A stretch of 64,000 nucleotides of DNA from Geothrix sp. PMB-07 (lineage in GTDB: Bacteria; Acidobacteriota; Holophagae; Holophagales; Holophagaceae), in NCBI RefSeq assembly GCF_030758935.1, contig NZ_CP132333.1:868992-932991 (forward strand), given 5' to 3'. Made by a program: the position numbers and the translations under genes. This document shows, in pieces, positions 1 to 64,000 of this stretch; the first letter of the stretch is position 1; the number at the start of each line of letters is the position of its first letter. The notes under the pieces are model-generated. The model did no database searches, was not told the origin of the DNA, and saw only the letters and a list, made by a program, of their open reading frames with translations.

Positions 1-42
1 TAAATGTTCAAACCGGTCATTCACACCCTTGCGCAACAAGGT

Positions 43-357
43 CTACGGCACGGGGTCGATACCGCCCCGGGTGAAGGGAGAGCAGCGCAGCAGACGCCAA
101 CTGGTGAGCAGGCCGCCGCGGAGGGTGCCGTATTTCTGGATGCAGCCCAAGCCGTAGTGGCTGCAGGTGGGGGTGAACTTGCACTGGGTGGGCAGGTGGC
201 TCGACAGCGTGGCTTGGTAGGCGCGGATGGCGCCGCGGCACAGCCAGGCCGTGGGCTGGAAGCGCACGGGCAGGAAGGCCTCCAAAGCGAGGGCGAGCCC
301 CAGGGCCGCGAAGGGGTGGGCCAGCAGCCAGTCCACGGACTTAGACCTTGGCCGCAT
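43..357 (-). CDS. yidD: YidD, membrane protein insertion efficiency factor
   Basis: 104-residue protein of the YidD family, a small inner-membrane-associated factor that helps YidC insert membrane proteins. The family signature is clear: a CKFTPTCSHYGLGCIQKYG segment at about residues 59-77 (the family CRFxPTCSxYxxxAIxxxG), then RLLRCSPFTRGGIDPVP at the C-terminus (family RC.PF.PGG.DPVP). The ATG at 357 lies inside the end of ispG, so the two genes overlap by 17 bases and are probably one transcript; a GTG at 336 is a possible alternative start. In most bacteria yidD sits with rpmH-rnpA-yidC, so the ispG context is unusual. A further minus-strand ATG at 20 preceded by AAGGGTG may begin the next gene, which leaves the window. 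Confidence 0.88.
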   Translation of the reverse strand: MRPRSKSVDWLLAHPFAALGLALALEAFLPVRFQPTAWLCRGAIRAYQATLSSHLPTQCKFTPTCSHYGLGCIQKYGTLRGGLLTSWRLLRCSPFTRGGIDPVP

Positions 358-1447
358 CCGCCTCGGCCTTGACCTTGCGCGCCTCTTCCAGGAAAGCGGG
401 CACGAGGTCTTCCTCTTTTACCTTCCGGATGAGTTCGCCCTTGCGGTAGATGAGTCCCTCACCGGCGCCGCCCGCCACGCCCAGATCAGCATCCTTGGCT
501 TCGCCGGGGCCGTTCACGACACAGCCCATGACCGCGTAGGTGATGTTCTCGTGGTTGATCTGCTTCAGGCCTTCCTCGATCTCGTTGGCGACGCGGTTGA
601 GGTCGATCTGCACCCGGCCGCAGCTGGGGCAGCTCACCATGCGGAAGCCGCCGCTCCGCAGGGCCAGGGAGCGCAGCATCTCGTGGCCCACGCGGCATTC
701 ATCCTCGCCCTCGCCCGTGAGGGACACGCGGATGGTATCGCCCAGGCCCTCCGCCAGCAGAATGCCCATGCCCACGCTGGACCGGATGGTGCCGCCGAAG
801 GGCGTGCCCGCCTCGGTGATGCCCAGGTGAAAGGGATAGTCCACCTGCTTCGCAAGCAGCCGGTAGGCCTGCACGGTGCGAATGACGTCGCTGGCCTTGA
901 GGCTGATCTTGATGTCGTGGAAACCCTCGCGCTCCAGCACCTCGATGTGGCGCAGGGCGCTCTCCACCATGGCTTCGGGCGTGGCGGTGCCGAACTTCTC
1001 CAGCAGGTCCTTCTCCAGGCTGCCGCCGTTCACGCCGATTCGGATGGGGATGCCCTTGGACCCGGCCTTGTCCACCACGGCCTTCACGCGATCCTGGCCA
1101 CCGATGTTGCCGGGATTGATGCGCAGGCAGGCCGCACCGCCATCGGCGGCCACCAGGGCCAGCCGGTAGTCGAAGTGGATGTCGGCCACCACGGGGATGG
1201 GGCTGCGGTCGCAGATCTCATGGAAGACTTCGCCAGCCTTCTTGGTGGGCACGCTCACCCGCACGATCTCGCAGCCCGCGTTGGCATAGCCGTAGATCTG
1301 GTTGACGGTGGCTTCCACATCCCGCGTATCCGTCTTGGTCATGCTCTGGACGCTGATGGGGGCATCGCCGCCCACAGGCACCTTGCCCACCATGATCTGG
1401 CGGGTCTTCCGGCGGGGGCTGAGGGGCTGGGGTTCCTGCTCGGACAT
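341..1447 (-). CDS. ispG: 4-hydroxy-3-methylbut-2-en-1-yl diphosphate synthase
   Basis: IspG/GcpE catalyses the penultimate step of the methylerythritol phosphate route to isoprenoids, reductively opening the cyclic diphosphate with a [4Fe-4S] cluster in the cytosol. The 368-residue length is typical of the short bacterial form. Visible signatures are the N-terminal substrate region ISVQSMTKTDTRDVEAT, the TIM-barrel repeats with RINPGNIGG and RIGVNGGSLE, and the C-terminal cluster ligands in CPSCGR plus a third cysteine in GCVVNGPGEA. The gene lies 33 bases downstream of the receiver-domain gene on the same strand and overlaps yidD. Confidence 0.97.
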   Translation of the reverse strand: MSEQEPQPLSPRRKTRQIMVGKVPVGGDAPISVQSMTKTDTRDVEATVNQIYGYANAGCEIVRVSVPTKKAGEVFHEICDRSPIPVVADIHFDYRLALVAADGGAACLRINPGNIGGQDRVKAVVDKAGSKGIPIRIGVNGGSLEKDLLEKFGTATPEAMVESALRHIEVLEREGFHDIKISLKASDVIRTVQAYRLLAKQVDYPFHLGITEAGTPFGGTIRSSVGMGILLAEGLGDTIRVSLTGEGEDECRVGHEMLRSLALRSGGFRMVSCPSCGRVQIDLNRVANEIEEGLKQINHENITYAVMGCVVNGPGEAKDADLGVAGGAGEGLIYRKGELIRKVKEEDLVPAFLEEARKVKAEADAAKV

Positions 1448-1480
1448 GGGGCCTCGGTCAAAGGCTCCAGTGTAATCCTG

Positions 1481-2194
1481 TCAGGACCGGGACGCGTCCT
1501 GCGCCGTTTCGGGGCGGCTGCTCTGGGCCAGATCCAAGATGTGGCCATCGGCGTACGGCTTGGTCACATAGGTGTGAAGGTTCTGGATCTGCCGCAGAAT
1601 CTGGGCGGTCTGCTGAAGGAAAGCGCCCAGCTGATCCAGCTGCTCCTGGGAGGCCGGGGCATTCTGCTTGGCCAGCTGATCCGCGAGGATCTGCGCCGCC
1701 GCCAACGGCTGGGCCAGGGCATGGGCGGCGCCGCCAGCCACCTCGATGAGGGCCTGCTGCCGCTCGTGGGCCATGAGGGCTTCGTTCTGCCGCGAGAGGC
1801 GCACCATCATGCGCAGCTTGGCAAGGAGTTCCGGAAACGAGTAGGGCTTGGTCAGGTAGTCCATGCCGCCGGCTTCGAGGCCCTGGGTCACCCAGCCTTC
1901 GCCCACGCGCATGGCGCTGAGGAAGATGACCGGGGTGTGAGTGTTGAGCCCCTTCTGGCGAAGGTGCCGGCAGACTTCGATGCCATCCATCTCCGGCAGG
2001 CTGACATCCAGCAGGATGCCTTTAAAGGCCTCTCTCTCGCAGAAGGCCAGGGCCTCCGCCGCCGTCTCTACGCAGGTCAGGGCGAAGGGCTGGCGCTTCA
2101 ACTCCAAAGTGAGGACGCGAAGGTTGTCCCGCTGATCGTCCACCACGAGAATGCGGCCGGGGTGGTCCAGGGTGGGCAGAAAGGGGAGGGACAT
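1481..2194 (-). CDS. Receiver-domain protein with a HisKA-like helix and no ATPase domain
   Basis: 237-residue protein. Residues 14-130 are a CheY-like receiver: acidic pocket VVDD (18-20), phospho-acceptor Asp63 in LLDVSLPEMDG, switch Ser93 and Lys116 in TKPYSF. Residues 140-210 form a helical segment with GGAAHALAQPLAAA, which matches the H-box of histidine-kinase dimerisation domains (AHExxxPL) and keeps the His at 158. The protein then ends without any N, G1 or G2 box, so it cannot autophosphorylate. I infer a phosphorelay or scaffold protein. The ATG at 2194 was chosen because the receiver begins right after it; an upstream in-frame ATG at 2236 would add only a low-complexity stretch. 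It follows flgE on the same strand, 59 bases away. Confidence 0.8.
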   Translation of the reverse strand: MSLPFLPTLDHPGRILVVDDQRDNLRVLTLELKRQPFALTCVETAAEALAFCEREAFKGILLDVSLPEMDGIEVCRHLRQKGLNTHTPVIFLSAMRVGEGWVTQGLEAGGMDYLTKPYSFPELLAKLRMMVRLSRQNEALMAHERQQALIEVAGGAAHALAQPLAAAQILADQLAKQNAPASQEQLDQLGAFLQQTAQILRQIQNLHTYVTKPYADGHILDLAQSSRPETAQDASRS

Positions 2195-2213
2195 GGCGGC
2201 AGTGTACGCTGAA

Positions 2214-2233
2214 CGCGGCCCCGGGGGGCCGCG
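2214..2233 (-). terminator. GC-rich hairpin after flgE
   Basis: Perfect 9-bp arms CGCGGCCCC and GGGGCCGCG around a 2-base centre, 20 bases past the flgE stop. There is no T-tract on the minus strand, so it may only partly stop or protect the 3' end of the flagellar transcript before the receiver gene. Confidence 0.35.
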
Positions 2234-2253
2234 CATCAGAAAGCCTGGATGGA

Positions 2254-3540
2254 TCAGCGCTTGAGGTTCAATGTTTCCTGAAGCAGCTCATCCGTGGTGG
2301 TGACGATCTTGGAATTGGCCTGGTAGCCGCGCTGACTGAGGATGAGCTTGGTGAACTCCCCGGCCACGTCGACATTGGCCAGTTCGAGGTTGGCGCCCAG
2401 GACGCCGCCGCGGCCGCCCTGGTTGGCCAGGCCGAAGGTGGGCGAGCCCGAGGCGAGGCTCTGGCCCCAGTGGTTGTTGCCGGTCTGCACCAGGCCGTTG
2501 ACATTGTTGAAGGTGGAAATGGCCACCTGGGCCAGGGCGATGACTTGACCGTTGGTGAAGGTGCCGCTGATGACGCCGTTCTGATCCACCGTGAGGTCGC
2601 GCAGGGTGCCAGCGCCGTAGCCATCCTGGAAGCTGCTGCTGGTGCTGCTGGCGGCGCTGTACTGGGTGATGTTGGCGCTGCCATCGGTGTTGATCAGGGC
2701 GAAGTTGATACTGCTGGCCGCGGAGCCGTTGCCCCAGGCGATGTTCAGGGTGGGATCCGCCCCGGCGGTCGCCCCGAGTCCATTGACGTCTTGGAGGGCG
2801 CCGGAGGCGGAAAAAGTAAGGGTGCCAGTCGCGGGGCCAGCGGGATTCGCACCCGTGATGGTGGCGCCCGCGGGCCCGGTGACCGCGTAGGACCAGGTGT
2901 TGGTGCCGGTCTTGGTGTAGGTCACGGTGAGCGTCTGGGTGTTGCCTTGGCTGTCGTAGACCTGGATGGGCGTGGTGAGGCTGGAGGTCGCGCCGTTGGC
3001 AGCGGAGGCGTTCAGGTTGACGCCGGTGCGGATGGTGCGGGTGGCGAAGGCGCTGGCGGTGGTGCCGGCATCGATGGCGATGGGGGCCAGAGCCGCCGAA
3101 GTATTCACCACGCCGGTGGCGGGATTGCGGGTCCAGCCCATGACGTTGGAGCCATCACTGGCCACCAGGAAGCCGCCGTTGTTCCGGGTGAAGTTGCCGG
3201 CGCGGGAGAAGACCTGGCGGCCGTCCGTGGTCTGCAGGGTGAAGAAGCCGTTGCCCTGGATGGCCATGTCCAGTGCGTTGCCCGTGCTCTGGAAGGAGGA
3301 CTGGGAGAAGTCCTGGCTCACGCTGTTCACCTGGACGCCCAGGCCGAACTGGATGGGGTTGCCGTTGCCCTGCGTGGACACGCCGCCGAGGCTGGTGCTG
3401 AAAATGTCCCGGAAGGTGGTGGACGAACCCTTGAAGCCCACGGTGTTGATGTTCGACAGGTTGTTGCCGATCACGTTCAGGGCGTTGGCGTTGGTGGACA
3501 GGCCTGAGAGGCCGGAATAGAAAGCGGAATAAAGGCTCAT
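2254..3540 (-). CDS. flgE: Flagellar hook protein FlgE
   Basis: 428-residue hook subunit, polymerised outside the cell on top of the rod with FlgD as cap. The N-terminal flagellar rod/hook motif is plain (ALNVIGNNLSNINTVGFKGS, residues 20-39), followed by the FlgE-type LDMAIQGNGFF segment near 87, a Ser/Thr/Gly-rich variable middle, and the C-terminal LANVDVAGEFTKLILSQRGY helix that ends in LNLKR. Length is within the usual 400-450 range. It is the last flagellar gene of block A, 21 bases after flgD. A Ser/Thr/Ala-rich central region with few charges fits the surface-exposed hook domains. Confidence 0.96.
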   Translation of the reverse strand: MSLYSAFYSGLSGLSTNANALNVIGNNLSNINTVGFKGSSTTFRDIFSTSLGGVSTQGNGNPIQFGLGVQVNSVSQDFSQSSFQSTGNALDMAIQGNGFFTLQTTDGRQVFSRAGNFTRNNGGFLVASDGSNVMGWTRNPATGVVNTSAALAPIAIDAGTTASAFATRTIRTGVNLNASAANGATSSLTTPIQVYDSQGNTQTLTVTYTKTGTNTWSYAVTGPAGATITGANPAGPATGTLTFSASGALQDVNGLGATAGADPTLNIAWGNGSAASSINFALINTDGSANITQYSAASSTSSSFQDGYGAGTLRDLTVDQNGVISGTFTNGQVIALAQVAISTFNNVNGLVQTGNNHWGQSLASGSPTFGLANQGGRGGVLGANLELANVDVAGEFTKLILSQRGYQANSKIVTTTDELLQETLNLKR

Positions 3541-3561
3541 GGTGGCTCCAGGAGAAGGGGA

Positions 3562-4227
3562 TCAGGCGGAGATTTCGAGGACGTCGGCCAGGGAGAAGAT
3601 GCTGTTTCCCGAGGCCAGGTAGATGCCGCCGTCCTTGAAGGTCACGGCGTCCACTTTCATGGTCAGGCTCGTCTGCACGTCCACTGGCTTTCCATCGTCA
3701 CCGGTGGCCACCACCGTGGCGGCGTAGGTGCCATCCGGCAGGGGGGTGCCATTGATGTCGCGGCCATCCCAGTTCACGGTGTTCATCCCGCGGTTCATGT
3801 GGCCTTGCGGCAGCTTGGCCACCACGTTGCCCTTGGCATCCTTGAGGGTGATGGTGACGTCGGCCCCCGCACCCAGGCCCAGGTTCATGCTGGCGGCGCC
3901 GGATTTCAGATTGAAGGCCGAGCCGTTCACCTTCACGTTCTTGCCCACCATGGACGCGGTCTGCGCCTGGAAGAGGCCCGAGGTCTGGGTCTGGAGGCCC
4001 TGCAACAGCGTGTTGGTCTGCTGCGCCTGCTCCAGGCTGGAGAAGCTGGTGAGCTGCTGGACCATGGCGTTGGGATCCTGGCCGGAGGAGGTGGGATCCT
4101 GGTTCTTCAGTTGGGCCACGAGCAGCTGGAGGAAGCCATCCTTGTCGATGGTGTTCTTGGCAGTGGTTTTGGTGGTGCTGGTGGCCGATGCGGCGCTGGT
4201 GGCGGTGCTGATCATTCCGGTTTCCAT
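3562..4227 (-). CDS. flgD: Flagellar hook assembly (cap) protein FlgD
   Basis: 221-residue hook-cap protein needed for adding FlgE subunits. The conserved N-terminal export/cap segment DGFLQLLVAQLKNQDPT is at about residues 30-46, followed by the Gln/Ser/Thr-rich QQLTSFSSLEQAQQTN. The C-terminal half has the FlgD Ig-like/tudor fold signatures (NTVNWDGRDINGTPLPDGTY near 148-167). It lies between fliK and flgE, the usual order for these three genes, with short gaps of 40 and 21 bases. Confidence 0.95.
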   Translation of the reverse strand: METGMISTATSAASATSTTKTTAKNTIDKDGFLQLLVAQLKNQDPTSSGQDPNAMVQQLTSFSSLEQAQQTNTLLQGLQTQTSGLFQAQTASMVGKNVKVNGSAFNLKSGAASMNLGLGAGADVTITLKDAKGNVVAKLPQGHMNRGMNTVNWDGRDINGTPLPDGTYAATVVATGDDGKPVDVQTSLTMKVDAVTFKDGGIYLASGNSIFSLADVLEISA

Positions 4228-4267
4228 GGGGACCTCCAGGGGCTGGTGAGAACAGGAAGCGTGCCGA

Positions 4268-5809
4268 TCATGCGTAAAGCTCGACGTGGTGCGGGTTCAG
4301 GATGGATGCGGCCGCTGCGGCGGGTGCTTCTTGCCGGGCGGGTGCGACGTCGGCCAGGGCCGGGCCCCGGAAGGTGGGCGCCGAAGGCGCTTCCTGGAAC
4401 GGGCGGTGCCCTTGATGCAGATCGAAACTGCCGAGCTGGAGCCCCTGCTCCTTCAGGGACTGCTCCAGGTGGGAGCGGCCTTCCTGGACGGCCTGGACGG
4501 AAGCGGGTTCGGTGACCCAGAGCCGGGCATGAACTTCTCCGCCTTCCACCTTGAGATGGATGGTGACCTGGCCCAGCGAGTCCGGGTGGAGCTGCAACTG
4601 GGCCTCCTGGGCGCCGGTCTTGAGCATCCAGCGGACACCCCCTTCCACCTGGGCCACGGGTGGCGCGGGCGGAGCCGACGGCGCCGCGGGCGCCGATGTC
4701 ACCGGGGCGGCCTCGGCGGGCTTGGCCAAGGTGTTGACCGCGGCCAGTGCCGAACCATCGCCGGACGAGATCACGGGGGATGATGTCAGGGCCTTGGTGC
4801 CTGCCAGCAGCGATTCGGCCGAAGCCGGGTTGGCTTCCAGGGCGGAAGGCGCGGCTGCCTCGGCGGGATGGCTTGTCTTCGAGCCCTCCCGCTCTGTGGG
4901 GGACGCCGCGGGTGGCATCACGGCCTTGGCGGGCAAGCCCTCCGCCGTTTTGGAAATGACGGGAGTATCCGAGGCCTTGACGGCCTTTTCAGGCAGGATC
5001 CCGGAGGCCTTGGGAGATTCCTTGGCAGCCAGGCCCTCCACTCGGTTGGGTTCCTTGGGGGTGGGTTTGGATTCGGCAAGAGCTGCCTGGATTGCGGCGG
5101 TGGTTTCAGGGCGGAAGGTCTCTGGCGGCGCCTGGGGTTTGGCTGGGCTTGGGGTCGCCGAGTCGGTGGTCTGGATGTTGATTTGGGGAGCGGCCTTGGA
5201 GGGTCCCGGAGGCGGAAGGCTGGTGGTGGGAACCGGGGCATTCTCTTTCGCCAAGGCCGCCGTGGGGGCCGTCTGCGGCGCGGCAGGCTGAGCTGGCTTT
5301 GAGCCCGTGGCTTCAAGTTTCAACGCATCTGGGGCCTGTGCCGAAGCCGCCTTGGGCATCGGAGATGGGGCCTCAGCCTTTCCCTTGGGCAACGCCGCGG
5401 CCAGGGCCTGTTCCAGCGCAGCCTTGGCGGCCGCATCGGCCGCTTCAGGTTTGGCGGGAGCGGCCTCGGTTTGGGGCGCAGGGGCGGCCTCCTTGGGACG
5501 CTCCTCGCCCTCTGGCTTGGCAGTCCTGGCCTCGGTTTTGGCCTCGGTCTTGGCAGGCTTGTCTGCGGAAGTGGTTGCAGACGGTGTCGCAGGCCCCTGA
5601 GCGGGTTCCTCCACCCGGGCGGTCTTCTCGGGTTGGGCGGGCTTTTCCGCCGGAGGGTCCGGAGGCTTGGGAGGAGCTGCCGCCTGGCTGAGATGGGCCA
5701 TCAGCCCCGCGAACTGGCCATCCGAGCCATCCGGCGTTTTGGGGTCGGGCCGTTCAGGCCGGGGGCGGTCTGGCAGGGCCATCACGGCAGAGGGGCTGGC
5801 AGCGGCCAT
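4268..5809 (-). CDS. fliK: Flagellar hook-length control protein FliK
   Basis: 513-residue FliK. Residues 1-385 are a low-complexity Pro/Ala/Lys/Glu-rich ruler region with no recognisable fold, as expected of the secreted molecular ruler. The C-terminal type III substrate-specificity switch domain is recognisable from about 390 to 470, including QLQLHPDSLGQVTIHLKVEG and the following LEQSLKEQGLQLGSFDL. It measures the hook and then switches the export gate from hook to filament proteins. It sits directly upstream of flgD and is separated from the upstream motE-like gene by the only long gap in this operon (177 bases). Confidence 0.9.
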   Translation of the reverse strand: MAAASPSAVMALPDRPRPERPDPKTPDGSDGQFAGLMAHLSQAAAPPKPPDPPAEKPAQPEKTARVEEPAQGPATPSATTSADKPAKTEAKTEARTAKPEGEERPKEAAPAPQTEAAPAKPEAADAAAKAALEQALAAALPKGKAEAPSPMPKAASAQAPDALKLEATGSKPAQPAAPQTAPTAALAKENAPVPTTSLPPPGPSKAAPQINIQTTDSATPSPAKPQAPPETFRPETTAAIQAALAESKPTPKEPNRVEGLAAKESPKASGILPEKAVKASDTPVISKTAEGLPAKAVMPPAASPTEREGSKTSHPAEAAAPSALEANPASAESLLAGTKALTSSPVISSGDGSALAAVNTLAKPAEAAPVTSAPAAPSAPPAPPVAQVEGGVRWMLKTGAQEAQLQLHPDSLGQVTIHLKVEGGEVHARLWVTEPASVQAVQEGRSHLEQSLKEQGLQLGSFDLHQGHRPFQEAPSAPTFRGPALADVAPARQEAPAAAAASILNPHHVELYA

Positions 5810-5895
5810 GGGAACCTCGGTTCCGGATCATCCGGACGGGTGACCACCGCGAGGACCGTGCCGCATTTCATTGGGCAGAAAGGTGTCGATGCTGT

Positions 5896-5960
5896 CCGGG
5901 GGGCACAGCCCCCGAGACCCCCGGGCCGCGCGGCCGGGGTGAACCCGGCCTTACGGCCTG
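5896..5960. repeat. Cluster of GC hairpins in the motE-fliK gap
   Basis: The 177-base gap 5810-5986 is the longest inside flagellar block A. It contains GGGGGC-ACA-GCCCCC (5899-5913), a 12-base palindrome GGCCGCGCGGCC (5924-5935) flanked by ACCCC/GGGGT, and GGCC-ttac-GGCC (5947-5958). No T-tract is seen on the minus strand. It looks like a small REP-type or attenuation element; the remainder of the gap holds nothing recognisable. Confidence 0.45.
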
Positions 5961-5986
5961 GAGAAACCCTTCAGGATTTGGCGTTG

Positions 5987-6532
5987 TCAGGCTGCTGGAT
6001 CTTTGGGTTTGCTGGTGCCCACACGCTCCGAGAGGCGCCCGGCGAGTTTGGCGTCCAGCGGGGCCAGCTGGTCCATGAGCTTGGCGGCCTTCTTGGGGGT
6101 CATGCCCGCCAGCAAGGCCACGGCCACTTCCATGTTCTGGCCGGCGAGTTCCTTCATGGCCTGGGCGCCAGCGGTGGGATCCATGGATTCATAGGTGCGG
6201 ATGATCTGGGGGTCGATGGCGGGGCGGACCTTCAGGTTCTCAAGCTTGGTCAGAGCTTCCTGGACGGCCTTCTCGCGGGTGGCCAGGTCGCCGCGGTCCT
6301 TGTCGAGGGTGACCTGAAGGGTGGTAAGGCGCTGTTCCAGCTGGCGGAGGTCCGCCTCCTTCTGTGCCAGGGCCTTTTCCCGGGTCTGGAGCTGGGTGGC
6401 CAGCTCGGCAACCTTCACCCCTTCGGCTGCCGGAGACTTGCCGTCGCCTTTGGGCTCCTGGGCGGACAGCCAGAGCACACCCGCGGACAGGGCGATGGGG
6501 GCCGAGATCCAAAGCAAGTAGCGGGGATTCAT
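5987..6532 (-). CDS. MotE-like flagellar protein (membrane anchor, coiled coil, MgtE-N-like domain)
   Basis: 181-residue protein. It has an N-terminal membrane anchor (residues 4-24, LLWISAPIALSAGVLWLSA), a coiled coil at about 40-105 rich in Leu/Glu/Gln/Lys heptads, and a C-terminal domain containing YESMDPTAGAQAMKEL and LLAGMTPKKAAKLMDQL. That last pattern is the MgtE N-terminal-like domain found in MotE/FlbB proteins, which sit in the periplasm and chaperone MotB or support stator assembly. A location between fliJ and fliK is typical of this family. It starts 15 bases after fliJ ends. Function as a stator chaperone is family knowledge, not proven here. Confidence 0.8.
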   Translation of the reverse strand: MNPRYLLWISAPIALSAGVLWLSAQEPKGDGKSPAAEGVKVAELATQLQTREKALAQKEADLRQLEQRLTTLQVTLDKDRGDLATREKAVQEALTKLENLKVRPAIDPQIIRTYESMDPTAGAQAMKELAGQNMEVAVALLAGMTPKKAAKLMDQLAPLDAKLAGRLSERVGTSKPKDPAA

Positions 6533-6547
6533 GGGGGACTCCTGTGT

Positions 6548-6997
6548 CTAGGCGCTTTCCCGGTGGTAGCGAAGGATGGCGAGTTCATCCATGGCCAGGG
6601 CTTCGCGGAGCTGCTGCTCCTGGGCGTGCTGCAGGGCACGGCGCTCCTTGAGGCGGACCAGCATCAGGTGGTTCCGGTGGGCCAGGGCCAGGCTTTCCCG
6701 CGCGGCGGCCAGTTCGGCCGAGGCCGTCCGCAGCCGTTCGTAACCTTCCACCTGGCGCCGTTCCAGCACCACCAGATAGCGTTCGCCGGCCCGCCACAGA
6801 TCGAGATTGAGGGCCTCGCCCATGGCCAGCCGCCGCGATTCAAAAAGGGCGGTGCGCTCGGCGCTGAGTGCCTCCAGGTAGGTTCGAGCCGCCTGCTCGG
6901 CCTGGATGCTCCGTGCCAGATGCCGCTCGGCTTCCCGTTCCAGGGCCTCCCGCAGCTTGCGCAGCGGTTCGAGGCGGAAGTGGAAGCGGGCGGCCAT
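6548..6997 (-). CDS. fliJ: Flagellar export chaperone/ATPase stalk protein FliJ
   Basis: 149-residue, almost wholly helical, highly charged coiled-coil protein (FRLEPLRKLREALEREAERH at the N-terminus), as in FliJ, the central stalk of the FliI ATPase ring of the flagellar type III export machine. Sequence conservation in the family is low, so the call depends on length, composition and location: its ATG shares one base with the fliI stop. The motE-like gene follows at 15 bases. Confidence 0.85.
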   Translation of the reverse strand: MAARFHFRLEPLRKLREALEREAERHLARSIQAEQAARTYLEALSAERTALFESRRLAMGEALNLDLWRAGERYLVVLERRQVEGYERLRTASAELAAARESLALAHRNHLMLVRLKERRALQHAQEQQLREALAMDELAILRYHRESA

Positions 6998-8358
6998 CAG
7001 GCGCCTGCCTTCAGGAAGGGCGCCAGGTCGATGCCGAAGATCTGGCCCATGGCCAGCATGGCCGCGTGATGGCTGGAGCCCTCAGCGGTGGCCTGGCGCA
7101 GGAAGGCCTGGATGGCGGGCTGGAACTGGATGGCCTGGTCGATGGCGGTGCTGGAGCCCTTGGTGTAGGCGCCGATCTGGATGAGGTCCTCCGCATCCTG
7201 GTAGGTGGCCATGAGATCCCGCAGCTTGCTGGCCAGCTGCTTTTGTTCCGGCGGGGCCAGAGCGCTGAAGAGGCGGGAGAGGCTGGGCAGCACATCGATG
7301 GCGGGGAAGTGGTTTTTCGAGGCCAGCTTGCGGGAGAGGATGACGTGGCCATCCAGGATGCCGCGCACGGCGTCGCTGATGGGCTCGTTCATGTCGTCAC
7401 CCTCCACCAGCACGGTGTAGATGCCGGTGATGGAACCCAGACCCTCGAAGGTGCCGGCCCGCTCCATCAGGCGCGGGAGCAGGGCGAACACGGAGGGCGT
7501 ATAGCCGCGCGAGCTGGGCGGCTCCCCGGCGCTGAGGCCCACCTCGCGCTGGGCCATGGCGAAGCGGGTGACGCTGTCCATCATCAGCAGCACGTCCTTG
7601 CCCTGGCGCATGAAGTATTCGGCCACGGTGGTGCCGGCCATGGCGCAACGCAGGCGCAGCAGGGGGCTCTGGTCGCTGGTCGATACCACCACCACGCTGC
7701 GCTTGAGGCCCTCTTCGCCCAGATCGTTCTCGATGAACTCGCGCAGCTCGCGGCCGCGCTCGCCCACGAGGGTGATCACGTTCACTTCGGCCGAGGTGTT
7801 GCGCGCGACCATGCCCAGCAGGGTGGACTTACCCACGCCGGAGCCGGAGAAGATGCCCACGCGCTGGCCTTTCCCGAGGGTGAGCAGGCCATCCACGGCG
7901 CGCACGCCGGTGGAGAGCACCTGGTTGATGCGCTTGCGCTGCATGGGGTTGGGCGGCGGTCCCTGCAGGGGCAGGTGGGCCGTGGCTTCGATGGGAGGCC
8001 CGCCATCCAGCGGGCGGCCCAGGGGATCGATGACGCGGCCGAGCAGCTCCTCGGCGAGGGGCAGCTCCGACTGGTGGCCGGTGCCCTCCACCCAGAGCCC
8101 GGGCCGGATGCCTTCGGTCTCCTCGATGGGCATGAGCAGCACCCGCTGGCCGGTGAAGCCCACCACTTCGGCGTGGATGAGGCGGGGCCGACCTGCGGCA
8201 TCGGAGCTGTGGATGAGCATCTGTTCGCCCACGGAGCAGTCGGGTCCGCTGGACTCCACCACCAGGCCCACCACCTTGGTCACGCGGCCCATCCAGTCGC
8301 CCTTGGGCAGTCCGCGCAGGCGGGCCGCGAGGACCGCAGGATCGACCATGGGGCTCAC
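6997..8358 (-). CDS. fliI: Flagellum-specific ATP synthase FliI
   Basis: 453-residue export ATPase that energises substrate unfolding at the flagellar type III export gate. Visible are the Walker A loop GSGVGKST (about residues 172-179), Walker B LLMMDSVTRFAMAQREVG, the SLP/GYTPSVFALLPRLMERAG segment typical of F1-beta-like export ATPases, and the LASKNHFPAIDVLPSLSR motif. Its start overlaps the end of fliH by 4 bases and its stop overlaps fliJ by 1, which points to tight translational coupling of the ATPase complex FliH-FliI-FliJ. Confidence 0.97.
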   Translation of the reverse strand: MSPMVDPAVLAARLRGLPKGDWMGRVTKVVGLVVESSGPDCSVGEQMLIHSSDAAGRPRLIHAEVVGFTGQRVLLMPIEETEGIRPGLWVEGTGHQSELPLAEELLGRVIDPLGRPLDGGPPIEATAHLPLQGPPPNPMQRKRINQVLSTGVRAVDGLLTLGKGQRVGIFSGSGVGKSTLLGMVARNTSAEVNVITLVGERGRELREFIENDLGEEGLKRSVVVVSTSDQSPLLRLRCAMAGTTVAEYFMRQGKDVLLMMDSVTRFAMAQREVGLSAGEPPSSRGYTPSVFALLPRLMERAGTFEGLGSITGIYTVLVEGDDMNEPISDAVRGILDGHVILSRKLASKNHFPAIDVLPSLSRLFSALAPPEQKQLASKLRDLMATYQDAEDLIQIGAYTKGSSTAIDQAIQFQPAIQAFLRQATAEGSSHHAAMLAMGQIFGIDLAPFLKAGA

Positions 8359-9077
8359 GGGGCTTCGCCTTCCTTCATGCGCGCAATGAGCTGCATGAGG
8401 CGTTCGCGGCGGCGGTCGAGGGTGCCGTTGAAGATACCTTGGGGGGCCTCGATGCGCAGGCTGCCTCGCGAAAGGCTGGCGTCACCCAGAAGGGCAATCC
8501 CGCCATGGCCCACGTAGTGATCGCCCAGCTGCTCGATGTCGGCGGGGTTGAGGAAGATCTGCAGGGGCAGTTCGCCGTCCCGACGGCCCCGGGGCAGCGG
8601 GAAGGGCAGCTCTTCCAGGATGCGCTCCATGAGCGCTTTCACGGCCCGGGGGCTGTGTTCAATCTGCTGCACGGCCAGATGCTCACCCACGGCCAGGGCC
8701 AGGGCCACCAGCTCGTCGTTGAGGGTCTCTTTCAGCGTGAGTGTGATGGCGGCCAGATCGGTCAGCTCCTCCTCGAGACGCTGGATGTAGGCTTTGTATT
8801 GGCTCTCACCGAAAATGCGTCCTTCGGCCTCGCCCGAGGCGAAGCCTTCCTCGTAGGCATGGCGGGCGATCTCGTGGGCCTGCCGTTCCGCCTCCTGCAG
8901 CCGGTCCACGATGCGCTGCTCCACGGGCACCTTGGCCTCGTCCAGATCGGATGCCACTGAATCCGCATCCTCGTCGAAGGAACCGCGGACCATCATGGCG
9001 TCCACGGGAAAATAGGGAAAGGCCTCCAGGTGCGTATCCCGGAGGTCTTCGGCCCGGATGTAGCCCTTATTGCTCAT
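8355..9077 (-). CDS. fliH: Flagellar assembly protein FliH
   Basis: 240-residue peripheral stator of the FliI ATPase. The N-terminal part is acidic and disordered. The middle (about 80-130) is a helix with small residues and charges (ARHAYEEGFASGEAEGRIFG, the GxxxG-like region of FliH), and the C-terminal domain resembles V-ATPase subunit E (LAVGEHLAVQQIEHSP, ILEELPFPLPRG, FLNPADIEQL). Position between fliG and fliI, with a 4-base overlap with fliI, supports the call, since FliH is poorly conserved in sequence. Confidence 0.88.
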   Translation of the reverse strand: MSNKGYIRAEDLRDTHLEAFPYFPVDAMMVRGSFDEDADSVASDLDEAKVPVEQRIVDRLQEAERQAHEIARHAYEEGFASGEAEGRIFGESQYKAYIQRLEEELTDLAAITLTLKETLNDELVALALAVGEHLAVQQIEHSPRAVKALMERILEELPFPLPRGRRDGELPLQIFLNPADIEQLGDHYVGHGGIALLGDASLSRGSLRIEAPQGIFNGTLDRRRERLMQLIARMKEGEAP

Positions 9078-9091
9078 GGCGAAATTCCGTC

Positions 9092-10096
9092 CTAGGTGAC
9101 ATAGTCCTCGCCTCCGCCACCGCCGATGCTGATGACGCCTTCTTCTTCCAGCTGGCGGACGATCTCCACCACTTCATGCTGGGATTTCTCCACATCCTTG
9201 AGCTTCACGGGGCCCATGAATTCCATTTCCTCTTTCATGAGCTCCACGGCGCGGCTGGACATGTTGCGGAAGAACTGGTTCTGCAGTTCCTCGCTGGTGC
9301 CCTTGAGGGCGATGGTGAGGGTCTTCTTGTCGGCCCGCTTGAGAATCTCGGTGATGCCGTTGTCGTCGATGAGCAGAATGTCGTCGAAGACGAACATGAG
9401 GTCGCGGATGCTGGCGGCCAGCTGGGGGTTCTCGGTCTCGATCTTCTCCAGCACGGCGCGGCCGGTGTTGCGGTCCATGCGGTTGAACAGTTCGGCGACA
9501 GCGCGGACACCGCCATAGGCTTCGGTGGCGAAGGAACCCAGGGCCTCCAGTTTCTGTTCGAGGATGAGGCTGATGCGGCGCACCACTTCGGGGCTGATTT
9601 CCTGCAGGCTGGCCATGCGCATGGCCACATCGCTGCGCAGCGCCTCGGGCAGGGAGCTGATGAGCTCCGCGGCCTGGGAGGCGTTCAGGTGGGCCAGGAT
9701 GAGGGCGATGGTCTGGGGGTGTTCGTTCTGGATGAACTTGGAGAGCTGCTGGGGATTGGCGCGCTCCAGGCTGGTGAAGCCCGCGCTGGATTCCAGGGCC
9801 TTCACCAGGCGGTCGATGATCTTGCGGGCCACTTCGGGGCCCACCGATTTGATGAGCAGTTTCTTGGCATATTCGATGCCGCCCTGGCTGATGTAGCTGC
9901 GGGCCTGGGTCATGGTGTGGAACTCTTCCATGACTTCTTCCGCGACGGCGGGCTGCACGTTCTTGGTGATGGCGATCTCGCGGGAGATGGTCTGGATTTC
10001 ATCCTCTTCGAGATACTTGAAGATGGTCGAGGCGGTCTCGTCGCCCAGGGTGACCATGAGCACCGCGGCCTTCTGGATGCCGGTGAGTTTCGACAT
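9092..10096 (-). CDS. fliG: Flagellar motor switch protein FliG
   Basis: 334-residue rotor protein that contacts the stator. Full-length FliG architecture is present: the N-domain (KLTGIQKAAVLMVTLGDETA), the middle domain with the EHPQTIALILAHLNA (EHPQ) motif near residue 123, and the C-terminal torque helix region with FVFDDILLIDDNGITEILKR and MSSRAVELMKEEMEFMGPVK. The charged residues of the torque helix (Arg and Asp/Glu) are kept. The gene starts 3 bases after the fliF stop. Confidence 0.98.
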   Translation of the reverse strand: MSKLTGIQKAAVLMVTLGDETASTIFKYLEEDEIQTISREIAITKNVQPAVAEEVMEEFHTMTQARSYISQGGIEYAKKLLIKSVGPEVARKIIDRLVKALESSAGFTSLERANPQQLSKFIQNEHPQTIALILAHLNASQAAELISSLPEALRSDVAMRMASLQEISPEVVRRISLILEQKLEALGSFATEAYGGVRAVAELFNRMDRNTGRAVLEKIETENPQLAASIRDLMFVFDDILLIDDNGITEILKRADKKTLTIALKGTSEELQNQFFRNMSSRAVELMKEEMEFMGPVKLKDVEKSQHEVVEIVRQLEEEGVISIGGGGGEDYVT

Positions 10097-10099
10097 GGC

Positions 10100-11788
10100 C
10101 TACCGCCCTTCCTCAAGGAGCCAGGATCGCACCAGCGAGGCCATGGTCTCGGGGTCGTCGTTGGACCCATCCTGCAGCCGCTTCTTGATGAGTTCGCGGC
10201 GGCGCGCCTCGGGAGCGCTGAAGGCCGCGTCGGCGTTGAGTTCGGCTTCGATTTCCGCCTCGATTTCGGTCATGGATTTCACCTGGACCGGTTTGCGCGT
10301 GGAGCCGCCTGATGCACCCGCCACGCCCAGTTCCGCCCCGTCCGCGCTGGCGACGCGCATGGGCGCGGGCCGGTTGATGGCCTGCGACATCCGCCGAAGC
10401 ATGGGGAGGATGAGCATGAAGAAGACGGCCAGGCCCACGATGCCCCAGATGGCGCCCGGGGCATATTGGCGCGCCAGATCCAGCCAGAACTGGGTCCGTG
10501 CCTCGGCGGCTTCCTTCGGATTCACCTGGAGCGTGGCGAAGGCCATGTTTTCCACGGTGAGTTCGTCGCCGCGCTTGGGCTGGATGCCCACGGCGGCGGA
10601 CACCTGGTCGCGGATCTTCTTCAGTTCGTCTGCGCTGCGGGGCGTCTGCTTGAGCACGGGTTCGCCCTTGGCGTCCTTGTCCCAGGTGCCTATGTGATCG
10701 ACGATCACGGCCAGGGTGACGCGCTTGATGGACCCGGTGGCCTGATCGATGGCCCGCACGGTCTTGCTGATCTCGAAATTGGTGGTGGTTTCCTTCTTCT
10801 CGGAATTCTCGGTGATGTTGGCGGTGGCGCCCCCGTTGGCGGGTGCCACATTGCTGGCGGTGCCCGGGAGACCGGCGCCGCTGTCGCGCTTCTGCACCTT
10901 TTCTTCCTTCTGGCCGATGCTGCGTTCCACCTGGCCTTGGGGATCGAATTTCTCTTCGTTGATCTTCACCTTGTCGAAATCCAGGTCCACGTGGGCCGTG
11001 GCGCGCACCTTGCCGATGCCGACCACGGGCTCGAGCAGTTCCGTGACGCGGCGCACCAGGTGATCCTCTTCCTCCCGCGCCACCTTCTTCTGGGCGTCAC
11101 TGGCGCCCACCATGGGATCGCGGCCGGTGCGGGATAGGATGCGGCTGTACTGATCGATGATGACGACCTGTTCGGGCTTCAGCCCCTCCACGCTGGCGGC
11201 CACCAGGTTGACGATGGCCTGGGTGTTCTCGTCGGGCAGCATGCGGGAGCCGCGCAGCTTCAGCAGCACGCTGGCCTTGGCATCCTCCTTGTCGCTGAGG
11301 AAGGGGCTGTCGTTGGCGGGCGTGATGTGGACGGTGGCCTCGGCCACCTGCTGGAGGCTCATGATGGTCTTGGCCAGGGTGGCTTCCATGGCCCGGCGGT
11401 GGATGACCTTTTGAGAAAAATCCGTGGTTCCGAGCCCGGCGTTCTCGAGCTTCTCGAAGCCCAGCTTGTCGCCGGACAGCAGGCCGTCGCCAGCGAACTT
11501 CAGGCGTAGCTGGCCCACCTTACTCTCAGGCACAAGGATGGTGCGCTGGTCCGAGCTGAGTTCGTAGGGCACCTGCATCTTGTCCAGCTGGGCCACGATG
11601 GAACTGGCCTCCTGGGGCGAAATGTTGGCTGCGAGGACGCTCTTGGACTCCTGTCCGGCCCAGATGCCCAGGCCCGTCAGGGCCAGGAGCACTGTCACGG
11701 AAATGGCAGCCACCATGACGCGCTGGGTGGCGCTCATGCCCTTGAAGGCGCTGGTCAGTTGTTCTGCGAGGTTCGTTTCCCCGGCCAT
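10100..11788 (-). CDS. fliF: Flagellar MS-ring protein FliF
   Basis: 562-residue MS-ring subunit. It has a first membrane helix at about 26-46 (VAAISVTVLLALTGLGIWAG), a large periplasmic region with ring-building motifs (GLGTTDFSQKVIHRRAMEATL, ARVHITPAN-like AEATVHITPANDSPF), and a second membrane helix near 447-466 (IWGIVGLAVFFMLILPMLRRM). The cytoplasmic tail, which binds FliG, ends in VRSWLLEEGR. Length is standard. It follows fliE after 49 bases and precedes fliG by 3. Confidence 0.98.
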   Translation of the reverse strand: MAGETNLAEQLTSAFKGMSATQRVMVAAISVTVLLALTGLGIWAGQESKSVLAANISPQEASSIVAQLDKMQVPYELSSDQRTILVPESKVGQLRLKFAGDGLLSGDKLGFEKLENAGLGTTDFSQKVIHRRAMEATLAKTIMSLQQVAEATVHITPANDSPFLSDKEDAKASVLLKLRGSRMLPDENTQAIVNLVAASVEGLKPEQVVIIDQYSRILSRTGRDPMVGASDAQKKVAREEEDHLVRRVTELLEPVVGIGKVRATAHVDLDFDKVKINEEKFDPQGQVERSIGQKEEKVQKRDSGAGLPGTASNVAPANGGATANITENSEKKETTTNFEISKTVRAIDQATGSIKRVTLAVIVDHIGTWDKDAKGEPVLKQTPRSADELKKIRDQVSAAVGIQPKRGDELTVENMAFATLQVNPKEAAEARTQFWLDLARQYAPGAIWGIVGLAVFFMLILPMLRRMSQAINRPAPMRVASADGAELGVAGASGGSTRKPVQVKSMTEIEAEIEAELNADAAFSAPEARRRELIKKRLQDGSNDDPETMASLVRSWLLEEGR

Positions 11789-11837
11789 AGGCGTTCCTCA
11801 GTCAGGGGTGAGGCCGCGCCGGGAAGCTCGGCCTGCG

Positions 11838-12158
11838 CTACATCTGCATGCGCATGACCTCGCGGTAGGCATCGATCAGCTTGGATCGGACGGCCATCAT
11901 CATCTGGAAGCTAAGATCGGCCTTCTGGACTGCCAGCATGGCCGTGTGCATGTCTGCACTCTCCCCTGTCATCAAGTTCCGTGCCTCATCTTCAGCCTGG
12001 GAGGAAGCCTGGTTCACTTCCTGGAGGGCTTGTTTGAGGAGATCGCCAAAGGCCACGCCCCCTTCAGTCCCCGCGGCGCCGCTGTCCTGGCCGGATTTCG
12101 CCGTTCCAGTCAGGGCCTGGAGCGGGTTCATCGGGGGGATGTTCTGGAGGGGATCCAT
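11838..12158 (-). CDS. fliE: Flagellar hook-basal body complex protein FliE
   Basis: 106-residue FliE, which joins the MS-ring to the proximal rod. The family pattern is seen in FGDLLKQALQEVNQASSQAEDEA and in the C-terminal AVQKADLSFQMMMAVRSKLIDAYREVMRMQM. Length and position (after flgC, before fliF) are classical. An ATG at 12158 is used; a second ATG nine codons further on is a minor alternative. Confidence 0.95.
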   Translation of the reverse strand: MDPLQNIPPMNPLQALTGTAKSGQDSGAAGTEGGVAFGDLLKQALQEVNQASSQAEDEARNLMTGESADMHTAMLAVQKADLSFQMMMAVRSKLIDAYREVMRMQM

Positions 12159-12233
12159 GGGTGGACTCGGGGGAAAAGGCTGTTCACACGATCGGTCGGC
12201 GGACGGGGCGGGGCAAGTCGAAATTCCGACAGG

Positions 12234-12653
12234 CTACTGGACGCGCAGGATTTCCAGGGCGGAAGTGGCCATGGCCTTGGCGCTGCGGACCACGGCGATG
12301 TTGGCCTCGTAGGAGCGGCTGGCCTCGGTGAGGTTCACCATCTCCTCCACAGGGTTGACGTTGGGGTAGTTCACCACGCCATCGGCGTTGGCATCGGGGT
12401 GGCCCGGCTCGTAGCGCGTGAGGAAGGGCTCCTGGCTGGTCTGGATGGAGGCGATCCGCACCCCGGCATTGGCCAGGGCGCCGGAAAAAACCATGTCCTG
12501 GGCCTGGAACACTGCATCGCGGCGCCGGTAGGGGCCTCCCTCTTTGGTCCGCGTGGTTTCGCTGTTGGCGACGTTGGAGGAGATGAGCTGCACCCGCAGC
12601 CGCTGGGCGGCCATGCCGGTGCTGGCGATGTCGAGGATCTGGTTGATGCTCAT
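12234..12653 (-). CDS. flgC: Flagellar basal-body rod protein FlgC
   Basis: 139-residue proximal rod protein. The N-terminal rod motif (ILDIASTGMAAQRLRVQLISSNVANSETT; family ANxxT) and the C-terminal NVNPVEEMVNLTEASRSYEANI helix are present, and YPNVNPVEEM is FlgC-specific. Its ATG overlaps the flgB stop by one base (TGATG), so translation is coupled. Confidence 0.97.
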   Translation of the reverse strand: MSINQILDIASTGMAAQRLRVQLISSNVANSETTRTKEGGPYRRRDAVFQAQDMVFSGALANAGVRIASIQTSQEPFLTRYEPGHPDANADGVVNYPNVNPVEEMVNLTEASRSYEANIAVVRSAKAMATSALEILRVQ

Positions 12654-13072
12654 CAGTGCGCTCCCGCTTCCCGGATCATGGAATAGAGCTTCCGAAGCTC
12701 GACTTGCATCATGGTGGAGGCCGTCTGGTACGTGGTCTGGGTGCGGGAGAGGAGCATGTTCTCCCGGTCCAGGTTCACGTCGTTGCCATCGTTGCGTTCC
12801 GAATTGGGCAGCAGGGCATCGGTGGTGGGGGGCAGGGTGGCGCTGGGGCTGGCCTGAAGGTGCATGGGGTGGGTGGTCTTGAGGGCGTTGGGCGATTTTT
12901 GCTCAGACAGTGCGACCTTCATGGCCCCTTCAAAGCTGAAATCCCGGGTGTGATAGCCGGGGGTATCCAGGTTCGCCAGGTTGGAGGCGATGAGCGTCTG
13001 GCGCTGGGAAGCCAAGGTCAGGCCTCGATCCATGGCCTGGATCATCCCGTTGCCGCTGGTGATGTCGAACAT
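12653..13072 (-). CDS. flgB: Flagellar basal-body rod protein FlgB
   Basis: 139-residue proximal rod protein and first gene of flagellar block A. The ATG at 13072 starts MFDITSGNGMIQAMDRGLTL, followed by the rod motif TLIASNLANLDTPGYHTRDF, so the longer upstream frame is rejected. The C-terminal part has the FlgB pattern NDGNDVNLDRENMLLSRTQTTYQTA. A sigma-54-type promoter lies 49-66 bases upstream. The divergent neighbour is a STAS-domain gene. Confidence 0.97.
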   Translation of the reverse strand: MFDITSGNGMIQAMDRGLTLASQRQTLIASNLANLDTPGYHTRDFSFEGAMKVALSEQKSPNALKTTHPMHLQASPSATLPPTTDALLPNSERNDGNDVNLDRENMLLSRTQTTYQTASTMMQVELRKLYSMIREAGAH

Positions 13073-13120
13073 GGTGCACCCTGCAGAATGAGCCGGGTTG
13101 CCCGGCTTCAGGGGGAGTTC

Positions 13121-13138
13121 ATGCAGAGCTCGTGCCGG
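13121..13138 (-). promoter_or_regulatory. Sigma-54 promoter of flagellar block A
   Basis: On the minus strand the sequence reads cGGCACG-AGCT-CTGCA, against the sigma-54 consensus TGGCACG-N4-TTGCA. The invariant GG and GC are exactly 10 bases apart. Predicted start of transcription near 13111 gives a leader of about 39 bases before flgB. An RpoN-dependent early flagellar operon is common in polar flagellates; the activator is not in this window. Confidence 0.7.
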
Positions 13139-13204
13139 TTCCCTGGTCGGGGGTGGTGTAAAGTCACAGCCCTGGACTTCTCTTAGGGTTGCGACTCTCT
13201 TGGG

Positions 13205-13235
13205 TTGCATCGGGGTCAGGCACCCTTGCTACACT
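13205..13235 (+). promoter_or_regulatory. Possible sigma-70 promoter of the STAS-Omp85 pair
   Basis: TTGCAT and TACACT are separated by 19 bases, longer than the ideal 17, and end 22 bases before the STAS start codon. It is the best candidate in the 185-base divergent region. Confidence 0.3.
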
Positions 13236-13257
13236 GACGGCTCACTTCGAGGCTCCC

Positions 13258-13593
13258 ATGATCCTGAACACCCGAAAGCACAATGACGTGCTGATCCTCT
13301 ATCCCGAAGGCAAGATCACCCTGGGAGATGGCGACCAGGAACTTGGCGAGGCGGTGCGCACATCACTGTCCAGCGGGGATCGGAAGATCGTCATCAACTT
13401 CAGCAAAGTGAGCTACCTGGATTCTTCAGGTGTGGGCGAGCTCGTGGGCTGCTACACCAGCATCAAGGGCAAGGGCGGCGAGCTGCGCATCTGCGGCATG
13501 AGCGGCAAGATCTTCAGCCTCATCAAGATGACCAGCCTGCACTCGGTCTTCGAGGTGAAGGACACCGAGGAAGAGGCCCTCGCGGGTTTCTAG
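13258..13593 (+). CDS. STAS-domain anti-sigma factor antagonist
   Basis: 111-residue single STAS domain of the SpoIIAA/RsbV type. The core is KIVINFSKVSYLDSSGVGEL, with the phosphorylatable serine in DSSG at about residue 57-58, so it could be controlled by an RsbW-like kinase and PP2C phosphatase. Neither partner is adjacent. The ATG at 13258 follows CGAGG at a suitable distance; an upstream in-frame start would only add a non-conserved stretch. The stop is 4 bases before a GTG-started Omp85 gene, so both are probably co-translated. Divergent from flgB. Confidence 0.9.
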   Translation: MILNTRKHNDVLILYPEGKITLGDGDQELGEAVRTSLSSGDRKIVINFSKVSYLDSSGVGELVGCYTSIKGKGGELRICGMSGKIFSLIKMTSLHSVFEVKDTEEEALAGF

Positions 13594-13597
13594 GACG

Positions 13598-16500
13598 GTG
13601 CTTCGCACCGTTCTGGGCATCGGCCTCCTGGCGCTGGCGACCGCTGGCGCTCGGGAGGCCGATTCTCCTCATGTGCTCACCGGCATCAAGTTGGTCGGAG
13701 GCAATGAGGATGATCGACGCCTGGCCCTGGCGGCCCTTGGCCTCAAGCAGGGCCAGACCATTGATGCGGCGGCCTTCCAGCAGGCCCTGGCGGCCTTGCG
13801 TCTGGTGGATCGCTACCAGTCAGTGGTGGGTGAACTCGGGGCCGATGGCGCAGCCACTGTGAGCCTGGTTCCCCTGCTGCCCGTCACCACCTGGAGCTGG
13901 GAGGGCGATGCGCTGCCCCATCCGCTCAAGAAGACGGTGCTTCCAGAATTGCGTTCGGGATTGCGCCTTGGGGGCCAGCGCAGGATCGCGTGGGCGGGAA
14001 ACGCCGAACAGCGCTTGAAGGAGGCGGGCTACCCGGCTGCCAAAGTGCAGATCGCCGTGGAGCAGGAAGGTCGCCATGTGCGCCTGAAGGTCTCCCTGGG
14101 AACCCCGGCGCTGATTCGTGAGATTCGCCTTGCAGGGGATCCGGCACCCTACACCCGGGAGTCACTCCTGAAGGTGGCAGGGCTGCAGCCGGGCACGTCG
14201 CTGTGGACGCCTTCCATCCTCCGAGAGGCGCACCGGCGGCTCCGTCAGCGGCTGGTGAAGGACAACCGCATCGAAGGCACGGTGCGCCTGGAGCCCAGTG
14301 AGGAACCGGGGGTGATCCTGCTGGAAGTTCAAGCTGGCCCCAAGGTGAAACTCAAGGGCAAGGGGTTGAACCCGCTGGCCTGGCTCTGGCGCCAGCCCAC
14401 CCTGGCTGAATTCGTCCCCTTGGCGCGGGCCGACCGCTACGCCCCGAGCCTGCTGGAAGAAGGGGCGGGCAAGATGACCACCTACTTCCGGAACCAGGGC
14501 TATCCCGAAGCGAAGGTCCATTTCGACCGGGTGGTGACCGCTGGAACACCGGCACGACCCGAAGCGGTGACCATCACCTATTCCATCGAGTACGGCCCCC
14601 AGCGGGTGATCGGACGCGTGCTTTTCGAGGGCAACCGGGAATTGACGGAAGACGAACTGCGCACCGTGGCCACTCTGCCCAGGCGCTGGTTCTTCCTGCC
14701 GCCCCACGCCAAGGCAGAGGCCGTCAAGGGCATCGAAGACCGAGTCACGACCTACTATTTTCAGCGCGGTTTTCCGGATGTGCGGGTGCGGCGGCGGGTG
14801 GAAACCGCCTCAAATGGCACCGTGGAAATCCGGCTCATGATTCGCGAAGGGCAGCGCCGGTTTCTGGATGCGCTGGTGCTGGAAATGCCGGCGGACCCAG
14901 CCTTTCCCCGCAAGGATTTCGGCCAGAGTTTGCTGCTGGCCCTCGCCGACCATGCGGTCGCGCTGCCAGACGGGACGGGGTACCGCTCCGATCGCCGACA
15001 ATTGCAGGGCGTCAAGGGCACCATGGAAACCACCCCGGAGGGGATGCGGCTGAATTTCCAGCCCCCATTACCCCTGGTGCGCAACGACCTGGCCCTGGTG
15101 GTATCCGATTTGCGCCAGCGGCTTTCCTCTGCGGGTGCGGCGGTTCCCCAGGTGAAAGTGGCCTTCGAGGAGGATGGCCCGCAGCCCCTCGTACGGATTC
15201 AGATCCCGCCCCAGCCCTTGGACCGAACGAAGCGCCTGGTGGTCCAGGGCGCGGACCGCACGCGGGCCGAGGCCGTGCTTCGGGAAATGGAGGTTCCACC
15301 TGGGACGCCCTTGGACCCTGCCAAGCTCGATGATGGCCAAATCCAGCTGGGTGGTCTCGGCGCTTTTCAGCGGGTGGACTTGCTCACCCTCAGGGATCTG
15401 CCCGGGCAGGAAGGCCAGCCCTGGGAGCGCGGGGATCTGGCCCTGCGCCTGCAGGAACGCAGCCCCTGGGTGTTCGGGGAATCCTTTGGCTACGACAACA
15501 CGCAGGGCTATCACTTTGGTCTCAACGCCCAGCGCCTGAACGTCGGCGGCATGGGCCGCGCCTGGGATTTCGGCATTCGGGCCGGGGATCAGACCCTGCG
15601 CAGCAAGACCCTCCGGGATGCCTTCCCCACGGGCGAGGTGAAGCGATCCCTGGATAGCTACAGCCTCGGATACACCGACCCCTGGTTCATGCCTGGCGCC
15701 CTGGATTCCTGGCTGTCCCCCAGGACCCGCCTGCACTTTGAAGGTGCCTACATCGAAGAGGCCCAGGCCGCGTTCTTCGCCCACCGTCGGCGGTTCACGC
15801 CCAGCCTGGAGTGGAAGATCAGCCCGGTTCAGACCGTGCAGTTCGGCTACCGCTTCGAGCGGGTGGATGTGGCCTCCAATACCGTCAACGGCGTTGCGCT
15901 GATCTCGGATCAGGATCTGCTCCTCATCACCAAGACGCCGGCCCGGAGCATCATCTCAGCGCCCTACCTCCAACTGACCGTGGACCGGCGGGACAAGCCC
16001 TTCGATCCCACGGATGGGACCTATTTTTCGGCCCGCCTGGAACTGGCGAACCAGCTGTTCCTGACTTCCGCCAACAGCAGCTTCGTCAAGCTGGACCTCC
16101 GCCACCAGTGGAATTGGCCCATGGGCTTCAACGCTGAGAGCGGCGTGGTGATGCTCAACCTCCGGGTGGGTGTGGCCCGCCCCACCGCCCGCTCCGCAGA
16201 GGATCTTCCTCTTTCCGAGCGCTTCTTCGGAGGCGGCTCCTTCACCGTGCGCGGGGTGGAACCGGATATGCTCGGCTACGTCTACACCAAGGATTCCCAG
16301 GGCAACGTGCTTCCCCACCCCATCCCCAATGGGGGCCAGGGACTGGTGGTGGCGAACCTGGAATACCGGTTCCCGCTCTTCGGGCAGACGGTCTGGGCCG
16401 AGGTATTCGTGGATTCCGGACAGGTCTACCGCACCCTCCATCCCGTATCCCCGGATTCGGCGCAGTCGGCCACCGTGCCAGTGGCCAACGACGAAACGAA

Positions 16501-16678
16501 GAACCCCTTCCCGCCGCTGCGGACCACCCTCGGGGCCGGCCTGATCCTCAAATTCGGATTCCCCCTGAAGCTCGAATACGCTGCGGATTGGAAGCGCATC
16601 CTGGGCCGCCCCCGCACTGAGCAGGAGCGCCTCTCCCAGCTCAAGAGCCTGCTCATCTCAGCCGGGTTCCAGTTCTAG
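13598..16678 (+). CDS. Omp85/BamA-like outer-membrane assembly protein with POTRA repeats
   Basis: 1026-residue protein starting at a GTG 4 bases after the STAS gene. Residues 1-20 are a signal peptide ([14 protein letters not shown]). Several POTRA-like units follow: [60 protein letters not shown] (with [13 protein letters not shown]), and a later [19 protein letters not shown]. From about 640 to the end is a 16-strand-type barrel with the loop-6 motif [15 protein letters not shown] and a terminal Phe (LLISAGFQF) as in beta-barrel signals. It is longer than canonical BamA (about 800 residues), so it may be a TamA-like or a specialised BamA paralogue. Linkage to a STAS protein is odd. Confidence 0.85.
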
Positions 16679-16698
16679 CTGGATGATGGCCACGAAAA

Positions 16699-16720
16699 AA
16701 AGGCCGCAAATGCGGCCTTT
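16699..16720 (-). terminator. Intrinsic terminator after tRNA-Val
   Basis: On the minus strand AAAGGCCGCA-TT-TGCGGCCTTT is followed by a run of T residues, a standard Rho-independent terminator just past the tRNA 3' end. The same hairpin can also serve the convergent Omp85 gene, though without a T-tract on that strand. Confidence 0.8.
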
Positions 16721-16723
16721 GGC

Positions 16724-16798
<75 letters not shown>

Positions 16799-16810
16799 GC
16801 GCGAAGCTCC

Positions 16811-16838
16811 ATTCTAGCGGGAATTTGGCGCCTGTCGA
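16811..16838 (-). promoter_or_regulatory. Sigma-70 promoter of tRNA-Val
   Basis: Minus-strand TCGACA and TAGAAT are separated by 16 bases, with the -10 box ending 12 bases before the first base of the tRNA. Both boxes match consensus at 5 of 6 positions. Confidence 0.7.
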
Positions 16839-16876
16839 GCCTTGGGAGACCCCGGGCCATTGGGGTGAGAGCTTCG

Positions 16877-16999
16877 TCAGCTGTTCCGCAGCCAGAGCAC
16901 CAGGGCGGTGAGGGTGGCGGCAGCCAGCACCGTCCATTCCAGTGCGTAGGGATGGCCCACGGCGAAGCGGCGGATGGGGAGCGGGGCATGGGTGGTCAT
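16877..16999 (-). CDS. Small single-helix membrane protein (40 residues)
   Basis: A 40-codon reading frame with a strong ribosome-binding site (GGGAGG, 5 bases upstream of the ATG). The product begins [20 protein letters not shown] and continues with a single hydrophobic helix ([18 protein letters not shown]) ending in NS. A basic, His-containing N-terminus before the helix suggests an N-in orientation. It resembles no family I can name. It is the second of two such tiny genes between glmS and tRNA-Val; the spacing between them is 82 bases. Confidence 0.6.
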
Positions 17000-17081
17000 G
17001 GGGACCTCCCTTCCTTGGACGGGCGTCCTTTTCAAGGATGGCGCCGTGGTGTCCTTCGCGCCCGGAAATATGGGGGCGACG

Positions 17082-17195
17082 CTACTGGTTGGTGGCGGGC
17101 CAAAGCAGCCAGGCGAGCAGGACCCCCACGAGGATCAGGGCCCAGTTGAGCAGGGTGGACCGCTCAAGAACGGGACGCAGGGAATGGGCAGCCAT
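17082..17195 (-). CDS. Small single-helix membrane protein (37 residues)
   Basis: A 37-codon reading frame preceded by GGGAGG 5 bases before the ATG, the same leader as its neighbour. The product starts MAAHSLRPVLERSTLL and has one membrane helix (NWALILVGVLLAWLLWPA) ending TNQ. There is no recognisable motif. It follows glmS by 90 bases on the same strand, so it could be read from the glmS transcript. The shared ribosome-binding site, shared size and topology make both likely to be real. Confidence 0.6.
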   Translation of the reverse strand: MAAHSLRPVLERSTLLNWALILVGVLLAWLLWPATNQ

Positions 17196-17285
17196 GATGA
17201 CCTCCCGGCGGGTGGCAGCGACACCCATCCCATCCTCGGTCATTGCATGGCGTCCGCTGTGAAGGCTCTGGAAATTCGGTGGTGC

Positions 17286-19118
<1,833 letters not shown>

Positions 19119-19190
19119 GATCCGCTCCCACAGTAGGACTGACCCTAACGGACCCACACCTGAGGTCCAATGTGGTGGGTGCCACCCGCC

Positions 19191-19233
19191 CTGAGGTTTG
19201 CCTCAGACACACCCTGTGGTGGATTCACCACAG
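19191..19233. repeat. Two short perfect hairpins upstream of glmS
   Basis: CTGAGG-tttg-CCTCAG (19191-19206) and CTGTGGTG-gatt-CACCACAG (19214-19233) lie next to each other 73-115 bases upstream of glmS. They could be operators or leader hairpins of glmS. Confidence 0.45.
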
Positions 19234-19385
19234 CGTGGCTAAGTTCCCATGGGTACTGCGTCTGAGAAGCATGGGCCATTGCCTCTGAGCCATGGACTGA
19301 CTCCACGGCGAGGCGGCTGCACTGGGCCCAACAACGAGACGAGATGGGAACCTGGGGATTAGCTTAAAGGCGCCAGAGTGTTGTT

Positions 19386-19407
19386 CGTCGGCGCCATGGT
19401 GCCGACG
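19386..19407. repeat. 22-bp near-perfect palindrome
   Basis: CGTCGGCGCCATGGTGCCGACG matches its reverse complement at all but one base pair. It lies in the 532-base gap between glmS and the peptide gene, upstream of the putative promoter. It could be an operator or a transcription barrier. Confidence 0.5.
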
Positions 19408-19441
19408 GGCATGGTTTTCATGCGAAACGGGTTGTCGGGTG

Positions 19442-19469
19442 TTCACAACCGTTTGGCGGCCTCTAAACT
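19442..19469 (+). promoter_or_regulatory. Candidate promoter of the peptide/ATP-grasp pair
   Basis: TTCACA (5 of 6 to the -35 consensus) and TAAACT (4 of 6 to -10) are spaced by 16 bases. Transcription from about 19476 would give a leader of some 175 bases with three strong hairpins. The -35 box lies in the right arm of a bulged 10-bp stem (19425-19454). Confidence 0.4.
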
Positions 19470-19500
19470 TGGCAAACCTCATCCAATAGCTGTTGGACGA

Positions 19501-19602
19501 TGCGGGCAAACCACGGCCGTGGTCGCCCGCACGGGGGAGCTGTCTGCCCCCTGCCAGTTAATGCACGTTCCCAGCAACCCGTTCGTGGACGGCCGGGTTG
19601 CT
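19501..19602 (+). repeat. Hairpin-rich leader of the peptide gene
   Basis: Three inverted repeats follow one another: TGCGGGC...GCCCGCA (19501-19531) enclosing a 14-base palindrome ACCACGGCCGTGGT; a GGGGG...CCCC stem (19533-19551); and AGCAACCCG...CGGGTTGCT (19573-19602). They end about 50 bases before the peptide start codon. A structured regulatory leader is possible; no known riboswitch was recognised. Confidence 0.5.
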
Positions 19603-19650
19603 CCCCCCAAACCGGCCCGCGAGGGTCAACTTGAATGAAGAGGTTCCACC

Positions 19651-19848
19651 ATGAATCGAGAGAAAGAGAGCCGTTTGCTGGGCCGCCTGTTGGCGGTGGA
19701 AATCAGCAAGGAACAGCTTGAGGGCGTCGTTGCGGGAAGCAGTATTAATAGCAAGTCCCACCCGCCCAAGATGCGGAAGGATCGCGATGTCCCTGGCGGT
19801 ACGCAATCCGGGAATTTTGGCAGCCTGGATGACAATAGCGGTTGGTAA
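19651..19848 (+). CDS. Putative graspetide (RiPP) precursor peptide
   Basis: 65-residue peptide with a good ribosome-binding site (GAAGAGG, 7 bases upstream of ATG). The first half looks like a RiPP leader: charged MNREKESR, an amphipathic helix LLGRLLAVEISKEQLEGVVA and a GS pair at about residues 29-30 that resembles a double-glycine-type cleavage point. The second half is hydrophilic, with SINSKSHPP then DRDVPGGTQSGNFGSLDDNS and a terminal GW; it carries Ser/Thr and Asp side chains that could be cross-linked by the downstream ATP-grasp ligase. The sequence is richer in A+T than its neighbours. The family of the precursor is not one I recognise, so the role is inferred from its ligase partner. 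Confidence 0.65.
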   Translation: MNREKESRLLGRLLAVEISKEQLEGVVAGSSINSKSHPPKMRKDRDVPGGTQSGNFGSLDDNSGW

Positions 19849-19901
19849 TGAATGGATCTCTGGTGGCTGATTTCGATCAGTCGCTTTGTTGTTGATCTCC
19901 A

Positions 19902-19934
19902 GAAGTGCCATGGTTGGCAAAACCATGGCACTTC
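19902..19934 (+). terminator. Perfect 14-bp hairpin between peptide and ligase genes
   Basis: GAAGTGCCATGGTT and AACCATGGCACTTC form 14 uninterrupted pairs around a 5-base loop (GGCAA), 54 bases after the peptide stop. The tail is CATTTG, not a full T-tract. It could be a partial terminator or an RNA-stabilising hairpin that lowers ligase expression relative to the peptide. Confidence 0.6.
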
Positions 19935-20007
19935 CATTTGAGGATCAAGACTGGGGTCTGCGTTCACGATTTCCCGATTGTTGCACCTTGTCGGAGGCCT
20001 GATTTCC

Positions 20008-21135
20008 ATGGCTCACGTATTCATCCAAACCCACGCCAACGATGTGCATGCCGCGGCGGTAGCCCTGGTGCTTCAAGGTCAAGGTCACCGGGCCACCCGA
20101 TGGTTTTGTGGAGATTTCCCCGAGCACAGCATGGTGTCCTTGGCGCTTGGCGGATCACTTCATACGGGTAGCGAAGAAGGCTTGCTCCTTGCAGATCTTG
20201 CAGGGGATGTGAATGCCTCGGGCATAGATGTTTTCTGGAATCGCAGAATCGGGATGCCTGATATCCGCCGGAAGATGCATGAGGGTGATCGGAAGTTCGC
20301 CGTTCGGGAATCCCGGGTGGCCATGTCTGGGGCGCTGAACCTGATCGGAGATGCCGCCTTTTCGGTGAACCCTCTCTGGCATTCGGAGCGCGTGGAGAAC
20401 AAGCTGGTGCAGCTCTCGGCGGCGAGAAAGTTGGGTTTGAACCTTCCGGAAACGTTGGTATCCAACGATCCGGCGCGCATCCGTTCTTTCCTGGAGAGGC
20501 ACCAGTCGACTGGGGCCATCTACAAACCATTCCGCCCCGCCACCTGGGAATCGGAGGAGGAAGCAGCCCTGCTCTATACCGCCAGGCTGGAGGCTTCGCA
20601 GCTGCCCGAGGACGACCTTCTGAGGGTTTGTCCCGGCATTTATCAGGCCCTCGTACCGAAGGCGTACGAAGTTCGAGTGACCTGCATGGGAAATCAGTTG
20701 TTTCCAGTGAAGCTGGACTCCCAGGCGACTGAACAAGGCAAGCTGGACTGGCGTGCGGAGAGCTACCTGGAACTGGGAGCGACGCCCATTGACCTGCCCG
20801 AAGCCATTCAGACCCAGTGCAAGACGTTGCTGGCCCGCCTGGGGCTTGTATTCGGTTGCATCGATCTGATCGTCACCCCCGAGGGAGACCATGTGTTCCT
20901 TGAGGTGAATCAGATGGGTCAGTTCCTGTGGGTGGAGGAATGCTGCCCAGAGCTTCCCCTGCTGGAAACTTTCTGTGAGTTCCTCGTAAGCCGTGATCCT
21001 GGCTACGTGCGGGACCCGCGAAGACCACACCAGATCTGCTTTGCCGACATCCACGAAGAGGCTTCCAACTTGCTCTACGACGAGCAGGAAAAACTGAACC
21101 GGCCCGAGGAACGCAGCCACGTCATGCAGGAGTGA
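20008..21135 (+). CDS. ATP-grasp peptide ligase of the microviridin/graspetide (MvdD-like) family
   Basis: 375-residue ATP-grasp enzyme expected to form ester or amide cross-links between side chains of a ribosomal peptide. The pre-ATP-grasp domain ends in a family-typical segment NPLWHSERVENKLVQLSAAR (121-140) and LGLNLPETLVSNDPARIRSF; MvdD-type enzymes have NP..I..AENKLLQL and P.T..TNDP here. ATP-binding and metal residues are visible as YKPF (172-175), the E-x-R pair EVRV (221-224), D286 in CIDLIV, and E299/N301 in FLEVNQMGQFLWVEE. Start ATG at 20008 has GGAGG 10 bases upstream; a longer frame from 19978 is less likely. It follows the peptide gene by 159 bases. No transporter or acetyltransferase is beside it. 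Confidence 0.85.
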   Translation: MAHVFIQTHANDVHAAAVALVLQGQGHRATRWFCGDFPEHSMVSLALGGSLHTGSEEGLLLADLAGDVNASGIDVFWNRRIGMPDIRRKMHEGDRKFAVRESRVAMSGALNLIGDAAFSVNPLWHSERVENKLVQLSAARKLGLNLPETLVSNDPARIRSFLERHQSTGAIYKPFRPATWESEEEAALLYTARLEASQLPEDDLLRVCPGIYQALVPKAYEVRVTCMGNQLFPVKLDSQATEQGKLDWRAESYLELGATPIDLPEAIQTQCKTLLARLGLVFGCIDLIVTPEGDHVFLEVNQMGQFLWVEECCPELPLLETFCEFLVSRDPGYVRDPRRPHQICFADIHEEASNLLYDEQEKLNRPEERSHVMQE

Positions 21136-21221
21136 CTGAAGCCCGTCGCTTGGATGGCGGGTGCATTCGACTTGGCTGGGAGAGGCCCGCAACGCGGCCT
21201 GCTGGGTGGGATGAAAGCGAT

Positions 21222-21281
21222 GCCCGGCTGGGCCGGGCCGAGTGCGGGGGCCAGGGGGTGTGCGCGCAGCGGGGAACCCCC
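21222..21281. repeat. Hairpins between the ATP-grasp gene and fliY/N
   Basis: In the 155-base convergent gap are GCCCGGC-tgg-GCCGGGC (21222-21238) and GGGGGT...ACCCCC (21254-21281). They may act as terminators for the two converging units, though neither has a T-tract. The rest of the gap shows nothing. Confidence 0.35.
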
Positions 21282-21290
21282 GGGACAGTA

Positions 21291-22220
21291 TCAGGCCAGG
21301 CTGCGGATCCTTGCGGCGCGGGTGTCGATTTCCGTGATGCGGAACGCGAAGTTGCCTTCCACCACCACGACTTCACCCTTGGCGATGAGCTTGCCGTTGA
21401 CGAGCAATTCCACCGGCGCGTCCGCGCTGCGGTTCAGTTCGAGGATGGCGCCAGGGGTGAGCTTCAGGAGTTCGCCCATCTGCATTTCGGTCTGGCCCAT
21501 GCGGACCACCACGGGCAGCTGGATGTCCAGCAGCAAGTCCAGGTTGCCTGCGTCGGTGGGCGGTCCGGAGGCCACGGGCGCCTGGCGCACGGGCGCGGCG
21601 ATGGTGGCGGCCACGGAGGCGGGAGAGGGCTCCGGCGCCGCGGCGGGCGCGTCCACGAGGCCCAGCTTCCGTTTGAGCTGCTGCAGGAGGAGGTCGGGGA
21701 AAAGGAGGTGGACGGTCGTGCTCAGGGAATCCTGGCTGGTGGGCAGACGCAAATCCTGGAAGCCGCCCTGGCCCAGCTGCTCGGCGAAGGCCGCTGCTTC
21801 GGGGGCCATGGCCATGATTTCCACATTGGAGATGGCGAAGGTCTCCCCCGCCAGATCCGACAGGGTCTGGTTGGCGCTGCCCATGACCTGGTTGAAGGTC
21901 TCGGCCAGGGCATCCTTGGAATCCCCCACCAGTTCCTCGGCGGGGGCACCTTCGCCGCCCAGCATGAGGTCCACCAGCATGGTCCCCTCTTTGAGGGGCA
22001 GGGTGAAGAAGAGGGTGCCGCTGAGTCCCTTCTGGTAGTTGGCCTTGACGAGGATGCCAGGGCCCTCCTGCAGGCCTGCGATGGCCGCGGTCTCCAGCAG
22101 GTCGCCGGCTTCGGACTGCATCTGGAAGTCGCGGCCCGTGAGCATGGAGAACACGGAAGCCATGCTCTCGGCGAAGGCGCCGCCGACTTTTTGGAAGAAT
22201 TCCATATCACGGGCATCCAT
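21291..22220 (-). CDS. fliY: Flagellar motor switch protein FliN, with CheC-like N-terminal domain (FliY-like)
   Basis: 309-residue protein, more than twice the length of plain FliN. The C-terminal 80 residues are a SpoA/FliN domain (LDLLLDIQLPVVVRMGQTEM, LTPGAILELNRSADAPVELLVNGKLIAKGEVVVVEGNFAFRI). The N-terminal 170 residues look like the CheC/FliY domain (GTLFFTLPLKEGTMLVDLMLGG; DALAETFNQVMGSANQTLSDLAG), joined by a Pro/Ala linker (about 190-220). FliY in Gram-positives and Thermotoga can dephosphorylate CheY-P; activity here is not shown. It follows fliM by 3 bases. Confidence 0.88.
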   Translation of the reverse strand: MDARDMEFFQKVGGAFAESMASVFSMLTGRDFQMQSEAGDLLETAAIAGLQEGPGILVKANYQKGLSGTLFFTLPLKEGTMLVDLMLGGEGAPAEELVGDSKDALAETFNQVMGSANQTLSDLAGETFAISNVEIMAMAPEAAAFAEQLGQGGFQDLRLPTSQDSLSTTVHLLFPDLLLQQLKRKLGLVDAPAAAPEPSPASVAATIAAPVRQAPVASGPPTDAGNLDLLLDIQLPVVVRMGQTEMQMGELLKLTPGAILELNRSADAPVELLVNGKLIAKGEVVVVEGNFAFRITEIDTRAARIRSLA

Positions 22221-22223
22221 GGT

Positions 22224-23240
22224 TCACCCTTCCGACCGGCTGCCGGTCACTTGGAACACGCGCTTGCCATTGGGATTCAGGGCCACCAGGCCCATGAACC
22301 GCGGAATGCCGTCCACGCAAAGATCCAGCTCTGCGTCGAAGCGCTTGGTCAGCGGAATGAGGTCGCCCACCTTCAGCTGGAGGACTTCCTCCATGGTGAG
22401 GTTGGTGCCCCGGATTTCGGCGGCGGCCTCCATGCCGCAGCGCTTCAGGCTGGTCATGAGCAGGCGGGCCTCCTCGAACGTGGAGGACTTCTTGTAGCCC
22501 GTGAACATCTCCTGGTCGAACTTGCTGGAGATGGGTTCGAGGATGATGCTCGGGATGGCCAGGTTGATCATGCCGCTCACGGGCCCCATCTTCACTTCGA
22601 AGACCACCAGCAGCACCACTTCATTGGGGGCCACGATCTGGATGAGCTGGGGGCTGGTTTCTCGGGCCTGGATGCGGAAATCCAGATCCACGATGCCGCG
22701 CCAGGATTCGCGCATGTCCTCGAGCAACAGCTTGAGGATGCCGTCGAAAATGCTCTGCTCGATGTCGGTCATCGTGCGGAGGTTCTTCAGCGGTTCGCCG
22801 GGGCCGCCCAGCATCTTGTCGATGATGGGGAACACCAGGGTGGGGTTCACCTCCAGCGCCAGGGCGCCTTCCAGGGGCTTGATGGAGATGGCGTTGAAGC
22901 AGGTGGGATCGGGCACCGAGAGCAGGAATTCCTGGTAGCTGAGCTGCTCCACGCTCACCAGGTTCACTTCCGTGATGGTGCGGAGGTAGGCGCTGAGGGA
23001 ACTGGAGAAGTTGCGAGCGAAGCGGTCGTGCATGAAGTGCAGCGAGCGCATCTGCTCGCGGCTGACGCGGTCGGGACGGCGGAAGTTGTAGAGGGTGACC
23101 TTGCGTTGTACCTGGGCTTTTTTTGCCGGAGCGGGCGCCGCACCCCGGTCCGATCCCCCCCCGGCCGAAGCCTTCCCGGCCGGCTTGGTATGGGACTTAA
23201 GTAGTGCGTCTACTTCCTCTTGGCTTAGGATTTTGGCCAT
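22224..23240 (-). CDS. fliM: Flagellar motor switch protein FliM
   Basis: 338-residue switch protein that binds phosphorylated CheY. The extreme N-terminus carries the CheY-binding motif MAKILSQEEVDALLKS, then a short linker, the middle CheC-like domain (YNFRRPDRVSREQMRSLHFMHDRFARNFS; LSVPDPTCFNAISIKPLEG) and a C-terminal SpoA domain (TNLTMEEVLQLKVGDLIPLTKRFDAELDLCVDG). Length is standard. It lies 3 bases after fliA ends and 3 before fliY/N starts. Confidence 0.98.
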   Translation of the reverse strand: MAKILSQEEVDALLKSHTKPAGKASAGGGSDRGAAPAPAKKAQVQRKVTLYNFRRPDRVSREQMRSLHFMHDRFARNFSSSLSAYLRTITEVNLVSVEQLSYQEFLLSVPDPTCFNAISIKPLEGALALEVNPTLVFPIIDKMLGGPGEPLKNLRTMTDIEQSIFDGILKLLLEDMRESWRGIVDLDFRIQARETSPQLIQIVAPNEVVLLVVFEVKMGPVSGMINLAIPSIILEPISSKFDQEMFTGYKKSSTFEEARLLMTSLKRCGMEAAAEIRGTNLTMEEVLQLKVGDLIPLTKRFDAELDLCVDGIPRFMGLVALNPNGKRVFQVTGSRSEG

Positions 23241-23243
23241 GGA

Positions 23244-24203
23244 TTACCCTTCGATGTGCTTCTCCAGGAGCTTGCCCCGGAGTCGCAGCATGGCCTTGGT
23301 ATGCAATTGGGATACCCGGGATTCGGTGATGTTCAGCAGGGTCCCGATTTCCTTCATGGTCAGCTCGTCGAAGTAGTAGAGCTGCACCACGAATTTCTCC
23401 TTCTTGGGCAGCACGTCCATGGCATCCCGCAGGATGTCCTTGATCTCGGAAGCCTGGAAGGTCTGGTGGGGATCTTCTGCATCCGGATCCGGCACGAAGC
23501 TGATGAGGCTTTCGCCCTCGCCGTCTTCACCCACCTCCACGAAGGTGCCCAGGGTGACGCCCTTCAGGTCGTCGAGGTTCTTGTGCAGCTCTTCCAGGGG
23601 CATGCCCAGGTGGAGGGCCACTTCCTCGTCGGTGGCGGCGCGGCCCATCTGCTGTTCGAGGGCGTGGTAGGCGCCTTCGATGTCCTTCTTCTTCCGGCGG
23701 AGGCTGCGGGGCACCCAATCCAGGTCGCGCAGGCCGTCGAGGATGGCGCCCTTGATGCGCAGCTCGGCGTAGGTTTTGAACTTGATGTTGCGGGCCGGCT
23801 CGAACTTCTCGATGGCGTCCATGAGGCCGAGGATGCCGCTGTTGATGAGGTCATCCAGCTCCACGTGCGAGGGCAGGCGGGAGGCGATGCGGTGGGCCAC
23901 GAACTTCACCAGGGGCACATAGTCCTTGATGATCTGTTCGCGGTTCTCGCGGTCGAAGGGTTCGGGCGGCTCCGCCGAGTCAACGCCCGCCAGCGCCAGC
24001 GCCGGGTCCGGCGTGGGCACAGGGGCGGTGGGGAGGGGTTGGCTGGGGGCCGCGGCGGATTTCCCATAGGCCTTGGCCGCAGCCAGGGCGGCCCAGGGGC
24101 GCAGCGCCGCGGGGGCGGATTCCACGACACGCAGGGCCTCGCCGCTGAGGGGCTGGCCGTGGCCGACGGCGTAATCGGAGGGTTGGTCCGGGGTGGGAGG
24201 CAT
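23244..24203 (-). CDS. fliA: RNA polymerase sigma-28 factor FliA
   Basis: 319-residue FliA/WhiG-type sigma factor for late flagellar and chemotaxis genes. Residues 86-319 hold region 2 (YVPLVKFVAHRIASRLPSHVELDDL; INSGILGLMDAIEKFEP), region 3 (LRIKGAILDGLRDLDWVPRSLRRK) and region 4 (LPKKEKFVVQLYYFDELTMKEIGTLLNITESRVSQLHTKA). The first 80 residues are an Ala/Pro-rich extension not usual in FliA, so translation may begin further in, but no good alternative start is obvious. It is within the flhA-flhF-flhG operon. Its likely targets include the two bacteriohemerythrins (see their promoters). Confidence 0.95.
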   Translation of the reverse strand: MPPTPDQPSDYAVGHGQPLSGEALRVVESAPAALRPWAALAAAKAYGKSAAAPSQPLPTAPVPTPDPALALAGVDSAEPPEPFDRENREQIIKDYVPLVKFVAHRIASRLPSHVELDDLINSGILGLMDAIEKFEPARNIKFKTYAELRIKGAILDGLRDLDWVPRSLRRKKKDIEGAYHALEQQMGRAATDEEVALHLGMPLEELHKNLDDLKGVTLGTFVEVGEDGEGESLISFVPDPDAEDPHQTFQASEIKDILRDAMDVLPKKEKFVVQLYYFDELTMKEIGTLLNITESRVSQLHTKAMLRLRGKLLEKHIEG

Positions 24204-24211
24204 GCGTGGAC

Positions 24212-25081
24212 CTATTGAGGGTCATCGGAAGCGAGATGCCTCCAGAATGACGCAAAGCCGTCCGGCTGCAAGGAGACTTGGCCCAGCAGGTGGCGGGCCA
24301 GGGCCTGGAAGGCCTGGGCCGAGGGGCTCTTGGGGAACAGATCCACCACCCCGCGCTGCTGGCGCACGGCCTGGAGGATGTGCGGATCATTGGGCACCAT
24401 GCCCAGCACGTTGAGCTGTTTGCCCAGGAAGCGCTCGGTGGCCGCCTGCAGCTGATCGATGGTTTCCTGGGCCTCGTCCGCGCTCTGCCCGTTGTTTACG
24501 AGGAGCCACAGGGGCTTATTGGCTTCGCGCAGGTGCAGCACCTTCACCATGGCGTACGCATCCACCAGGCTGGTGGGTTCCGGCGTGGTCACCAGAATCA
24601 CCTCCTGGGCGGCCATGAGGAGCTTCAGCACCGAGTCGTGGATGCCCGCGGCCGTATCGATGAGCAGCCAATCGGCGGTTTCGGCGACCCGCTGCAGGCC
24701 TTGCACCAGCCTCAGTTCGCTCATGGTATCCAGGCGCGTGAGCTCCTGGATGCCGCTGCTGGCGGGGATGATGCGGATGCCCATGGGGCCGTCCAGCAGG
24801 ATCTCCTCGATGACCTTCTCGCCCCGGAGCACGTGCTCCAGTGTGTATTTGGGTGACAGGCCCAGCAGGATGTCGAGGTTGGCCAAGCCGAAATCCGCGT
24901 CCATGACCACCACCCGCTGGCCCTGCTGGGCCAGGGAGAGGGCAAGGCCCGCGACGACGTTGGTCTTGCCGACGCCGCCCTTGCCGGAGGTGATGGCCAC
25001 CACGCGGGCGGCGAAAAGGGGCGATTCGGGGCGCTGCCCCTGGGCCATGGCCCGGAGCCGGGATGCCTGGTCGCTGCTCAT
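24212..25081 (-). CDS. flhG: MinD-like ATPase FlhG (flagellar number control)
   Basis: 289-residue ParA/MinD-type ATPase that limits flagellar number and works with FlhF and FlrA in polar flagellates. The deviant Walker A is VVAITSGKGGVGKTNVVAGL (27-46), with VVVMDADFGLANLDILLGL and LLIDTAAGIHDSV as the ATPase core. The start overlaps flhF by 4 bases (ATGA). A C-terminal amphipathic helix is less clear than in MinD. Confidence 0.95.
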   Translation of the reverse strand: MSSDQASRLRAMAQGQRPESPLFAARVVAITSGKGGVGKTNVVAGLALSLAQQGQRVVVMDADFGLANLDILLGLSPKYTLEHVLRGEKVIEEILLDGPMGIRIIPASSGIQELTRLDTMSELRLVQGLQRVAETADWLLIDTAAGIHDSVLKLLMAAQEVILVTTPEPTSLVDAYAMVKVLHLREANKPLWLLVNNGQSADEAQETIDQLQAATERFLGKQLNVLGMVPNDPHILQAVRQQRGVVDLFPKSPSAQAFQALARHLLGQVSLQPDGFASFWRHLASDDPQ

Positions 25082-26394
25082 TCGGCCTCCTTCGTGTGGG
25101 TTGGGAGAATGAGGTCCGCCACGCGGCGGCTGGTGGCCAGTTCCAGCGCCTCAGGCACTTCCTGGCCCGTGCCCAGGTAGCTGAGGGGCCGCTTCACGCG
25201 GGCGAGGGTGCTGAGGATGGGGCCGTAGGTGGAGGTCTCATCCAGCTTGGTGAAGAGCAGGCGGGTGGGGTGCAGGGGCTCATAGCGGGCCGCAATCTCG
25301 GTGAGATCCCGGGGCTTGGTGGTGGCCGACAGCACCAGGTGCGTTTCCACGTCAGGCAGTTCCTCCAAAAGGCCCCGCAGCTGGTTCAGCGTGTCGGTGT
25401 CCTTGGGGCTGTGGCCGGGTGTGTCGATGAGCACCAGGGCGCGATCCTGGTAGAAGCGCAGGGCGCTGCGCATATCCTCCACGGTGAGCGCCACGTGCAG
25501 AGGCACCTGCAGGATCTGGGCGTACTGCTGCAGCTGGTCCACGGCGCCCATGCGGTAGGTGTCCAGGGTGAGCAGGGCCACCTTCTGCTTGAGGTGCAGC
25601 TGCGCGTAGGCCGCCAGCTTGGCCAGGGTGGTGGTCTTGCCCACGCCGGTGGGGCCGACCAATGCCGCTACGCGCATCTTCCCGGGATCGAGCTGGATGG
25701 GCGGCGCCACGGGGATGAAGTCGGCGATGACGCGCCGCAGGAAGAGCCGGGCCCGCTCAGAATCCACGGTGCCCACAGAGGCGTCGCCATCCTGATCGGT
25801 GAGGGCCCGCTGGGCGTACTCACACAAACGCAGAGCGATGAGGGGCTCCACATCGTTGGCCACCAGGTCGCCGTAGAGCTCCAACAGGCTGGGCGGCAGC
25901 TGCAGCTGAGCGGGCGGCATACCCTGGCGCTGGATGCGGCTGAGCAGCGCCTTCATCTGATCCAGTTCCTTCAGGATCGAGGCATTGCGCAGGTCATTGT
26001 CCTTGAGGGCCGCCACCGCGCCCTTGATCTCCAGCAGTTCCCGCCGCAGGGGCTGCAGATCCATGGCGGGCGCGGGGGGAGGCACGGGGGATGCCTTGGC
26101 CGGGGTGGATTCCCGGGCGGCGCGGCGCACGGGGGGTGGGTCCAGGGGAGGACGCAGGCCGTAGGTGAGCGGGGACGCTGCGCCGTTCACCTGCGGCGCT
26201 GTTCCGGCCTGGGCCCCGGTTTGGGCTTCATCCACTGCGGCCGTCACCTCGATGACGGATTCCTCGCCCAGGCCCAGGGCCGCGGGCTTCCGCCGGGTGC
26301 GGGTGGACAGGATGAAGGCCTCCTCGCCCATCTCCTTCTTCACGATGTCCAGAGCATCCTGCATGGATCCGGCTTCGAAGGTTTTCACGCGCAT
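25078..26394 (-). CDS. flhF: SRP-type GTPase FlhF (flagellar placement)
   Basis: 438-residue protein with an N-terminal basic region (MRVKTFEAGSMQDALDIVKKEM), a Pro/Ala-rich B-domain (about 60-125), and a C-terminal NG GTPase: P-loop ALVGPTGVGKTTTLAKLA, TLDTYRMGAVDQLQQYA, LIDTPGHS and the TKLDET guanine motif. The architecture is typical of FlhF, which marks the pole for flagellum assembly. It is coupled to flhG by a 4-base overlap and follows flhA by 10 bases. Confidence 0.97.
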   Translation of the reverse strand: MRVKTFEAGSMQDALDIVKKEMGEEAFILSTRTRRKPAALGLGEESVIEVTAAVDEAQTGAQAGTAPQVNGAASPLTYGLRPPLDPPPVRRAARESTPAKASPVPPPAPAMDLQPLRRELLEIKGAVAALKDNDLRNASILKELDQMKALLSRIQRQGMPPAQLQLPPSLLELYGDLVANDVEPLIALRLCEYAQRALTDQDGDASVGTVDSERARLFLRRVIADFIPVAPPIQLDPGKMRVAALVGPTGVGKTTTLAKLAAYAQLHLKQKVALLTLDTYRMGAVDQLQQYAQILQVPLHVALTVEDMRSALRFYQDRALVLIDTPGHSPKDTDTLNQLRGLLEELPDVETHLVLSATTKPRDLTEIAARYEPLHPTRLLFTKLDETSTYGPILSTLARVKRPLSYLGTGQEVPEALELATSRRVADLILPTHTKEAE

Positions 26395-26404
26395 GCTTGA
26401 TCCT

Positions 26405-28504
26405 TCACGACACAGTCCCCAGGTTCACGACGCGGACATCCATGGGCACCTCGCTGTGGCTCAGCACCACCAGGTGGGGCAGGGCCCGTTCCAGCAGGCG
26501 GCGCAGGTGGGGGCGCACCACCGGGTTGGTGAGCAGCACCGGCTGGGCGCCGGGCAGCAGGGCCGTGATGCCGTTGGCGATGCGGGAGAGCACTTCCTGG
26601 GTGCGGCCCGGCTCCAGGGCCAGGAAGCTGCCCCGGTCGGTCTGTTCGATGCCTCCCTGGAGGGTCTGCTCCAGAGACGGATCAAGCACCAGCACGCCCA
26701 GTTCGCCCGAGTCGGACAGGTGCGGACTGGTGAGCACCCGGCCCAGGGCCTGGCGCACGTACTCGGTGATGAAACCGATGTCCTTGGTCATGCCCGCGGC
26801 ATCGGCGGTGGCTTCGAGAATGCGGCCCAGGTCGCGCACGGGCACCCGCTCCCGCAGCAGGTTGTGCAGCACTTTCTGGAGGGTGGTCACGCTGATGACG
26901 TTGGGGATGAGGTCGTCCACCAGCTTTGGCGAAGTTTCCTTCAGGGTGTCCAGCAGGTGCTGCACCTCAGGTCGGCCCAGCAGCTCGGTGGCGTGCTGCT
27001 TGATGAGTTCCGCCAGGTGAGTGGTGAGCACGGTGGCTGGCTCCACCACGGTGTAGCCCAGCATCTGGGCCCGGTCTCGCTGCGAATCGGGAATCCAGTA
27101 GGCGGGTAGGCCGAAGGCCGGTTCGGAGGTGGGGACGCCCGCCAGATCTTCCGTGGCGGTGCCCGGATTCATGGCCATGAACTGGTTGGGTTGCAGCTCC
27201 GCCCGGGCGATCTCCTCGCCGCGGAGCAGAAGGCGGTAGACATGGGGCGCCAGTTGCAGGTTGTCGCGGATGCGCACTGGGGGCACCACGATGCCCAGGT
27301 CCGAGGCCATCTGCCGCCGGACACCCTTGATGCGCTCGAGTACCGTGCCGCCCTGATTCACGTCCAGCAGCGGAATGAGGCTGTAGCCCACCTCGAGGCC
27401 CAGGGGATCGATCTTGAGCAAGCCTTCCACCCGGTCGGCGTTTTCCACGGCGGCAGTCCGGGCCTTTTCGGCGGCGGCCAGATCCTCAGCGCCGGGGGCC
27501 TCGGTCTTGGGCAGTTTCCAAGCCGCATAGGCCATGACGCCGAAAATGGCGGCCATGACCCAGAAGGGGAACAGGGGCAGGCCCGGCACGGCGCCGAACA
27601 GGAAAAGGACGGCCGCCGCGATGGACAAGGGCCGGTGGTCGGCGCCCAGCTGGCCCATGACTTCGCTGCCCAGCCCCGTGGCATCGGAGCCGCTGCGGGT
27701 GGTGAGGATGGCGCCGCCCACACTGATGAGCAGGCTGGGGATGACCGTCACCAGGCCATCGCCCACGGTGAGCAGGGTGAAGACTTCCATCGCCTGGGTG
27801 ACCGGTAGGTTGTAGCGCACCACGCCCAGGATGATGCCCGCCACGATGTTGACGGCCAGGATGATGAGGGCGGCCACCGCATCGCGCTGGGTGAATTTCA
27901 CGGCGCCGTCCATGGCGCCATAGAAACCGGCTTCCTCTTGCAGATCCTTGCGGCGCCGCCGGGCTTCCTGCTCGTCGATGTAGCCCGCATTCAGATCGGC
28001 GTCGATGGCCATCTGCTTGCCGGGCAGGGCATCCAGGGTGAAGCGGGCGGTCACTTCGGCGATGCGGCCCGCACCGTGGTTGATGACCAGGAACTGGATG
28101 GCCAGCAGAATGAGGAAGACGACCAGGCCGATGACGTAGCTGCCGCCCACCACGAACTGGCCGAAGGCCTTCACCATGTGGCCCGCGGCATCGGCGCCCT
28201 GGTCGCCGGCGTAGAGCAGGATGCGGCGGGTGGTGGCCACGTTGATGGCCAGCCGGAACAGCGTCACCACCAGCAGCACCGAGGGATACGAGCTGAATTC
28301 CTTGGGGCGGCGCACATACATGCCCACCATCAGGATCACGAGACTCAGGGTGATGTTCAGGACGATGAGCAGGTCCACCGCGAAAGCGGGCATGGGCAGC
28401 ACCATGACCACCAGCACGATCATCACGAACACGGGCGCAGCGAGATCCGACCGCCTGGCCAGGCGGCCCATGAATGGAAGCAGACGGTCTAGAAAGGTCA
28501 ACAT
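26405..28504 (-). CDS. flhA: Flagellar biosynthesis protein FlhA
   Basis: 699-residue export-gate protein. The ATG at 28504 starts MLTFLDRLLPFMGRLARRSD, followed at once by the first of eight membrane helices (LAAPVFVMIVLVVMVLPMPA). The FHIPEP signature region is represented by RVLLLVVTLFRLAINVATTRRIL-type sequence near 70-95 and by the conserved cytoplasmic loop DALPGKQMAIDADLNAG. The soluble C-terminal half binds late chaperones. An upstream extension in frame to 28765 is rejected because it is non-hydrophobic and crosses the neighbouring gene. A sigma-54-type promoter lies just upstream, so flhA probably heads flagellar block B. Confidence 0.97.
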   Translation of the reverse strand: MLTFLDRLLPFMGRLARRSDLAAPVFVMIVLVVMVLPMPAFAVDLLIVLNITLSLVILMVGMYVRRPKEFSSYPSVLLVVTLFRLAINVATTRRILLYAGDQGADAAGHMVKAFGQFVVGGSYVIGLVVFLILLAIQFLVINHGAGRIAEVTARFTLDALPGKQMAIDADLNAGYIDEQEARRRRKDLQEEAGFYGAMDGAVKFTQRDAVAALIILAVNIVAGIILGVVRYNLPVTQAMEVFTLLTVGDGLVTVIPSLLISVGGAILTTRSGSDATGLGSEVMGQLGADHRPLSIAAAVLFLFGAVPGLPLFPFWVMAAIFGVMAYAAWKLPKTEAPGAEDLAAAEKARTAAVENADRVEGLLKIDPLGLEVGYSLIPLLDVNQGGTVLERIKGVRRQMASDLGIVVPPVRIRDNLQLAPHVYRLLLRGEEIARAELQPNQFMAMNPGTATEDLAGVPTSEPAFGLPAYWIPDSQRDRAQMLGYTVVEPATVLTTHLAELIKQHATELLGRPEVQHLLDTLKETSPKLVDDLIPNVISVTTLQKVLHNLLRERVPVRDLGRILEATADAAGMTKDIGFITEYVRQALGRVLTSPHLSDSGELGVLVLDPSLEQTLQGGIEQTDRGSFLALEPGRTQEVLSRIANGITALLPGAQPVLLTNPVVRPHLRRLLERALPHLVVLSHSEVPMDVRVVNLGTVS

Positions 28505-28525
28505 ACCGACACCCGCAGGGTGCGG

Positions 28526-28541
28526 GGCGAGGGCCGTGCCA
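28526..28541 (-). promoter_or_regulatory. Sigma-54 promoter of flagellar block B
   Basis: The minus strand reads TGGCACG-GCCC-TCGC, a perfect 7-base -24 element and one mismatch in the -12 element, with GG and GC 10 bases apart. The predicted start is only about 10 bases before the flhA ATG. It parallels the site before flgB. Confidence 0.65.
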
Positions 28542-28598
28542 GGCCCGTGGAAGGTTGCCAGCGCGAGGCCTGGGCTCAGGTTTGATCCCCCGGAGAAC

Positions 28599-28811
28599 CT
28601 AAGGCTGTACTTCCAGGATGAGAATCCGCTCCCCGGGCCCGAACATGGCGCAAAGACGATCCAGCCCCTCAGTCGAATCCAGGGCCAGCCGATGCACCCG
28701 GCCACGGGGCAGGGTCTGGTAGAAACCCAGCCCTGCGGCGCCTTCCCGAAGCAGCAGGGCCACATGATGATGGCGCAGCCGGAGGCCCGAGCCCCGCATC
28801 AGCGTGGCCAA
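28599..28811 (-). pseudogene. C-terminal remainder of the NlpC/P60-like gene beyond an in-frame TAA
   Basis: Seventy sense codons follow directly, and in the same frame, after the TAA (28812-28814) of the upstream gene. The conceptual product continues as a folded-looking domain with RHHHVALLLREGAAGLGFYQ and ends GERILILEVQP. NlpC/P60 hydrolases need a His about this far from the catalytic Cys, so the two parts plausibly form one enzyme interrupted by a single nonsense codon (TAC/TAT to TAA). An internal ATG at 28799 has no ribosome-binding site, so separate expression is unlikely. Confidence 0.5.
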
Positions 28812-29321
28812 TTACACCCGGTCCGACCGCCAGCGGGATGACAGCCTGGCCCAGGCGTCCCGGTCCTGCACGCGGAAGCCCGCCAGGGATCGGGCGGACT
28901 GACTGGCCAGCCCCGGCAGGGGCGCATCGCCTGCGGGCAGCACCCAGCGGCGGGCGTGGCCCTCGCTGAGGTTCAGCACCAGGTCCCAGCCGAAATCCCA
29001 GTCCGGGCCCTCCTTGGCCGTGGGGCCGCTGTCGCCCAACCGATCCCGGCCCGCGTCGACCAAGGTGCCGCCGTAGCCCAGCAGTCGACGGGCCGCCGCC
29101 ACCAGGAAGCCGGAACAGTTCAGGCCAGGCTGGTCCAGGGTTTGGTCCGGGCGGGAGAAATGGGCCCAGCGGCCCCGTTCGTCCAGGCCGACATCCTCGG
29201 CGTAGGGAATGCCCAGGAGGGGGCGGAGCTTCAAGGACAGGTCCTGCCCGCCAGCCTTCTGGCCATAGAGCGGCGCAAAGCCCATCAGCAGGGCGCAGAG
29301 GCAACTGCTGATCCGGGTCAT
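28812..29321 (-). CDS. Secreted NlpC/P60-like protein, apparently truncated
   Basis: 169-residue product with an N-terminal signal peptide (CLCALLMGFAPLYG). The LRPLLGIPYAED segment and GLNCSGFLVAAARRLLG (Cys69) match the start of NlpC/P60 cysteine peptidases (GxPY...DCSGxV), enzymes that cut peptidoglycan peptides. The catalytic His would normally come later; here the frame stops at TAA 28812-28814, and a matching continuation with HHHVALLL follows in the same frame. As translated it probably lacks the active site. It overlaps yraN by 4 bases. The family assignment is by motif only and could be wrong. Confidence 0.55.
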   Translation of the reverse strand: MTRISSCLCALLMGFAPLYGQKAGGQDLSLKLRPLLGIPYAEDVGLDERGRWAHFSRPDQTLDQPGLNCSGFLVAAARRLLGYGGTLVDAGRDRLGDSGPTAKEGPDWDFGWDLVLNLSEGHARRWVLPAGDAPLPGLASQSARSLAGFRVQDRDAWARLSSRWRSDRV

Positions 29322-29692
29322 CGGGGAACTTTCAGGGCATCCCAGCGCTCCGGCGGATGGAACCGACAGCGCCAGCCCGCCCAGCTCACCCGCTGGAAGG
29401 AAACCTCGCCCGGCCAGGGCACCCGGTCCAGCCAGGTGCGCAGGGCCTTCTGGAGGCGCAACCGCTGCTCGGGCCCCAGGGCCGTGTCGGCACCCACCCA
29501 AGCGCCTGGGCGCCGGGCTTTCACTTCCAACAACCGCAGTTCCGAGCCCCGGCTCAGCAGGAGGTCCAGTTCCCAGCGGCCCAGTTTTTGACGCCAGGCC
29601 ACCAGGTCCCAGCCCTGGGCCCAAAGCAGCCAAAGGGTGAGCCGCTCGGCCCGCAGGCCCAGGCGGCGGGCCGCCTCACCGCGCCGGGACAT
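29318..29692 (-). CDS. yraN: YraN family (UPF0102) endonuclease-like protein
   Basis: 124-residue protein of the UPF0102 family, a restriction-endonuclease-like fold of unsettled role in DNA repair or envelope stability. Key pattern: GEAARRLGLRAERLTLWLLWAQGWDLVAWRQKLGRWELDLLLSRGSELRLLEVKAR; the ELDLL and LEVKAR parts correspond to the family E-x-D-L-(8-10)-F-V-E-V-K active site. It overlaps the GNAT gene upstream by 17 bases and the NlpC-like gene downstream by 4, so these form a compact operon. Confidence 0.88.
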   Translation of the reverse strand: MSRRGEAARRLGLRAERLTLWLLWAQGWDLVAWRQKLGRWELDLLLSRGSELRLLEVKARRPGAWVGADTALGPEQRLRLQKALRTWLDRVPWPGEVSFQRVSWAGWRCRFHPPERWDALKVPR

Positions 29693-30182
29693 GGGTCAGT
29701 TCCAAGGCGTAGAAAACTGTGTCCACGGGCATGCGGGGGAAATCGGGCGGCAGATCCCCGGGCTCCACCCGGCGGAAACCGTTGCGCTCGTAAAACCGAT
29801 GGGCCGCGCCCATATGGGGGAGAGTACCCAGCCAGATGCCTGGCAGCTGGCGGGCCTTGGCGTGAACCAGCAGCGCGTCCAGCAGGGCCTGGGCCAAGCC
29901 GCTGCCGCGCTGAGCCTTCTGCAGGAACATCTTACGGAGGGCGCCACCGCCCCCGGGGGCCTGCCCGAAGTCGATGAGTCCGATGGTTCCGACCACCTGG
30001 CCGAGCTCCACGCCCACCCAGAATCCACCCCGGCCCGTCTGGTAGATCTCCGGAATGCGGGCCAGGTCCGGTTGATCGGCGGCGGTGATGGGAACGCCGA
30101 ACTCCAGCCGCTGGATGGGCAGGATCAGGTCGAGCACCTGCGCTTCCTGGCCTGGCTGGAAGGGTTGGACCACTGCAGCCAC
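29676..30182 (-). CDS. GNAT family N-acetyltransferase
   Basis: 168-residue GNAT-fold acetyltransferase. The acetyl-CoA-binding motif A is in ALRKMFLQKAQRGSGLAQAL (Q/RxxGxG/A form, QRGSGLA), preceded by the strand VVGTIGLIDF and followed by GAAHRFYERNGFRRVEPGDL, the typical motif B. The substrate cannot be told. It starts 3 bases after the upstream membrane-protein gene and overlaps yraN by 17 bases. Confidence 0.88.
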   Translation of the reverse strand: MAAVVQPFQPGQEAQVLDLILPIQRLEFGVPITAADQPDLARIPEIYQTGRGGFWVGVELGQVVGTIGLIDFGQAPGGGGALRKMFLQKAQRGSGLAQALLDALLVHAKARQLPGIWLGTLPHMGAAHRFYERNGFRRVEPGDLPPDFPRMPVDTVFYALELTHVPAR

Positions 30183-30185
30183 GGG

Positions 30186-30755
30186 CTATTCATCCCGCCG
30201 GGGCAGCAGCAGGCTGCGCTGTACGCGCTCGAGGTTGCCGTGGATGCGCACGATCTTCCAGGCCAGCACCATCGCGTAGCCCAGCCAGACCCACAGCAGG
30301 CGTGGATCCACGGGGGTGCGCTTGAGGGCTTCCGTGCCGATATCTAGACGCAAACCCTGGAGGTACCAGACCACGGCCCCGAAGGCGATGATGAGGTAGC
30401 CCCAGCGGATCCAGTAGGGGCGCAGGCCCTCCTTCACCTTCCAGCGCAGCAGCAGCCAGCGGTCGAAGCGGTCGGCCTTCTCCTCCACGAAATGCAGGGC
30501 CAGCAGCTGATCCACCAGGGGCGCGTAACGGTGCACCTTCAGTTCCTGGATCTCCTCCTCGCCATTGACCTTGCGGAGGAAGGCCGAGCGGATCTTCCCG
30601 ATGCATTCCTCCCAGGGCGCCTCTTCCCGCTGGAGCGACAGGTGCAACCGCACCAGGCCCACCCAGAGCAGGGCCTGGGCCAGCAGTACGGCCCAGAGGG
30701 ACCAGCCCTGCCAGCCCTGGGTGCGGACGAGTTCGAGAAAGCGGACGAGATCCAT
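30186..30755 (-). CDS. Hypothetical membrane protein, three predicted helices
   Basis: 189-residue protein with hydrophobic segments near residues 16-38 (WSLWAVLLAQALLWVGLVRL), 125-142 (GYLIIAFGAVVWYLQGL) and 160-180 (LLWVWLGYAMVLAWKIVRI). Between the first two lies a charged helical region of about 85 residues (EEECIGKIRS... KADRFDRWLLLRWKVKEG). I recognise no family. The ATG at 30755 is preferred to the longer frame from 30785. It heads the GNAT-yraN-NlpC-like run. Confidence 0.7.
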   Translation of the reverse strand: MDLVRFLELVRTQGWQGWSLWAVLLAQALLWVGLVRLHLSLQREEAPWEECIGKIRSAFLRKVNGEEEIQELKVHRYAPLVDQLLALHFVEEKADRFDRWLLLRWKVKEGLRPYWIRWGYLIIAFGAVVWYLQGLRLDIGTEALKRTPVDPRLLWVWLGYAMVLAWKIVRIHGNLERVQRSLLLPRRDE

Positions 30756-30800
30756 GGGCACCAGCTTAGCCGGGGCCGCGGGCAATCCTAGGGCGAGTGG

Positions 30801-33800
30801 TCAGGGAACGTAGCGCTCCTGAGCCACGTTTCCCTGGGTGCCAAAGGCCAGCAGCACGCTCCCATCCGGTTGCAGGGTGGCGGTATGGCCTGTGCGGGCA
30901 GCCTTCAGGCGGTTCCCGAGGGTCCAGGTGCCACCGATCGGATCGTAGGCCTCCACAGTCAATAGGGCTGTGGTGCCATCGCTCCCGCCGGAGACCAGCA
31001 CCATCCCGCTGGGCAGCAGGGTGGCCCGGTGGCCGGTGCGGGGGGCATCCAGGGCACCGGTGAGGGCCCAGGTCCCCGCGCCGGGGTCGAAACGCTCGGC
31101 GCTGGATAGGGCACCCGCATTCCCGGTGCCTCCGGCCACCAGCACGGTGCCATCGGCGAGCAGGGTGGCCGAGTGGCTGGCGCGGGCCTCGGCGAGGGCA
31201 CCCGCGGTGAGGCTCCAGACGCCTGTCTGGGGATCGAAGCGTTCCGAATGAAGGATGGCCCCCGTGACACCCAGGCCTCCGGCCACCAGCACGGTGCCAT
31301 CCGCCAGGAGGGTGGCTGAGTGGTTGGAACGGGCCGTGGCCAGGCTGCTCACGGGGCTCCACAGCCGGGTGGTCGGGTCATAGAGTTCGGTCGTGGGGAG
31401 AGGCCCCGTCGCATCGTGGCCGCCGACCACCAGCACCCGTCCATCCGCAAGCAGGGTGGCGCTGTGGCCCGAGCGGGCCAGGCTCAGGCTGCCCGTGGGC
31501 GACCAGGAACCGGAGGTTGGATTGAAGATCTCCGCGCTGGTCAGGTAGGTGGAACCCTGGACTCCGCCTGCCACCAGCACCGTTCCATCCTGCAACCGTG
31601 TGGCGGTATGGTCGGTCCGGCCCGCGCTCAGGCTGCCGCTGGGACTCCAGGTCTGGGTCGCCGCATCGTAGAGCAGGCTGCTGGTCAGGTCGCTAGATGC
31701 AGACGGCGCTGCGCTGGAACCGCCTGCCACCAGGGTTTTTCCGCTGGCGAGCAAAGTGGCGGAGTGGCCCACGCGCCCGGCGATGATGGGGCCCACGAAA
31801 GTGAAGGTGGCGGAGATGGTGTGAGTCTCGGCCACGGCCAGGATTGTGTAGGTGGTGATGGCCCCCAGGTTGGCGCCATCCACGTTGACGTTGGCCACGT
31901 CGTAGCCGGGATCTGGCGTGATGGTGTAGGTCGGGCTGGTGTTGTAGTTCACGAAGCCCGTCCCCGGACTGATGCTGCCATTGGGGCCGGGGCTGACCGT
32001 AATGAGGTAGGTGGTGATCTGAGCGCTGACATCCAGCGTGTGGGGACCATCCATGGTTACGTCCCCGGTGGAGCCCACCAGCACCCCATCGAGCTTCACC
32101 TGCAGATTCTGGTAGCCGGGTTGCAGGCTGTAGGCGTAATGCACCGCGGTTCCAGGCGTGTAGCCCAGGGTGGAAAGGGGGACGCCCGAGATGCCGCTGG
32201 TCTTGATGACGGTCAGCACGAACTGGGGGAGGGCGCTGAAGCTGACGCTGATGGTGTGGTTCGCGGCCAGGCTCACGAAGCCGTACGAGGTGACGGCGCC
32301 GACGGAGATGCCGTCCACCAGGACATCGGCCACCTGGTACCCGGGGTCGGGCGTCATGGTGTAGGTCTGGCTGCCGCCATAGTTCAGGGTGGTGGATCCG
32401 GTGGGGCTGATGCTGCCGTTGGTGCCTGCGCTGGCGGTGATGGTGAAAGTCTGGATCAAGGCACTGGCAGCCAGGGTATGCGGGCCGTTCATGGTGAAGC
32501 TGCCGCTGACCGCCACCGGGTTGCCATCCAGCAGCACCGACAGGTTCTTGTAACCGGTGGCCAGGGCGTAGTTGTAGTTCACCGTGGAACCCAGCGCGGG
32601 AGCCGACGTGGCGCCAGGGGTGCCCGTCACACCGAGGCCAACGGTGACCGTCAGGATGGGCGAGAAGGTGGCGACGATGGTGTGATCGGCCACCACGTTG
32701 GTGAAGGTGTAGGAGACCGGGGTGCCCACGGAGGCGCCATCCACCAGGAGGCTGGTGAGTTGGTAGCCCGCATTGGGGGTGAGTGAAAAGGTGAGCGTGC
32801 TGCCCTGATTCACGACGACCGCGCCTGAAGGTCCGATGTTGCCGTGGGGGCTCGAGCTGGCCGTGATGGTGAAGGTGCGGACCTGGAAGGTGGCGCTGAT
32901 GGTGTGGTTCGCGGATAGGTTTGTGAAGGTGTACGAGGTCAGTGCCCCCACGGAGGCCCCATCCACCAGGACGTTGGCGACCTGGTAGCCGGGATCGGCG
33001 GTGACGGTGAAAACCTGGCTGCTGCCGTAATTCAAGGTGGTCGTTCCCGCGGGGCTGATGCTGCCGTTGGGACCCGCGCTGGCGGCGAGGGTGAAGGTCT
33101 GCACCTGGGACGTGGCGGTCAGGGTGTGGGGGCCGTTCATGGTGACGGTGCCCGAGGCTGGCGCGGGGCTTCCATCCAGGGTTACCGCCAGGTTGTTGAA
33201 ACCTGGCAGCAGAGCGTAGCTGTAGGGCACCGAGGCGCCTGGGGTTTGGACCGCGGTGGCGGTGGGCGTTCCCGTCACGCCTGCATCAAGGGAGACGGTC
33301 AGCACCGGGGCGAAGGTGGCGGAAATGCTGTGATCGGCGCTCACATTCGCGAAGGTGTAGGTCGGTTGCACCGCGACGGGCGTGCCGTCCACCATCAGGC
33401 TGGCCACCTGGTAGCCCGCGTTGGGTGTGATGGCGTAGGTCTGACTGCTGCCCTGGGTCACGGTGGTGGTGCCGCTGGGTGTGATCGAACCGTTGGCCCC
33501 GGCGTTGGCGGTGATGGTGTAGGTGCGCAGCGCCGTGACCGCCAGGGTATGGGGCCCGTTCATGGTCACGGAGCCGGAGTTGCCCGCGAGCACGCCATCC
33601 ACTCTGACCTGCAGGTTCTGGTAACCCGGCAGCAGGGCATAGCTGTAGGCCACGGCGGTGCCCTGGGTGTAGGACGCGGAGGCCGCAGGCGCGCCCATGA
33701 CACCGCTGCCGAGATTGACGGTCAGGGCATAGGTGGGAAGCGCCTGCACGCTGACCTGGGTGGTGGCGGTGGCGGGGCCCGCCGAATTGGAGGCGGTGAG

Positions 33801-34640
33801 CGTGTAGGTGATGATGCCGGTGCTGGTGGGGGTCACGGAGGTGCTGGATAGCCCCGTGACCGAGCCCACGTTCTGGTCGATGCTGAGGCTGGTGGCGCCC
33901 GTGACCACCCAGGTCAGGGTGGCGCTTTGGCCCAGAAGCAAGGTGGCAGGCGCGGCGGAAAAGGCCGTGATGGAAGGGATGCTGGTGGCAGGCTGAACGG
34001 ACAGGATGGCGCTGCGGGTATCGGTGGTGCCGGCGGCATTGCTGATGCGGCAGCGGAAGGTGGCGCCGTGATCGGCCAGGGTGGCGCCGTTTAAGGTGTA
34101 GTCGGGCCCTGTGGCGCCGGGAATGTCCGTCAGGTTCCGCTGCCACTGGTAGGTGGGTGTGGGCTTTCCATTCGCGATGACAGAGAAAGTCGCGGACTGT
34201 CCCCCCACCACGCTTTTATCGAGGGGCTGGCTGCTGATGGCCGGTGCCCACTGTACCCAAAGGGACGCGGAGCTGGAATCGGCGCTGCCCAGGCGATTGG
34301 TGATCCGCACCGAGAACTGGGCACCGTCATCGGCCATGCCTGTGGCGGGGGTGGTGTAGCTGGCGCCGGTGGCGGCGGGAATGGGGGTTCCATCCTTCAT
34401 CCATTGATAGGTGAAGGGGGCGAAGCCGGTGGCGGTGACGGAGAAGGTGGCCGTCTGGCCCAGGGTGACCGTTTGCGCGGCGGGTTGGTTCGCGAATCCT
34501 GGTGTGGCCGGGGCCAGCACCTCGCTGGGTTTGGCGCCGCCGCCACAGGCGAAGGCCAGCAGGAGGGCAAGGCCGAGCAGGCTGACCCGCCAGAACGGGT
34601 GTCCTTTCCTCGAATGGCTGTGGTCGATGGCTCTTCCCAT
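30801..34640 (-). CDS. Giant surface lipoprotein with Ig-like, bacterial-repeat and Kelch modules
   Basis: 1279-residue secreted protein. An N-terminal signal ends LLGLALLLAFAC, a lipobox-like Cys near residue 29. Two Ig-like units follow (QPAAQTVTLGQTATFSVTA, QPLDKSVVGGQSATFSVIA), then PKD-like sequence, then an alternating array of about five units with GANGSITPSGTTTVTQGSS...YQVASLMVDG (repeat class A) and about four units with YALLPGYQNLQVRVDG...VTMNGPHTL (class B). The last 350 residues contain seven Kelch motifs of the form GHSATLLADGTVLVAGG, enough for a beta-propeller. Likely cell-surface adhesion or substrate binding; not identified further. The start ATG 34640 was chosen because the signal peptide follows it closely. 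Confidence 0.85.
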   Translation of the reverse strand: MGRAIDHSHSRKGHPFWRVSLLGLALLLAFACGGGAKPSEVLAPATPGFANQPAAQTVTLGQTATFSVTATGFAPFTYQWMKDGTPIPAATGASYTTPATGMADDGAQFSVRITNRLGSADSSSASLWVQWAPAISSQPLDKSVVGGQSATFSVIANGKPTPTYQWQRNLTDIPGATGPDYTLNGATLADHGATFRCRISNAAGTTDTRSAILSVQPATSIPSITAFSAAPATLLLGQSATLTWVVTGATSLSIDQNVGSVTGLSSTSVTPTSTGIITYTLTASNSAGPATATTQVSVQALPTYALTVNLGSGVMGAPAASASYTQGTAVAYSYALLPGYQNLQVRVDGVLAGNSGSVTMNGPHTLAVTALRTYTITANAGANGSITPSGTTTVTQGSSQTYAITPNAGYQVASLMVDGTPVAVQPTYTFANVSADHSISATFAPVLTVSLDAGVTGTPTATAVQTPGASVPYSYALLPGFNNLAVTLDGSPAPASGTVTMNGPHTLTATSQVQTFTLAASAGPNGSISPAGTTTLNYGSSQVFTVTADPGYQVANVLVDGASVGALTSYTFTNLSANHTISATFQVRTFTITASSSPHGNIGPSGAVVVNQGSTLTFSLTPNAGYQLTSLLVDGASVGTPVSYTFTNVVADHTIVATFSPILTVTVGLGVTGTPGATSAPALGSTVNYNYALATGYKNLSVLLDGNPVAVSGSFTMNGPHTLAASALIQTFTITASAGTNGSISPTGSTTLNYGGSQTYTMTPDPGYQVADVLVDGISVGAVTSYGFVSLAANHTISVSFSALPQFVLTVIKTSGISGVPLSTLGYTPGTAVHYAYSLQPGYQNLQVKLDGVLVGSTGDVTMDGPHTLDVSAQITTYLITVSPGPNGSISPGTGFVNYNTSPTYTITPDPGYDVANVNVDGANLGAITTYTILAVAETHTISATFTFVGPIIAGRVGHSATLLASGKTLVAGGSSAAPSASSDLTSSLLYDAATQTWSPSGSLSAGRTDHTATRLQDGTVLVAGGVQGSTYLTSAEIFNPTSGSWSPTGSLSLARSGHSATLLADGRVLVVGGHDATGPLPTTELYDPTTRLWSPVSSLATARSNHSATLLADGTVLVAGGLGVTGAILHSERFDPQTGVWSLTAGALAEARASHSATLLADGTVLVAGGTGNAGALSSAERFDPGAGTWALTGALDAPRTGHRATLLPSGMVLVSGGSDGTTALLTVEAYDPIGGTWTLGNRLKAARTGHTATLQPDGSVLLAFGTQGNVAQERYVP

Positions 34641-34906
34641 GGGGCTTTCCAAAAGGGCACTTTCTAAAACGTCGGGCCCGTTCCTACGTGTCGGGCTCGG
34701 GAGAGGGCGGCCCAAATCCTGGCAGTCCGTGCCCAGTGGCGAGGGCGCGCAGGCCTTGGGTGGTCTCGACTTTCATTGCGAACCGTGTGGTATAGGTTGG
34801 ATCGCGAATTGCTTCATGCCAGATCCATGCCCGGTTTCCTCCACAGCTGGACGGCTACCGCCGGGTACCCTTTCCCTGAATCTTGTTGGCGCTTCGAGAG
34901 GATCCA

Positions 34907-36358
34907 TTGCTGCTGCCCGGGCGAATGTTGGCGCTATCGATGTGGGCTTTGGCCAGCCCACTGGAAGCCCAGGACATTCCGATCACAGTCCTGACTCAAC
35001 AGGGGATTTTGTACTTCGACCGGAACACCACGGAACTGAGTCCCCTGGGGCGGGAGAAGCTGGGCAACCTCATCCGTGAATGGGGCAAAGGCGGAGTCTG
35101 GGTGATCGGCATTCCCAGGAACAGCGGGGCTTCCGATGCGGTCAACCAGGGACGGGTGCGAACCCTGGTCAGCCTCCTGATGGAACAGGGAATCATTGGG
35201 GTGCGAACACAGCCGGTCCCTCCGGTGGCTCACGACGCCTACGACCCCCTGGTCATCGGGAAGATCAGCCAGGCAAGCACTGAGGTGGAAGCGGCGAAGG
35301 GGGACATCGATCCCAATGAGGACGACCCCACCCCTCGCCCCATGCCGCCTCAAACCGTGCAAAAGGTGCCGCCTGACCCGCCAACGGTCGAGGCGGTTCC
35401 TCCGGCTCCGTCGTTGATGGCTGCGACCGCGCCAAGCTGGGTGGCCCTCAGCGCGCAGGTGGCCTATCAGAGCGCCTCGGTTGCGACGCCGCCCACGGTC
35501 CGCATGGAGGCCTCGCCCTATCCTGTGGTGGGAGTGGGGGTGGTGGCGGTGCCCGGGGCGCTGAGGCTGGAAGCGGGCTATGCCAAGTCTGCCCGGAATG
35601 CTTTTGGTGTGAAGGAGCAGGGCGAACCCGACCGCAAGCTCGATGTCTCGGATGCCTCCACCACCTTCTCGGAGCAGGTCTCGTTCAGCCTTGGGCTGAC
35701 ACAAGGGTTCCTGCCCCTCCAGTTTTCGTACGTGGACGAGAAGCAGTCCCTGACGGCGGTGTTGCCCAAAGGGGCTCTGATCCTGGATCGGGCTGGCGAA
35801 GGCTGGGTGAGCCTGGTGGATGATGTGCGCTTCGCCTATCGCACCCGGGTGAAATCCTCCGGCCTGGATTGGCGCTTCGGGGATTCCGAGCGCGATGCTC
35901 GCACCTACTGGTTGGGCTTCTACTCAGACAAAACCGAAAAACCCTTCAGCCTCTACGAATCTGGCGCCTTCGAGAACCACGTGCTCTACACCGCCACCTA
36001 CACGGTGACGGGCCTGCGAGTGAGGATCCAGGGTGATCCCTTCCGTGAGGGCCTGGCCTTCGACGACGTCGAGCTGAAGGCGGGACGCGCCAAAAACCTT
36101 GAGCTGCTGGACAAGTACCATTTGTTGCTGGCAGAGGTGACGAAGCAGGGCTTCAACGAAGCCAGCCTCCGGGTCTCCCCCCGCTACCTGACGTCTTTCG
36201 GGAAACGGGGGTTCGTCCGCTTCAGCCTGCCCCTTACCTACACGCTGAACACCGCCAAGAGCCAGACCACTGAAGGCGCGGGGTATACACAGCTCACCGG
36301 CCTTTACGGCAACCGTTTCACGGCTGGTGTGAGGCTGGAAGTGGGTTTCCGGAAATAG
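34907..36358 (+). CDS. Predicted outer-membrane protein with N-terminal OmpA-like domain
   Basis: About 483 residues. A TTG at 34907 with GAGAGG 5 bases upstream gives a good signal peptide (LLPGRMLALSMWALASPLEA); the ATG at 34925 is a possible alternative. Residues 30-95 resemble the OmpA peptidoglycan-binding fold (ILYFDRNTTELSPLGREKLGNL and NQGRVRTLVSLLMEQGI), but the Asp/Arg residues that hold diaminopimelate are not clearly present (VIGIPRNSG in place of GHTDSRG). A Pro-rich linker (120-165) leads to a C-terminal region of alternating polar and apolar residues that ends VRLEVGFRK, consistent with a beta-barrel. I do not recognise the family. Divergent from the Kelch lipoprotein; the 266-base gap shows no convincing regulatory element. 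Confidence 0.6.
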   Translation: MLLPGRMLALSMWALASPLEAQDIPITVLTQQGILYFDRNTTELSPLGREKLGNLIREWGKGGVWVIGIPRNSGASDAVNQGRVRTLVSLLMEQGIIGVRTQPVPPVAHDAYDPLVIGKISQASTEVEAAKGDIDPNEDDPTPRPMPPQTVQKVPPDPPTVEAVPPAPSLMAATAPSWVALSAQVAYQSASVATPPTVRMEASPYPVVGVGVVAVPGALRLEAGYAKSARNAFGVKEQGEPDRKLDVSDASTTFSEQVSFSLGLTQGFLPLQFSYVDEKQSLTAVLPKGALILDRAGEGWVSLVDDVRFAYRTRVKSSGLDWRFGDSERDARTYWLGFYSDKTEKPFSLYESGAFENHVLYTATYTVTGLRVRIQGDPFREGLAFDDVELKAGRAKNLELLDKYHLLLAEVTKQGFNEASLRVSPRYLTSFGKRGFVRFSLPLTYTLNTAKSQTTEGAGYTQLTGLYGNRFTAGVRLEVGFRK

Positions 36359-36397
36359 GGCCCATATCCAATCGCCCACATCCAATCGGCGGTCCGC

Positions 36398-37036
36398 TCA
36401 GACCTTGCTCCAGGGCACGTCGCCGGCGGCCAGGAAGGCCTCGCCATCCAGGCCCTGTTCTTCGGCGCGGCGGATGAGGTGCTGCAGGGCTTCCGCCGTG
36501 GCCTCGGCATCCTGAAGCGCGCGATGGGCCCGGGTGTTGGTGATGCCCAGGAAATCGCAAAGGTCTGCGAGGCTGCGCCGGGGCAGTTCAGGAATGAGTT
36601 TCTTGGCCAGCAGTCGGGTGCAGATGAGGCGGTGCCGCCGCCAAACGCCTTCGGGCAGCCAAGCCTTGAGGAAGCTGCCGTCGTAGGGTGCGTGGTGGGC
36701 CACCCAGATGCGGCCTTCAAGCTTGGGCGCCAGCTTCAGCGCCACCTGCTCCCAGGGGGGAGCGCCCGCCAGCATGGGCAGGCTGATGCCTGTGAGCCGC
36801 TGGATTTCCTCCGGCAGGAAGCCCTGAATGGAGGCCAGGCTGGAAAAGCGATCCTCCACCACCAGGCCCGAAAGGCGCACCAGCCCCACTTCGGTGATCT
36901 CGGAAGGCTGGAGAAACCGGCCATCCTTGCCCCAGCGGGCCTTGGGGCTGCCACCGGTGGTTTCCAGATCCAGCACCGCGAACCTCAGTTCCCGCAGGGC
37001 GGGTGAGCCGGATTCGAGGAGGGGCTGCTGTGTCAT
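36398..37036 (-). CDS. DnaQ-like DEDDh 3'-5' exonuclease
   Basis: 212-residue exonuclease domain with motif I FAVLDLETTGGSP (DxE), motif II in IWVAHHAPYDGSFLKAW (H..xxD) and motif III HRALQDAEATAEAL (HxxxxD). This is the DEDDh family of proofreading epsilon subunits and RNase T. There is no BRCT or UvrC-like domain, so it could be a stand-alone proofreading or repair exonuclease. The ATG at 37036 is supported by the 4-base overlap with the upstream zinc-ribbon gene. Confidence 0.88.
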   Translation of the reverse strand: MTQQPLLESGSPALRELRFAVLDLETTGGSPKARWGKDGRFLQPSEITEVGLVRLSGLVVEDRFSSLASIQGFLPEEIQRLTGISLPMLAGAPPWEQVALKLAPKLEGRIWVAHHAPYDGSFLKAWLPEGVWRRHRLICTRLLAKKLIPELPRRSLADLCDFLGITNTRAHRALQDAEATAEALQHLIRRAEEQGLDGEAFLAAGDVPWSKV

Positions 37037-37455
37037 GCGCTGACCAGGGTTTTGAGGCCGTCGCGGAAGAGCACGTCCACCTTCTTGCCCAGGCGCCGCT
37101 GGATGCGGCCCAGGCCAAAGCTGGGATGGTCCATCCAGGTGCCCTCTTCCCAACGCTCGGTGACGCGGTAAGGCTTGGCGCTGGCACCACCCTGCTCCGC
37201 GGCGAGGAGCTGCTGGAACTGGGAGGTCAGAGAGGCGCCGGGCCGTGGGGAGCCTGCCTTGGCGGCCGCAGGAATGCGCGGGGTGCGGGGCAAGGGCTCG
37301 GGCTTGGCTGCGCGGAATTTGTGGACGGACCGGCAATTACCGCAGATGAGCCGATCAGGCACTCCGTTAGTGACTGTGAGCACCTGGTGGCGGGTCTCGC
37401 CGCCGCACCGCCCACAGGGCGCATCCACATCCTGGCCTGCATAGTAAGTCTTCAT
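37033..37455 (-). CDS. Zinc-ribbon protein with C-terminal CarD/SH3-like motif
   Basis: 140 residues. N-terminal zinc ribbon: CGRC at about 14-17 and CGNC at 38-41. The middle (50-95) is low complexity. The C-terminus (MDHPSFGLGRIQRRLGKKVDVLFRDG) looks like the 'H.sFG.G.V' strand pair seen in CarD/SH3-like domains that bind RNA polymerase or nucleic acid. Function unknown. It is coupled to the exonuclease by 4 bases, and similar zinc-ribbon/SH3 proteins are hypothetical in other genomes. Confidence 0.75.
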   Translation of the reverse strand: MKTYYAGQDVDAPCGRCGGETRHQVLTVTNGVPDRLICGNCRSVHKFRAAKPEPLPRTPRIPAAAKAGSPRPGASLTSQFQQLLAAEQGGASAKPYRVTERWEEGTWMDHPSFGLGRIQRRLGKKVDVLFRDGLKTLVSA

Positions 37456-37475
37456 GCCTTCCAGCCTAGCATCCG

Positions 37476-37883
37476 TCAGTGGATGCCGGCCGCGTTCAGG
37501 TGGAGGGCCATCTTCTTGTCCTCTTCCGAAATGTGGTGGGCCAGCCAGTCCCGGAGGAAGTGCATGACCGGCAGGGACAGCATCTGCGAGCCTTTGGCGA
37601 GCTTGCCTTGCAGTTCCACCACCTGGCGCGTGAGCTCATCGTGGATGGCCTTGTGATCGGCGTAGCCCGGATAGGCGGACTTCTGCATGAGGTCCTCTTC
37701 GGTCTTGAAGTGATCCACGGTGTACTTGGCCAAGAAGGACAGCGTCTTGCCGATCTCGTCCTTGCCTTGTCCCGCCTGCATGGCGTCGAAGAGCGCGTTC
37801 ACGTGCTCGAAGAGCATCCGGTGCTGGGCGTCCACCGCGGCCACCCCGACCTCGAACTTGGGTTCCCATTTCACGAAGGCCAT
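37476..37883 (-). CDS. Bacteriohemerythrin (copy 1)
   Basis: 135-residue oxygen-binding non-heme diiron protein. The ligand set is complete: His in VDAQHRMLFEHVNALF, HxxxE in HFKTEEDLM, the HxxxH pair DHKAIHDEL, and HHISEED (HxxxxD) near the C-terminus. It is a single-domain, soluble, cytoplasmic bacteriohemerythrin. It is a close paralogue of the next gene upstream (99 bases away). A sigma-28-like promoter and a good ribosome-binding site (CAGGAG) precede it. In motile bacteria such proteins deliver oxygen to membrane oxidases or act with chemotaxis; the exact role is not shown. Confidence 0.95.
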   Translation of the reverse strand: MAFVKWEPKFEVGVAAVDAQHRMLFEHVNALFDAMQAGQGKDEIGKTLSFLAKYTVDHFKTEEDLMQKSAYPGYADHKAIHDELTRQVVELQGKLAKGSQMLSLPVMHFLRDWLAHHISEEDKKMALHLNAAGIH

Positions 37884-37910
37884 GGCGATCTCCTGAATGA
37901 GTCTTCCTGG

Positions 37911-37937
37911 TCATCGGCCTCTGAGATGGGAGGTTGA
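37911..37937 (-). promoter_or_regulatory. Sigma-28 (FliA) promoter of bacteriohemerythrin copy 1
   Basis: Minus strand: TCAA-N15-GCCGATGA, against the FliA consensus TAAA-N15-GCCGATAA. The -10 box matches at 7 of 8 positions and the -35 at 3 of 4. It lies 28 bases before the ATG. Confidence 0.6.
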
Positions 37938-37982
37938 TTATTGAAGAAGAATTAGAAAAAGCATGCAAATGTTCCGCCGCGC

Positions 37983-38390
37983 CTACCGGAGGCCGACTTG
38001 GTTCAGGTGTGCGGCCAGCTTCTTGTCTTCCTCGGAAATGTGGTGCGTCAGCCAGTCGCGGAGGAAATGCATGACGGGCAGAGACAGCATCTGCGAGCCT
38101 TTGTCGAGCTTGCCTTGCAGATCAACCACCTTCTGAGTGAGGTCGTCATGGATGGCTTTGTGATCCTTGTAGCCGGGGTAGGCGGACTTCTGCATGAGGC
38201 CCTCCTCGGTCTTGAAGTGCTCCACGGTGTAGTTGGCCAGGAATGTCAGGGTTTTGCCGATCTCATCCCTGCCGTGGCCCGCCTGCATGGCGTCGAAGAG
38301 CGTGTTCACCCGGTCGAAGAGTGCCTGATGCTGGGTGTCGATGATGTCCACGCCCACGGCCAGTTTGGGATTCCACTTGATGAAGGCCAT
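37983..38390 (-). CDS. Bacteriohemerythrin (copy 2)
   Basis: 135-residue paralogue of the downstream copy, with the same diiron ligands (DTQHQALFDRVN, HFKTEEGLM, DHKAIHDDL, HHISEED). The two proteins are about 75 percent identical by eye and are tandem duplicates. It too has a sigma-28-like promoter with an identical -10 box and an identical TCAA -35, though the spacer sequence differs. The two may respond to the same signal with slightly different oxygen affinity or amount. Confidence 0.95.
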   Translation of the reverse strand: MAFIKWNPKLAVGVDIIDTQHQALFDRVNTLFDAMQAGHGRDEIGKTLTFLANYTVEHFKTEEGLMQKSAYPGYKDHKAIHDDLTQKVVDLQGKLDKGSQMLSLPVMHFLRDWLTHHISEEDKKLAAHLNQVGLR

Positions 38391-38420
38391 GGCTTACCCC
38401 TCCCTGGCTGGATAGGCATG

Positions 38421-38447
38421 TCATCGGCCGCCCGTGGAAGGTTTTGA
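38421..38447 (-). promoter_or_regulatory. Sigma-28 (FliA) promoter of bacteriohemerythrin copy 2
   Basis: Minus strand: TCAA-N15-GCCGATGA, the same two boxes and spacing as for copy 1. The 15-base spacer sequences are largely unrelated, which argues that the boxes are kept by selection. It lies 30 bases before the ATG. Confidence 0.6.
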
Positions 38448-38467
38448 TTCCTGGATTGGGGCTGGGC

Positions 38468-38492
38468 AAAAAAAGATCATGGGCCTCAGCCC
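38468..38492 (-). terminator. Possible terminator after the polysaccharide deacetylase
   Basis: On the minus strand a short stem GGGC-tgag-GCCC overlaps the deacetylase stop and is followed, after six bases, by seven T residues. The stem is short, so confidence is moderate. It would separate the deacetylase unit from the sigma-28 hemerythrin gene. Confidence 0.4.
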
Positions 38493-39847
38493 GCTTCCGG
38501 CAGCACCAGCTTTCCGGTGGGGTCGAGCGTGGCGAAGCGGTAGCCTTCGGCCCGCAGCCGGGGAATGAGCACCGGCAACACCTTGCCCGCCCGGTCATGG
38601 ATGTCGTGGAAGAGGATGATGCCGCGCCGCTCGTGGGTGATCAGCTTCAGCACGCGGTCCGCCACGGAACTGGGCACGGGATCCGCCCAGTCGAGGCTGT
38701 CGATGTTCCAGAGCACCGAGCGCAGCTGGAAAGCTTCCAAGGCCCGGAGCTGGACCGCCGTACGGGCGCCGTAGGGGAAGCGGAACAACTGGCTGTGGGC
38801 GCCGGGAATGGCCCGCAGCAGCTGATCCGTTTCCCGGATTTCCTGATCCAGCGGAGCGCCGGTCTCTTTGCTGAGCTGGGCGTGGGAGTAGCTGTGGTTG
38901 CCCACCAGGAAGCCGCCCTTCACCAAATCCTCCGTGATGGTGGAGAGGTGGCCGAGCTTGAGGCTGCCGCCCGCTTCCTGAGTGCCCAGGTTCCGACCCA
39001 CCTCGAAGAACATGGCAGGCACGCCCTCCTTCTGGAGCAGGGTTCTGATTTCCTCGGTATACACCCGGTGCGGGCCATCGTCGAAGCTGAGGATGAGCAC
39101 CTTGTCCGGCAGCTCCGTGCCGGTGATTTCGCCGCTTCCCGCCAGCTTCTCCGCCGGACTCGGGATGGCCTCAGAGCCGAGCAGCTGCTGGACGGGAAGG
39201 CGCCGCTGCAACTCGGCCACGTACGCATTCCACACATCCCGGGCGCCGCCCTTCGGAGCCGCCGCCGAGCCGCCGAAGACACGCTGGTATTCGGATTCCA
39301 CTTGGGCCTCCACCCGATCCACCTCGGCCAGATCCCGGGTGAGGCGCTGCTTCAGGGCCGCGCCTTCGGGTGTGCTGTCTGTCTGGAGGGCCTTCAGCAG
39401 GATGCGCAGGGTGTCGCGGAAGGCCAGGCGGTCCGGCGTCAGCAAGTCGCCATCCTGCTCCATCCAGTCCAGCAGGGAGGAGATGATGGGATCGCGCTGG
39501 GGCGCGGACCTGGCTGCCAGTTGGACCAGGGCCTTGTTGAGCTGGTGGACCAGCTCCCTCCGCTCATGGTGCAGCCGGTGGCCCACCGCGAGGGCCTGGT
39601 TCAGGGCCGGACCGGAGAAAATCGCTTCGTCTGCGAAGAGTACGATCAACTGCCGGTGGACTTGGAGATCCGAGCGCAGGGCCTCGAGCAGGGGCGTGGC
39701 ACCATCCGGAAGCTCCTTGGGAGCGGCCAGGGCCGAGGCGGCTTCGAGAGGCGGCTGCACGGGACGCACGGGGCGGTGGCGTCGCAGAAAGAGGAAGCCC
39801 CCGGCGAGCACGGCCGAGGCAAGGAGGGCGAAGGCAACGGGGCGCAT
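38486..39847 (-). CDS. Polysaccharide deacetylase (NodB family), membrane-anchored
   Basis: 453-residue protein with an N-terminal membrane anchor/signal (FALLASAVLAGGFLFL), a helical region of about 200 residues, and a C-terminal NodB deacetylase domain: motif 1 LSFDDGPHRVY (catalytic and metal Asp), motif 2 NHSYSHAQLS (two His metal ligands), motif 3 RFPYGARTA, motif 4 DSLDWADP and motif 5 ILFHDIHD. These enzymes remove N-acetyl groups from peptidoglycan or exopolysaccharide. It is homologous over its whole length to the first 450 residues of the fusion protein encoded 30 bases upstream. Confidence 0.92.
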   Translation of the reverse strand: MRPVAFALLASAVLAGGFLFLRRHRPVRPVQPPLEAASALAAPKELPDGATPLLEALRSDLQVHRQLIVLFADEAIFSGPALNQALAVGHRLHHERRELVHQLNKALVQLAARSAPQRDPIISSLLDWMEQDGDLLTPDRLAFRDTLRILLKALQTDSTPEGAALKQRLTRDLAEVDRVEAQVESEYQRVFGGSAAAPKGGARDVWNAYVAELQRRLPVQQLLGSEAIPSPAEKLAGSGEITGTELPDKVLILSFDDGPHRVYTEEIRTLLQKEGVPAMFFEVGRNLGTQEAGGSLKLGHLSTITEDLVKGGFLVGNHSYSHAQLSKETGAPLDQEIRETDQLLRAIPGAHSQLFRFPYGARTAVQLRALEAFQLRSVLWNIDSLDWADPVPSSVADRVLKLITHERRGIILFHDIHDRAGKVLPVLIPRLRAEGYRFATLDPTGKLVLPEAG

Positions 39848-39877
39848 GAACCCAGGCTAGCACTGCGAAAGGCCAGG

Positions 39878-42508
39878 TCAGAGAGCCTTGAGCAGATCCT
39901 TGGCCTTGGCGCTGCTGGCACCGTTGGGCACCAGGGCCAGGTAGGTTTGCAGCGCCTGTTTGGCCTTGGCCGAATCCCCGGCCTTGAGCGCGGCCTCACC
40001 CAGGTTGAAGTGGGCGATGGCGCGGCTGGGATCCATCTTCAGGGTGTTCTCGAACCAGCGCACCGCTTCGGGATACTTGCCCTGCTTGAAGTAGATGAAG
40101 CCCAGGTTGTTGGCGGCCAGGGCGAAATCCGGTTTGTATTTCAGCGCCTCGGTGAACTGCGCCTCGGCTTCGCCGTAGCGCTGCTCGCGGTAGAGGCGCA
40201 GGCCCAGGTCGTTGGCCCGCTGGGCGGCCTGGCGGGGCGGCAGCTTGGTGGGCTTGGCGGCGGTCAGTTTCGTCTCGCCTCCTTCCAGCGTTTTCACCAC
40301 CACGGGGCCGCTGACGGGGCGATCCAACACTTCGGCCAGCTTCAGCTCCTTGCCCTGCAGTTGGGCGCTGTCGCCACTGAGGAACTCCGTTTCCACGGGC
40401 TTCTCGAAGACGAACTCACCGCCTTCCGAACCGGGCAGGCTGCCGAAGGCGGGCGTTTGGCGGGACATGGAGGCCACGATGGGCGCGGTGAAGGCCGCCA
40501 GCTCCGTGGCCGTGATGACGCCATCGCCGTTGAGGTCAGCCCGGCCATTGAGGCCCTGAAGCAGGGTCCAGGTGAAGACGCTGTGGCCGCCGGGGCCGTC
40601 ATCGGCCACGGATTGGTCGGCGCCCCCGGCGGTGAGCATCTGCCGCGCCAGGCGCTTGCTGTTCTCCCGCAGGAAGGCGTCAGAGGCGCCGCGGGTGAGG
40701 CCCAGGCCGCTATAGCAGGCATCCATCACAAAGAAGACGTGCTTGGCCGTGAGGCCCTCGGCCACGGTTTGCAGATCGGTCATGGGCAGCGCATCGCTGG
40801 CGAAGGCGTTGGGATCGGAATCCACGGGGATGAGGTAGCCCAGATCCCGACCCGAGCTGAGCTTGCGGGTGGCGCCGTGGCCGGCGAAGTAGATGAAGAT
40901 GCGGTCATCGCGCTTGGCCTTGGCCAGCTTCCCGTTCAGGGCGCCCAGCAGGTTGGCGCGGGTGGCCTCGCCGTCCTTGAACAGCAGGATGTGATCGTTG
41001 GCGAAGCCGAAGCGGGTGGCGAGCAGCTCTTTCACCGCCTCCGCGTCCTTCACCGCATGCTGGAGCCGCGGCCACTTGGCGTAGGCATCGATGCCGACCA
41101 CCAGGGCCCAGCTCTCCTGATAGCCGGTGGTGGGTGCGGCTGCCGCCACCTGGGTGCTGCCGGGGCGGACGATCTTGAAGGCCTGGCCGTCCCAGCCGGC
41201 AAAGGCGTACCCCTGGGCGATGAGCTTGTCGAGGATGGCAGGCAGCGCCTTCACGGCGCGGTCATGGATGTCGTGGAAGAGGAGAATGCCCTTCTTCTCC
41301 CGCTCCACCTCCTTCAGCACGCGGTTGACGATGGAGGTGGGCAGGGGGTCCGCCCAGTCCATGGAATCGATGTTCCAGAGGATGGAGCGCAGGTGGTAGG
41401 GCTGGAGGGCCGCCAACTGCACGTCGGTGCGGGCTCCGTAGGGAAAGCGGAACAGGTCGGAGTGCACACCGGGAATGGCCTTGAGCAGGGCATCCGTTTC
41501 GCCGATTTCCAACTTCAGGGGATCGCCGGTCTCCTTGCTCAGCTGGGCGTGGCTGTAGCTGTGGTTGCCCACCACGTAGCCCTGGGCCACCAGCTTCTTG
41601 TCCAGTTCGGCCAGAGGTCCCAGCTTCACCTGTCCGGCCGCATCCACCTTGCCGAGATTGCGTCCCACGTGGAAGAAGAGGCCCGGCAGCTGGTACTGCT
41701 TGAGGATGGCGGCGATCTCTTCGGTGTAGACACCGTGTGGGCCATCGTCGAAGGTGAGCACCAGGGTCTTGTCCGGCAGGCTGCGCCCCGTGAGTTCCTT
41801 CTGCTCGTCAGTGACGGCACCGGCGTAGGGCAGGATGGTGCCGTAATCGCGCAGGATGGCCTCGCGGCTGTAGCGGCCTTTCAGCTTGGCCAGGTAGTCG
41901 TCCCAGCGCTCCCGTTTCAGCTCGATGCCGCGATCCTCGAAACGCTCGAAGATGGCCTTCAGTTCCTTTTCGTAGAGGGCCTCGATGCGGTCCAGGGCCT
42001 CCTGGTCCTCGGCCACACGCTTGGCCAGCTTGACGGCCGTGAGCGAGCCATCGCGCCCCAGGGCCTGGGCCACCACACGCAGGGGCTCGCGGAAGGCGAG
42101 GCGATCCGCGTCGAAGAGATCCTCACCCTGCTCAATGAAAGTGAGCCAGGCATCCAGGGTGGGAAAGCGCTCGGGCTTGCCCGAGGCGAGGATGGCCTCC
42201 AACACTTCGTTGGCCTGGCGCTGCTTGGCCAGGCGCTCGTGGTGGATCTGCTGGCCCACGCGGGAGGCCGCGGCTCGTTCTTCCGGCTTGAGCTTGGCTT
42301 CTTCGGCGAAGAGGACGATCAGCTTGCGGTAGCTGTCGAGATCCTCCTTCAGCGCCGCGATGAGGGGCTCGGGTTCGGGATGCTGGATCAGCGCCGCCAG
42401 GGCGTCTGCGGTGGGTGGTTTGGGCTTGGGACGGGTCAGGCGGTAGGCGCCCAAACCCAGGCCCCCGGCCACGGCCAACAGCAGGAGGAGCCGCGGCGTG
42501 CGTCCCAT
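39878..42508 (-). CDS. NodB deacetylase - caspase-like peptidase - TPR fusion protein
   Basis: 876 residues in four parts. N-terminal anchor (5-23) and helical region to about 230. NodB deacetylase 245-440: LTFDDGPHGVY (251-261), NHSYSHAQLS (315-324), RFPYGARTD (354-362), FHDIHD (411-416). Caspase-like (C14) domain about 465-705: catalytic His in YFAGHGATR (His544) and Cys in FVMDACYSG (Cys598). It contains an EF-hand-like DLNGDGVITATEL (658-670). Three TPR units 760-876 (LGLRLYREQRYGEAEAQFTEAL and two more). The export signal places all domains in the periplasm or outside. The start overlaps the valS stop (TGATG). The N-terminal half is a paralogue of the downstream deacetylase. Confidence 0.9.
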   Translation of the reverse strand: MGRTPRLLLLLAVAGGLGLGAYRLTRPKPKPPTADALAALIQHPEPEPLIAALKEDLDSYRKLIVLFAEEAKLKPEERAAASRVGQQIHHERLAKQRQANEVLEAILASGKPERFPTLDAWLTFIEQGEDLFDADRLAFREPLRVVAQALGRDGSLTAVKLAKRVAEDQEALDRIEALYEKELKAIFERFEDRGIELKRERWDDYLAKLKGRYSREAILRDYGTILPYAGAVTDEQKELTGRSLPDKTLVLTFDDGPHGVYTEEIAAILKQYQLPGLFFHVGRNLGKVDAAGQVKLGPLAELDKKLVAQGYVVGNHSYSHAQLSKETGDPLKLEIGETDALLKAIPGVHSDLFRFPYGARTDVQLAALQPYHLRSILWNIDSMDWADPLPTSIVNRVLKEVEREKKGILLFHDIHDRAVKALPAILDKLIAQGYAFAGWDGQAFKIVRPGSTQVAAAAPTTGYQESWALVVGIDAYAKWPRLQHAVKDAEAVKELLATRFGFANDHILLFKDGEATRANLLGALNGKLAKAKRDDRIFIYFAGHGATRKLSSGRDLGYLIPVDSDPNAFASDALPMTDLQTVAEGLTAKHVFFVMDACYSGLGLTRGASDAFLRENSKRLARQMLTAGGADQSVADDGPGGHSVFTWTLLQGLNGRADLNGDGVITATELAAFTAPIVASMSRQTPAFGSLPGSEGGEFVFEKPVETEFLSGDSAQLQGKELKLAEVLDRPVSGPVVVKTLEGGETKLTAAKPTKLPPRQAAQRANDLGLRLYREQRYGEAEAQFTEALKYKPDFALAANNLGFIYFKQGKYPEAVRWFENTLKMDPSRAIAHFNLGEAALKAGDSAKAKQALQTYLALVPNGASSAKAKDLLKAL

Positions 42509-45120
42509 CAGCTGAGCAGGGCTTTGACTTGGGTGAGGCGCTGTTCCTTTTCTTCGGCCTGGATGCGCAGCTTGGCCACTGCCGCCTCCGGGGCCTTGGT
42601 GACGAAGCTCTCATCGGCCAGCCGCGCGCGCAGGGGTTCCAGTTCTTTTTCGAGCTTGGCCAGTTCCTTCTCCAGCTTGGCCTTCTCGGCGACGGGATCC
42701 TTGAGACCGACCAGCTCCAGAGCCACGGCGCCGCCCGCCACCACGGCCACGGTGCGCGTGGGTGAGGCGAGGTCGTCCTTGGTGAAGGTGACGGATTCCA
42801 GACGGGCGATGGATTTCAGCGCCTCGCTGAAGGGCTCCAGCTCCAGCAGCGAGCAGAAGGCCGGCACGCGCTTGGCGGGATCCACGCCCTGCTCGGCCTT
42901 GAGGCGCAGAAGGGCCGAAAGCACTTCCTGGAAGCGGGGGATGATGGTGCTGTCACCACCCTTCACCTGCAGGATGGAGTCGTCTGCGGGCCAAGCGCGC
43001 TGGGCCAGCAGGGCGGGCTCGTCGGCGGGCAGGCGGCCGTCCATCATCGCCTCGTGGATCTCCTCCGTGAGGAAGGGCACGAAGGGGTGCAGGGCCCGCA
43101 GGAGGATGTCGAGGAAGTGCAGGATGGCGGCCTTCTGGGCCTTCGTGCCGCTCTGCAGCTGCACCTTGGCCAGCTCGATGTAGGTGGCGCAGAAGTCATC
43201 CCAGACCAGGTGGTAGAGCAGGTCCGAAGCTTCGTGGAAACGGAACTCCTCGAGGGCCTTGGTGACGGTGGCGAGGCTGTCGCGCATGCGGCCGATCATC
43301 CAGAACTCGGCTTCGCCGAACTCGGGCTTGTTCTCCAGCGTGATGGTCTCGTCCAGGCTCATCTGCACGAAGCGCGACGCGTTCCACAGCTTGTTGCAGA
43401 AGTTGCGGCTGGCCTCGAGGCGGGCCTTGCTCATGGCGATGTCGGTGCCGGGTGCGGCCATGATGGCCAGGGAGAACCTCAAGGCATCCGTGCCGTACTC
43501 CTCCATCACTTCCAGCGGGTCGATGACGTTGCCCTTGGTCTTGCTCATCTTCTGGCCGCTGGCATCGCGCACCAGGCTGTTGAAGTAGACCTTGCGGAAG
43601 GGCACGTCACCCATCCAGGTGAGGCCGGCCATGGCCATGCGCGCCACCCAGAAGAACAGGATGTCGTAGCCGGTGATGAGGACGCTGGTGGGGTAGTAGC
43701 GCTTGAGTTCGTCGCTCTCCTCGGGCCAGCCGAAGACGCTGAAGGGCCAGAGGGCCGAGCTGAACCAGGTGTCCAGCGTGTCGGGATCCTGAATCAGTTC
43801 TCCTGCTCCGCATGCGCAGCATGCGGAGGGCTGCTCCAGCTCCACATGGAGCTCGCCGCACTTGCCGCAGGTCCAGGCGGGAATGCGGTGCCCCCAGACC
43901 AGCTGGCGGCTGATGCACCAATCCTGGATGTTGGTGAGCCAGTGGTTCCAGACGGCCACGTGGTGCTCGGGCGTGAACTGGATGGCGCCGCTGTTCACGG
44001 CTTCCAGGGCCTTGGCGGCGGCTTCCCGCACATCCATGAACCACTGCTCACTCACCAGCGGTTCCAGCACGGCACCGCTGCGATCACTCAGGCTGATCTT
44101 GTTGACGTAGTCCTCGACCTTCACGAGGAAGCCCTGTTCCTCCAGGTCGGCCACCACGCGCTTGCGGGCCTCGAAGCGGTCGAGCCCGGCATAGGCACCC
44201 GCCTCGGCCGTCATCTTGGCGTCGAAGCCGATGATGGTGATGGAGGGCAGGCCCAGGCGCTGGCCCGCGGCGAAGTCGTTGGGATCGTGGGCGGGCGTGA
44301 CCTTCACGCAGCCGGTGCCGAAGGCGGGATCCACAAAGGTGTCGGCCACCACGGGGATCTGGCGGCCCGTGAGCGGGTGGTTCATGAGCTTGCCGATCAT
44401 CCCCTGGTAGCGCTCGTCGTCGGGGTGCACGGCCACGGCGGTGTCGCCCAGCATGGTCTCGGGGCGGGTGGTGGCGACGACCACATCGCCGCTGCCATCC
44501 GCCAGCGGATAGCGCAGATGCCAGAGCTTGCCGTTGCGCTCCTCGTATTTCACTTCCAGGTCGCTCAGCGCGGTCTGCAGGGCGGGGTCCCACTGGATCA
44601 TGCGGGGGCCGCGGTAGATGCGCCCGGCCTTGTAGCTCTCCACAAAGACCTTGCGCACGGCCTTGTTGAGGGCGGGATCCAGCGTGAAGCGGTTGCGGGT
44701 CCAGTCCACCGAGCAGCCCAGGCGCTTGAGCTGGTGCTCGATGGCCCCCTGGTTCTTCTCCTTCCAGTCCCAGATGCGCTGCTCGAAGGCCTCGCGGCCC
44801 AGCTGGTGGCGGTCGGTGCCTTCAGCCTTCAGCTGGCGCTCCACCATCATCTGCGTGGCGATGCCGGCGTGATCCGTGCCCGGCACCCACAGGGCGTCAA
44901 AGCCCTGGGCGCGCTTGAAGCGCGTCAGCACGTCGTGCAGCGTGTTCACGAGGGCGTGGCCCATGTGCAGGTTGCCCGTGATGTTGGGCGGGGGAATAAC
45001 GATCGACCAGGGCTCCTTGCCGCTCGTGGGCGCCGCCTCGAAGGCCTTGGAGTCTTCCCAGACCGAGTACCAGCGGGTTTGCGCCGTCCTGAAGTCGAAT
45101 GCCTTGTCCATCTCGCGCAT
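42508..45120 (-). CDS. valS: Valyl-tRNA synthetase
   Basis: 870-residue class I synthetase that charges tRNA-Val; a cognate tRNA-Val(GAC) gene is elsewhere in the window. Signatures: HIGH-type PPPNITGNLHMGHALVNT (here HMGH), the editing domain with AVHPDDERYQGMIGKL and DPAFGTGCVKVTPAHD, KMSKTKGNVIDPLE (KMSKS type), and a C-terminal coiled coil (LEKELAKLEKELEPLRARL). The ATG at 45120 (MREMDKAFDF) was chosen; the longer upstream frame lacks family similarity. Confidence 0.97.
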   Translation of the reverse strand: MREMDKAFDFRTAQTRWYSVWEDSKAFEAAPTSGKEPWSIVIPPPNITGNLHMGHALVNTLHDVLTRFKRAQGFDALWVPGTDHAGIATQMMVERQLKAEGTDRHQLGREAFEQRIWDWKEKNQGAIEHQLKRLGCSVDWTRNRFTLDPALNKAVRKVFVESYKAGRIYRGPRMIQWDPALQTALSDLEVKYEERNGKLWHLRYPLADGSGDVVVATTRPETMLGDTAVAVHPDDERYQGMIGKLMNHPLTGRQIPVVADTFVDPAFGTGCVKVTPAHDPNDFAAGQRLGLPSITIIGFDAKMTAEAGAYAGLDRFEARKRVVADLEEQGFLVKVEDYVNKISLSDRSGAVLEPLVSEQWFMDVREAAAKALEAVNSGAIQFTPEHHVAVWNHWLTNIQDWCISRQLVWGHRIPAWTCGKCGELHVELEQPSACCACGAGELIQDPDTLDTWFSSALWPFSVFGWPEESDELKRYYPTSVLITGYDILFFWVARMAMAGLTWMGDVPFRKVYFNSLVRDASGQKMSKTKGNVIDPLEVMEEYGTDALRFSLAIMAAPGTDIAMSKARLEASRNFCNKLWNASRFVQMSLDETITLENKPEFGEAEFWMIGRMRDSLATVTKALEEFRFHEASDLLYHLVWDDFCATYIELAKVQLQSGTKAQKAAILHFLDILLRALHPFVPFLTEEIHEAMMDGRLPADEPALLAQRAWPADDSILQVKGGDSTIIPRFQEVLSALLRLKAEQGVDPAKRVPAFCSLLELEPFSEALKSIARLESVTFTKDDLASPTRTVAVVAGGAVALELVGLKDPVAEKAKLEKELAKLEKELEPLRARLADESFVTKAPEAAVAKLRIQAEEKEQRLTQVKALLS

Positions 45121-45302
45121 GGGGATCCTTGGGTATGCCTGGCCTGGGATCCCCGGGGGTGCGGGATCTCCTCTCGCCGAATGAATCAGTGTATCCGTGG
45201 ACAGACGGGCCTTCCAGACGGAGCCGGGCTTTGGTGACGCCGGGGTCTGGTGGAATGCGATACCATGGTCGCCATTCGTCCGGAACGGGGACGGGAGGGC
45301 AC

Positions 45303-45653
45303 ATGCGTCTTCTGCGGATCGTGGTACTGGGGCTTCTGGGTGGTTTGGCGACAGCAGTGATGGCGGGCGATGGGGAGAGGCCCCTGTCCCCGGCTCACGT
45401 GCGGGCGAAGGTGACCTGCCATGACTGCCACCAGAAGGAAAAACCCACCACGGCGGCGGTGCCCGATGAGGGCTGCATGATCTGCCATGGCGACTACCCG
45501 GCCATGAAGGTCCAGACCAAGGATGTGAAGCCCAATCCCCACGGTTCACCGCATGATCCCATTGCCTGCACGGAATGCCACCGTCAACACAAGGCGCCGG
45601 TGGTGAAATGTCTGGAATGCCACCAGGGGAAGTACACCTTCAAGGTCAAATGA
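45303..45653 (+). CDS. Small periplasmic tetraheme cytochrome c
   Basis: 116-residue secreted protein: signal peptide (LLRIVVLGLLGGLATAVMA), then four CxxCH heme-attachment motifs (CHDCH, CMICH, CTECH, CLECH) with extra His residues as sixth ligands (HVRAK, HGSPHD, HRQH). This is the cytochrome c3/flavocytochrome heme-domain type found in bacteria that respire metals or small electron acceptors. The ATG at 45303 has GGGAGG 4 bases upstream. It is followed by a membrane-fusion protein gene on the same strand. Partner reductase not in the window. Confidence 0.92.
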   Translation: MRLLRIVVLGLLGGLATAVMAGDGERPLSPAHVRAKVTCHDCHQKEKPTTAAVPDEGCMICHGDYPAMKVQTKDVKPNPHGSPHDPIACTECHRQHKAPVVKCLECHQGKYTFKVK

Positions 45654-45697
45654 TCCCTCCCGCATGACAGGATTGAAGGGTCTGCTGCGAGAGGCCC

Positions 45698-46420
45698 ATG
45701 TCCATGCGATCCGCCCTTCTTGTCGTTCCTTTCCTTGCGGGCGCGGTTTGCGCCCTGGCCGCAGGTTCGGTGGAGGGGCGGGTGCTGCCCTTCCGCCAGG
45801 TGGAAGTCAGCGCCCCCGTGTCCAGCCGGATCGCGGAGCTGAAGGTCAAGGAGGGCGACCTGGTGAAGGAGGGGCAACCCTTGGCCCTGCTCTACGGGAA
45901 GCTCGAGGAACTGGAGATGCAGCGGGCCAAGGCCCTGCTGGAGCGCCGGGAATTCGAGGCCAAGAGCGCCAAGCGCCTCTATGACAACAAGATCATCCCC
46001 GAGGCCAAGGCCATGGAAACGCGCATTGATCTGGACTTGGCGAAGCTCCAGTACGAATCCGCGGCCGAGCAGGTACGGCTGCGGACTGTGCTCGCCCCGC
46101 TGGATGGGGTGGTGGTGACGACGGCGCGCGAAACGGGTGAGACCGTCTCCGCCGGGCAGCCGCTCTTCCGCATCCTGGATTTGAGCAAAGTGGTGGTCCA
46201 GCTGACGGTGGATGCAGATGCCTTGGGCACCCTGGCCCCAGGCCGCCATGTGAGGGTGAACCTGAGGAAGGCTGCGGAACCCCTGGAGGGCCGGGTGACC
46301 CTGGTGGATCCCTGCGCCGATGCCGAGGGCCGGGTGAGGGTGCGGGTGGTGGTGGAAAACACGGATCGCAAGATCCGGTCGGGCATCCGGGCACGGGTGG
46401 ATTGGTCCGATGCCCAGTAG
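45698..46420 (+). CDS. Periplasmic adaptor (HlyD/membrane-fusion) protein
   Basis: 240-residue secreted adaptor. Signal peptide to about 22 (LLVVPFLAGAVCALAA), biotinyl-lipoyl half (VEVSAPVSSRIAELKVKEGDLVKEGQPL), a helical hairpin (EELEMQRAKALLERREFEAKSAKRLYDNK), the second lipoyl half (RTVLAPLDGVVVTTARETGETVSAGQPL) and a beta-barrel domain. Shorter than usual RND adaptors (about 370), so it is a minimal form. No inner-membrane pump or outer-membrane channel is adjacent, so its partner is unknown. It converges with the chemoreceptor gene, 15 bases away. Confidence 0.85.
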   Translation: MSMRSALLVVPFLAGAVCALAAGSVEGRVLPFRQVEVSAPVSSRIAELKVKEGDLVKEGQPLALLYGKLEELEMQRAKALLERREFEAKSAKRLYDNKIIPEAKAMETRIDLDLAKLQYESAAEQVRLRTVLAPLDGVVVTTARETGETVSAGQPLFRILDLSKVVVQLTVDADALGTLAPGRHVRVNLRKAAEPLEGRVTLVDPCADAEGRVRVRVVVENTDRKIRSGIRARVDWSDAQ

Positions 46421-46435
46421 GTCCAGGGCTCAGGC

Positions 46436-48214
46436 TCAGTCCTGCAGGAAGCGGTCCGGGTTGAAGCCGGTCACCATGGCGCCCCAGTGCTTGCCGTCAA
46501 TGTAGATGGGCATGGAGAGGTCGTTGAGGATCTCGCCCGTGTCCCGCATGTAGGTCTGGAAGAGGAAGGCCTCAGTGTTCCGCGAGCGGCGCTTTTCCGT
46601 TTCCACGTTGAAGTAGATGCGCTGGTGTCGGCTCCTCACCACATCCACTTGCGGATCGCCAGTCAGCGGGTCTGATGCGCCGGTGTGGTGGATGGCCAGA
46701 TAACCGTTCACATCCAGGGCCACGGCATAGATGGAGCCGAGTTCCTGGCGGGCCTGGTCGAAGATGGCCTGCAGTTCCTTGGCAAAGATGTCGGCATAGG
46801 AGGTGGTGAACTTCGGCGGGTTGGAGTGGAGCACGGGCCGGTAATCGCGGTCGAAGACGTTGATGCCACGAGTGGCGATGGCCTGAATGCGCGCCTGCAT
46901 GGCATCCCGGTGGCGGATGCCCAGCTGGATCACCGATTCGAGATCGCCGGTGCCTGTGCGGAACCGGGAGACGAGTTCGAGCAGCTTTTCCGTGGCCCGG
47001 TTCATGTCGCCCGAGTGGCGGGTGGCCTCCGTGAGGCGGCGTTCCGCCTCTTCGCTGAGGTTCTGAATGTCCTGGGATTGGTGGTAGATCTCCTGGCTGG
47101 TGCCGGAGATGCCCTCCACGGCCGCCGTGGCTCCGCTGAGCTGGGTGGCGTTCTCCTCGAAGTCGCGCACCAGCTTGGCGAAGTGCTCTGAGGCGCGGCC
47201 CAGGGTGGCGGCTGTGCCCCGGAAATCGAGGGTGATGTTCTCGATGCCATGGGAGGTTTGATCCACATCCCGCAGCATGTCGCCCAGGTTCTGGGCGATC
47301 TCTTCCGCGGCCACACCCACGCTTTCGGACAACTGGCGCACTTCCTCGGCCACCACGGCAAAGCCCTTGCCCGCCTCGCCCGCGTGGGCCGCTTCGATGG
47401 AGGCATTGAGGGCCAACATTTTCGTTTGTTCGGCCACGCCCTCGATGAGTTGCACCACCTGGCCGATGCGCTCGGACCTTTCGTTCAGGCGGGCCACCAG
47501 CTGGGTGAAGTCCACCAGCCGCTGGTTGGTGGTGGCCATGCCAGCGTCGGCCTCCGCCAGTTCCAGGCGGGTCTGCTTGGCCGATTCCAGGTTCTCCAGG
47601 GTGCTGCCTGCCACGTGGCCCGTCATGCGGTTGATCTGGCCTATGGCATCGGCCACTTCATGGCTGGTCTGGGTGATGCGCTGCGAAAGGGCGCCCTGGC
47701 GTTGGGCGCCGGTGGCGGAATCAGAGGCCAGCTTCGTGGTGCGGGTGGAGCCCACCGCGATGGACAGACCCAGGCGCTTGGAGGTATCGAGGATGTGGCG
47801 GATGTCCTTGGCGAAGCGGTTGTAGCCATCCGCCAGGCCCCGGATCTCATCATGGGTATCCAGCTGGATGTCCTGAGAGAAGTCGCCACCCCGGATCGTC
47901 TCCCCGATCTTGCGCAGCGGCTTGGCCACCGAGAGGTGGAAGGTGATGAAGGCGACGATGCCGATGACCACGGCCGCCAGGGGCAGGAGGATGGCGGCGG
48001 TCTCCGCCTTGGCCAGCAGGGCGAGGGTGGCCGAGTGATCCACTCCGGGCGCGTTCTGGAGGTTGGCCTTCAGGGTCCGGGTGAGCTGGAAGGATTGCCA
48101 GCAGGCCACCAGCAGCAGGGCGAAGAGCGGCAGCATGCAGCCCAGGATCTTCCGCACCAGGGTGTTGAAGACATGCTGTTCGAGGAACCTGTAGGGCGCC
48201 GTGACCAGTTGCAT
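46436..48214 (-). CDS. Methyl-accepting chemotaxis protein with C-terminal sensor-like domain
   Basis: 592 residues. Two membrane helices (about 25-45 and 72-92) enclose only a short periplasmic loop, so ligand sensing is not likely to be there. HAMP-like segment follows to about 150. The signalling hairpin tip has [20 protein letters not shown]. After the MA domain (ends about 390) there is a C-terminal domain of about 180 residues (FDRDYRPVLHSNPPKF, GSIYAVALDVNGYLAIHH, MPIYIDGKHWGAMVTGFNP) resembling a Cache/PAS sensor in the cytoplasm. The start ATG 48214 precedes the first helix. Confidence 0.9.
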   Translation of the reverse strand: MQLVTAPYRFLEQHVFNTLVRKILGCMLPLFALLLVACWQSFQLTRTLKANLQNAPGVDHSATLALLAKAETAAILLPLAAVVIGIVAFITFHLSVAKPLRKIGETIRGGDFSQDIQLDTHDEIRGLADGYNRFAKDIRHILDTSKRLGLSIAVGSTRTTKLASDSATGAQRQGALSQRITQTSHEVADAIGQINRMTGHVAGSTLENLESAKQTRLELAEADAGMATTNQRLVDFTQLVARLNERSERIGQVVQLIEGVAEQTKMLALNASIEAAHAGEAGKGFAVVAEEVRQLSESVGVAAEEIAQNLGDMLRDVDQTSHGIENITLDFRGTAATLGRASEHFAKLVRDFEENATQLSGATAAVEGISGTSQEIYHQSQDIQNLSEEAERRLTEATRHSGDMNRATEKLLELVSRFRTGTGDLESVIQLGIRHRDAMQARIQAIATRGINVFDRDYRPVLHSNPPKFTTSYADIFAKELQAIFDQARQELGSIYAVALDVNGYLAIHHTGASDPLTGDPQVDVVRSRHQRIYFNVETEKRRSRNTEAFLFQTYMRDTGEILNDLSMPIYIDGKHWGAMVTGFNPDRFLQD

Positions 48215-48277
48215 GGGAAGCCCCCTTCCAGGCCCGCCTCCTGTGGGTCGGAGACGACAGTCCCCAGGCAAAGCCAA

Positions 48278-48298
48278 TCCCCTTCCATCGGAAGGGGA
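48278..48298 (-). terminator. 9-bp hairpin downstream of the bioB-hemerythrin pair
   Basis: TCCCCTTCC-atc-GGAAGGGGA lies 44 bases past the hemerythrin stop and upstream of the chemoreceptor. The T-tract is poor (TTGGCTTT), so it may be a weak terminator or an RNA end protector. Confidence 0.4.
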
Positions 48299-48341
48299 GC
48301 CTTCGTCAATGAATCTGGACCTGCGGAGGAACTAACTGCTG

Positions 48342-49004
48342 CTAGTCGCCGGACATGCGCTCGTGCATGTCCTCCCACTCCAGATCCGTCCACCACTCGC
48401 GTTCCAGGCCTTCACAGGCGATTCCGTAGGAGGGGCAAGTCACGCAGCCATCGCCCCGGTGGACTTCCGCATCACGCTCGGGCGGGTAGGCCGCCAGCAG
48501 GGCCAGGCCCCCGTCGTGGGCGGCCTGCTCCGGATCGGTCATGGGCCGGGAGGGCAGCTCGCGCACATGGAACCGCCGCAGGCGCTCCTGCCCTTCGGGA
48601 AAGATGACGGAGTTCTCAGCGTCTATGTGGCGCCAGAGGGAGCGGCTGTATTCCACTGCCAGGTCGTGGAGGTGTCGGCCGCTGTCCGCGTCGAGGGCCG
48701 GTTCGCCCAGCAGAGGGCCCAGCTCGTCCAGCAGGCGGCCCATGCTTGCATGCTCCAGCGTGAGCGCGGCCACGGGGCCCCGGTGGCCTGGCACTTCCGC
48801 CTTCTCGGTCAGGGCCTGGAAGAAGACTGCCTCTTCCTTGTGGTGGTGGAAGGTGCCGACGTAGTGGCGGAAGAAGGCCAGAAACCGGCCGCCATCGGCC
48901 GGATCGCCCTGATTGGCCATCCGCGCCGTGACGAAGGCCCTGAGGGATTCCGCCACCCGCTCGATGAGCTCGTGTTCGGCGCGGAGATCCTCAATGAGCT
49001 GCAT
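48342..49004 (-). CDS. Hemerythrin HHE-domain protein with Cys-rich tail
   Basis: 220 residues. The HHE cation-binding pattern is seen as EHELIERVAESL, FHHHKEEAVFFQAL, LEHASMGRLLDEL and SLWRHIDAENSVIFPEGQ, which supplies the diiron His and Glu ligands of DcrH/YtfE-type proteins. The C-terminal 40 residues have CVTCPSYGIACEG, three cysteines that could bind zinc or a cluster. It lies 5 bases after bioB, so it may protect or repair the iron-sulfur enzyme (inference; YtfE-type proteins do this in other bacteria). Confidence 0.82.
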   Translation of the reverse strand: MQLIEDLRAEHELIERVAESLRAFVTARMANQGDPADGGRFLAFFRHYVGTFHHHKEEAVFFQALTEKAEVPGHRGPVAALTLEHASMGRLLDELGPLLGEPALDADSGRHLHDLAVEYSRSLWRHIDAENSVIFPEGQERLRRFHVRELPSRPMTDPEQAAHDGGLALLAAYPPERDAEVHRGDGCVTCPSYGIACEGLEREWWTDLEWEDMHERMSGD

Positions 49005-49009
49005 GTTCT

Positions 49010-49957
49010 CTAAACCTTGGCCGGGGCGCCTTCCACCCGCATGCCCAGGGCGTTCAGCAGCCAGTGGTCGTGGTTGCCGCCGGGGTTGGGGGTGGTGAGG
49101 AGTTTTTCGCCGGTGAAGATGCTGTTGGCGCCCGCGAAGAAACACAACGCCTGCAGCTCGTCGCTCATCTGGGTGCGGCCGGCGCTGAGGCGGATGCGAC
49201 TCTTGGGGAAGAGGATGCGGGCCGTGGCGATCATGCGCACGAGTTCGAGCGGGGGCAGGGGATCGACGTTCGCCAGGGGCGTGCCGTCCACGGCCACGAA
49301 CTGGTTGATGGGAATGCTCTCGGGCGCGGGCTCCAGCTCGGTCAGTTCCTGCAGGAAGTGGATGCGCTGGTCAATGGTCTCGCCCATGCCCACAATGCCG
49401 CCGGAGCAGACCTCCAAGCCAGCGGCGCGCACGGCGGCGATGGTCTCCAGGCGCTCGTCGAACTTGCGGGTGTGAATGATGGTTTCGTAGAAGTCGCGGC
49501 TGCTGTCGATGTTGTGGTTGTAGACCTGACAGCCCGCGGCCTTGAGGCGCCTGGCCTGATCCTCGTTGAGCATGCCGAGGGTGACGCAGACCTCCATGCC
49601 CATGCCGGAGACACCGTGCACCATCATCAGCACCGCGTCGAAGTTGGCGTCGTCCTTCACTTCGCGCCAGGCGGCGCCCATGCAGTAGCGGGTGCTCCCG
49701 TTGGCCTTGGCTTCAGCGGCCCCGGCCAGGACCTTGTTCACATCCTTCAGCGGCTCGACCTTCAGTTCCGTCTGGTAGCGGGCGCTCTGGGGACAGTACG
49801 CGCAGTCCTCGGGGCAGGCGCCGGTCTTGATGGAATCCAGGGTGCAGAACTGGATCTCCTCGGCGTTCCAGTGCTGCCGGTGGGCCGTGGCCGCCCGGTA
49901 GAGCAGCTCGGGCACGGGCAGATCGTGGATGGCTCGGATCTCGGTGGCAGTGGACAT
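49010..49957 (-). CDS. bioB: Biotin synthase
   Basis: 315-residue radical SAM enzyme that inserts sulfur into dethiobiotin in the last step of biotin synthesis. The radical SAM cluster motif CPEDCAYCPQSARY (CxxxCxxC) is intact, with the auxiliary [2Fe-2S] ligands in YCMGAAWRE, MEVCVTLGML and CSGGIVGMGE plus the conserved Arg in RIRLSAGRTQM. The ATG at 49957 follows a short leader; the gene diverges from the MarR-GNAT gene. No other bio genes are in the window. Confidence 0.97.
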   Translation of the reverse strand: MSTATEIRAIHDLPVPELLYRAATAHRQHWNAEEIQFCTLDSIKTGACPEDCAYCPQSARYQTELKVEPLKDVNKVLAGAAEAKANGSTRYCMGAAWREVKDDANFDAVLMMVHGVSGMGMEVCVTLGMLNEDQARRLKAAGCQVYNHNIDSSRDFYETIIHTRKFDERLETIAAVRAAGLEVCSGGIVGMGETIDQRIHFLQELTELEPAPESIPINQFVAVDGTPLANVDPLPPLELVRMIATARILFPKSRIRLSAGRTQMSDELQALCFFAGANSIFTGEKLLTTPNPGGNHDHWLLNALGMRVEGAPAKV

Positions 49958-50043
49958 GGGAACCCTGTCGAAACGTGGAGATACAGACTAATGCACCTGC
50001 CGGGAATGGCGAAGGAGGGCCCTCCAAGGCGGGCCTGCGCTCT

Positions 50044-50074
50044 TGACTTATGTAACTACTTACGTAAATTGTTT
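50044..50074 (+). promoter_or_regulatory. Promoter and operator of the MarR-GNAT gene
   Basis: TTGACT and TAAATT are spaced by 16 bases and end about 23 bases before the ATG. GTAA-ctac-TTAC and TTACGTAA inverted repeats overlap the promoter, a typical place for autorepression by a MarR-type regulator. Confidence 0.55.
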
Positions 50075-50089
50075 AACGACGGAGGCGTC

Positions 50090-51052
50090 ATGACCGGGCT
50101 CCATGATTACGGCGGATTGTTGATGGGTTCCCGGCTCAAGCGGTTGAGCGAAGCACTCTACGCCGGAGTGGATGACATCTACCGGGAGCAGGGGATCCAG
50201 CTGTCATCCCGCTGCTTCCCGATCCTCTTCCTGCTGAGGGACAATGGCGCGCTGTCCATCACGGATCTGGCTGGCCGTCTGGGGCAAAGCCATCCAGCGC
50301 TCAGCCAGATGAGCCGGAAATTGCTGGCAGAAGGAGTCGTGGCGGAGAAGGCGGACGCCAAGGATGAACGGCGCCGCCTGCTGTTGTTATCCAAGAAGGG
50401 GCAGGCGCTCATGGAGCGGCTCGGCCCAGTCTGGAAGGCGGTGGAAGGGGCCGTGGACGAGCTGTTTGGCGCCGAATTCGGCGCGGTCTTGGGCCGCGTG
50501 GATGGCGCCCTGGAGGAACGTCCCTTCGCCAAGCGCGTCCGGGCCCGCCTTCGGGTCCATGCGGGCGCCGCCGTGGAGATCATCCCCTTCGAGGCCAGGT
50601 ACCGCGAGGACTTCAAGCGGCTCAACATCGAGTGGCTGGAGAAGCATTTCTATGTCGAGGCCATCGATCACGAAGTGCTGTCCCACCCCGAGCAGAACAT
50701 CCTGAAACCTGGCGGCCACATTTTTCTGGCACGGCTGGAAGGTGAGATTGTGGGCACCTGCTCGCTGATCCGCGGAAGGCGGGGCTTCGAGCTGTCGAAG
50801 ATGGCCGTCACGGGGCGCTACCAGGGGCTGAGCATCGGTCAGCGGCTCATCGATGCGGCCATCGCCACCTTCCAGAAGGCGGGCAAGGGGATCCTCTTCC
50901 TGGAGACCAACAGCAAGCTGAAGCCCGCGATCCGTCTCTACGAGCGGAACGGATTCGAGCATGCGGAGCGACCCGAGGCCTCCCATTACCAACGCTCCGA
51001 TGTCTATATGGTCTACCGCCCGACCGCGGAGCGGGGCAAGGGGCATGATTAG
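50090..51052 (+). CDS. MarR-type regulator fused to a GNAT acetyltransferase
   Basis: 320 residues. Residues 1-150 are a winged-helix MarR domain (NGALSITDLAGRLGQSHPALSQMSRKLL, recognition helix; wing DAKDERRRLLLLSKKG). Residues 165-320 are a GNAT domain with motif A KMAVTGRYQGLSIGQRLIDAA (GxxxGxG/A-like) and AIRLYERNGFEHAERPE. This fusion is a known architecture; the acetyltransferase may act on a small ligand and alter DNA binding. The ATG at 50090 has GGAGG 4 bases upstream. Its stop overlaps that of the KdpE-like gene on the other strand by 4 bases. Confidence 0.9.
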   Translation: MTGLHDYGGLLMGSRLKRLSEALYAGVDDIYREQGIQLSSRCFPILFLLRDNGALSITDLAGRLGQSHPALSQMSRKLLAEGVVAEKADAKDERRRLLLLSKKGQALMERLGPVWKAVEGAVDELFGAEFGAVLGRVDGALEERPFAKRVRARLRVHAGAAVEIIPFEARYREDFKRLNIEWLEKHFYVEAIDHEVLSHPEQNILKPGGHIFLARLEGEIVGTCSLIRGRRGFELSKMAVTGRYQGLSIGQRLIDAAIATFQKAGKGILFLETNSKLKPAIRLYERNGFEHAERPEASHYQRSDVYMVYRPTAERGKGHD

Positions 51053-51762
51053 TTTCCGGGCTCCGGTTGAGGCGGGGCTTCACCATTGAATCGGTACCCC
51101 ACATTGGGCTCGGTGGTGAAGTGCTTCGGCCGGGTGGGATCCGTTTCCAGCTTCTTGCGCAGCATGGCCATGTAGATGCGCAGGTAGTGCGTGTTGCCTT
51201 CGCCACCGGGCCCCCAGACTTCGGCCAGCAGCTGGCTGTGGGTGGCGACCTTGCCCTGGCGGCGCACCAGGGCCTCCAGCAGCCGGTACTCGAGGGCAGT
51301 GAGTTTCACAGGCTGCCCGTTCAGGCTGATGTCCCGCCGTTCGAGGTTGATGCGAAGGCCTCCGCTCACGATCACGGGTTCCGTGATGTCTGTCTGCAGG
51401 GTGTGCCGCAGGGCCACCCGCAAGCGCGCCAGCAACTCTGCTGCGCCAAAGGGCTTGGCCAGATAGTCGTCGGCGCCCTGGTCGAGCGCCTGCACCTTGT
51501 CGCGTTCCTGGTTCCGGGCGCTGAGAATGACGATGGGCTTGCGGCTCCAGGTGCGCAGTTCCTTCAGCACGGCCATGCCATCGAGATCCGGGAGGCCCAG
51601 ATCCAGCAGGATCAGGTCCGGATTGTGGGTACGGGCCATGGTCAAGCCCTCATGGGCCGTGGCGGCGGACAGCACCTGGTAGTGGTGGGCCGAGAGCGTG
51701 GGGATGAGGAAGCGGCGCAGGGGCGCTTCATCCTCGATGATGAGGATCAGCGGCTGGCTCAC
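51049..51762 (-). CDS. kdpE: KdpE-like OmpR-family response regulator
   Basis: 237 residues: receiver domain with acidic pocket IIEDE and phospho-Asp in DLILLDLGLPDLDGM, and Lys in YLAKPFGAAELLARL; then an OmpR/PhoB winged helix (LTALEYRLLEALVRRQGKVATHSQLLAEVWG, LRIYMAMLRKKLETDPTRP, GYRF). Closest by pattern to KdpE. Coupled to the sensor gene by 4 bases. No kdpFABC genes are nearby, so the target may differ; candidate direct repeats are present before the divergent amt gene. Confidence 0.88.
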   Translation of the reverse strand: MSQPLILIIEDEAPLRRFLIPTLSAHHYQVLSAATAHEGLTMARTHNPDLILLDLGLPDLDGMAVLKELRTWSRKPIVILSARNQERDKVQALDQGADDYLAKPFGAAELLARLRVALRHTLQTDITEPVIVSGGLRINLERRDISLNGQPVKLTALEYRLLEALVRRQGKVATHSQLLAEVWGPGGEGNTHYLRIYMAMLRKKLETDPTRPKHFTTEPNVGYRFNGEAPPQPEPGN

Positions 51763-53675
51763 AGGGCACCTTCCACTGGTTCCGGCGGCGCCGGGGGAAT
51801 GCCATCCAGCGGCAGGGCCACGCGGAAGCTGGAACCGCCGCCCGGGCGGTTCTCCGCATGAATGGTGCCGCCGTGGGCCTGGACGATGGCGCGGCAGATG
51901 GCCAGGCCCAGGCCCACACCGCCCTCGCCAGCTTCGGGCAAGCGGAAGAATTTATCGAAGATCCGCTCCTCGAAACCTTCCGGGATGCCAGGGCCCCGGT
52001 CGGCCACCTCGATGTGGACCCGGCCTGGATCCTCCCAGGCGCGCAGGTCCATGGCCTGCCCCGGCGCATGGCGCTGGGCGTTGGTCAGCAGGTTCACCAG
52101 CAGCTGTTCGATCAGGGCCGCATCGAGGGGAACCAGAGGCAGGGCCTCGGGCAGATCCACGCGAAGGGGCAGCGGGCCCTGCCGTTTCTCCAGGCGGCCC
52201 AGTGCGGAGCCCACCACTTCTTCAAGGGGCTGCCACTCCTTCTGCACGTGGATGGCCCCGCTCTCCAGGCGGGTGAGGTCCAGCAGGTTGCCCAGCAGGT
52301 GGGCCAGGCGTTCGCTTTCGTCCTGGATCATGCTCAGCAGATCGCGGCGTGTGGATTCACTGACCTCACTGGGCAGCAGCAGGGTTCCAGCCGCACCGTG
52401 GATGGCGGCGAGGGGGGTGCGCAAATCGTGGCCGATGGCCCCCAGAAGGGTGCTGCGCATCCGTTCGGTTTCGCTCTCCACCTGGGCCTTGCGTGCTTCC
52501 TCCAGCCAGCGCAGCCGTTCCAGGGCAAGCGCGATCTGCACCGCGAAGGCCTTGAGCAGCTCCCAGGTTTCCGAGGGCAGGCCCGCAGCATCCCGGGGCA
52601 GGATCTGGAGGACGCCCTCGCTCCGGTCGGTGCCGGAGAGGGAGAGACAGTAGGTGCGTCCCAGGGCCAGGGGCTCCAGCGGGTCGCCGAGCCGCTCGCC
52701 CACCTCCAGCCGGGGGAGGAGCTCCGCAGGCGGGGGCAGGCCTGGATCGAGCGAAGGCGGTGGCGCTGCCCTCCATCCGCCCTGCGCGGGAAAAAGGAGG
52801 CAGGCCTCGACCTTGAACACGCGACGGATGTGTTCCGCCGCGATGACGCCCACCTGGTCGATGCCGCTGCAGCGGGCCAGGGCACGGCCCAGGAGGTAGA
52901 GGGAGGCGGTGTGGACCTCCCGCCGCTGCACCTCGCGTGCTTGTTGACGCAGCCGGTGCAGCAGGCCCATCACCGCCTGGGCGGCCAGCAGCATGGCCAG
53001 GAAGAAAAGCAGGTTGGGCCAGGGCGCCCCCCCCTGATTGAAGCGGGGGGTTTCCAAGAGGAAGCTGTAGAACAGGGTGCTTAGCACGGAAGCGAGCACG
53101 GCGAGGCCCTGCCCCCACCGGTGCGCGATGAAGGTGACCGCCGCGAGGTAGACCGGCAACACCATGGCGATGTTGCCTTCCCGTGGCACCAGCCAAGCGA
53201 GGCCGGAACTGGCGGCCAGGACGCTGAGGGTGCCCACCATGGCTCCAAATCCGGTGCTGTGGAACGCGTGGGGTTGGGATTGGTTCAACCCTTCATCCAC
53301 CACTTCGATGCGGGTATCCAGGCCCCTGCGCAGCAGCTCATTGGCGGTGGAATGCCCCACGCGGGCCCAGGGCCATCGGTCGCGGGACCGGCCCAGGAGC
53401 AGCACTTGAGCGTGGGTGCCGCGAGTGGCCTCGGTCAATCCTTGCGCGAGCGTGGGGGCTTGCAGGACACGGATCTCGGCGCCCAGGCGCTGGGCTTCCT
53501 GGAGCCAGACCTGAACCTGTTCGCTGTCTTCGGTGGGGTGGCCGCCCGTTTCCACGTGGACGGCGATCCAAGGTGCCGAGCGTTCCTGGGCCAAGCGGAA
53601 CCCGGCCTGGATCAGGCGGAGTGCGCGGGCTTCGGAACCGAGGGCCACGAGAATGGGCCGGTGGGGAGCGTCCAT
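51759..53675 (-). CDS. KdpD-like sensor kinase lacking the N-terminal KdpD domain
   Basis: 638 residues, about 250 shorter than E. coli KdpD. It begins directly with the universal-stress-like domain (ILVALGSEARALRLIQAGFR, GRSRDRWPWARVGHSTANELLRR), so the conserved N-terminal KdpD ATP-binding domain is absent. Then come four membrane helices (about 145-245), a GAF-like domain, HisKA (GAIGHDLRTPLAAIHGA) and HATPase (NLLTNAQRHAPG, ADRGPGIPEGF, GVGLGLAICRAI). The kinase core is complete. In E. coli the missing domain modulates KdpD activity, so sensing here may differ. The intergenic region to amt contains a tandem CTTTTTA repeat. Confidence 0.88.
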   Translation of the reverse strand: MDAPHRPILVALGSEARALRLIQAGFRLAQERSAPWIAVHVETGGHPTEDSEQVQVWLQEAQRLGAEIRVLQAPTLAQGLTEATRGTHAQVLLLGRSRDRWPWARVGHSTANELLRRGLDTRIEVVDEGLNQSQPHAFHSTGFGAMVGTLSVLAASSGLAWLVPREGNIAMVLPVYLAAVTFIAHRWGQGLAVLASVLSTLFYSFLLETPRFNQGGAPWPNLLFFLAMLLAAQAVMGLLHRLRQQAREVQRREVHTASLYLLGRALARCSGIDQVGVIAAEHIRRVFKVEACLLFPAQGGWRAAPPPSLDPGLPPPAELLPRLEVGERLGDPLEPLALGRTYCLSLSGTDRSEGVLQILPRDAAGLPSETWELLKAFAVQIALALERLRWLEEARKAQVESETERMRSTLLGAIGHDLRTPLAAIHGAAGTLLLPSEVSESTRRDLLSMIQDESERLAHLLGNLLDLTRLESGAIHVQKEWQPLEEVVGSALGRLEKRQGPLPLRVDLPEALPLVPLDAALIEQLLVNLLTNAQRHAPGQAMDLRAWEDPGRVHIEVADRGPGIPEGFEERIFDKFFRLPEAGEGGVGLGLAICRAIVQAHGGTIHAENRPGGGSSFRVALPLDGIPPAPPEPVEGAL

Positions 53676-53704
53676 GGAGGTTCAGGTTAAACGGTGGGGG
53701 GGCA

Positions 53705-53725
53705 TATAAAAAGCGCGTAAAAAGT
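53705..53725 (-). promoter_or_regulatory. Tandem repeat, candidate KdpE-like operator
   Basis: On the minus strand CTTTTTA occurs twice, 11 bases apart (CTTTTTACGCG then CTTTTTATATG), the one-turn spacing expected for a tandem OmpR-family dimer and similar in base composition to the T-rich E. coli KdpE site. It lies in the 129-base gap between kdpD and amt. Confidence 0.5.
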
Positions 53726-53804
53726 GGCCCCGGCCGACGCTCGTCACAGGCCCGGCTCTGCATACTTCCGGGATCCGGGAAATCTGGACACGGAGGTTGG
53801 TTAT

Positions 53805-55043
53805 ATGGCGCCCATGCCACTGAATGTCGGTAACACAGCGTTCATGCTGCTCTGTGCGAGCCTGGTCATGCTCATGACGCCGGGCCTCGCCTTCTTCTAT
53901 GGCGGCTTGGTGGGCCGCAAGAACGTGCTCACCATCATGACCCAGAGCTTCGTCAGCCTGGGCTGGACCACGGTGCTGTGGTTCGCCTTCGGCTACTCCA
54001 TGTGCTTCGGCCCCACCTGGCACGGCATCGTGGGCAACCCCGCCCACTACGCCTTCCTGAAGGGCATCACCCTGCAGACCATGTTCACGGGCAATGACGC
54101 GGGCATCCCCCTCATCGTGCACGTGGCCTACCAGATGATGTTCGCCATCATCACGCCTGCGCTTATCACTGGCGCCTTCGCCAACCGCGTGACCTTCAAG
54201 GCCTATTTCTGGTTCCTCACGGGCTGGCTGATTTTCGTCTATTTCCCCTTCGTCCACATGGTGTGGAGCCCTGAGGGCATCCTGGCCAAGTGGGGCGTGC
54301 TGGACTTCGCGGGCGGCATCGTGGTGCACAACACCGCCGGCTTCGCAGCCCTGGCCTCCATCCTCTATGTGGGCCGCCGCAAGGTGGTGGAGAACATCCC
54401 CCACAACATTCCCCTCATCGCCCTGGGCACCGGCCTGCTCTGGTTCGGCTGGTACGGCTTCAACGCCGGTTCCGAACTGAAGGTCGACAGCATCACCGCC
54501 AGCGCCTTCCTGAACACGGACATCGCCGCCTCCTTCGCCGCCGCCACTTGGCTCTTCGTGGAGTGGATGAACGCCAAGCAGCCCAAGTTCGTGGGCCTGC
54601 TCACGGGTGCGGTCGCCGGCCTCGCCACCATCACTCCTGCGGCGGGCTATGTGTCTCTCGGCACCGCCGCCATCATCGGCATCCTGGCTGGCGTCATCTG
54701 CTACTACGCGGTGGCTCTCAAGAACAAGCTGGGCTGGGATGACGCACTGGACGTCTGGGGCGTGCACGGCGTGGGCGGCCTCATCGGCGTGATCTTCCTG
54801 GGCATCTTCGCCTCCAAGGCCTGGAACCCTGCGGGCACGGACGGCCTGTTGCTGGGCGGCGTGGGCTTCTTCGGCAAGCAGATGGCCGCGGTGTTGATCT
54901 CCTCCGTGTGGGCCTTCGGCTTCACCTACGGCATGCTCTGGATCATCGACCGCATCACCCCCGTGCGCGTCGGCGTTCAGGCCGAGGAGAAGGGCCTGGA
55001 TACGGAACTGCACGGCGAAGAGGCTTATCCCCAGGGGCTCTAG
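53805..55043 (+). CDS. amt: Ammonium transporter Amt
   Basis: 412-residue Amt/Mep/Rh channel. N-terminal NTAFMLLCASLVMLMTPGLAFFYGGLVGRKN, the signature DFAGGIVVHNTAGFAALASI with the first pore His, GVHGVGGLIGVIFLG with the second pore His, and about eleven helices. A phosphate-free start is set by GGAGG 8 bases before ATG 53805. No GlnK/GlnB gene follows, which is unusual; the C-terminus ends EEAYPQGL. It is divergent from the KdpDE-like pair. Confidence 0.97.
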   Translation: MAPMPLNVGNTAFMLLCASLVMLMTPGLAFFYGGLVGRKNVLTIMTQSFVSLGWTTVLWFAFGYSMCFGPTWHGIVGNPAHYAFLKGITLQTMFTGNDAGIPLIVHVAYQMMFAIITPALITGAFANRVTFKAYFWFLTGWLIFVYFPFVHMVWSPEGILAKWGVLDFAGGIVVHNTAGFAALASILYVGRRKVVENIPHNIPLIALGTGLLWFGWYGFNAGSELKVDSITASAFLNTDIAASFAAATWLFVEWMNAKQPKFVGLLTGAVAGLATITPAAGYVSLGTAAIIGILAGVICYYAVALKNKLGWDDALDVWGVHGVGGLIGVIFLGIFASKAWNPAGTDGLLLGGVGFFGKQMAAVLISSVWAFGFTYGMLWIIDRITPVRVGVQAEEKGLDTELHGEEAYPQGL

Positions 55044-55065
55044 TCTCTGTTGATCTTGCCCTGTG

Positions 55066-55093
55066 AAAAGGCGGCTCCCCGGAGCCGCCTTTT
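55066..55093 (+). terminator. Intrinsic terminator of amt
   Basis: AAAAGGCGGCTCC-CC-GGAGCCGCCTTTT: 13-bp perfect stem ending in a short T run, 23 bases after the amt stop. Confidence 0.85.
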
Positions 55094-55165
55094 GCTTGAA
55101 TAGGTCAAGACTCATGAGGGGGTTCGCCACCGTCGATACCTGTGCTTACTGTCTGGACGTGCACC

Positions 55166-56740
55166 ATGGCCAACCTCACCATTCGCAAAAAACTATGGGG
55201 CTTGGTGGCCCTGTTGGGCTTCATGGCTGTGGTGATCTCCGCATGGCTGCTGGTGGGGATGGCCGGGCAGAACCGGGTCATCCAGAGCAGGGCTGTGGAC
55301 CGCCTGGAGCCCCTCCAGCAATTGAAGGCCGTTTCCGATGCCTACGCCGTGAGCGTGGTGGACACCTCCCACAAGGTGCGCAGCGGGGCGCTCGGCTTCG
55401 AGGCCGGGCTGAAGAATGTCCGTGAGGCCCTGACTGTCGCCGACAAGAATTGGAAGGCCTACAGCCAGACGCAAATGGATGCGGAGGAGAAGGCGTTGGC
55501 TGCCAAGGCCGAAACGGCCAAGACCGCCGCCGATGCCGCCTCGCGGAAGGCGGAAAGCCTGATGGCGGCCAAGGACGCCGCGGGCCTGACGGCCTTCGTG
55601 ACCCAGGAGATGTACCCGGCCATCGATCCCGCCACCGAGGCCGTGGGGAACCTGGTGGACCTGCAAATCAGGGTGGGGCGTGACCTGGTGAAGGAATCCA
55701 TCCAGGCCTACACCACCCGCACCTGGGTGACCTTTGGCGGCTTGGCGGTGGCGCTGATTCTGGGTGTGGTGCTCAGCCGGACCATCCTTCACGGCATTCA
55801 GGTTTCCATCGAGGATCTCCACACGCTGGCCCAGGCCATGGAGCGCGGCGACCTCACGGTACCTGCGAAGGCCCTGTCGCATGACGAACTGGGCAGCATG
55901 GCCCATGCCTTCAATGCCACGGCGGCCCGATTCCGCGAGGTGCTGCGGGAGATCCAGCAGGCGGCTACCTCGCTGGCCAGCGGCACGACTGAATTGGCGG
56001 CTGGTGCCCAGCAGATCGGGGCCGTCTCCAGCGAGAATGCGCAGAGCCTGGAGGGGCTGCGGGAAGGTACGGATCGCGTGGCCTCCGCCATTCATGAAAT
56101 GAGCCGCTCGGTGGAAGAGATCGCCAGCCTTGCGGAGGATTCCCAGCGGCAGGGCGCCGATGCGCTGTCTGCTTCGAGCGCAGGCGGGGCTGCCGGTGCC
56201 CGGGCCTCGGGCGCCATGGCCGAGGTGCAGGGCTCCATGACGCAGATGGTGAATGCCACCCGCGTCATCCAGGACATCGCCCGTCAGACGAACCTGCTGT
56301 CTCTCAATGCGGCCATCGAGGCGGCCAAGGCCGGGGCCATGGGCAAGGGCTTCGCCGTGGTGGCCGAAGAGGTGCGGAAGCTGGCGGAGCGCTCCAGCAC
56401 TGCGGCTCACGAGATCCAGGGCCTCATCGAATCCAGCGAGCATGCGGGACAGCTCGGAATGAGCACGGTCAAGGAGGCGGTGGATTCCATCGCGGGGATT
56501 CAGAGCCGGGTCGAAGCGCTGGCCTCCCGCGCCGCCGAGATCCGCGCCGCCACCGAGGAGCAGAACGTGGCCGCGGCGGAGGTGAACCGCAACATCACCA
56601 CCATCAGCGACCGCACCTCCCAGGCGGCGGCAGCCACCCAGCAGAGTTCCGCCACTATCCAGGAGGTGGGCCGCACCACGGCGGACCTGGCCTCGTTGGC
56701 TGAGCGCCTCAGCGGCTTGACGGCTTCTTTCAAGGTCTGA
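55166..56740 (+). CDS. Methyl-accepting chemotaxis protein
   Basis: 524-residue transmembrane chemoreceptor. First helix 10-35 ([23 protein letters not shown]), a periplasmic four-helix-bundle sensor about 36-185 rich in Ala/Lys/Glu, second helix about 188-208 ([22 protein letters not shown]), HAMP ([33 protein letters not shown]), and the MA signalling domain with the tip [21 protein letters not shown]. The start ATG at 55166 was preferred over 55142. There is no clear ribosome-binding site; a sigma-28 box here is weak (GTCGATAC) and not annotated. Confidence 0.95.
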
Positions 56741-56938
56741 GGGATCCATCCGGGGGCCCTGCGGAGGGTTTCCTGATGATAAAGTCACTTATTGATCTGC
56801 ACTGGTCTGTGCCAACTGCGGTTTCGGGGTGGTTTCCTTTGATGGAAATGCGCTGTAGACGGGTGGCCAGGACTGCTTGGGGGTGCATGCTAGATTGGAC
56901 TTCTTTTGATGGTACAGACCCCCTTTCGAGGAGAGCCT

Positions 56939-59065
56939 TTGGCCGCGCCATCCAACCTGTCCCTATCGCCCACCACCCTGTCCCGCGAACAGCGCGTGGG
57001 CCTGTACCGCACCATCTACGCCGCCCGCCGCATCGATGACAAAGAGATCATGGGCAAGCGGCAGAACAAGGTCTTCTTCCAGATCAATGGCGTGGGCCAC
57101 GAGGCGGTTCAGGCCGCGGCGGCCCTGGTGTTCAAGCCGGGCCACGACTGGTTCTTCTTCTACTACCGGGACCGGGCCCTGGCCTATGGGTTGGGCTATT
57201 CCGCCAAGGAGATGTTCCTGGGATCCGTGGGCGCGGTGGCCGATCCTGCCAGCGGCGGCCGTCAGATGCCCAGCCATTGGGGGCATAGGGGCCTCAACAT
57301 CTTCACGACCTCCAGCCCCACTGGGAGCCAGTTCCTGCAGGCCGTGGGTGCGGTGGAGGCGGTGGTGCGCGCCGAGCAGGGCGGCATCCAGGAGCTGCTG
57401 GGCATCAAGTCTGACGAGGTGGCCCTGGTCACCACCGGGGATGGCACCTGCAGCCAGGGCGAGTTCTGGGAGGGGCTCAGCAATGCCGTGAACCTGAAGG
57501 CCCCCGTGGTCTTCCTGGTGGAGGACAACGGTTACGCCATCAGCACCCCCAGTGAAGTGCAGTACCCGGGTGGCAACGTGGCGGCCCTGCTGCAGGGTTT
57601 CGCCCAGCATGGCCTCTTGATCATCGACGATGTGGATGGTTGCGACCCCCTGGCCAGCTACGAGGCCCTGAAGGCTGCCGCCGCCCACGCTCGCGCCCGG
57701 AAGGGCCCGGCCCTGGTGCGCGCCAAAGTGATCCGGCCCTACAGCCACTCCCTGTCGGATGACGAGCAGCTCTACAAATCCAAGGCGCAGCGAGAAGCGG
57801 AAGCACAGCGTGATCCGCTGGTCACCTACGCCCGCCAGTTGGTGGAGAGTGGGGACCTGACGGAAGCCCAGCTGCAGATGCTGAAGGATGAAGTGCAGGC
57901 GGAAATCGACGCCGCCTGGGAAGAGGCGGATGCAGCCGCCCGGCCCGAACCCGGCAGCTACTACCAGCACCTCTACAGCGAGGACGTGGATCCCACCTCC
58001 GCCGCTTTCGACACCGAGCACAACCCAGGCGACCAGACCACGGGCGCCAAGACCATGCTCGACCTCATCAACGCCACGCTGAAGCACGAGATGGCGCGGG
58101 ATCCCCGCATCCTCGTGTTCGGCGAAGACGTGGCCGACGCCAGCCGCGCCGACATCCTGGACGAGGTCAAGGGCAAGGGCGGTGTCTTCAAGACCACCCA
58201 CGGCCTGCAGAAGCAGTTCGGCAACCACCGGGTGTTCAACACGCCGCTGGCCGAAGCCACCATCATCGGCCGGGGCATCGGCCTGGCGGCCCGCGGCTTC
58301 AAGCCCGTGGTGGAGATCCAGTTCTTCGACTACATCTGGCCCGCCATGCAGCAGCTGCGCGATGAGCTGGCCAACATCCGCTGGCGCTCCAACGGGGCCT
58401 TCAAGAGCCCCATGGTGGTGCGCGTGCCCATTGCGGGCTACCTCATGGGCGGCGCCACCTACCACAGCCAGTGCGGCGAGAGCACCTTCACGCACATCCC
58501 CGGCCTGCGCGTGATCTGCCCCAGCAACGCCCTGGATGCCGCGGGCCTGCTGCGCACCGCCATCCGCTGCGACGACCCCGTGCTGTTCCTGGAGCCGAAG
58601 CACCTCTACCGCCAGACCCACAACAAGGGCAATGATCCCGGCCCCGACTTCATGATCCCCTTCGGCAAGGCCCGCACCGTGCGCGAAGGCACGGATCTCT
58701 CCGTCATCACCTACGGCTGCACCGTCCACCGCGCCATGCAGGCGGCCCGCGAGGCGGAGAAGGAAGGCATCTCGGTGGAGATCATCGACCTGCGCAGCCT
58801 GAACCCCTATGATTGGGAGGCCATCGAGAGGACGGTGAAGAAGACCCACCGTGTGATCGTGGCCCACGAGGACACGCTGAGCTGGGGCTATGGCAGCGAG
58901 ATCGCCGCCCGCATTGCCGACGAACTGTTCTTCCTCCTGGATGCCCCGGTGAAGCGCGTGGCCGCCAAGGACACCTGGGTGGCCTACTACCCGGCTCTGG
59001 AGGACGAGATCCTGCCGCAGCCCAAGGATTTCCTGGAAGCCTACCGGAAGCTCGCCGGCATCTGA
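56939..59065 (+). CDS. Fused alpha-beta E1 component of a branched-chain 2-oxoacid dehydrogenase
   Basis: About 708 residues. The alpha half (to about 350) has the thiamine-diphosphate motif [20 protein letters not shown]...[10 protein letters not shown] and the [13 protein letters not shown] segment; the beta half starts near 370 ([30 protein letters not shown]) and continues with [27 protein letters not shown] and [11 protein letters not shown]-type sequence. It decarboxylates 2-oxoisovalerate-type substrates for branched-chain amino acid catabolism or branched fatty acid synthesis. E2 and E3 genes are not adjacent. I chose TTG 56939 because GAGGAG stands 4 bases upstream; an ATG at 56909 has no such site. 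Confidence 0.92.
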
Positions 59066-59120
59066 TTTTCACCTGGCTGTGCCACACAGGCGCTAGGATG
59101 GGCTTGCTTCAGGAGGGTCC

Positions 59121-59921
59121 ATGCGGGTTCTGCCGGTCATCCTTGCGCTCTGCGCCACATCCGCCTTCGCCCAGCTGGGGGCACCCTACCAGGCCGCGCA
59201 GGGCTTCCAGCCCACCTGGACGGTGGGGGCGCAGAACTACGGCCCCACCCTCACCGGGCATTTCCAGGGCATCCAGAACGGACAGCCCATCCTGGTGGAT
59301 CTGGATTCCGACCTGGGCCTGGGCAAGGACAAGACCACGCCCGGCTTCTTCCTGGATTACCAGGGCACCAGCTACGGGTTCCAGCTTTCCAGCGGTTCGG
59401 CGGAGTACCGGGGCGACCGCACGCTCTCCCGGGCCATCACCATCAATGGCCAATCCTATGGGGCCAGCAGCCGCGTCCAGTCCCACGTGAAGCTGGCCAG
59501 CGTGGATGGCATCTGGACCATCAAGTTCTCCCAAGACGCCGACACCTGGCTGGGCTTCGACCTGGGGGCCCAGGTCTGGACCATCGATCTGGATGCCACG
59601 GACGTGCCTTTGGCCCCGGCCACGGCCCGGTCGACCAGCACCCAGGTGAAGGCCCCCATTCCCCAGCTGGGCCTTTCGGGGGGCTCCAGGGCCTTCAACG
59701 GGGCCATGGAAGCCAAGGCGTACATCCACTATCTTCCCTATAAACACTCCAAATACACCCTTTATGGCGCCGATGTAAGAGTCTTCCCTGTGCGTTGGTT
59801 CGGCTTGCGCGCCTTCTATGAAGCGGGCCGGTTCGACGTGCCCAAGGGCTCCATCAAGGATGATCTGGAGTTCCAGCTGGACCGCAAGGGCCTGGGTGTG
59901 GGCGCCGTTTTACGGTTCTGA
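59121..59921 (+). CDS. Predicted outer-membrane beta-barrel protein
   Basis: 266-residue secreted protein with a clear signal peptide (LPVILALCATSAFA, then QLGAPYQAA) and a perfect AGGAGG ribosome-binding site. The mature part has amphipathic strands and a terminal Phe (GLGVGAVLRF), as in outer-membrane barrels. I do not recognise the family. It stands between the E1 gene (55 bases) and the cold-shock gene. A weak hairpin (CCCGAA/TTCGGG at 59938-59955) follows. Confidence 0.75.
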   Translation: MRVLPVILALCATSAFAQLGAPYQAAQGFQPTWTVGAQNYGPTLTGHFQGIQNGQPILVDLDSDLGLGKDKTTPGFFLDYQGTSYGFQLSSGSAEYRGDRTLSRAITINGQSYGASSRVQSHVKLASVDGIWTIKFSQDADTWLGFDLGAQVWTIDLDATDVPLAPATARSTSTQVKAPIPQLGLSGGSRAFNGAMEAKAYIHYLPYKHSKYTLYGADVRVFPVRWFGLRAFYEAGRFDVPKGSIKDDLEFQLDRKGLGVGAVLRF

Positions 59922-60110
59922 TCTGCCCGGCTGGAGGCCCGAACTGAGATTCGGGTGCGATTAAGCGCAGAAAAAAAAGGATAGACGGCGCCAATCCTGT
60001 CATGCTGTCCGCGTGACCCGCCAGGGGCGGACCTCACATACACGCAATGACGGCCTTGTCTGGGGAAAGTCATCGCTACAACATCACCAGACATTCTGCA
60101 GGAAACAGTC
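59922..60110 (+). promoter_or_regulatory. Long leader before the cold-shock gene
   Basis: 189 bases without a gene. It holds the CCCGAA/TTCGGG hairpin, an A-run GAAAAAAAAGG near 59970, and a CCGCC-agg-GGCGG stem at about 60018. A long structured leader is usual for cspA-type genes and may act as an RNA thermosensor, but no specific element can be assigned. The ribosome-binding site is AGGAAA, 5 bases before the ATG. Confidence 0.4.
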
Positions 60111-60314
60111 ATGGCTCAAGGCACCGTCAAGTGGTTCAACGCTGAAAAGGGCTTCGGTTTCATCACCCCCGACGAGGGCGGCGCTGACCTCTTCGTCCAC
60201 CACACCGCCATCCAGGGCGGCGGCTTCCGTACGCTCGACGAGAACCAGCGCGTCAGCTTCGAAGTCGCTCAGGGCCAGAAGGGCCCCCAGGCCACCAACG
60301 TCCAGAAGCTCTAA
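60111..60314 (+). CDS. Cold-shock protein
   Basis: 67-residue cold-shock domain protein, an RNA chaperone that binds single strands. It has RNP1 (KGFGFITPD) and RNP2 (LFVHHTAI), and the standard start [15 protein letters not shown]. Length equals the CspA family. A strong bidirectional terminator follows at 60329-60365. Confidence 0.95.
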
Positions 60315-60328
60315 TACCTCTCAAAGCT

Positions 60329-60365
60329 CCACGAAAAAGCGGCCCATCGGGCCGCTTTTTCGTGG
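60329..60365. terminator. Bidirectional intrinsic terminator
   Basis: CCACGAAAAAGCGGCCC and GGGCCGCTTTTTCGTGG form 17 perfect pairs around ATC, with A/T runs on each arm that act as T-tracts in both directions. It closes the cold-shock gene and the convergent membrane-protein gene. Confidence 0.9.
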
Positions 60366-60376
60366 AGGCACTTGGC

Positions 60377-60727
60377 CTAGTGGTGGGCGTGCCCGTGGTC
60401 GTCGGCCACCGCGGCCTTGCCGATGAACTCGGGCTTGCGGCCCAGGAAGACCACCCACAGGCCATAGAGGGCCAGGATGCCAAGGCCCACGACCAGGAAG
60501 GCGGGGCGCATGGCGGCCACCGCGGAGGAGCGGAAACCCAGCAGGCCCAAAGCGGAGCCAAAGAAGCCGACGGTGATCAGCAGAATGCCCCAGCGGGCGG
60601 CGGCCACTGGGCTCTGGCCAACCTCTTCGGGCAGGGTGCCCAGGGGGGTTTTGACCTCCCCGGCGATGTGAGTGCCCTGGAAGATCAATACGATGAAGAG
60701 GATGAAGTAGAAGACGAGAAAGAGCAT
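60377..60727 (-). CDS. Small membrane protein with His-rich tail
   Basis: 116 residues with three hydrophobic helices (LVFYFILFIVLIFQGTHI, ILLITVGFFGSALGLLGF, PAFLVVGLGILALYGLWVVFL) and a C-terminal DDHGHAHH that could bind a metal ion. I recognise no family; the His-rich end hints at metal handling but that is only an inference. It converges with the cold-shock gene and diverges from the tetR gene. Confidence 0.65.
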   Translation of the reverse strand: MLFLVFYFILFIVLIFQGTHIAGEVKTPLGTLPEEVGQSPVAAARWGILLITVGFFGSALGLLGFRSSAVAAMRPAFLVVGLGILALYGLWVVFLGRKPEFIGKAAVADDHGHAHH

Positions 60728-60799
60728 GGGTCACTCCGGGGGGAATCAGAATCGCATGGGGCAATGTTGAATGCGATGATTCGGGACAAAATTCCCAGC

Positions 60800-60862
60800 T
60801 TGACAACATCAAACGATTGATTAATTATTGTTTTTGAATTAATCATTCGATTGATTCATCCG
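60800..60862 (+). promoter_or_regulatory. Promoter and operator of the tetR-tolC efflux operon
   Basis: A -35 box TTGACA (60800-60805) is followed after 17 bases by AATTAT. Two CGATTGATT direct repeats lie in and after the promoter, and GAATTAATCAT/TCGATTGATTC (60836-60857) is a 22-base imperfect palindrome (8 of 11 paired), a typical TetR-family operator. The sequence is A/T-rich against the surrounding DNA. Confidence 0.6.
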
Positions 60863-60878
60863 CTCCGAGGGATCTCTG

Positions 60879-61562
60879 ATGACACCTCCCGCTTTGGCCC
60901 AAGACACCCGAACCCGGCTTCTCGAGTCGGCCATTCTCCATTTCGCCGCCAAGGGCTTCGATGGCACGGGCATCCGGGAGATCGCCAAAAGCGCCAACGC
61001 GAATTCAGCCCTCGTGGCCTACCACTTCTGTGGCAAGGAGGGGCTGTACCTGGAAGCCCTCAAGGCCATCTTCGCCCGCAAGGTTTCGCCCGTGGCCCTG
61101 TTGAAGGACCTGCCCCCCGCCGGTTCCCCCGGAGCCCGCAAGGCCGCCCTCAAGGGTTTCCAGGATTACATCCGGGCCTTCTTCACGGAAATCATGTCCT
61201 GCGGGTCCGATCCCGTGGATGAGGCCGCCATGATCCTGGTGGGGCGGGAGATGCAGGCCCCGCGAACGGCCTCGTCGGCCCTGCTCATGGAGCATCTGAA
61301 GCCCTACGTGGTCTACCTCACCAACTGCCTGCAGATCCTCCGCCCAGACCTCAATGAGGATGAGCTGTTCACCATGGGCGTGAGCATCCAGGGCCTGGTG
61401 ATCCACTTCCGGAACTCCATCGGCATCATCCGGCTCATCCGTGGCAATCCGGCCTATCCCGAGGACCTGGATCGCATCATCCAGCACCACATCGACTTCA
61501 GCCTGCGGGGACTTGGCGTTCCCGAGGCCTTTCCGCAGCCGAGGACCCAACCATGCTCCTGA
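60879..61562 (+). CDS. TetR/AcrR-family regulator (CerR-like)
   Basis: 227 residues. The N-terminal helix-turn-helix is TRTRLLESAILHFAAKGFDGTGIREIAK with recognition part ANSALVAYHFCGKEGLYLEAL. The C-terminal ligand-binding domain resembles the CerR type (MILVGREMQAPRTASSALLME, FTMGVSIQGLVIHFRNSI). It is followed by tolC with a 10-base overlap, so it likely represses its own efflux operon through the upstream palindrome. Confidence 0.93.
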   Translation: MTPPALAQDTRTRLLESAILHFAAKGFDGTGIREIAKSANANSALVAYHFCGKEGLYLEALKAIFARKVSPVALLKDLPPAGSPGARKAALKGFQDYIRAFFTEIMSCGSDPVDEAAMILVGREMQAPRTASSALLMEHLKPYVVYLTNCLQILRPDLNEDELFTMGVSIQGLVIHFRNSIGIIRLIRGNPAYPEDLDRIIQHHIDFSLRGLGVPEAFPQPRTQPCS

Positions 61563-62869
61563 TCTTTCCACCCGCCCTTCAGGCTCAGGCCCTGACGCCA
61601 CCGCCCGAAGGGGCCAAGGCCCAGGCCCCGCTTTCGCTGGATCTTTCCAGCGCCCTTGCCAGGGCCCGCAACGAAAACCCCATGCTTCGGGCGGCCAAGG
61701 CCCGGGTGGAGGAGCGGCGCGGCCTCATCACCAGCACCCGGGCCGACGCCCTGCCGCAGCTGACCCTCGTGGGCGATTTCACCCGGGCCCGCGACGTGTC
61801 CATCCTCAACAGCGGTTTCGCGGACAGCGCCGCAGCCTTCGGTCTGTCGCCCAATTCCCTGGTGGGGGCCCGCAGCATCTATACCAGCCAGGCCAACCTC
61901 ACCCAGCCCCTGTTCTATTGGGGCAAATTGGGCACCGCCATCGACATTGCCAAGATGGGCGAGCAGGAGGCAGCCTTCGGTTTCACCACCTCTGAGCTGG
62001 ATGTCCTCCATGGGGTGGCCAAGGCCTATCTGGGCGTTCTGTCCGCCCAGGCTGAGCAGGAAGTCATCGAATCCCGGCGAAGCACCGCTGAGCAGTTTGT
62101 TTCGGATGTGAAGGCCAAGCTGGAAGCCCAGACCGCCACGGAACTGGACCGCCTCCGCGCCGAGAGCGAACTGCTGGCGGTCATCCCTGAGGCTCTGCAG
62201 GCGGAGGCCCAGGTGAAGCGGGCGTTGGAAGTGCTCAATGGGCAGCTGGGCCTGGATCCCAAGACGCCCCTGTCCCTCGCCCAGATGGGCCTGCCGGAGA
62301 TCGGCGCCAAACCCGCTGGGGCGGAGCGCAGTGAGCTGGCCCAGTTGCGGCAGCAGGAAGCGATGTATCGCGCCAACGAGAAGATCATCACCTCGGATCT
62401 GCGGCCCAAGTTCGATCTCAGCGCCAGCTACGGCTACCAGGCGGGCAAGACGGAAAACCTGTGGAAAGAACCCTACGACACCTGGAAGGTGAGCGTCACC
62501 ATGAAGTTCCCCATCTTCGACGGGCTACGCAGCTCCGGCAAGCGGGCCCAGAACACGGCCCAGCTGGAGCAGGTGAAGCAGGCCCGCATCGATCGCGAGC
62601 GCTCTGTGGCCATCGAGCAGAGCACGGCCGACCGCGAACTGGAGAAGGCCATCGCCCTGAATGAGGCGGCCCGGCGCGCTCACGACGCCACTGTCGAGGC
62701 CCTGCGCATGAGCCGGGAATCCTTCGAGCAGGGGCTCATCACTTCGCTGGATCTGCTTCAGGCCGAGCGCGCGGAGCGCCAGGCCGAAAGCCAGCGCCGC
62801 CGCGCCGAGCTGGGCCTCTGGTCTGCCCGCTTTGACCAGCGCCGCTCCCTCGGCCTTCCCCCTCTTTGA
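61553..62869 (+). CDS. TolC family outer-membrane efflux protein
   Basis: 438 residues with a short signal (LLIFPPALQAQA) and two repeated OEP halves (SALARARNENPMLRAAKARVEERRGLI; ALNEAARRAHDATVEALRMSRESFEQGLITSLDLLQAE). The coiled-coil segments fit a periplasm-spanning channel. It overlaps tetR by 10 bases and precedes the adaptor by 26, forming a tripartite pump operon. The start codon falls inside the tetR stop region, so translation is coupled. Confidence 0.93.
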   Translation: MLLIFPPALQAQALTPPPEGAKAQAPLSLDLSSALARARNENPMLRAAKARVEERRGLITSTRADALPQLTLVGDFTRARDVSILNSGFADSAAAFGLSPNSLVGARSIYTSQANLTQPLFYWGKLGTAIDIAKMGEQEAAFGFTTSELDVLHGVAKAYLGVLSAQAEQEVIESRRSTAEQFVSDVKAKLEAQTATELDRLRAESELLAVIPEALQAEAQVKRALEVLNGQLGLDPKTPLSLAQMGLPEIGAKPAGAERSELAQLRQQEAMYRANEKIITSDLRPKFDLSASYGYQAGKTENLWKEPYDTWKVSVTMKFPIFDGLRSSGKRAQNTAQLEQVKQARIDRERSVAIEQSTADRELEKAIALNEAARRAHDATVEALRMSRESFEQGLITSLDLLQAERAERQAESQRRRAELGLWSARFDQRRSLGLPPL

Positions 62870-62895
62870 TATCGACGCATTCCTTGGAGCTGACT

Positions 62896-64000
62896 ATGAA
62901 CCGCAAAACCCTTCTCCTCTACGTTGCCCTGCCCGTGGTGGTCATCGCTGGCGCGGCCACCTACCACCGCGGCCAGCGCAACAGCGAACTGAGCCACCAG
63001 GCCACCGTGAAATCCGAAGGCATCGTGCCCGTCACCCTGGTGCCTGTGCAGGAGCGGAGCTTCCACCCTGCGGTGGCCTTCACAGGCACGCTGCTGGCCG
63101 TGAACCGCGCCGAGCTGAAGGCTGAAGTCACCGGGCGGGTGACGCGCGTCGCCGTGCAGGAAGGCGACACGGTCGCTGCGGGAGCCCTGCTGGGCGCCCA
63201 GGATGAGGATGACTACCTGCTGGGTGTCCAGGCCGCCGAGGCCCAGCTGGCCCAGGCCAAGGCCCAGGCTCTGCAGGCCGCGCGCGACAACGAGCGTTCG
63301 GTGGCCCTGCTGGAGAAGCGCAGCATCACCCGCCAGGCGGCCCAGCAGGCCGAGACGGCCTACAACGCCACCAAGGCCGCGGCCCAGGCCGCCGAGAGCA
63401 ACCTCGGCATGGCCCGACTGCGCCTGAAGAAGGCCCGCCTCGTGGCGCCCTTCGCGGGCCAGGTGGCCCGTCGTGCCGTGCAGCCCGGCGAAATGCTGAA
63501 CCCCGGCCAGACGGCCTTCGAGGTGGTGGACAACCGCAAGCTGGAAATCCGCGCGGACCTGCCCACCGAAGCCATGGCTTCCGTGAAGACCGGCCAGAAA
63601 GCCACGTTCCGGGCCGTGGGCCTGGATCGCCCTGTGGAAGGCAAGGTCGCCCAGGTGAGCCCAAGCCTTTCGCAGGATGGCCGCACCCTGCGGGTGCGCA
63701 TCGAAGTCGCCAACCTTGATGGGCAGCTCAAGGGCGGCCTCTTCGTGGAAGGTGTCATCCTCGGCGAGGGCGAGGCCAAGCGTCCGGCCCTGCCTGCCAC
63801 ACTCCTGAAGGCGCAGGATCGTGATGCAGAACTGTTCGTGGCTGAGGAATCCGTGGCCCGCCGCCGCAAGGTGGTGCTCGGCGTCGAGCAGGATGGCTTC
63901 CGCCCCGTCACCGGGCTCGCGGTAGGTGTCCAGGTCATCGACAGCGGCAAGGATCTCGTGGGCGAAGGCAGCCGCCTGCGTGTCATCACCGCTGTGGCCC
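62896..64000 (+). CDS. RND efflux periplasmic adaptor (partial at window edge)
   Basis: At least 368 residues; the reading frame runs open to the right edge. The N-terminus is a membrane anchor (TLLLYVALPVVVIAGAATY), followed by a lipoyl half (LLAVNRAELKAEVTGRVTRVAVQEGDTVAAGA), a long helical hairpin (QAAEAQLAQAKAQALQAARDNERSVALLEKRS...), second lipoyl half (RLVAPFAGQVARRAVQPGEMLNPGQTAFEV) and a beta-barrel domain. GGAG 7 bases upstream of ATG 62896. The inner-membrane pump gene is expected next, beyond the window. Confidence 0.92.
   Translation, partial: MNRKTLLLYVALPVVVIAGAATYHRGQRNSELSHQATVKSEGIVPVTLVPVQERSFHPAVAFTGTLLAVNRAELKAEVTGRVTRVAVQEGDTVAAGALLGAQDEDDYLLGVQAAEAQLAQAKAQALQAARDNERSVALLEKRSITRQAAQQAETAYNATKAAAQAAESNLGMARLRLKKARLVAPFAGQVARRAVQPGEMLNPGQTAFEVVDNRKLEIRADLPTEAMASVKTGQKATFRAVGLDRPVEGKVAQVSPSLSQDGRTLRVRIEVANLDGQLKGGLFVEGVILGEGEAKRPALPATLLKAQDRDAELFVAEESVARRRKVVLGVEQDGFRPVTGLAVGVQVIDSGKDLVGEGSRLRVITAVA

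What the first reader, a model, noticed from the sequence alone, without database searches (positions are those of the whole stretch)
19651..21135. Two-gene graspetide-type RiPP cassette with an unfamiliar precursor
A 375-residue ATP-grasp ligase of the microviridin class (ERVENKLVQL, LVSNDP, YKPF, FLEVNQMGQFLW) lies after a 65-residue peptide whose N-terminal half looks like a RiPP leader. Known groups have repeated Thr/Ser-acidic cores; this core (DRDVPGGTQSGNFGSLDDNS) has none. The peptide region is richer in A+T and stands alone between glmS and flagellar genes, without a transporter, so export or another tailoring step may be missing or elsewhere.
Basis: partly seen in the sequence, partly recalled or inferred. 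Interest (0 to 1): 0.88.

Follow-up and report, generated by a model that had tools for sequence, protein, structure and literature searches.

The report
Minimal graspetide cassette with GG-type leader
Two adjacent genes, a short peptide and an enzyme that probably ties its side chains into rings, form a rare mobile peptide-making cassette that looks like a new branch of a known natural-product class.

Summary
The finding is real. Window 20008-21135 encodes a graspetide-type ATP-grasp ligase (nearest solved structure MdnC, 5ig9); 19651-19848 encodes its likely precursor. What is shared is a 22-residue leader block, R(V/I)L(A/G)...(S/A)GG; cores are hypervariable, 13 of 20 with Cys. In the window the block ends in Ala-Gly.

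The cassette is about 2 kb of foreign-looking DNA inserted between glmS and fliN; that site is nearly empty in three same-genus genomes and holds other cargo in others. At least 6 of the 20 loci have a C39-peptidase ABC transporter close by. The window has none, but its genome has one, in a class I lanthipeptide cluster, which might process the peptide in trans (inferred). A perfect 14-bp hairpin separates peptide and ligase; four relatives have hairpins there too. Ester links from T51/S53/S58 to D60/D61 are inferred, untested. New variant of a known kind; not matched to a published group, whose sequence sets I could not see.

The parts
19651..19848 (+). precursor peptide gene, 65 aa, stop included
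   Evidence: leave-one-out model ranks it first of 612 ORFs; peptide of the same kind at 19 of 20 family loci
19672..19737 (+). leader block R8-G29 (22 residues), ends in Ala-Gly where most relatives have Gly-Gly
19738..19845 (+). predicted core S30-W65 if cut after G29 (inferred)
   Evidence: register with relatives' GG; cleavage itself not tested
19801..19833 (+). T51-D61, TQSGNFGSLDD: best candidate residues for ring closure (inferred)
   Evidence: GT...LDD shared with L014; core alone 213 of 10,000 shuffles
19902..19934 (+). perfect 14-bp inverted repeat with 5-base loop between peptide and ligase; likely attenuator (inferred)
   Evidence: no clear run of T follows, and the terminator scan did not list it
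20008..21135 (+). graspetide-type ATP-grasp ligase, 375 aa, with extra C-terminal helix 345-364 in the model
19226..21212 (.). DNA that replaces about 100 bp of the glmS-fliN spacer of a same-genus genome (probable insert)

Best explanation
A minimal two-gene graspetide cassette. The precursor is read first; a hairpin after it may keep precursor transcript in excess of ligase transcript. The ligase binds the leader (about R8-G29), uses ATP to phosphorylate an Asp side chain of the core (best candidates D60, D61), and a nearby Thr or Ser hydroxyl (T51, S53, S58) attacks it, closing one or two macrolactones. The leader is then cut after A28-G29 (or G49-G50) and the product exported, most simply by the C39-peptidase transporter of the genome's lanthipeptide cluster. 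Shown: both genes, ligase family and fold, the conserved leader and its linkage to this ligase type, the insertion, no transporter beside the cassette, one C39 match in the genome. Inferred: the chemistry and its sites (about 0.6 for esters at some of these residues), attenuation (about 0.6), processing in trans (about 0.45). The biological target is unknown; competition with other bacteria or protease inhibition would be by analogy only.
For: Ligase: TIGR04187 1.4e-62, TIGR04184 1e-57, PF21068 33 bits over a cut-off of 27; PDB 5ig9 4.4e-44; model pLDDT 85.1 with MdnC, AMdnB, MdnB, a Chryseobacterium graspetide ligase, PruB and PsnB ranked above RimK. Peptide: 8 of 9 loci of the first scan; best hit in 10 of 11 whole genomes or records, two of them untrained; 7 of 8 further stretches, the miss having a ligase of the other type; one more untrained, L055. 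C39 transporter near at least 6 of 20. Insertion.
Against: Ligase scores are below every NCBIfam curated cut-off. No linkage has been observed. Core similarity is weak and unalignable over most of the family. No transporter beside the cassette. The microviridin leader motif is absent. One family locus, L019, has no clear precursor (0.77). The whole-genome leave-out score is only 0.053. The 14-bp hairpin lacks a run of T, and 7 of 12 peptide-ligase gaps have no stem of 9 bp.
Confidence: 0.8

Rival explanations
1. The ligase does not close rings in the peptide but adds something to it, or acts on another substrate, as RimK-like or PGM1-like ATP-grasp enzymes do.
For: The ligase branch is divergent (below all curated cut-offs), has N-Q-M-G-Q where MdnC has N-P-V-G-E, and an extra C-terminal helix. 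Cores show no common ring pattern.
Against: All top structural matches are ring-closing graspetide ligases, with RimK lower; rimK_fam only 0.0015; the peptide with a leader is linked to it at 19 of 20 loci.
Confidence: 0.1
2. The peptide is modified and kept inside the cell or released by another protease, not a C39 transporter, and acts for example as a regulator.
For: No transporter beside the cassette; block ends in Ala-Gly, not Gly-Gly; no C39 transporter was seen in the fetched stretches of many relatives, although several stretches end early and not every ORF was scanned.
Against: The GG register is kept in most relatives (Gly at block position 21 in 18 of 20, at 22 in 17 of 20); C39 transporters near at least 6 of 20; a C39 transporter exists in the genome.
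Confidence: 0.35
3. The short ORF is chance and the ligase stands alone.
For: Short ORFs are common; the core is poorly conserved.
Against: First of 612 ORFs with a model that excludes it; whole peptide against L014, 0 of 10,000 shuffles; same kind of peptide at 18 of the other 19 loci.
Confidence: 0.03
4. The cassette is a decaying remnant of a larger cluster that lost its transporter.
For: Relatives have transporters and HlyD proteins next door; the window has only two genes.
Against: Both genes are intact with ribosome-binding sites; the ligase keeps the residues invariant in twelve relatives; some relatives also show no transporter in the stretch fetched, so two genes may be a normal form.
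Confidence: 0.15

Closest known systems
Microviridins (MdnA with MdnB/MdnC; PDB 5ig8, 5ig9)
   Same: ligase fold and family; leader plus core precursor next to the ligase
   Different: no PFFARFL-type leader (motif as described in PMC8939145); double-glycine-type leader instead; N-Q-M-G-Q in place of N-P-V-G-E; extra C-terminal helix; one ligase, not the MdnB/MdnC pair (the pair and the microviridin core motif are recalled)
Graspetides with peptidase-containing ABC transporters (several of the 43 groups in PMC13097080)
   Same: PCAT or NHLM-type transporter with double-glycine-like leader in several groups; ligases of TIGR04187 type occur (MirB)
   Different: no group could be assigned: sequence sets were not available; window has no transporter beside it
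Branch 4 ATP-grasp loci of Makarova et al. 2022 (PMC8939145)
   Same: as described there: gammaproteobacterial members, double-glycine peptidase, an erythromycin-esterase-like enzyme, precursors largely not predicted; here L039 has a C39 transporter and L020 a Tiki/ChaN-superfamily neighbour
   Different: a lead only; no accession in the main text allowed a test
CTB family bacteriocin leader (NF038167)
   Same: window peptide matches at 0.0096, below cut-off
   Different: marginal, one of 19 relatives matches; no further shared feature tested

Membership tests
Graspetides (class) | ATP-grasp ligase of the graspetide synthetase family | tested here: met
   scores below NCBIfam curated cut-offs, above the Pfam one
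Graspetides (class) | precursor with leader and core encoded beside the ligase | tested here: met
Graspetides (class) | Thr/Ser/Lys donors and Asp/Glu acceptors placed for ring closure in the core | tested here: inconclusive
   present in the window and in each of the 20 tabulated cores, but no common pattern; shared GT...LDD only with L014
Graspetides (class) | side-chain ester or amide links, loss of 18 Da each | not testable with these tools
   needs co-expression and mass spectrometry
Graspetides (class) | Phhx(1,2)h leader motif (found in about half of precursors, PMC8939145, so not defining) | tested here: not met
   no Pro in the first 30 residues of the window peptide
Microviridins (group 1) | PFFARFL leader | tested here: not met
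   absent
Microviridins (group 1) | MvdC/MvdD ligase at equivalog level | tested here: not met
   195.8 against a cut-off of 475 and 185.4 against 425
SAV_5884-type graspetide ligases (TIGR04187) | curated model score | tested here: not met
   211.7 bits against 350
Double-glycine-leader peptides exported by C39 transporters | small-residue doublet in the GG register | tested here: met
   A28-G29; relatives mostly GG
Double-glycine-leader peptides exported by C39 transporters | cognate C39 peptidase transporter | tested here: inconclusive
   none beside the cassette; one C39 match in the genome, G000:C1:2037383, inside a lanthipeptide cluster

The most novel reading that the evidence does not exclude
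The N(Q/E)xGQF ligases are a functionally distinct branch whose often Cys-rich cores (SCSCGGADDC, DTCTCTGCPTND) carry a native linkage not yet seen in graspetides, such as a Cys-to-Asp thioester, the Cys-free window core being an ester-making relative; and the leader is interchangeable between RiPP pathways, so that a two-gene cassette can plug into whatever C39 transporter its new host already has.
Probability: 0.12. Interest if true: 0.75.

Novelty: new variant of a known kind. Interest (0 to 1): 0.5.

Why it matters
It adds a coherent, rare, patchily spread branch of graspetide ligases, tied to one short leader and hypervariable cores, found here in Pseudomonadota, Myxococcota and the window's own (unnamed) phylum. 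If the transporter is borrowed from a lanthipeptide cluster, it would show how a minimal RiPP cassette can move between hosts without its own export. It might also supply precursors for a ligase branch for which an earlier survey mostly found none (a lead, not a result).

Tried and rejected
Rejected: chance ORF; microviridin membership; RimK-type ligase as nearest kin. Phage origin: one distant hit in the viral collection, 31% (L052), and PHROGs gave only a RimK-like family at 9.5e-9. Promoter: one sigma-70-like site, 19442-19469, against 0.4 expected; not used. Terminator-like sites: 4 against 2.1 expected; not used. Curated precursor families: in NCBIfam the best of 19 relatives is 0.0004 (TIGR04149, 2 of 19), window peptide 0.0096 to NF038167; none in Pfam. 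Wider ligase searches gave few matches, all ligase types counted: 7 of 150 relatives at 1e-3, 9 of 297 at 1e-60, 2 of 282 at 1e-60, 6 of 369 and 2 of 385 at 1e-65, each count including the centre genome; plasmids 80 records at 1e-5, of which I opened two. Literature: graspetide with Enhygromyxa and ATP-grasp with Geothrix gave 0 papers; graspetide with Acidobacter gave 2, seen as listing only; some searches were wider and seen as listings, apart from the four papers cited. I saw no description of this branch, but the 2021 survey of graspetide groups is not held, nor a 2023 review, and no supplement could be read, so an earlier listing cannot be excluded.

Full report
What is there. A 65-aa ORF at 19651-19848 and a 375-aa ORF at 20008-21135, both on the plus strand, each with a ribosome-binding-site-like sequence, lie between glmS and fliN, both on the minus strand. 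GC is 52-62% from 19550 to 21199, against 65-70% over 17300-19099 and 64-72% over 21200-22249. GC at third codon positions is 0.66 (peptide) and 0.69 (ligase) against 0.90 (glmS) and 0.87 (fliN).

The ligase. It matches NCBIfam TIGR04187 (211.7 bits), TIGR04184 (195.8) and TIGR04185 (185.4), all below their curated cut-offs, and Pfam PF21068 above its cut-off. The best PDB sequence is 5ig9 (4.4e-44), MdnC with MdnA by the title. An AlphaFold2 model from ten sequences has mean pLDDT 85.1; Foldseek ranks MdnC, AMdnB, MdnB, a Chryseobacterium graspetide ligase, PruB and PsnB above RimK. The model has an extra helix at 345-364; the C-terminal extension is present, at varying length, in the relatives aligned. 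Where MdnC has N-P-V-G-E the window has N-Q-M-G-Q. In a tree of 34 ligases chosen by a motif script, 15 with N-(P/S/A)-x-G are split from 19 with N-(Q/E)-x-G-Q at 100/99, and the window pairs with L014 at 97/93. The strict NQMGQFLW of the first ten is partly a selection effect, since that string was among the patterns of the scan; L038, L039, L053, L055 and L084-L088, found by other routes, have N-E-(M/Q/S)-G-Q.

The peptide. The single genome-contig scan gave nine loci, L014-L022. Eight have, on the same strand and within about 470 bases of the ligase, a short ORF with a leader like the window's; L019 has only a weak candidate (0.77). A model of nine peptides (A2, window included) was run on eleven whole genomes or records: its best hit was the ligase-linked peptide in ten, with none in the genome of L019; two of the records were not in training and gave 3.5e-8 (L038) and 7.6e-8, 1.6e-6 and 2.5e-3 (three tandem peptides in L039). 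On eight further stretches it found peptides in seven (L053, L084-L089; 8e-12 to 0.0034, best other ORF 0.97) and none in L090, whose ligase is of the other type. In L087 and L088 one gene lies between peptide and ligase. A leader model trained on these found one more, in L055 (4.5e-5). Together 19 of 20 loci have a peptide: window, L014-L018, L020-L022, L038, L039, L053, L055, L084-L089 (L089 with a ligase cut short); L019 is the exception. With the window peptide left out, the A2 model ranks it first of 612 window ORFs (3.2e-5, next 0.75); the A4 model, of 19 more divergent peptides, ranks it first in its genome but at 0.053.

Leader and core. Twenty peptides were tabulated with a 22-residue block (three block ends set by hand; L018, the middle L039 peptide and the L019 candidate were not tabulated): Arg first in 19, V or I second in 18, A or S eighth in 20, E or D fifteenth in 17, V/I/L nineteenth in 20, Gly at 21 in 18 and at 22 in 17. 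Mean pairwise identity is 39% for the block and 23% for the cores by a lenient global measure. Thirteen of 20 cores hold Cys. Window against L014: whole peptide and leader, 0 of 10,000 shuffles reach the score; core alone, 213 of 10,000. Core against L016, L017, L015: 190, 507 and 1,395 of 3,000, not significant.

Insertion. None of the 20 same-genus genomes listed has a ligase match at 1e-3 (123 further genomes without a match are not listed). fliN was found in 12 of 18 other same-genus genomes searched; 11 of the 12 were fetched. Nine of the 11 stretches also hold glmS; none has a match to the ligase or peptide at 1e-5; L075 and L082 show no glmS in the stretch held. Between the two matches L073, L074 and L077 have only 265-283 bp; window 19167-19225 and 21213-21283 match the two ends of the L074 spacer, so the insert is about 19226-21212 in place of about 100 bp. 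Other genomes carry other cargo there: a Fer4 protein (L076, and L078 by DNA at 85%), an Xre/MbcA antitoxin with a RES toxin (L080), and other DNA not identified (L079, L081, L083). So this is an accessory-gene site.

Regulation and export. A perfect 14-bp inverted repeat with a 5-base loop lies at 19902-19934; the RNA between the genes folds with z -3.57. Of twelve peptide-ligase gaps, five have perfect stems of at least 9 bp: window, L014, L015, L039, L084. In the ten gaps long enough to test, those five lengths were reached in 0, 0, 2, 0 and 2 of 300 shuffles; the other five were not unusual (26 to 118 of 300). An attenuator is likely but inferred; no clear run of T follows the window hairpin. 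C39-peptidase ABC transporters stand near the cassette in L014, L016, L017, L018, L039 and L055, at least 6 of 20; not every ORF of the others was scanned and several stretches end early. The window's genome has one C39 match, in a cluster with a lantibiotic dehydratase, a LanC-like protein and HlyD. Processing there is my inference; a review notes that RiPP leader proteases are often not encoded in the cluster (PMC10885120, passages).

Known relatives. PMC8939145 (abstract, sections 5-7, passages) describes 174 families and a branch 4 with mostly unpredicted precursors. PMC13097080 (abstract, introduction, section 7, passages) reports 21,584 predicted graspetides, 24 earlier groups and 19 new ones, some with peptidase transporters. 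I could not place this family in any group. Graspetide ligases can form thioesters with non-native donors (PMC13097080 introduction; PMC12291112, passages), which makes the Cys-rich cores worth a test.

Verdict. A real two-gene cassette, best read as a graspetide, in a divergent ligase branch with its own short double-glycine-type leader. Chemistry, processing and function are not shown.

Noticed in passing
L024 3162-14027 (G000:C1 about 2.033-2.044 Mb): Class I lanthipeptide cluster in the same genome: dehydratase, LanC-like protein, HlyD, a C39-peptidase ABC transporter and a possible Cys-rich precursor ending GGLSYFVCRTDYCGTKGRSCWC.
   Followed up: partly
window 19158-21290; L073-L083: The glmS-fliN spacer is a variable cargo site in the genus: near-empty, graspetide cassette, Fer4 protein, Xre/RES toxin-antitoxin pair, or longer unidentified DNA.
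   Followed up: partly
L084 3065-4126, L085 2237-3313, L086 3217-4224; also L039 6115-7161, L088 6190-7164: A protein of about 320-360 aa next to the ligase in gammaproteobacterial-type loci; HEAT repeats by Pfam in the first three, no Pfam match in the last two. Possible partner or immunity protein.
   Followed up: partly
L039 4331-4948: Three tandem precursors with one leader type and unrelated cores before one ligase, on a plasmid, followed by HlyD and a C39 transporter.
   Followed up: partly
L020 7366-8154: Tiki/ChaN-superfamily protein (PF04187) after the precursor, perhaps like the erythromycin-esterase-like enzyme of branch 4 in PMC8939145.
   Followed up: no
L019 2304-3512: JmjC/cupin-type protein just before the Mesorhizobium ligase, the one locus without a clear precursor; possible tailoring oxygenase.
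   Followed up: no
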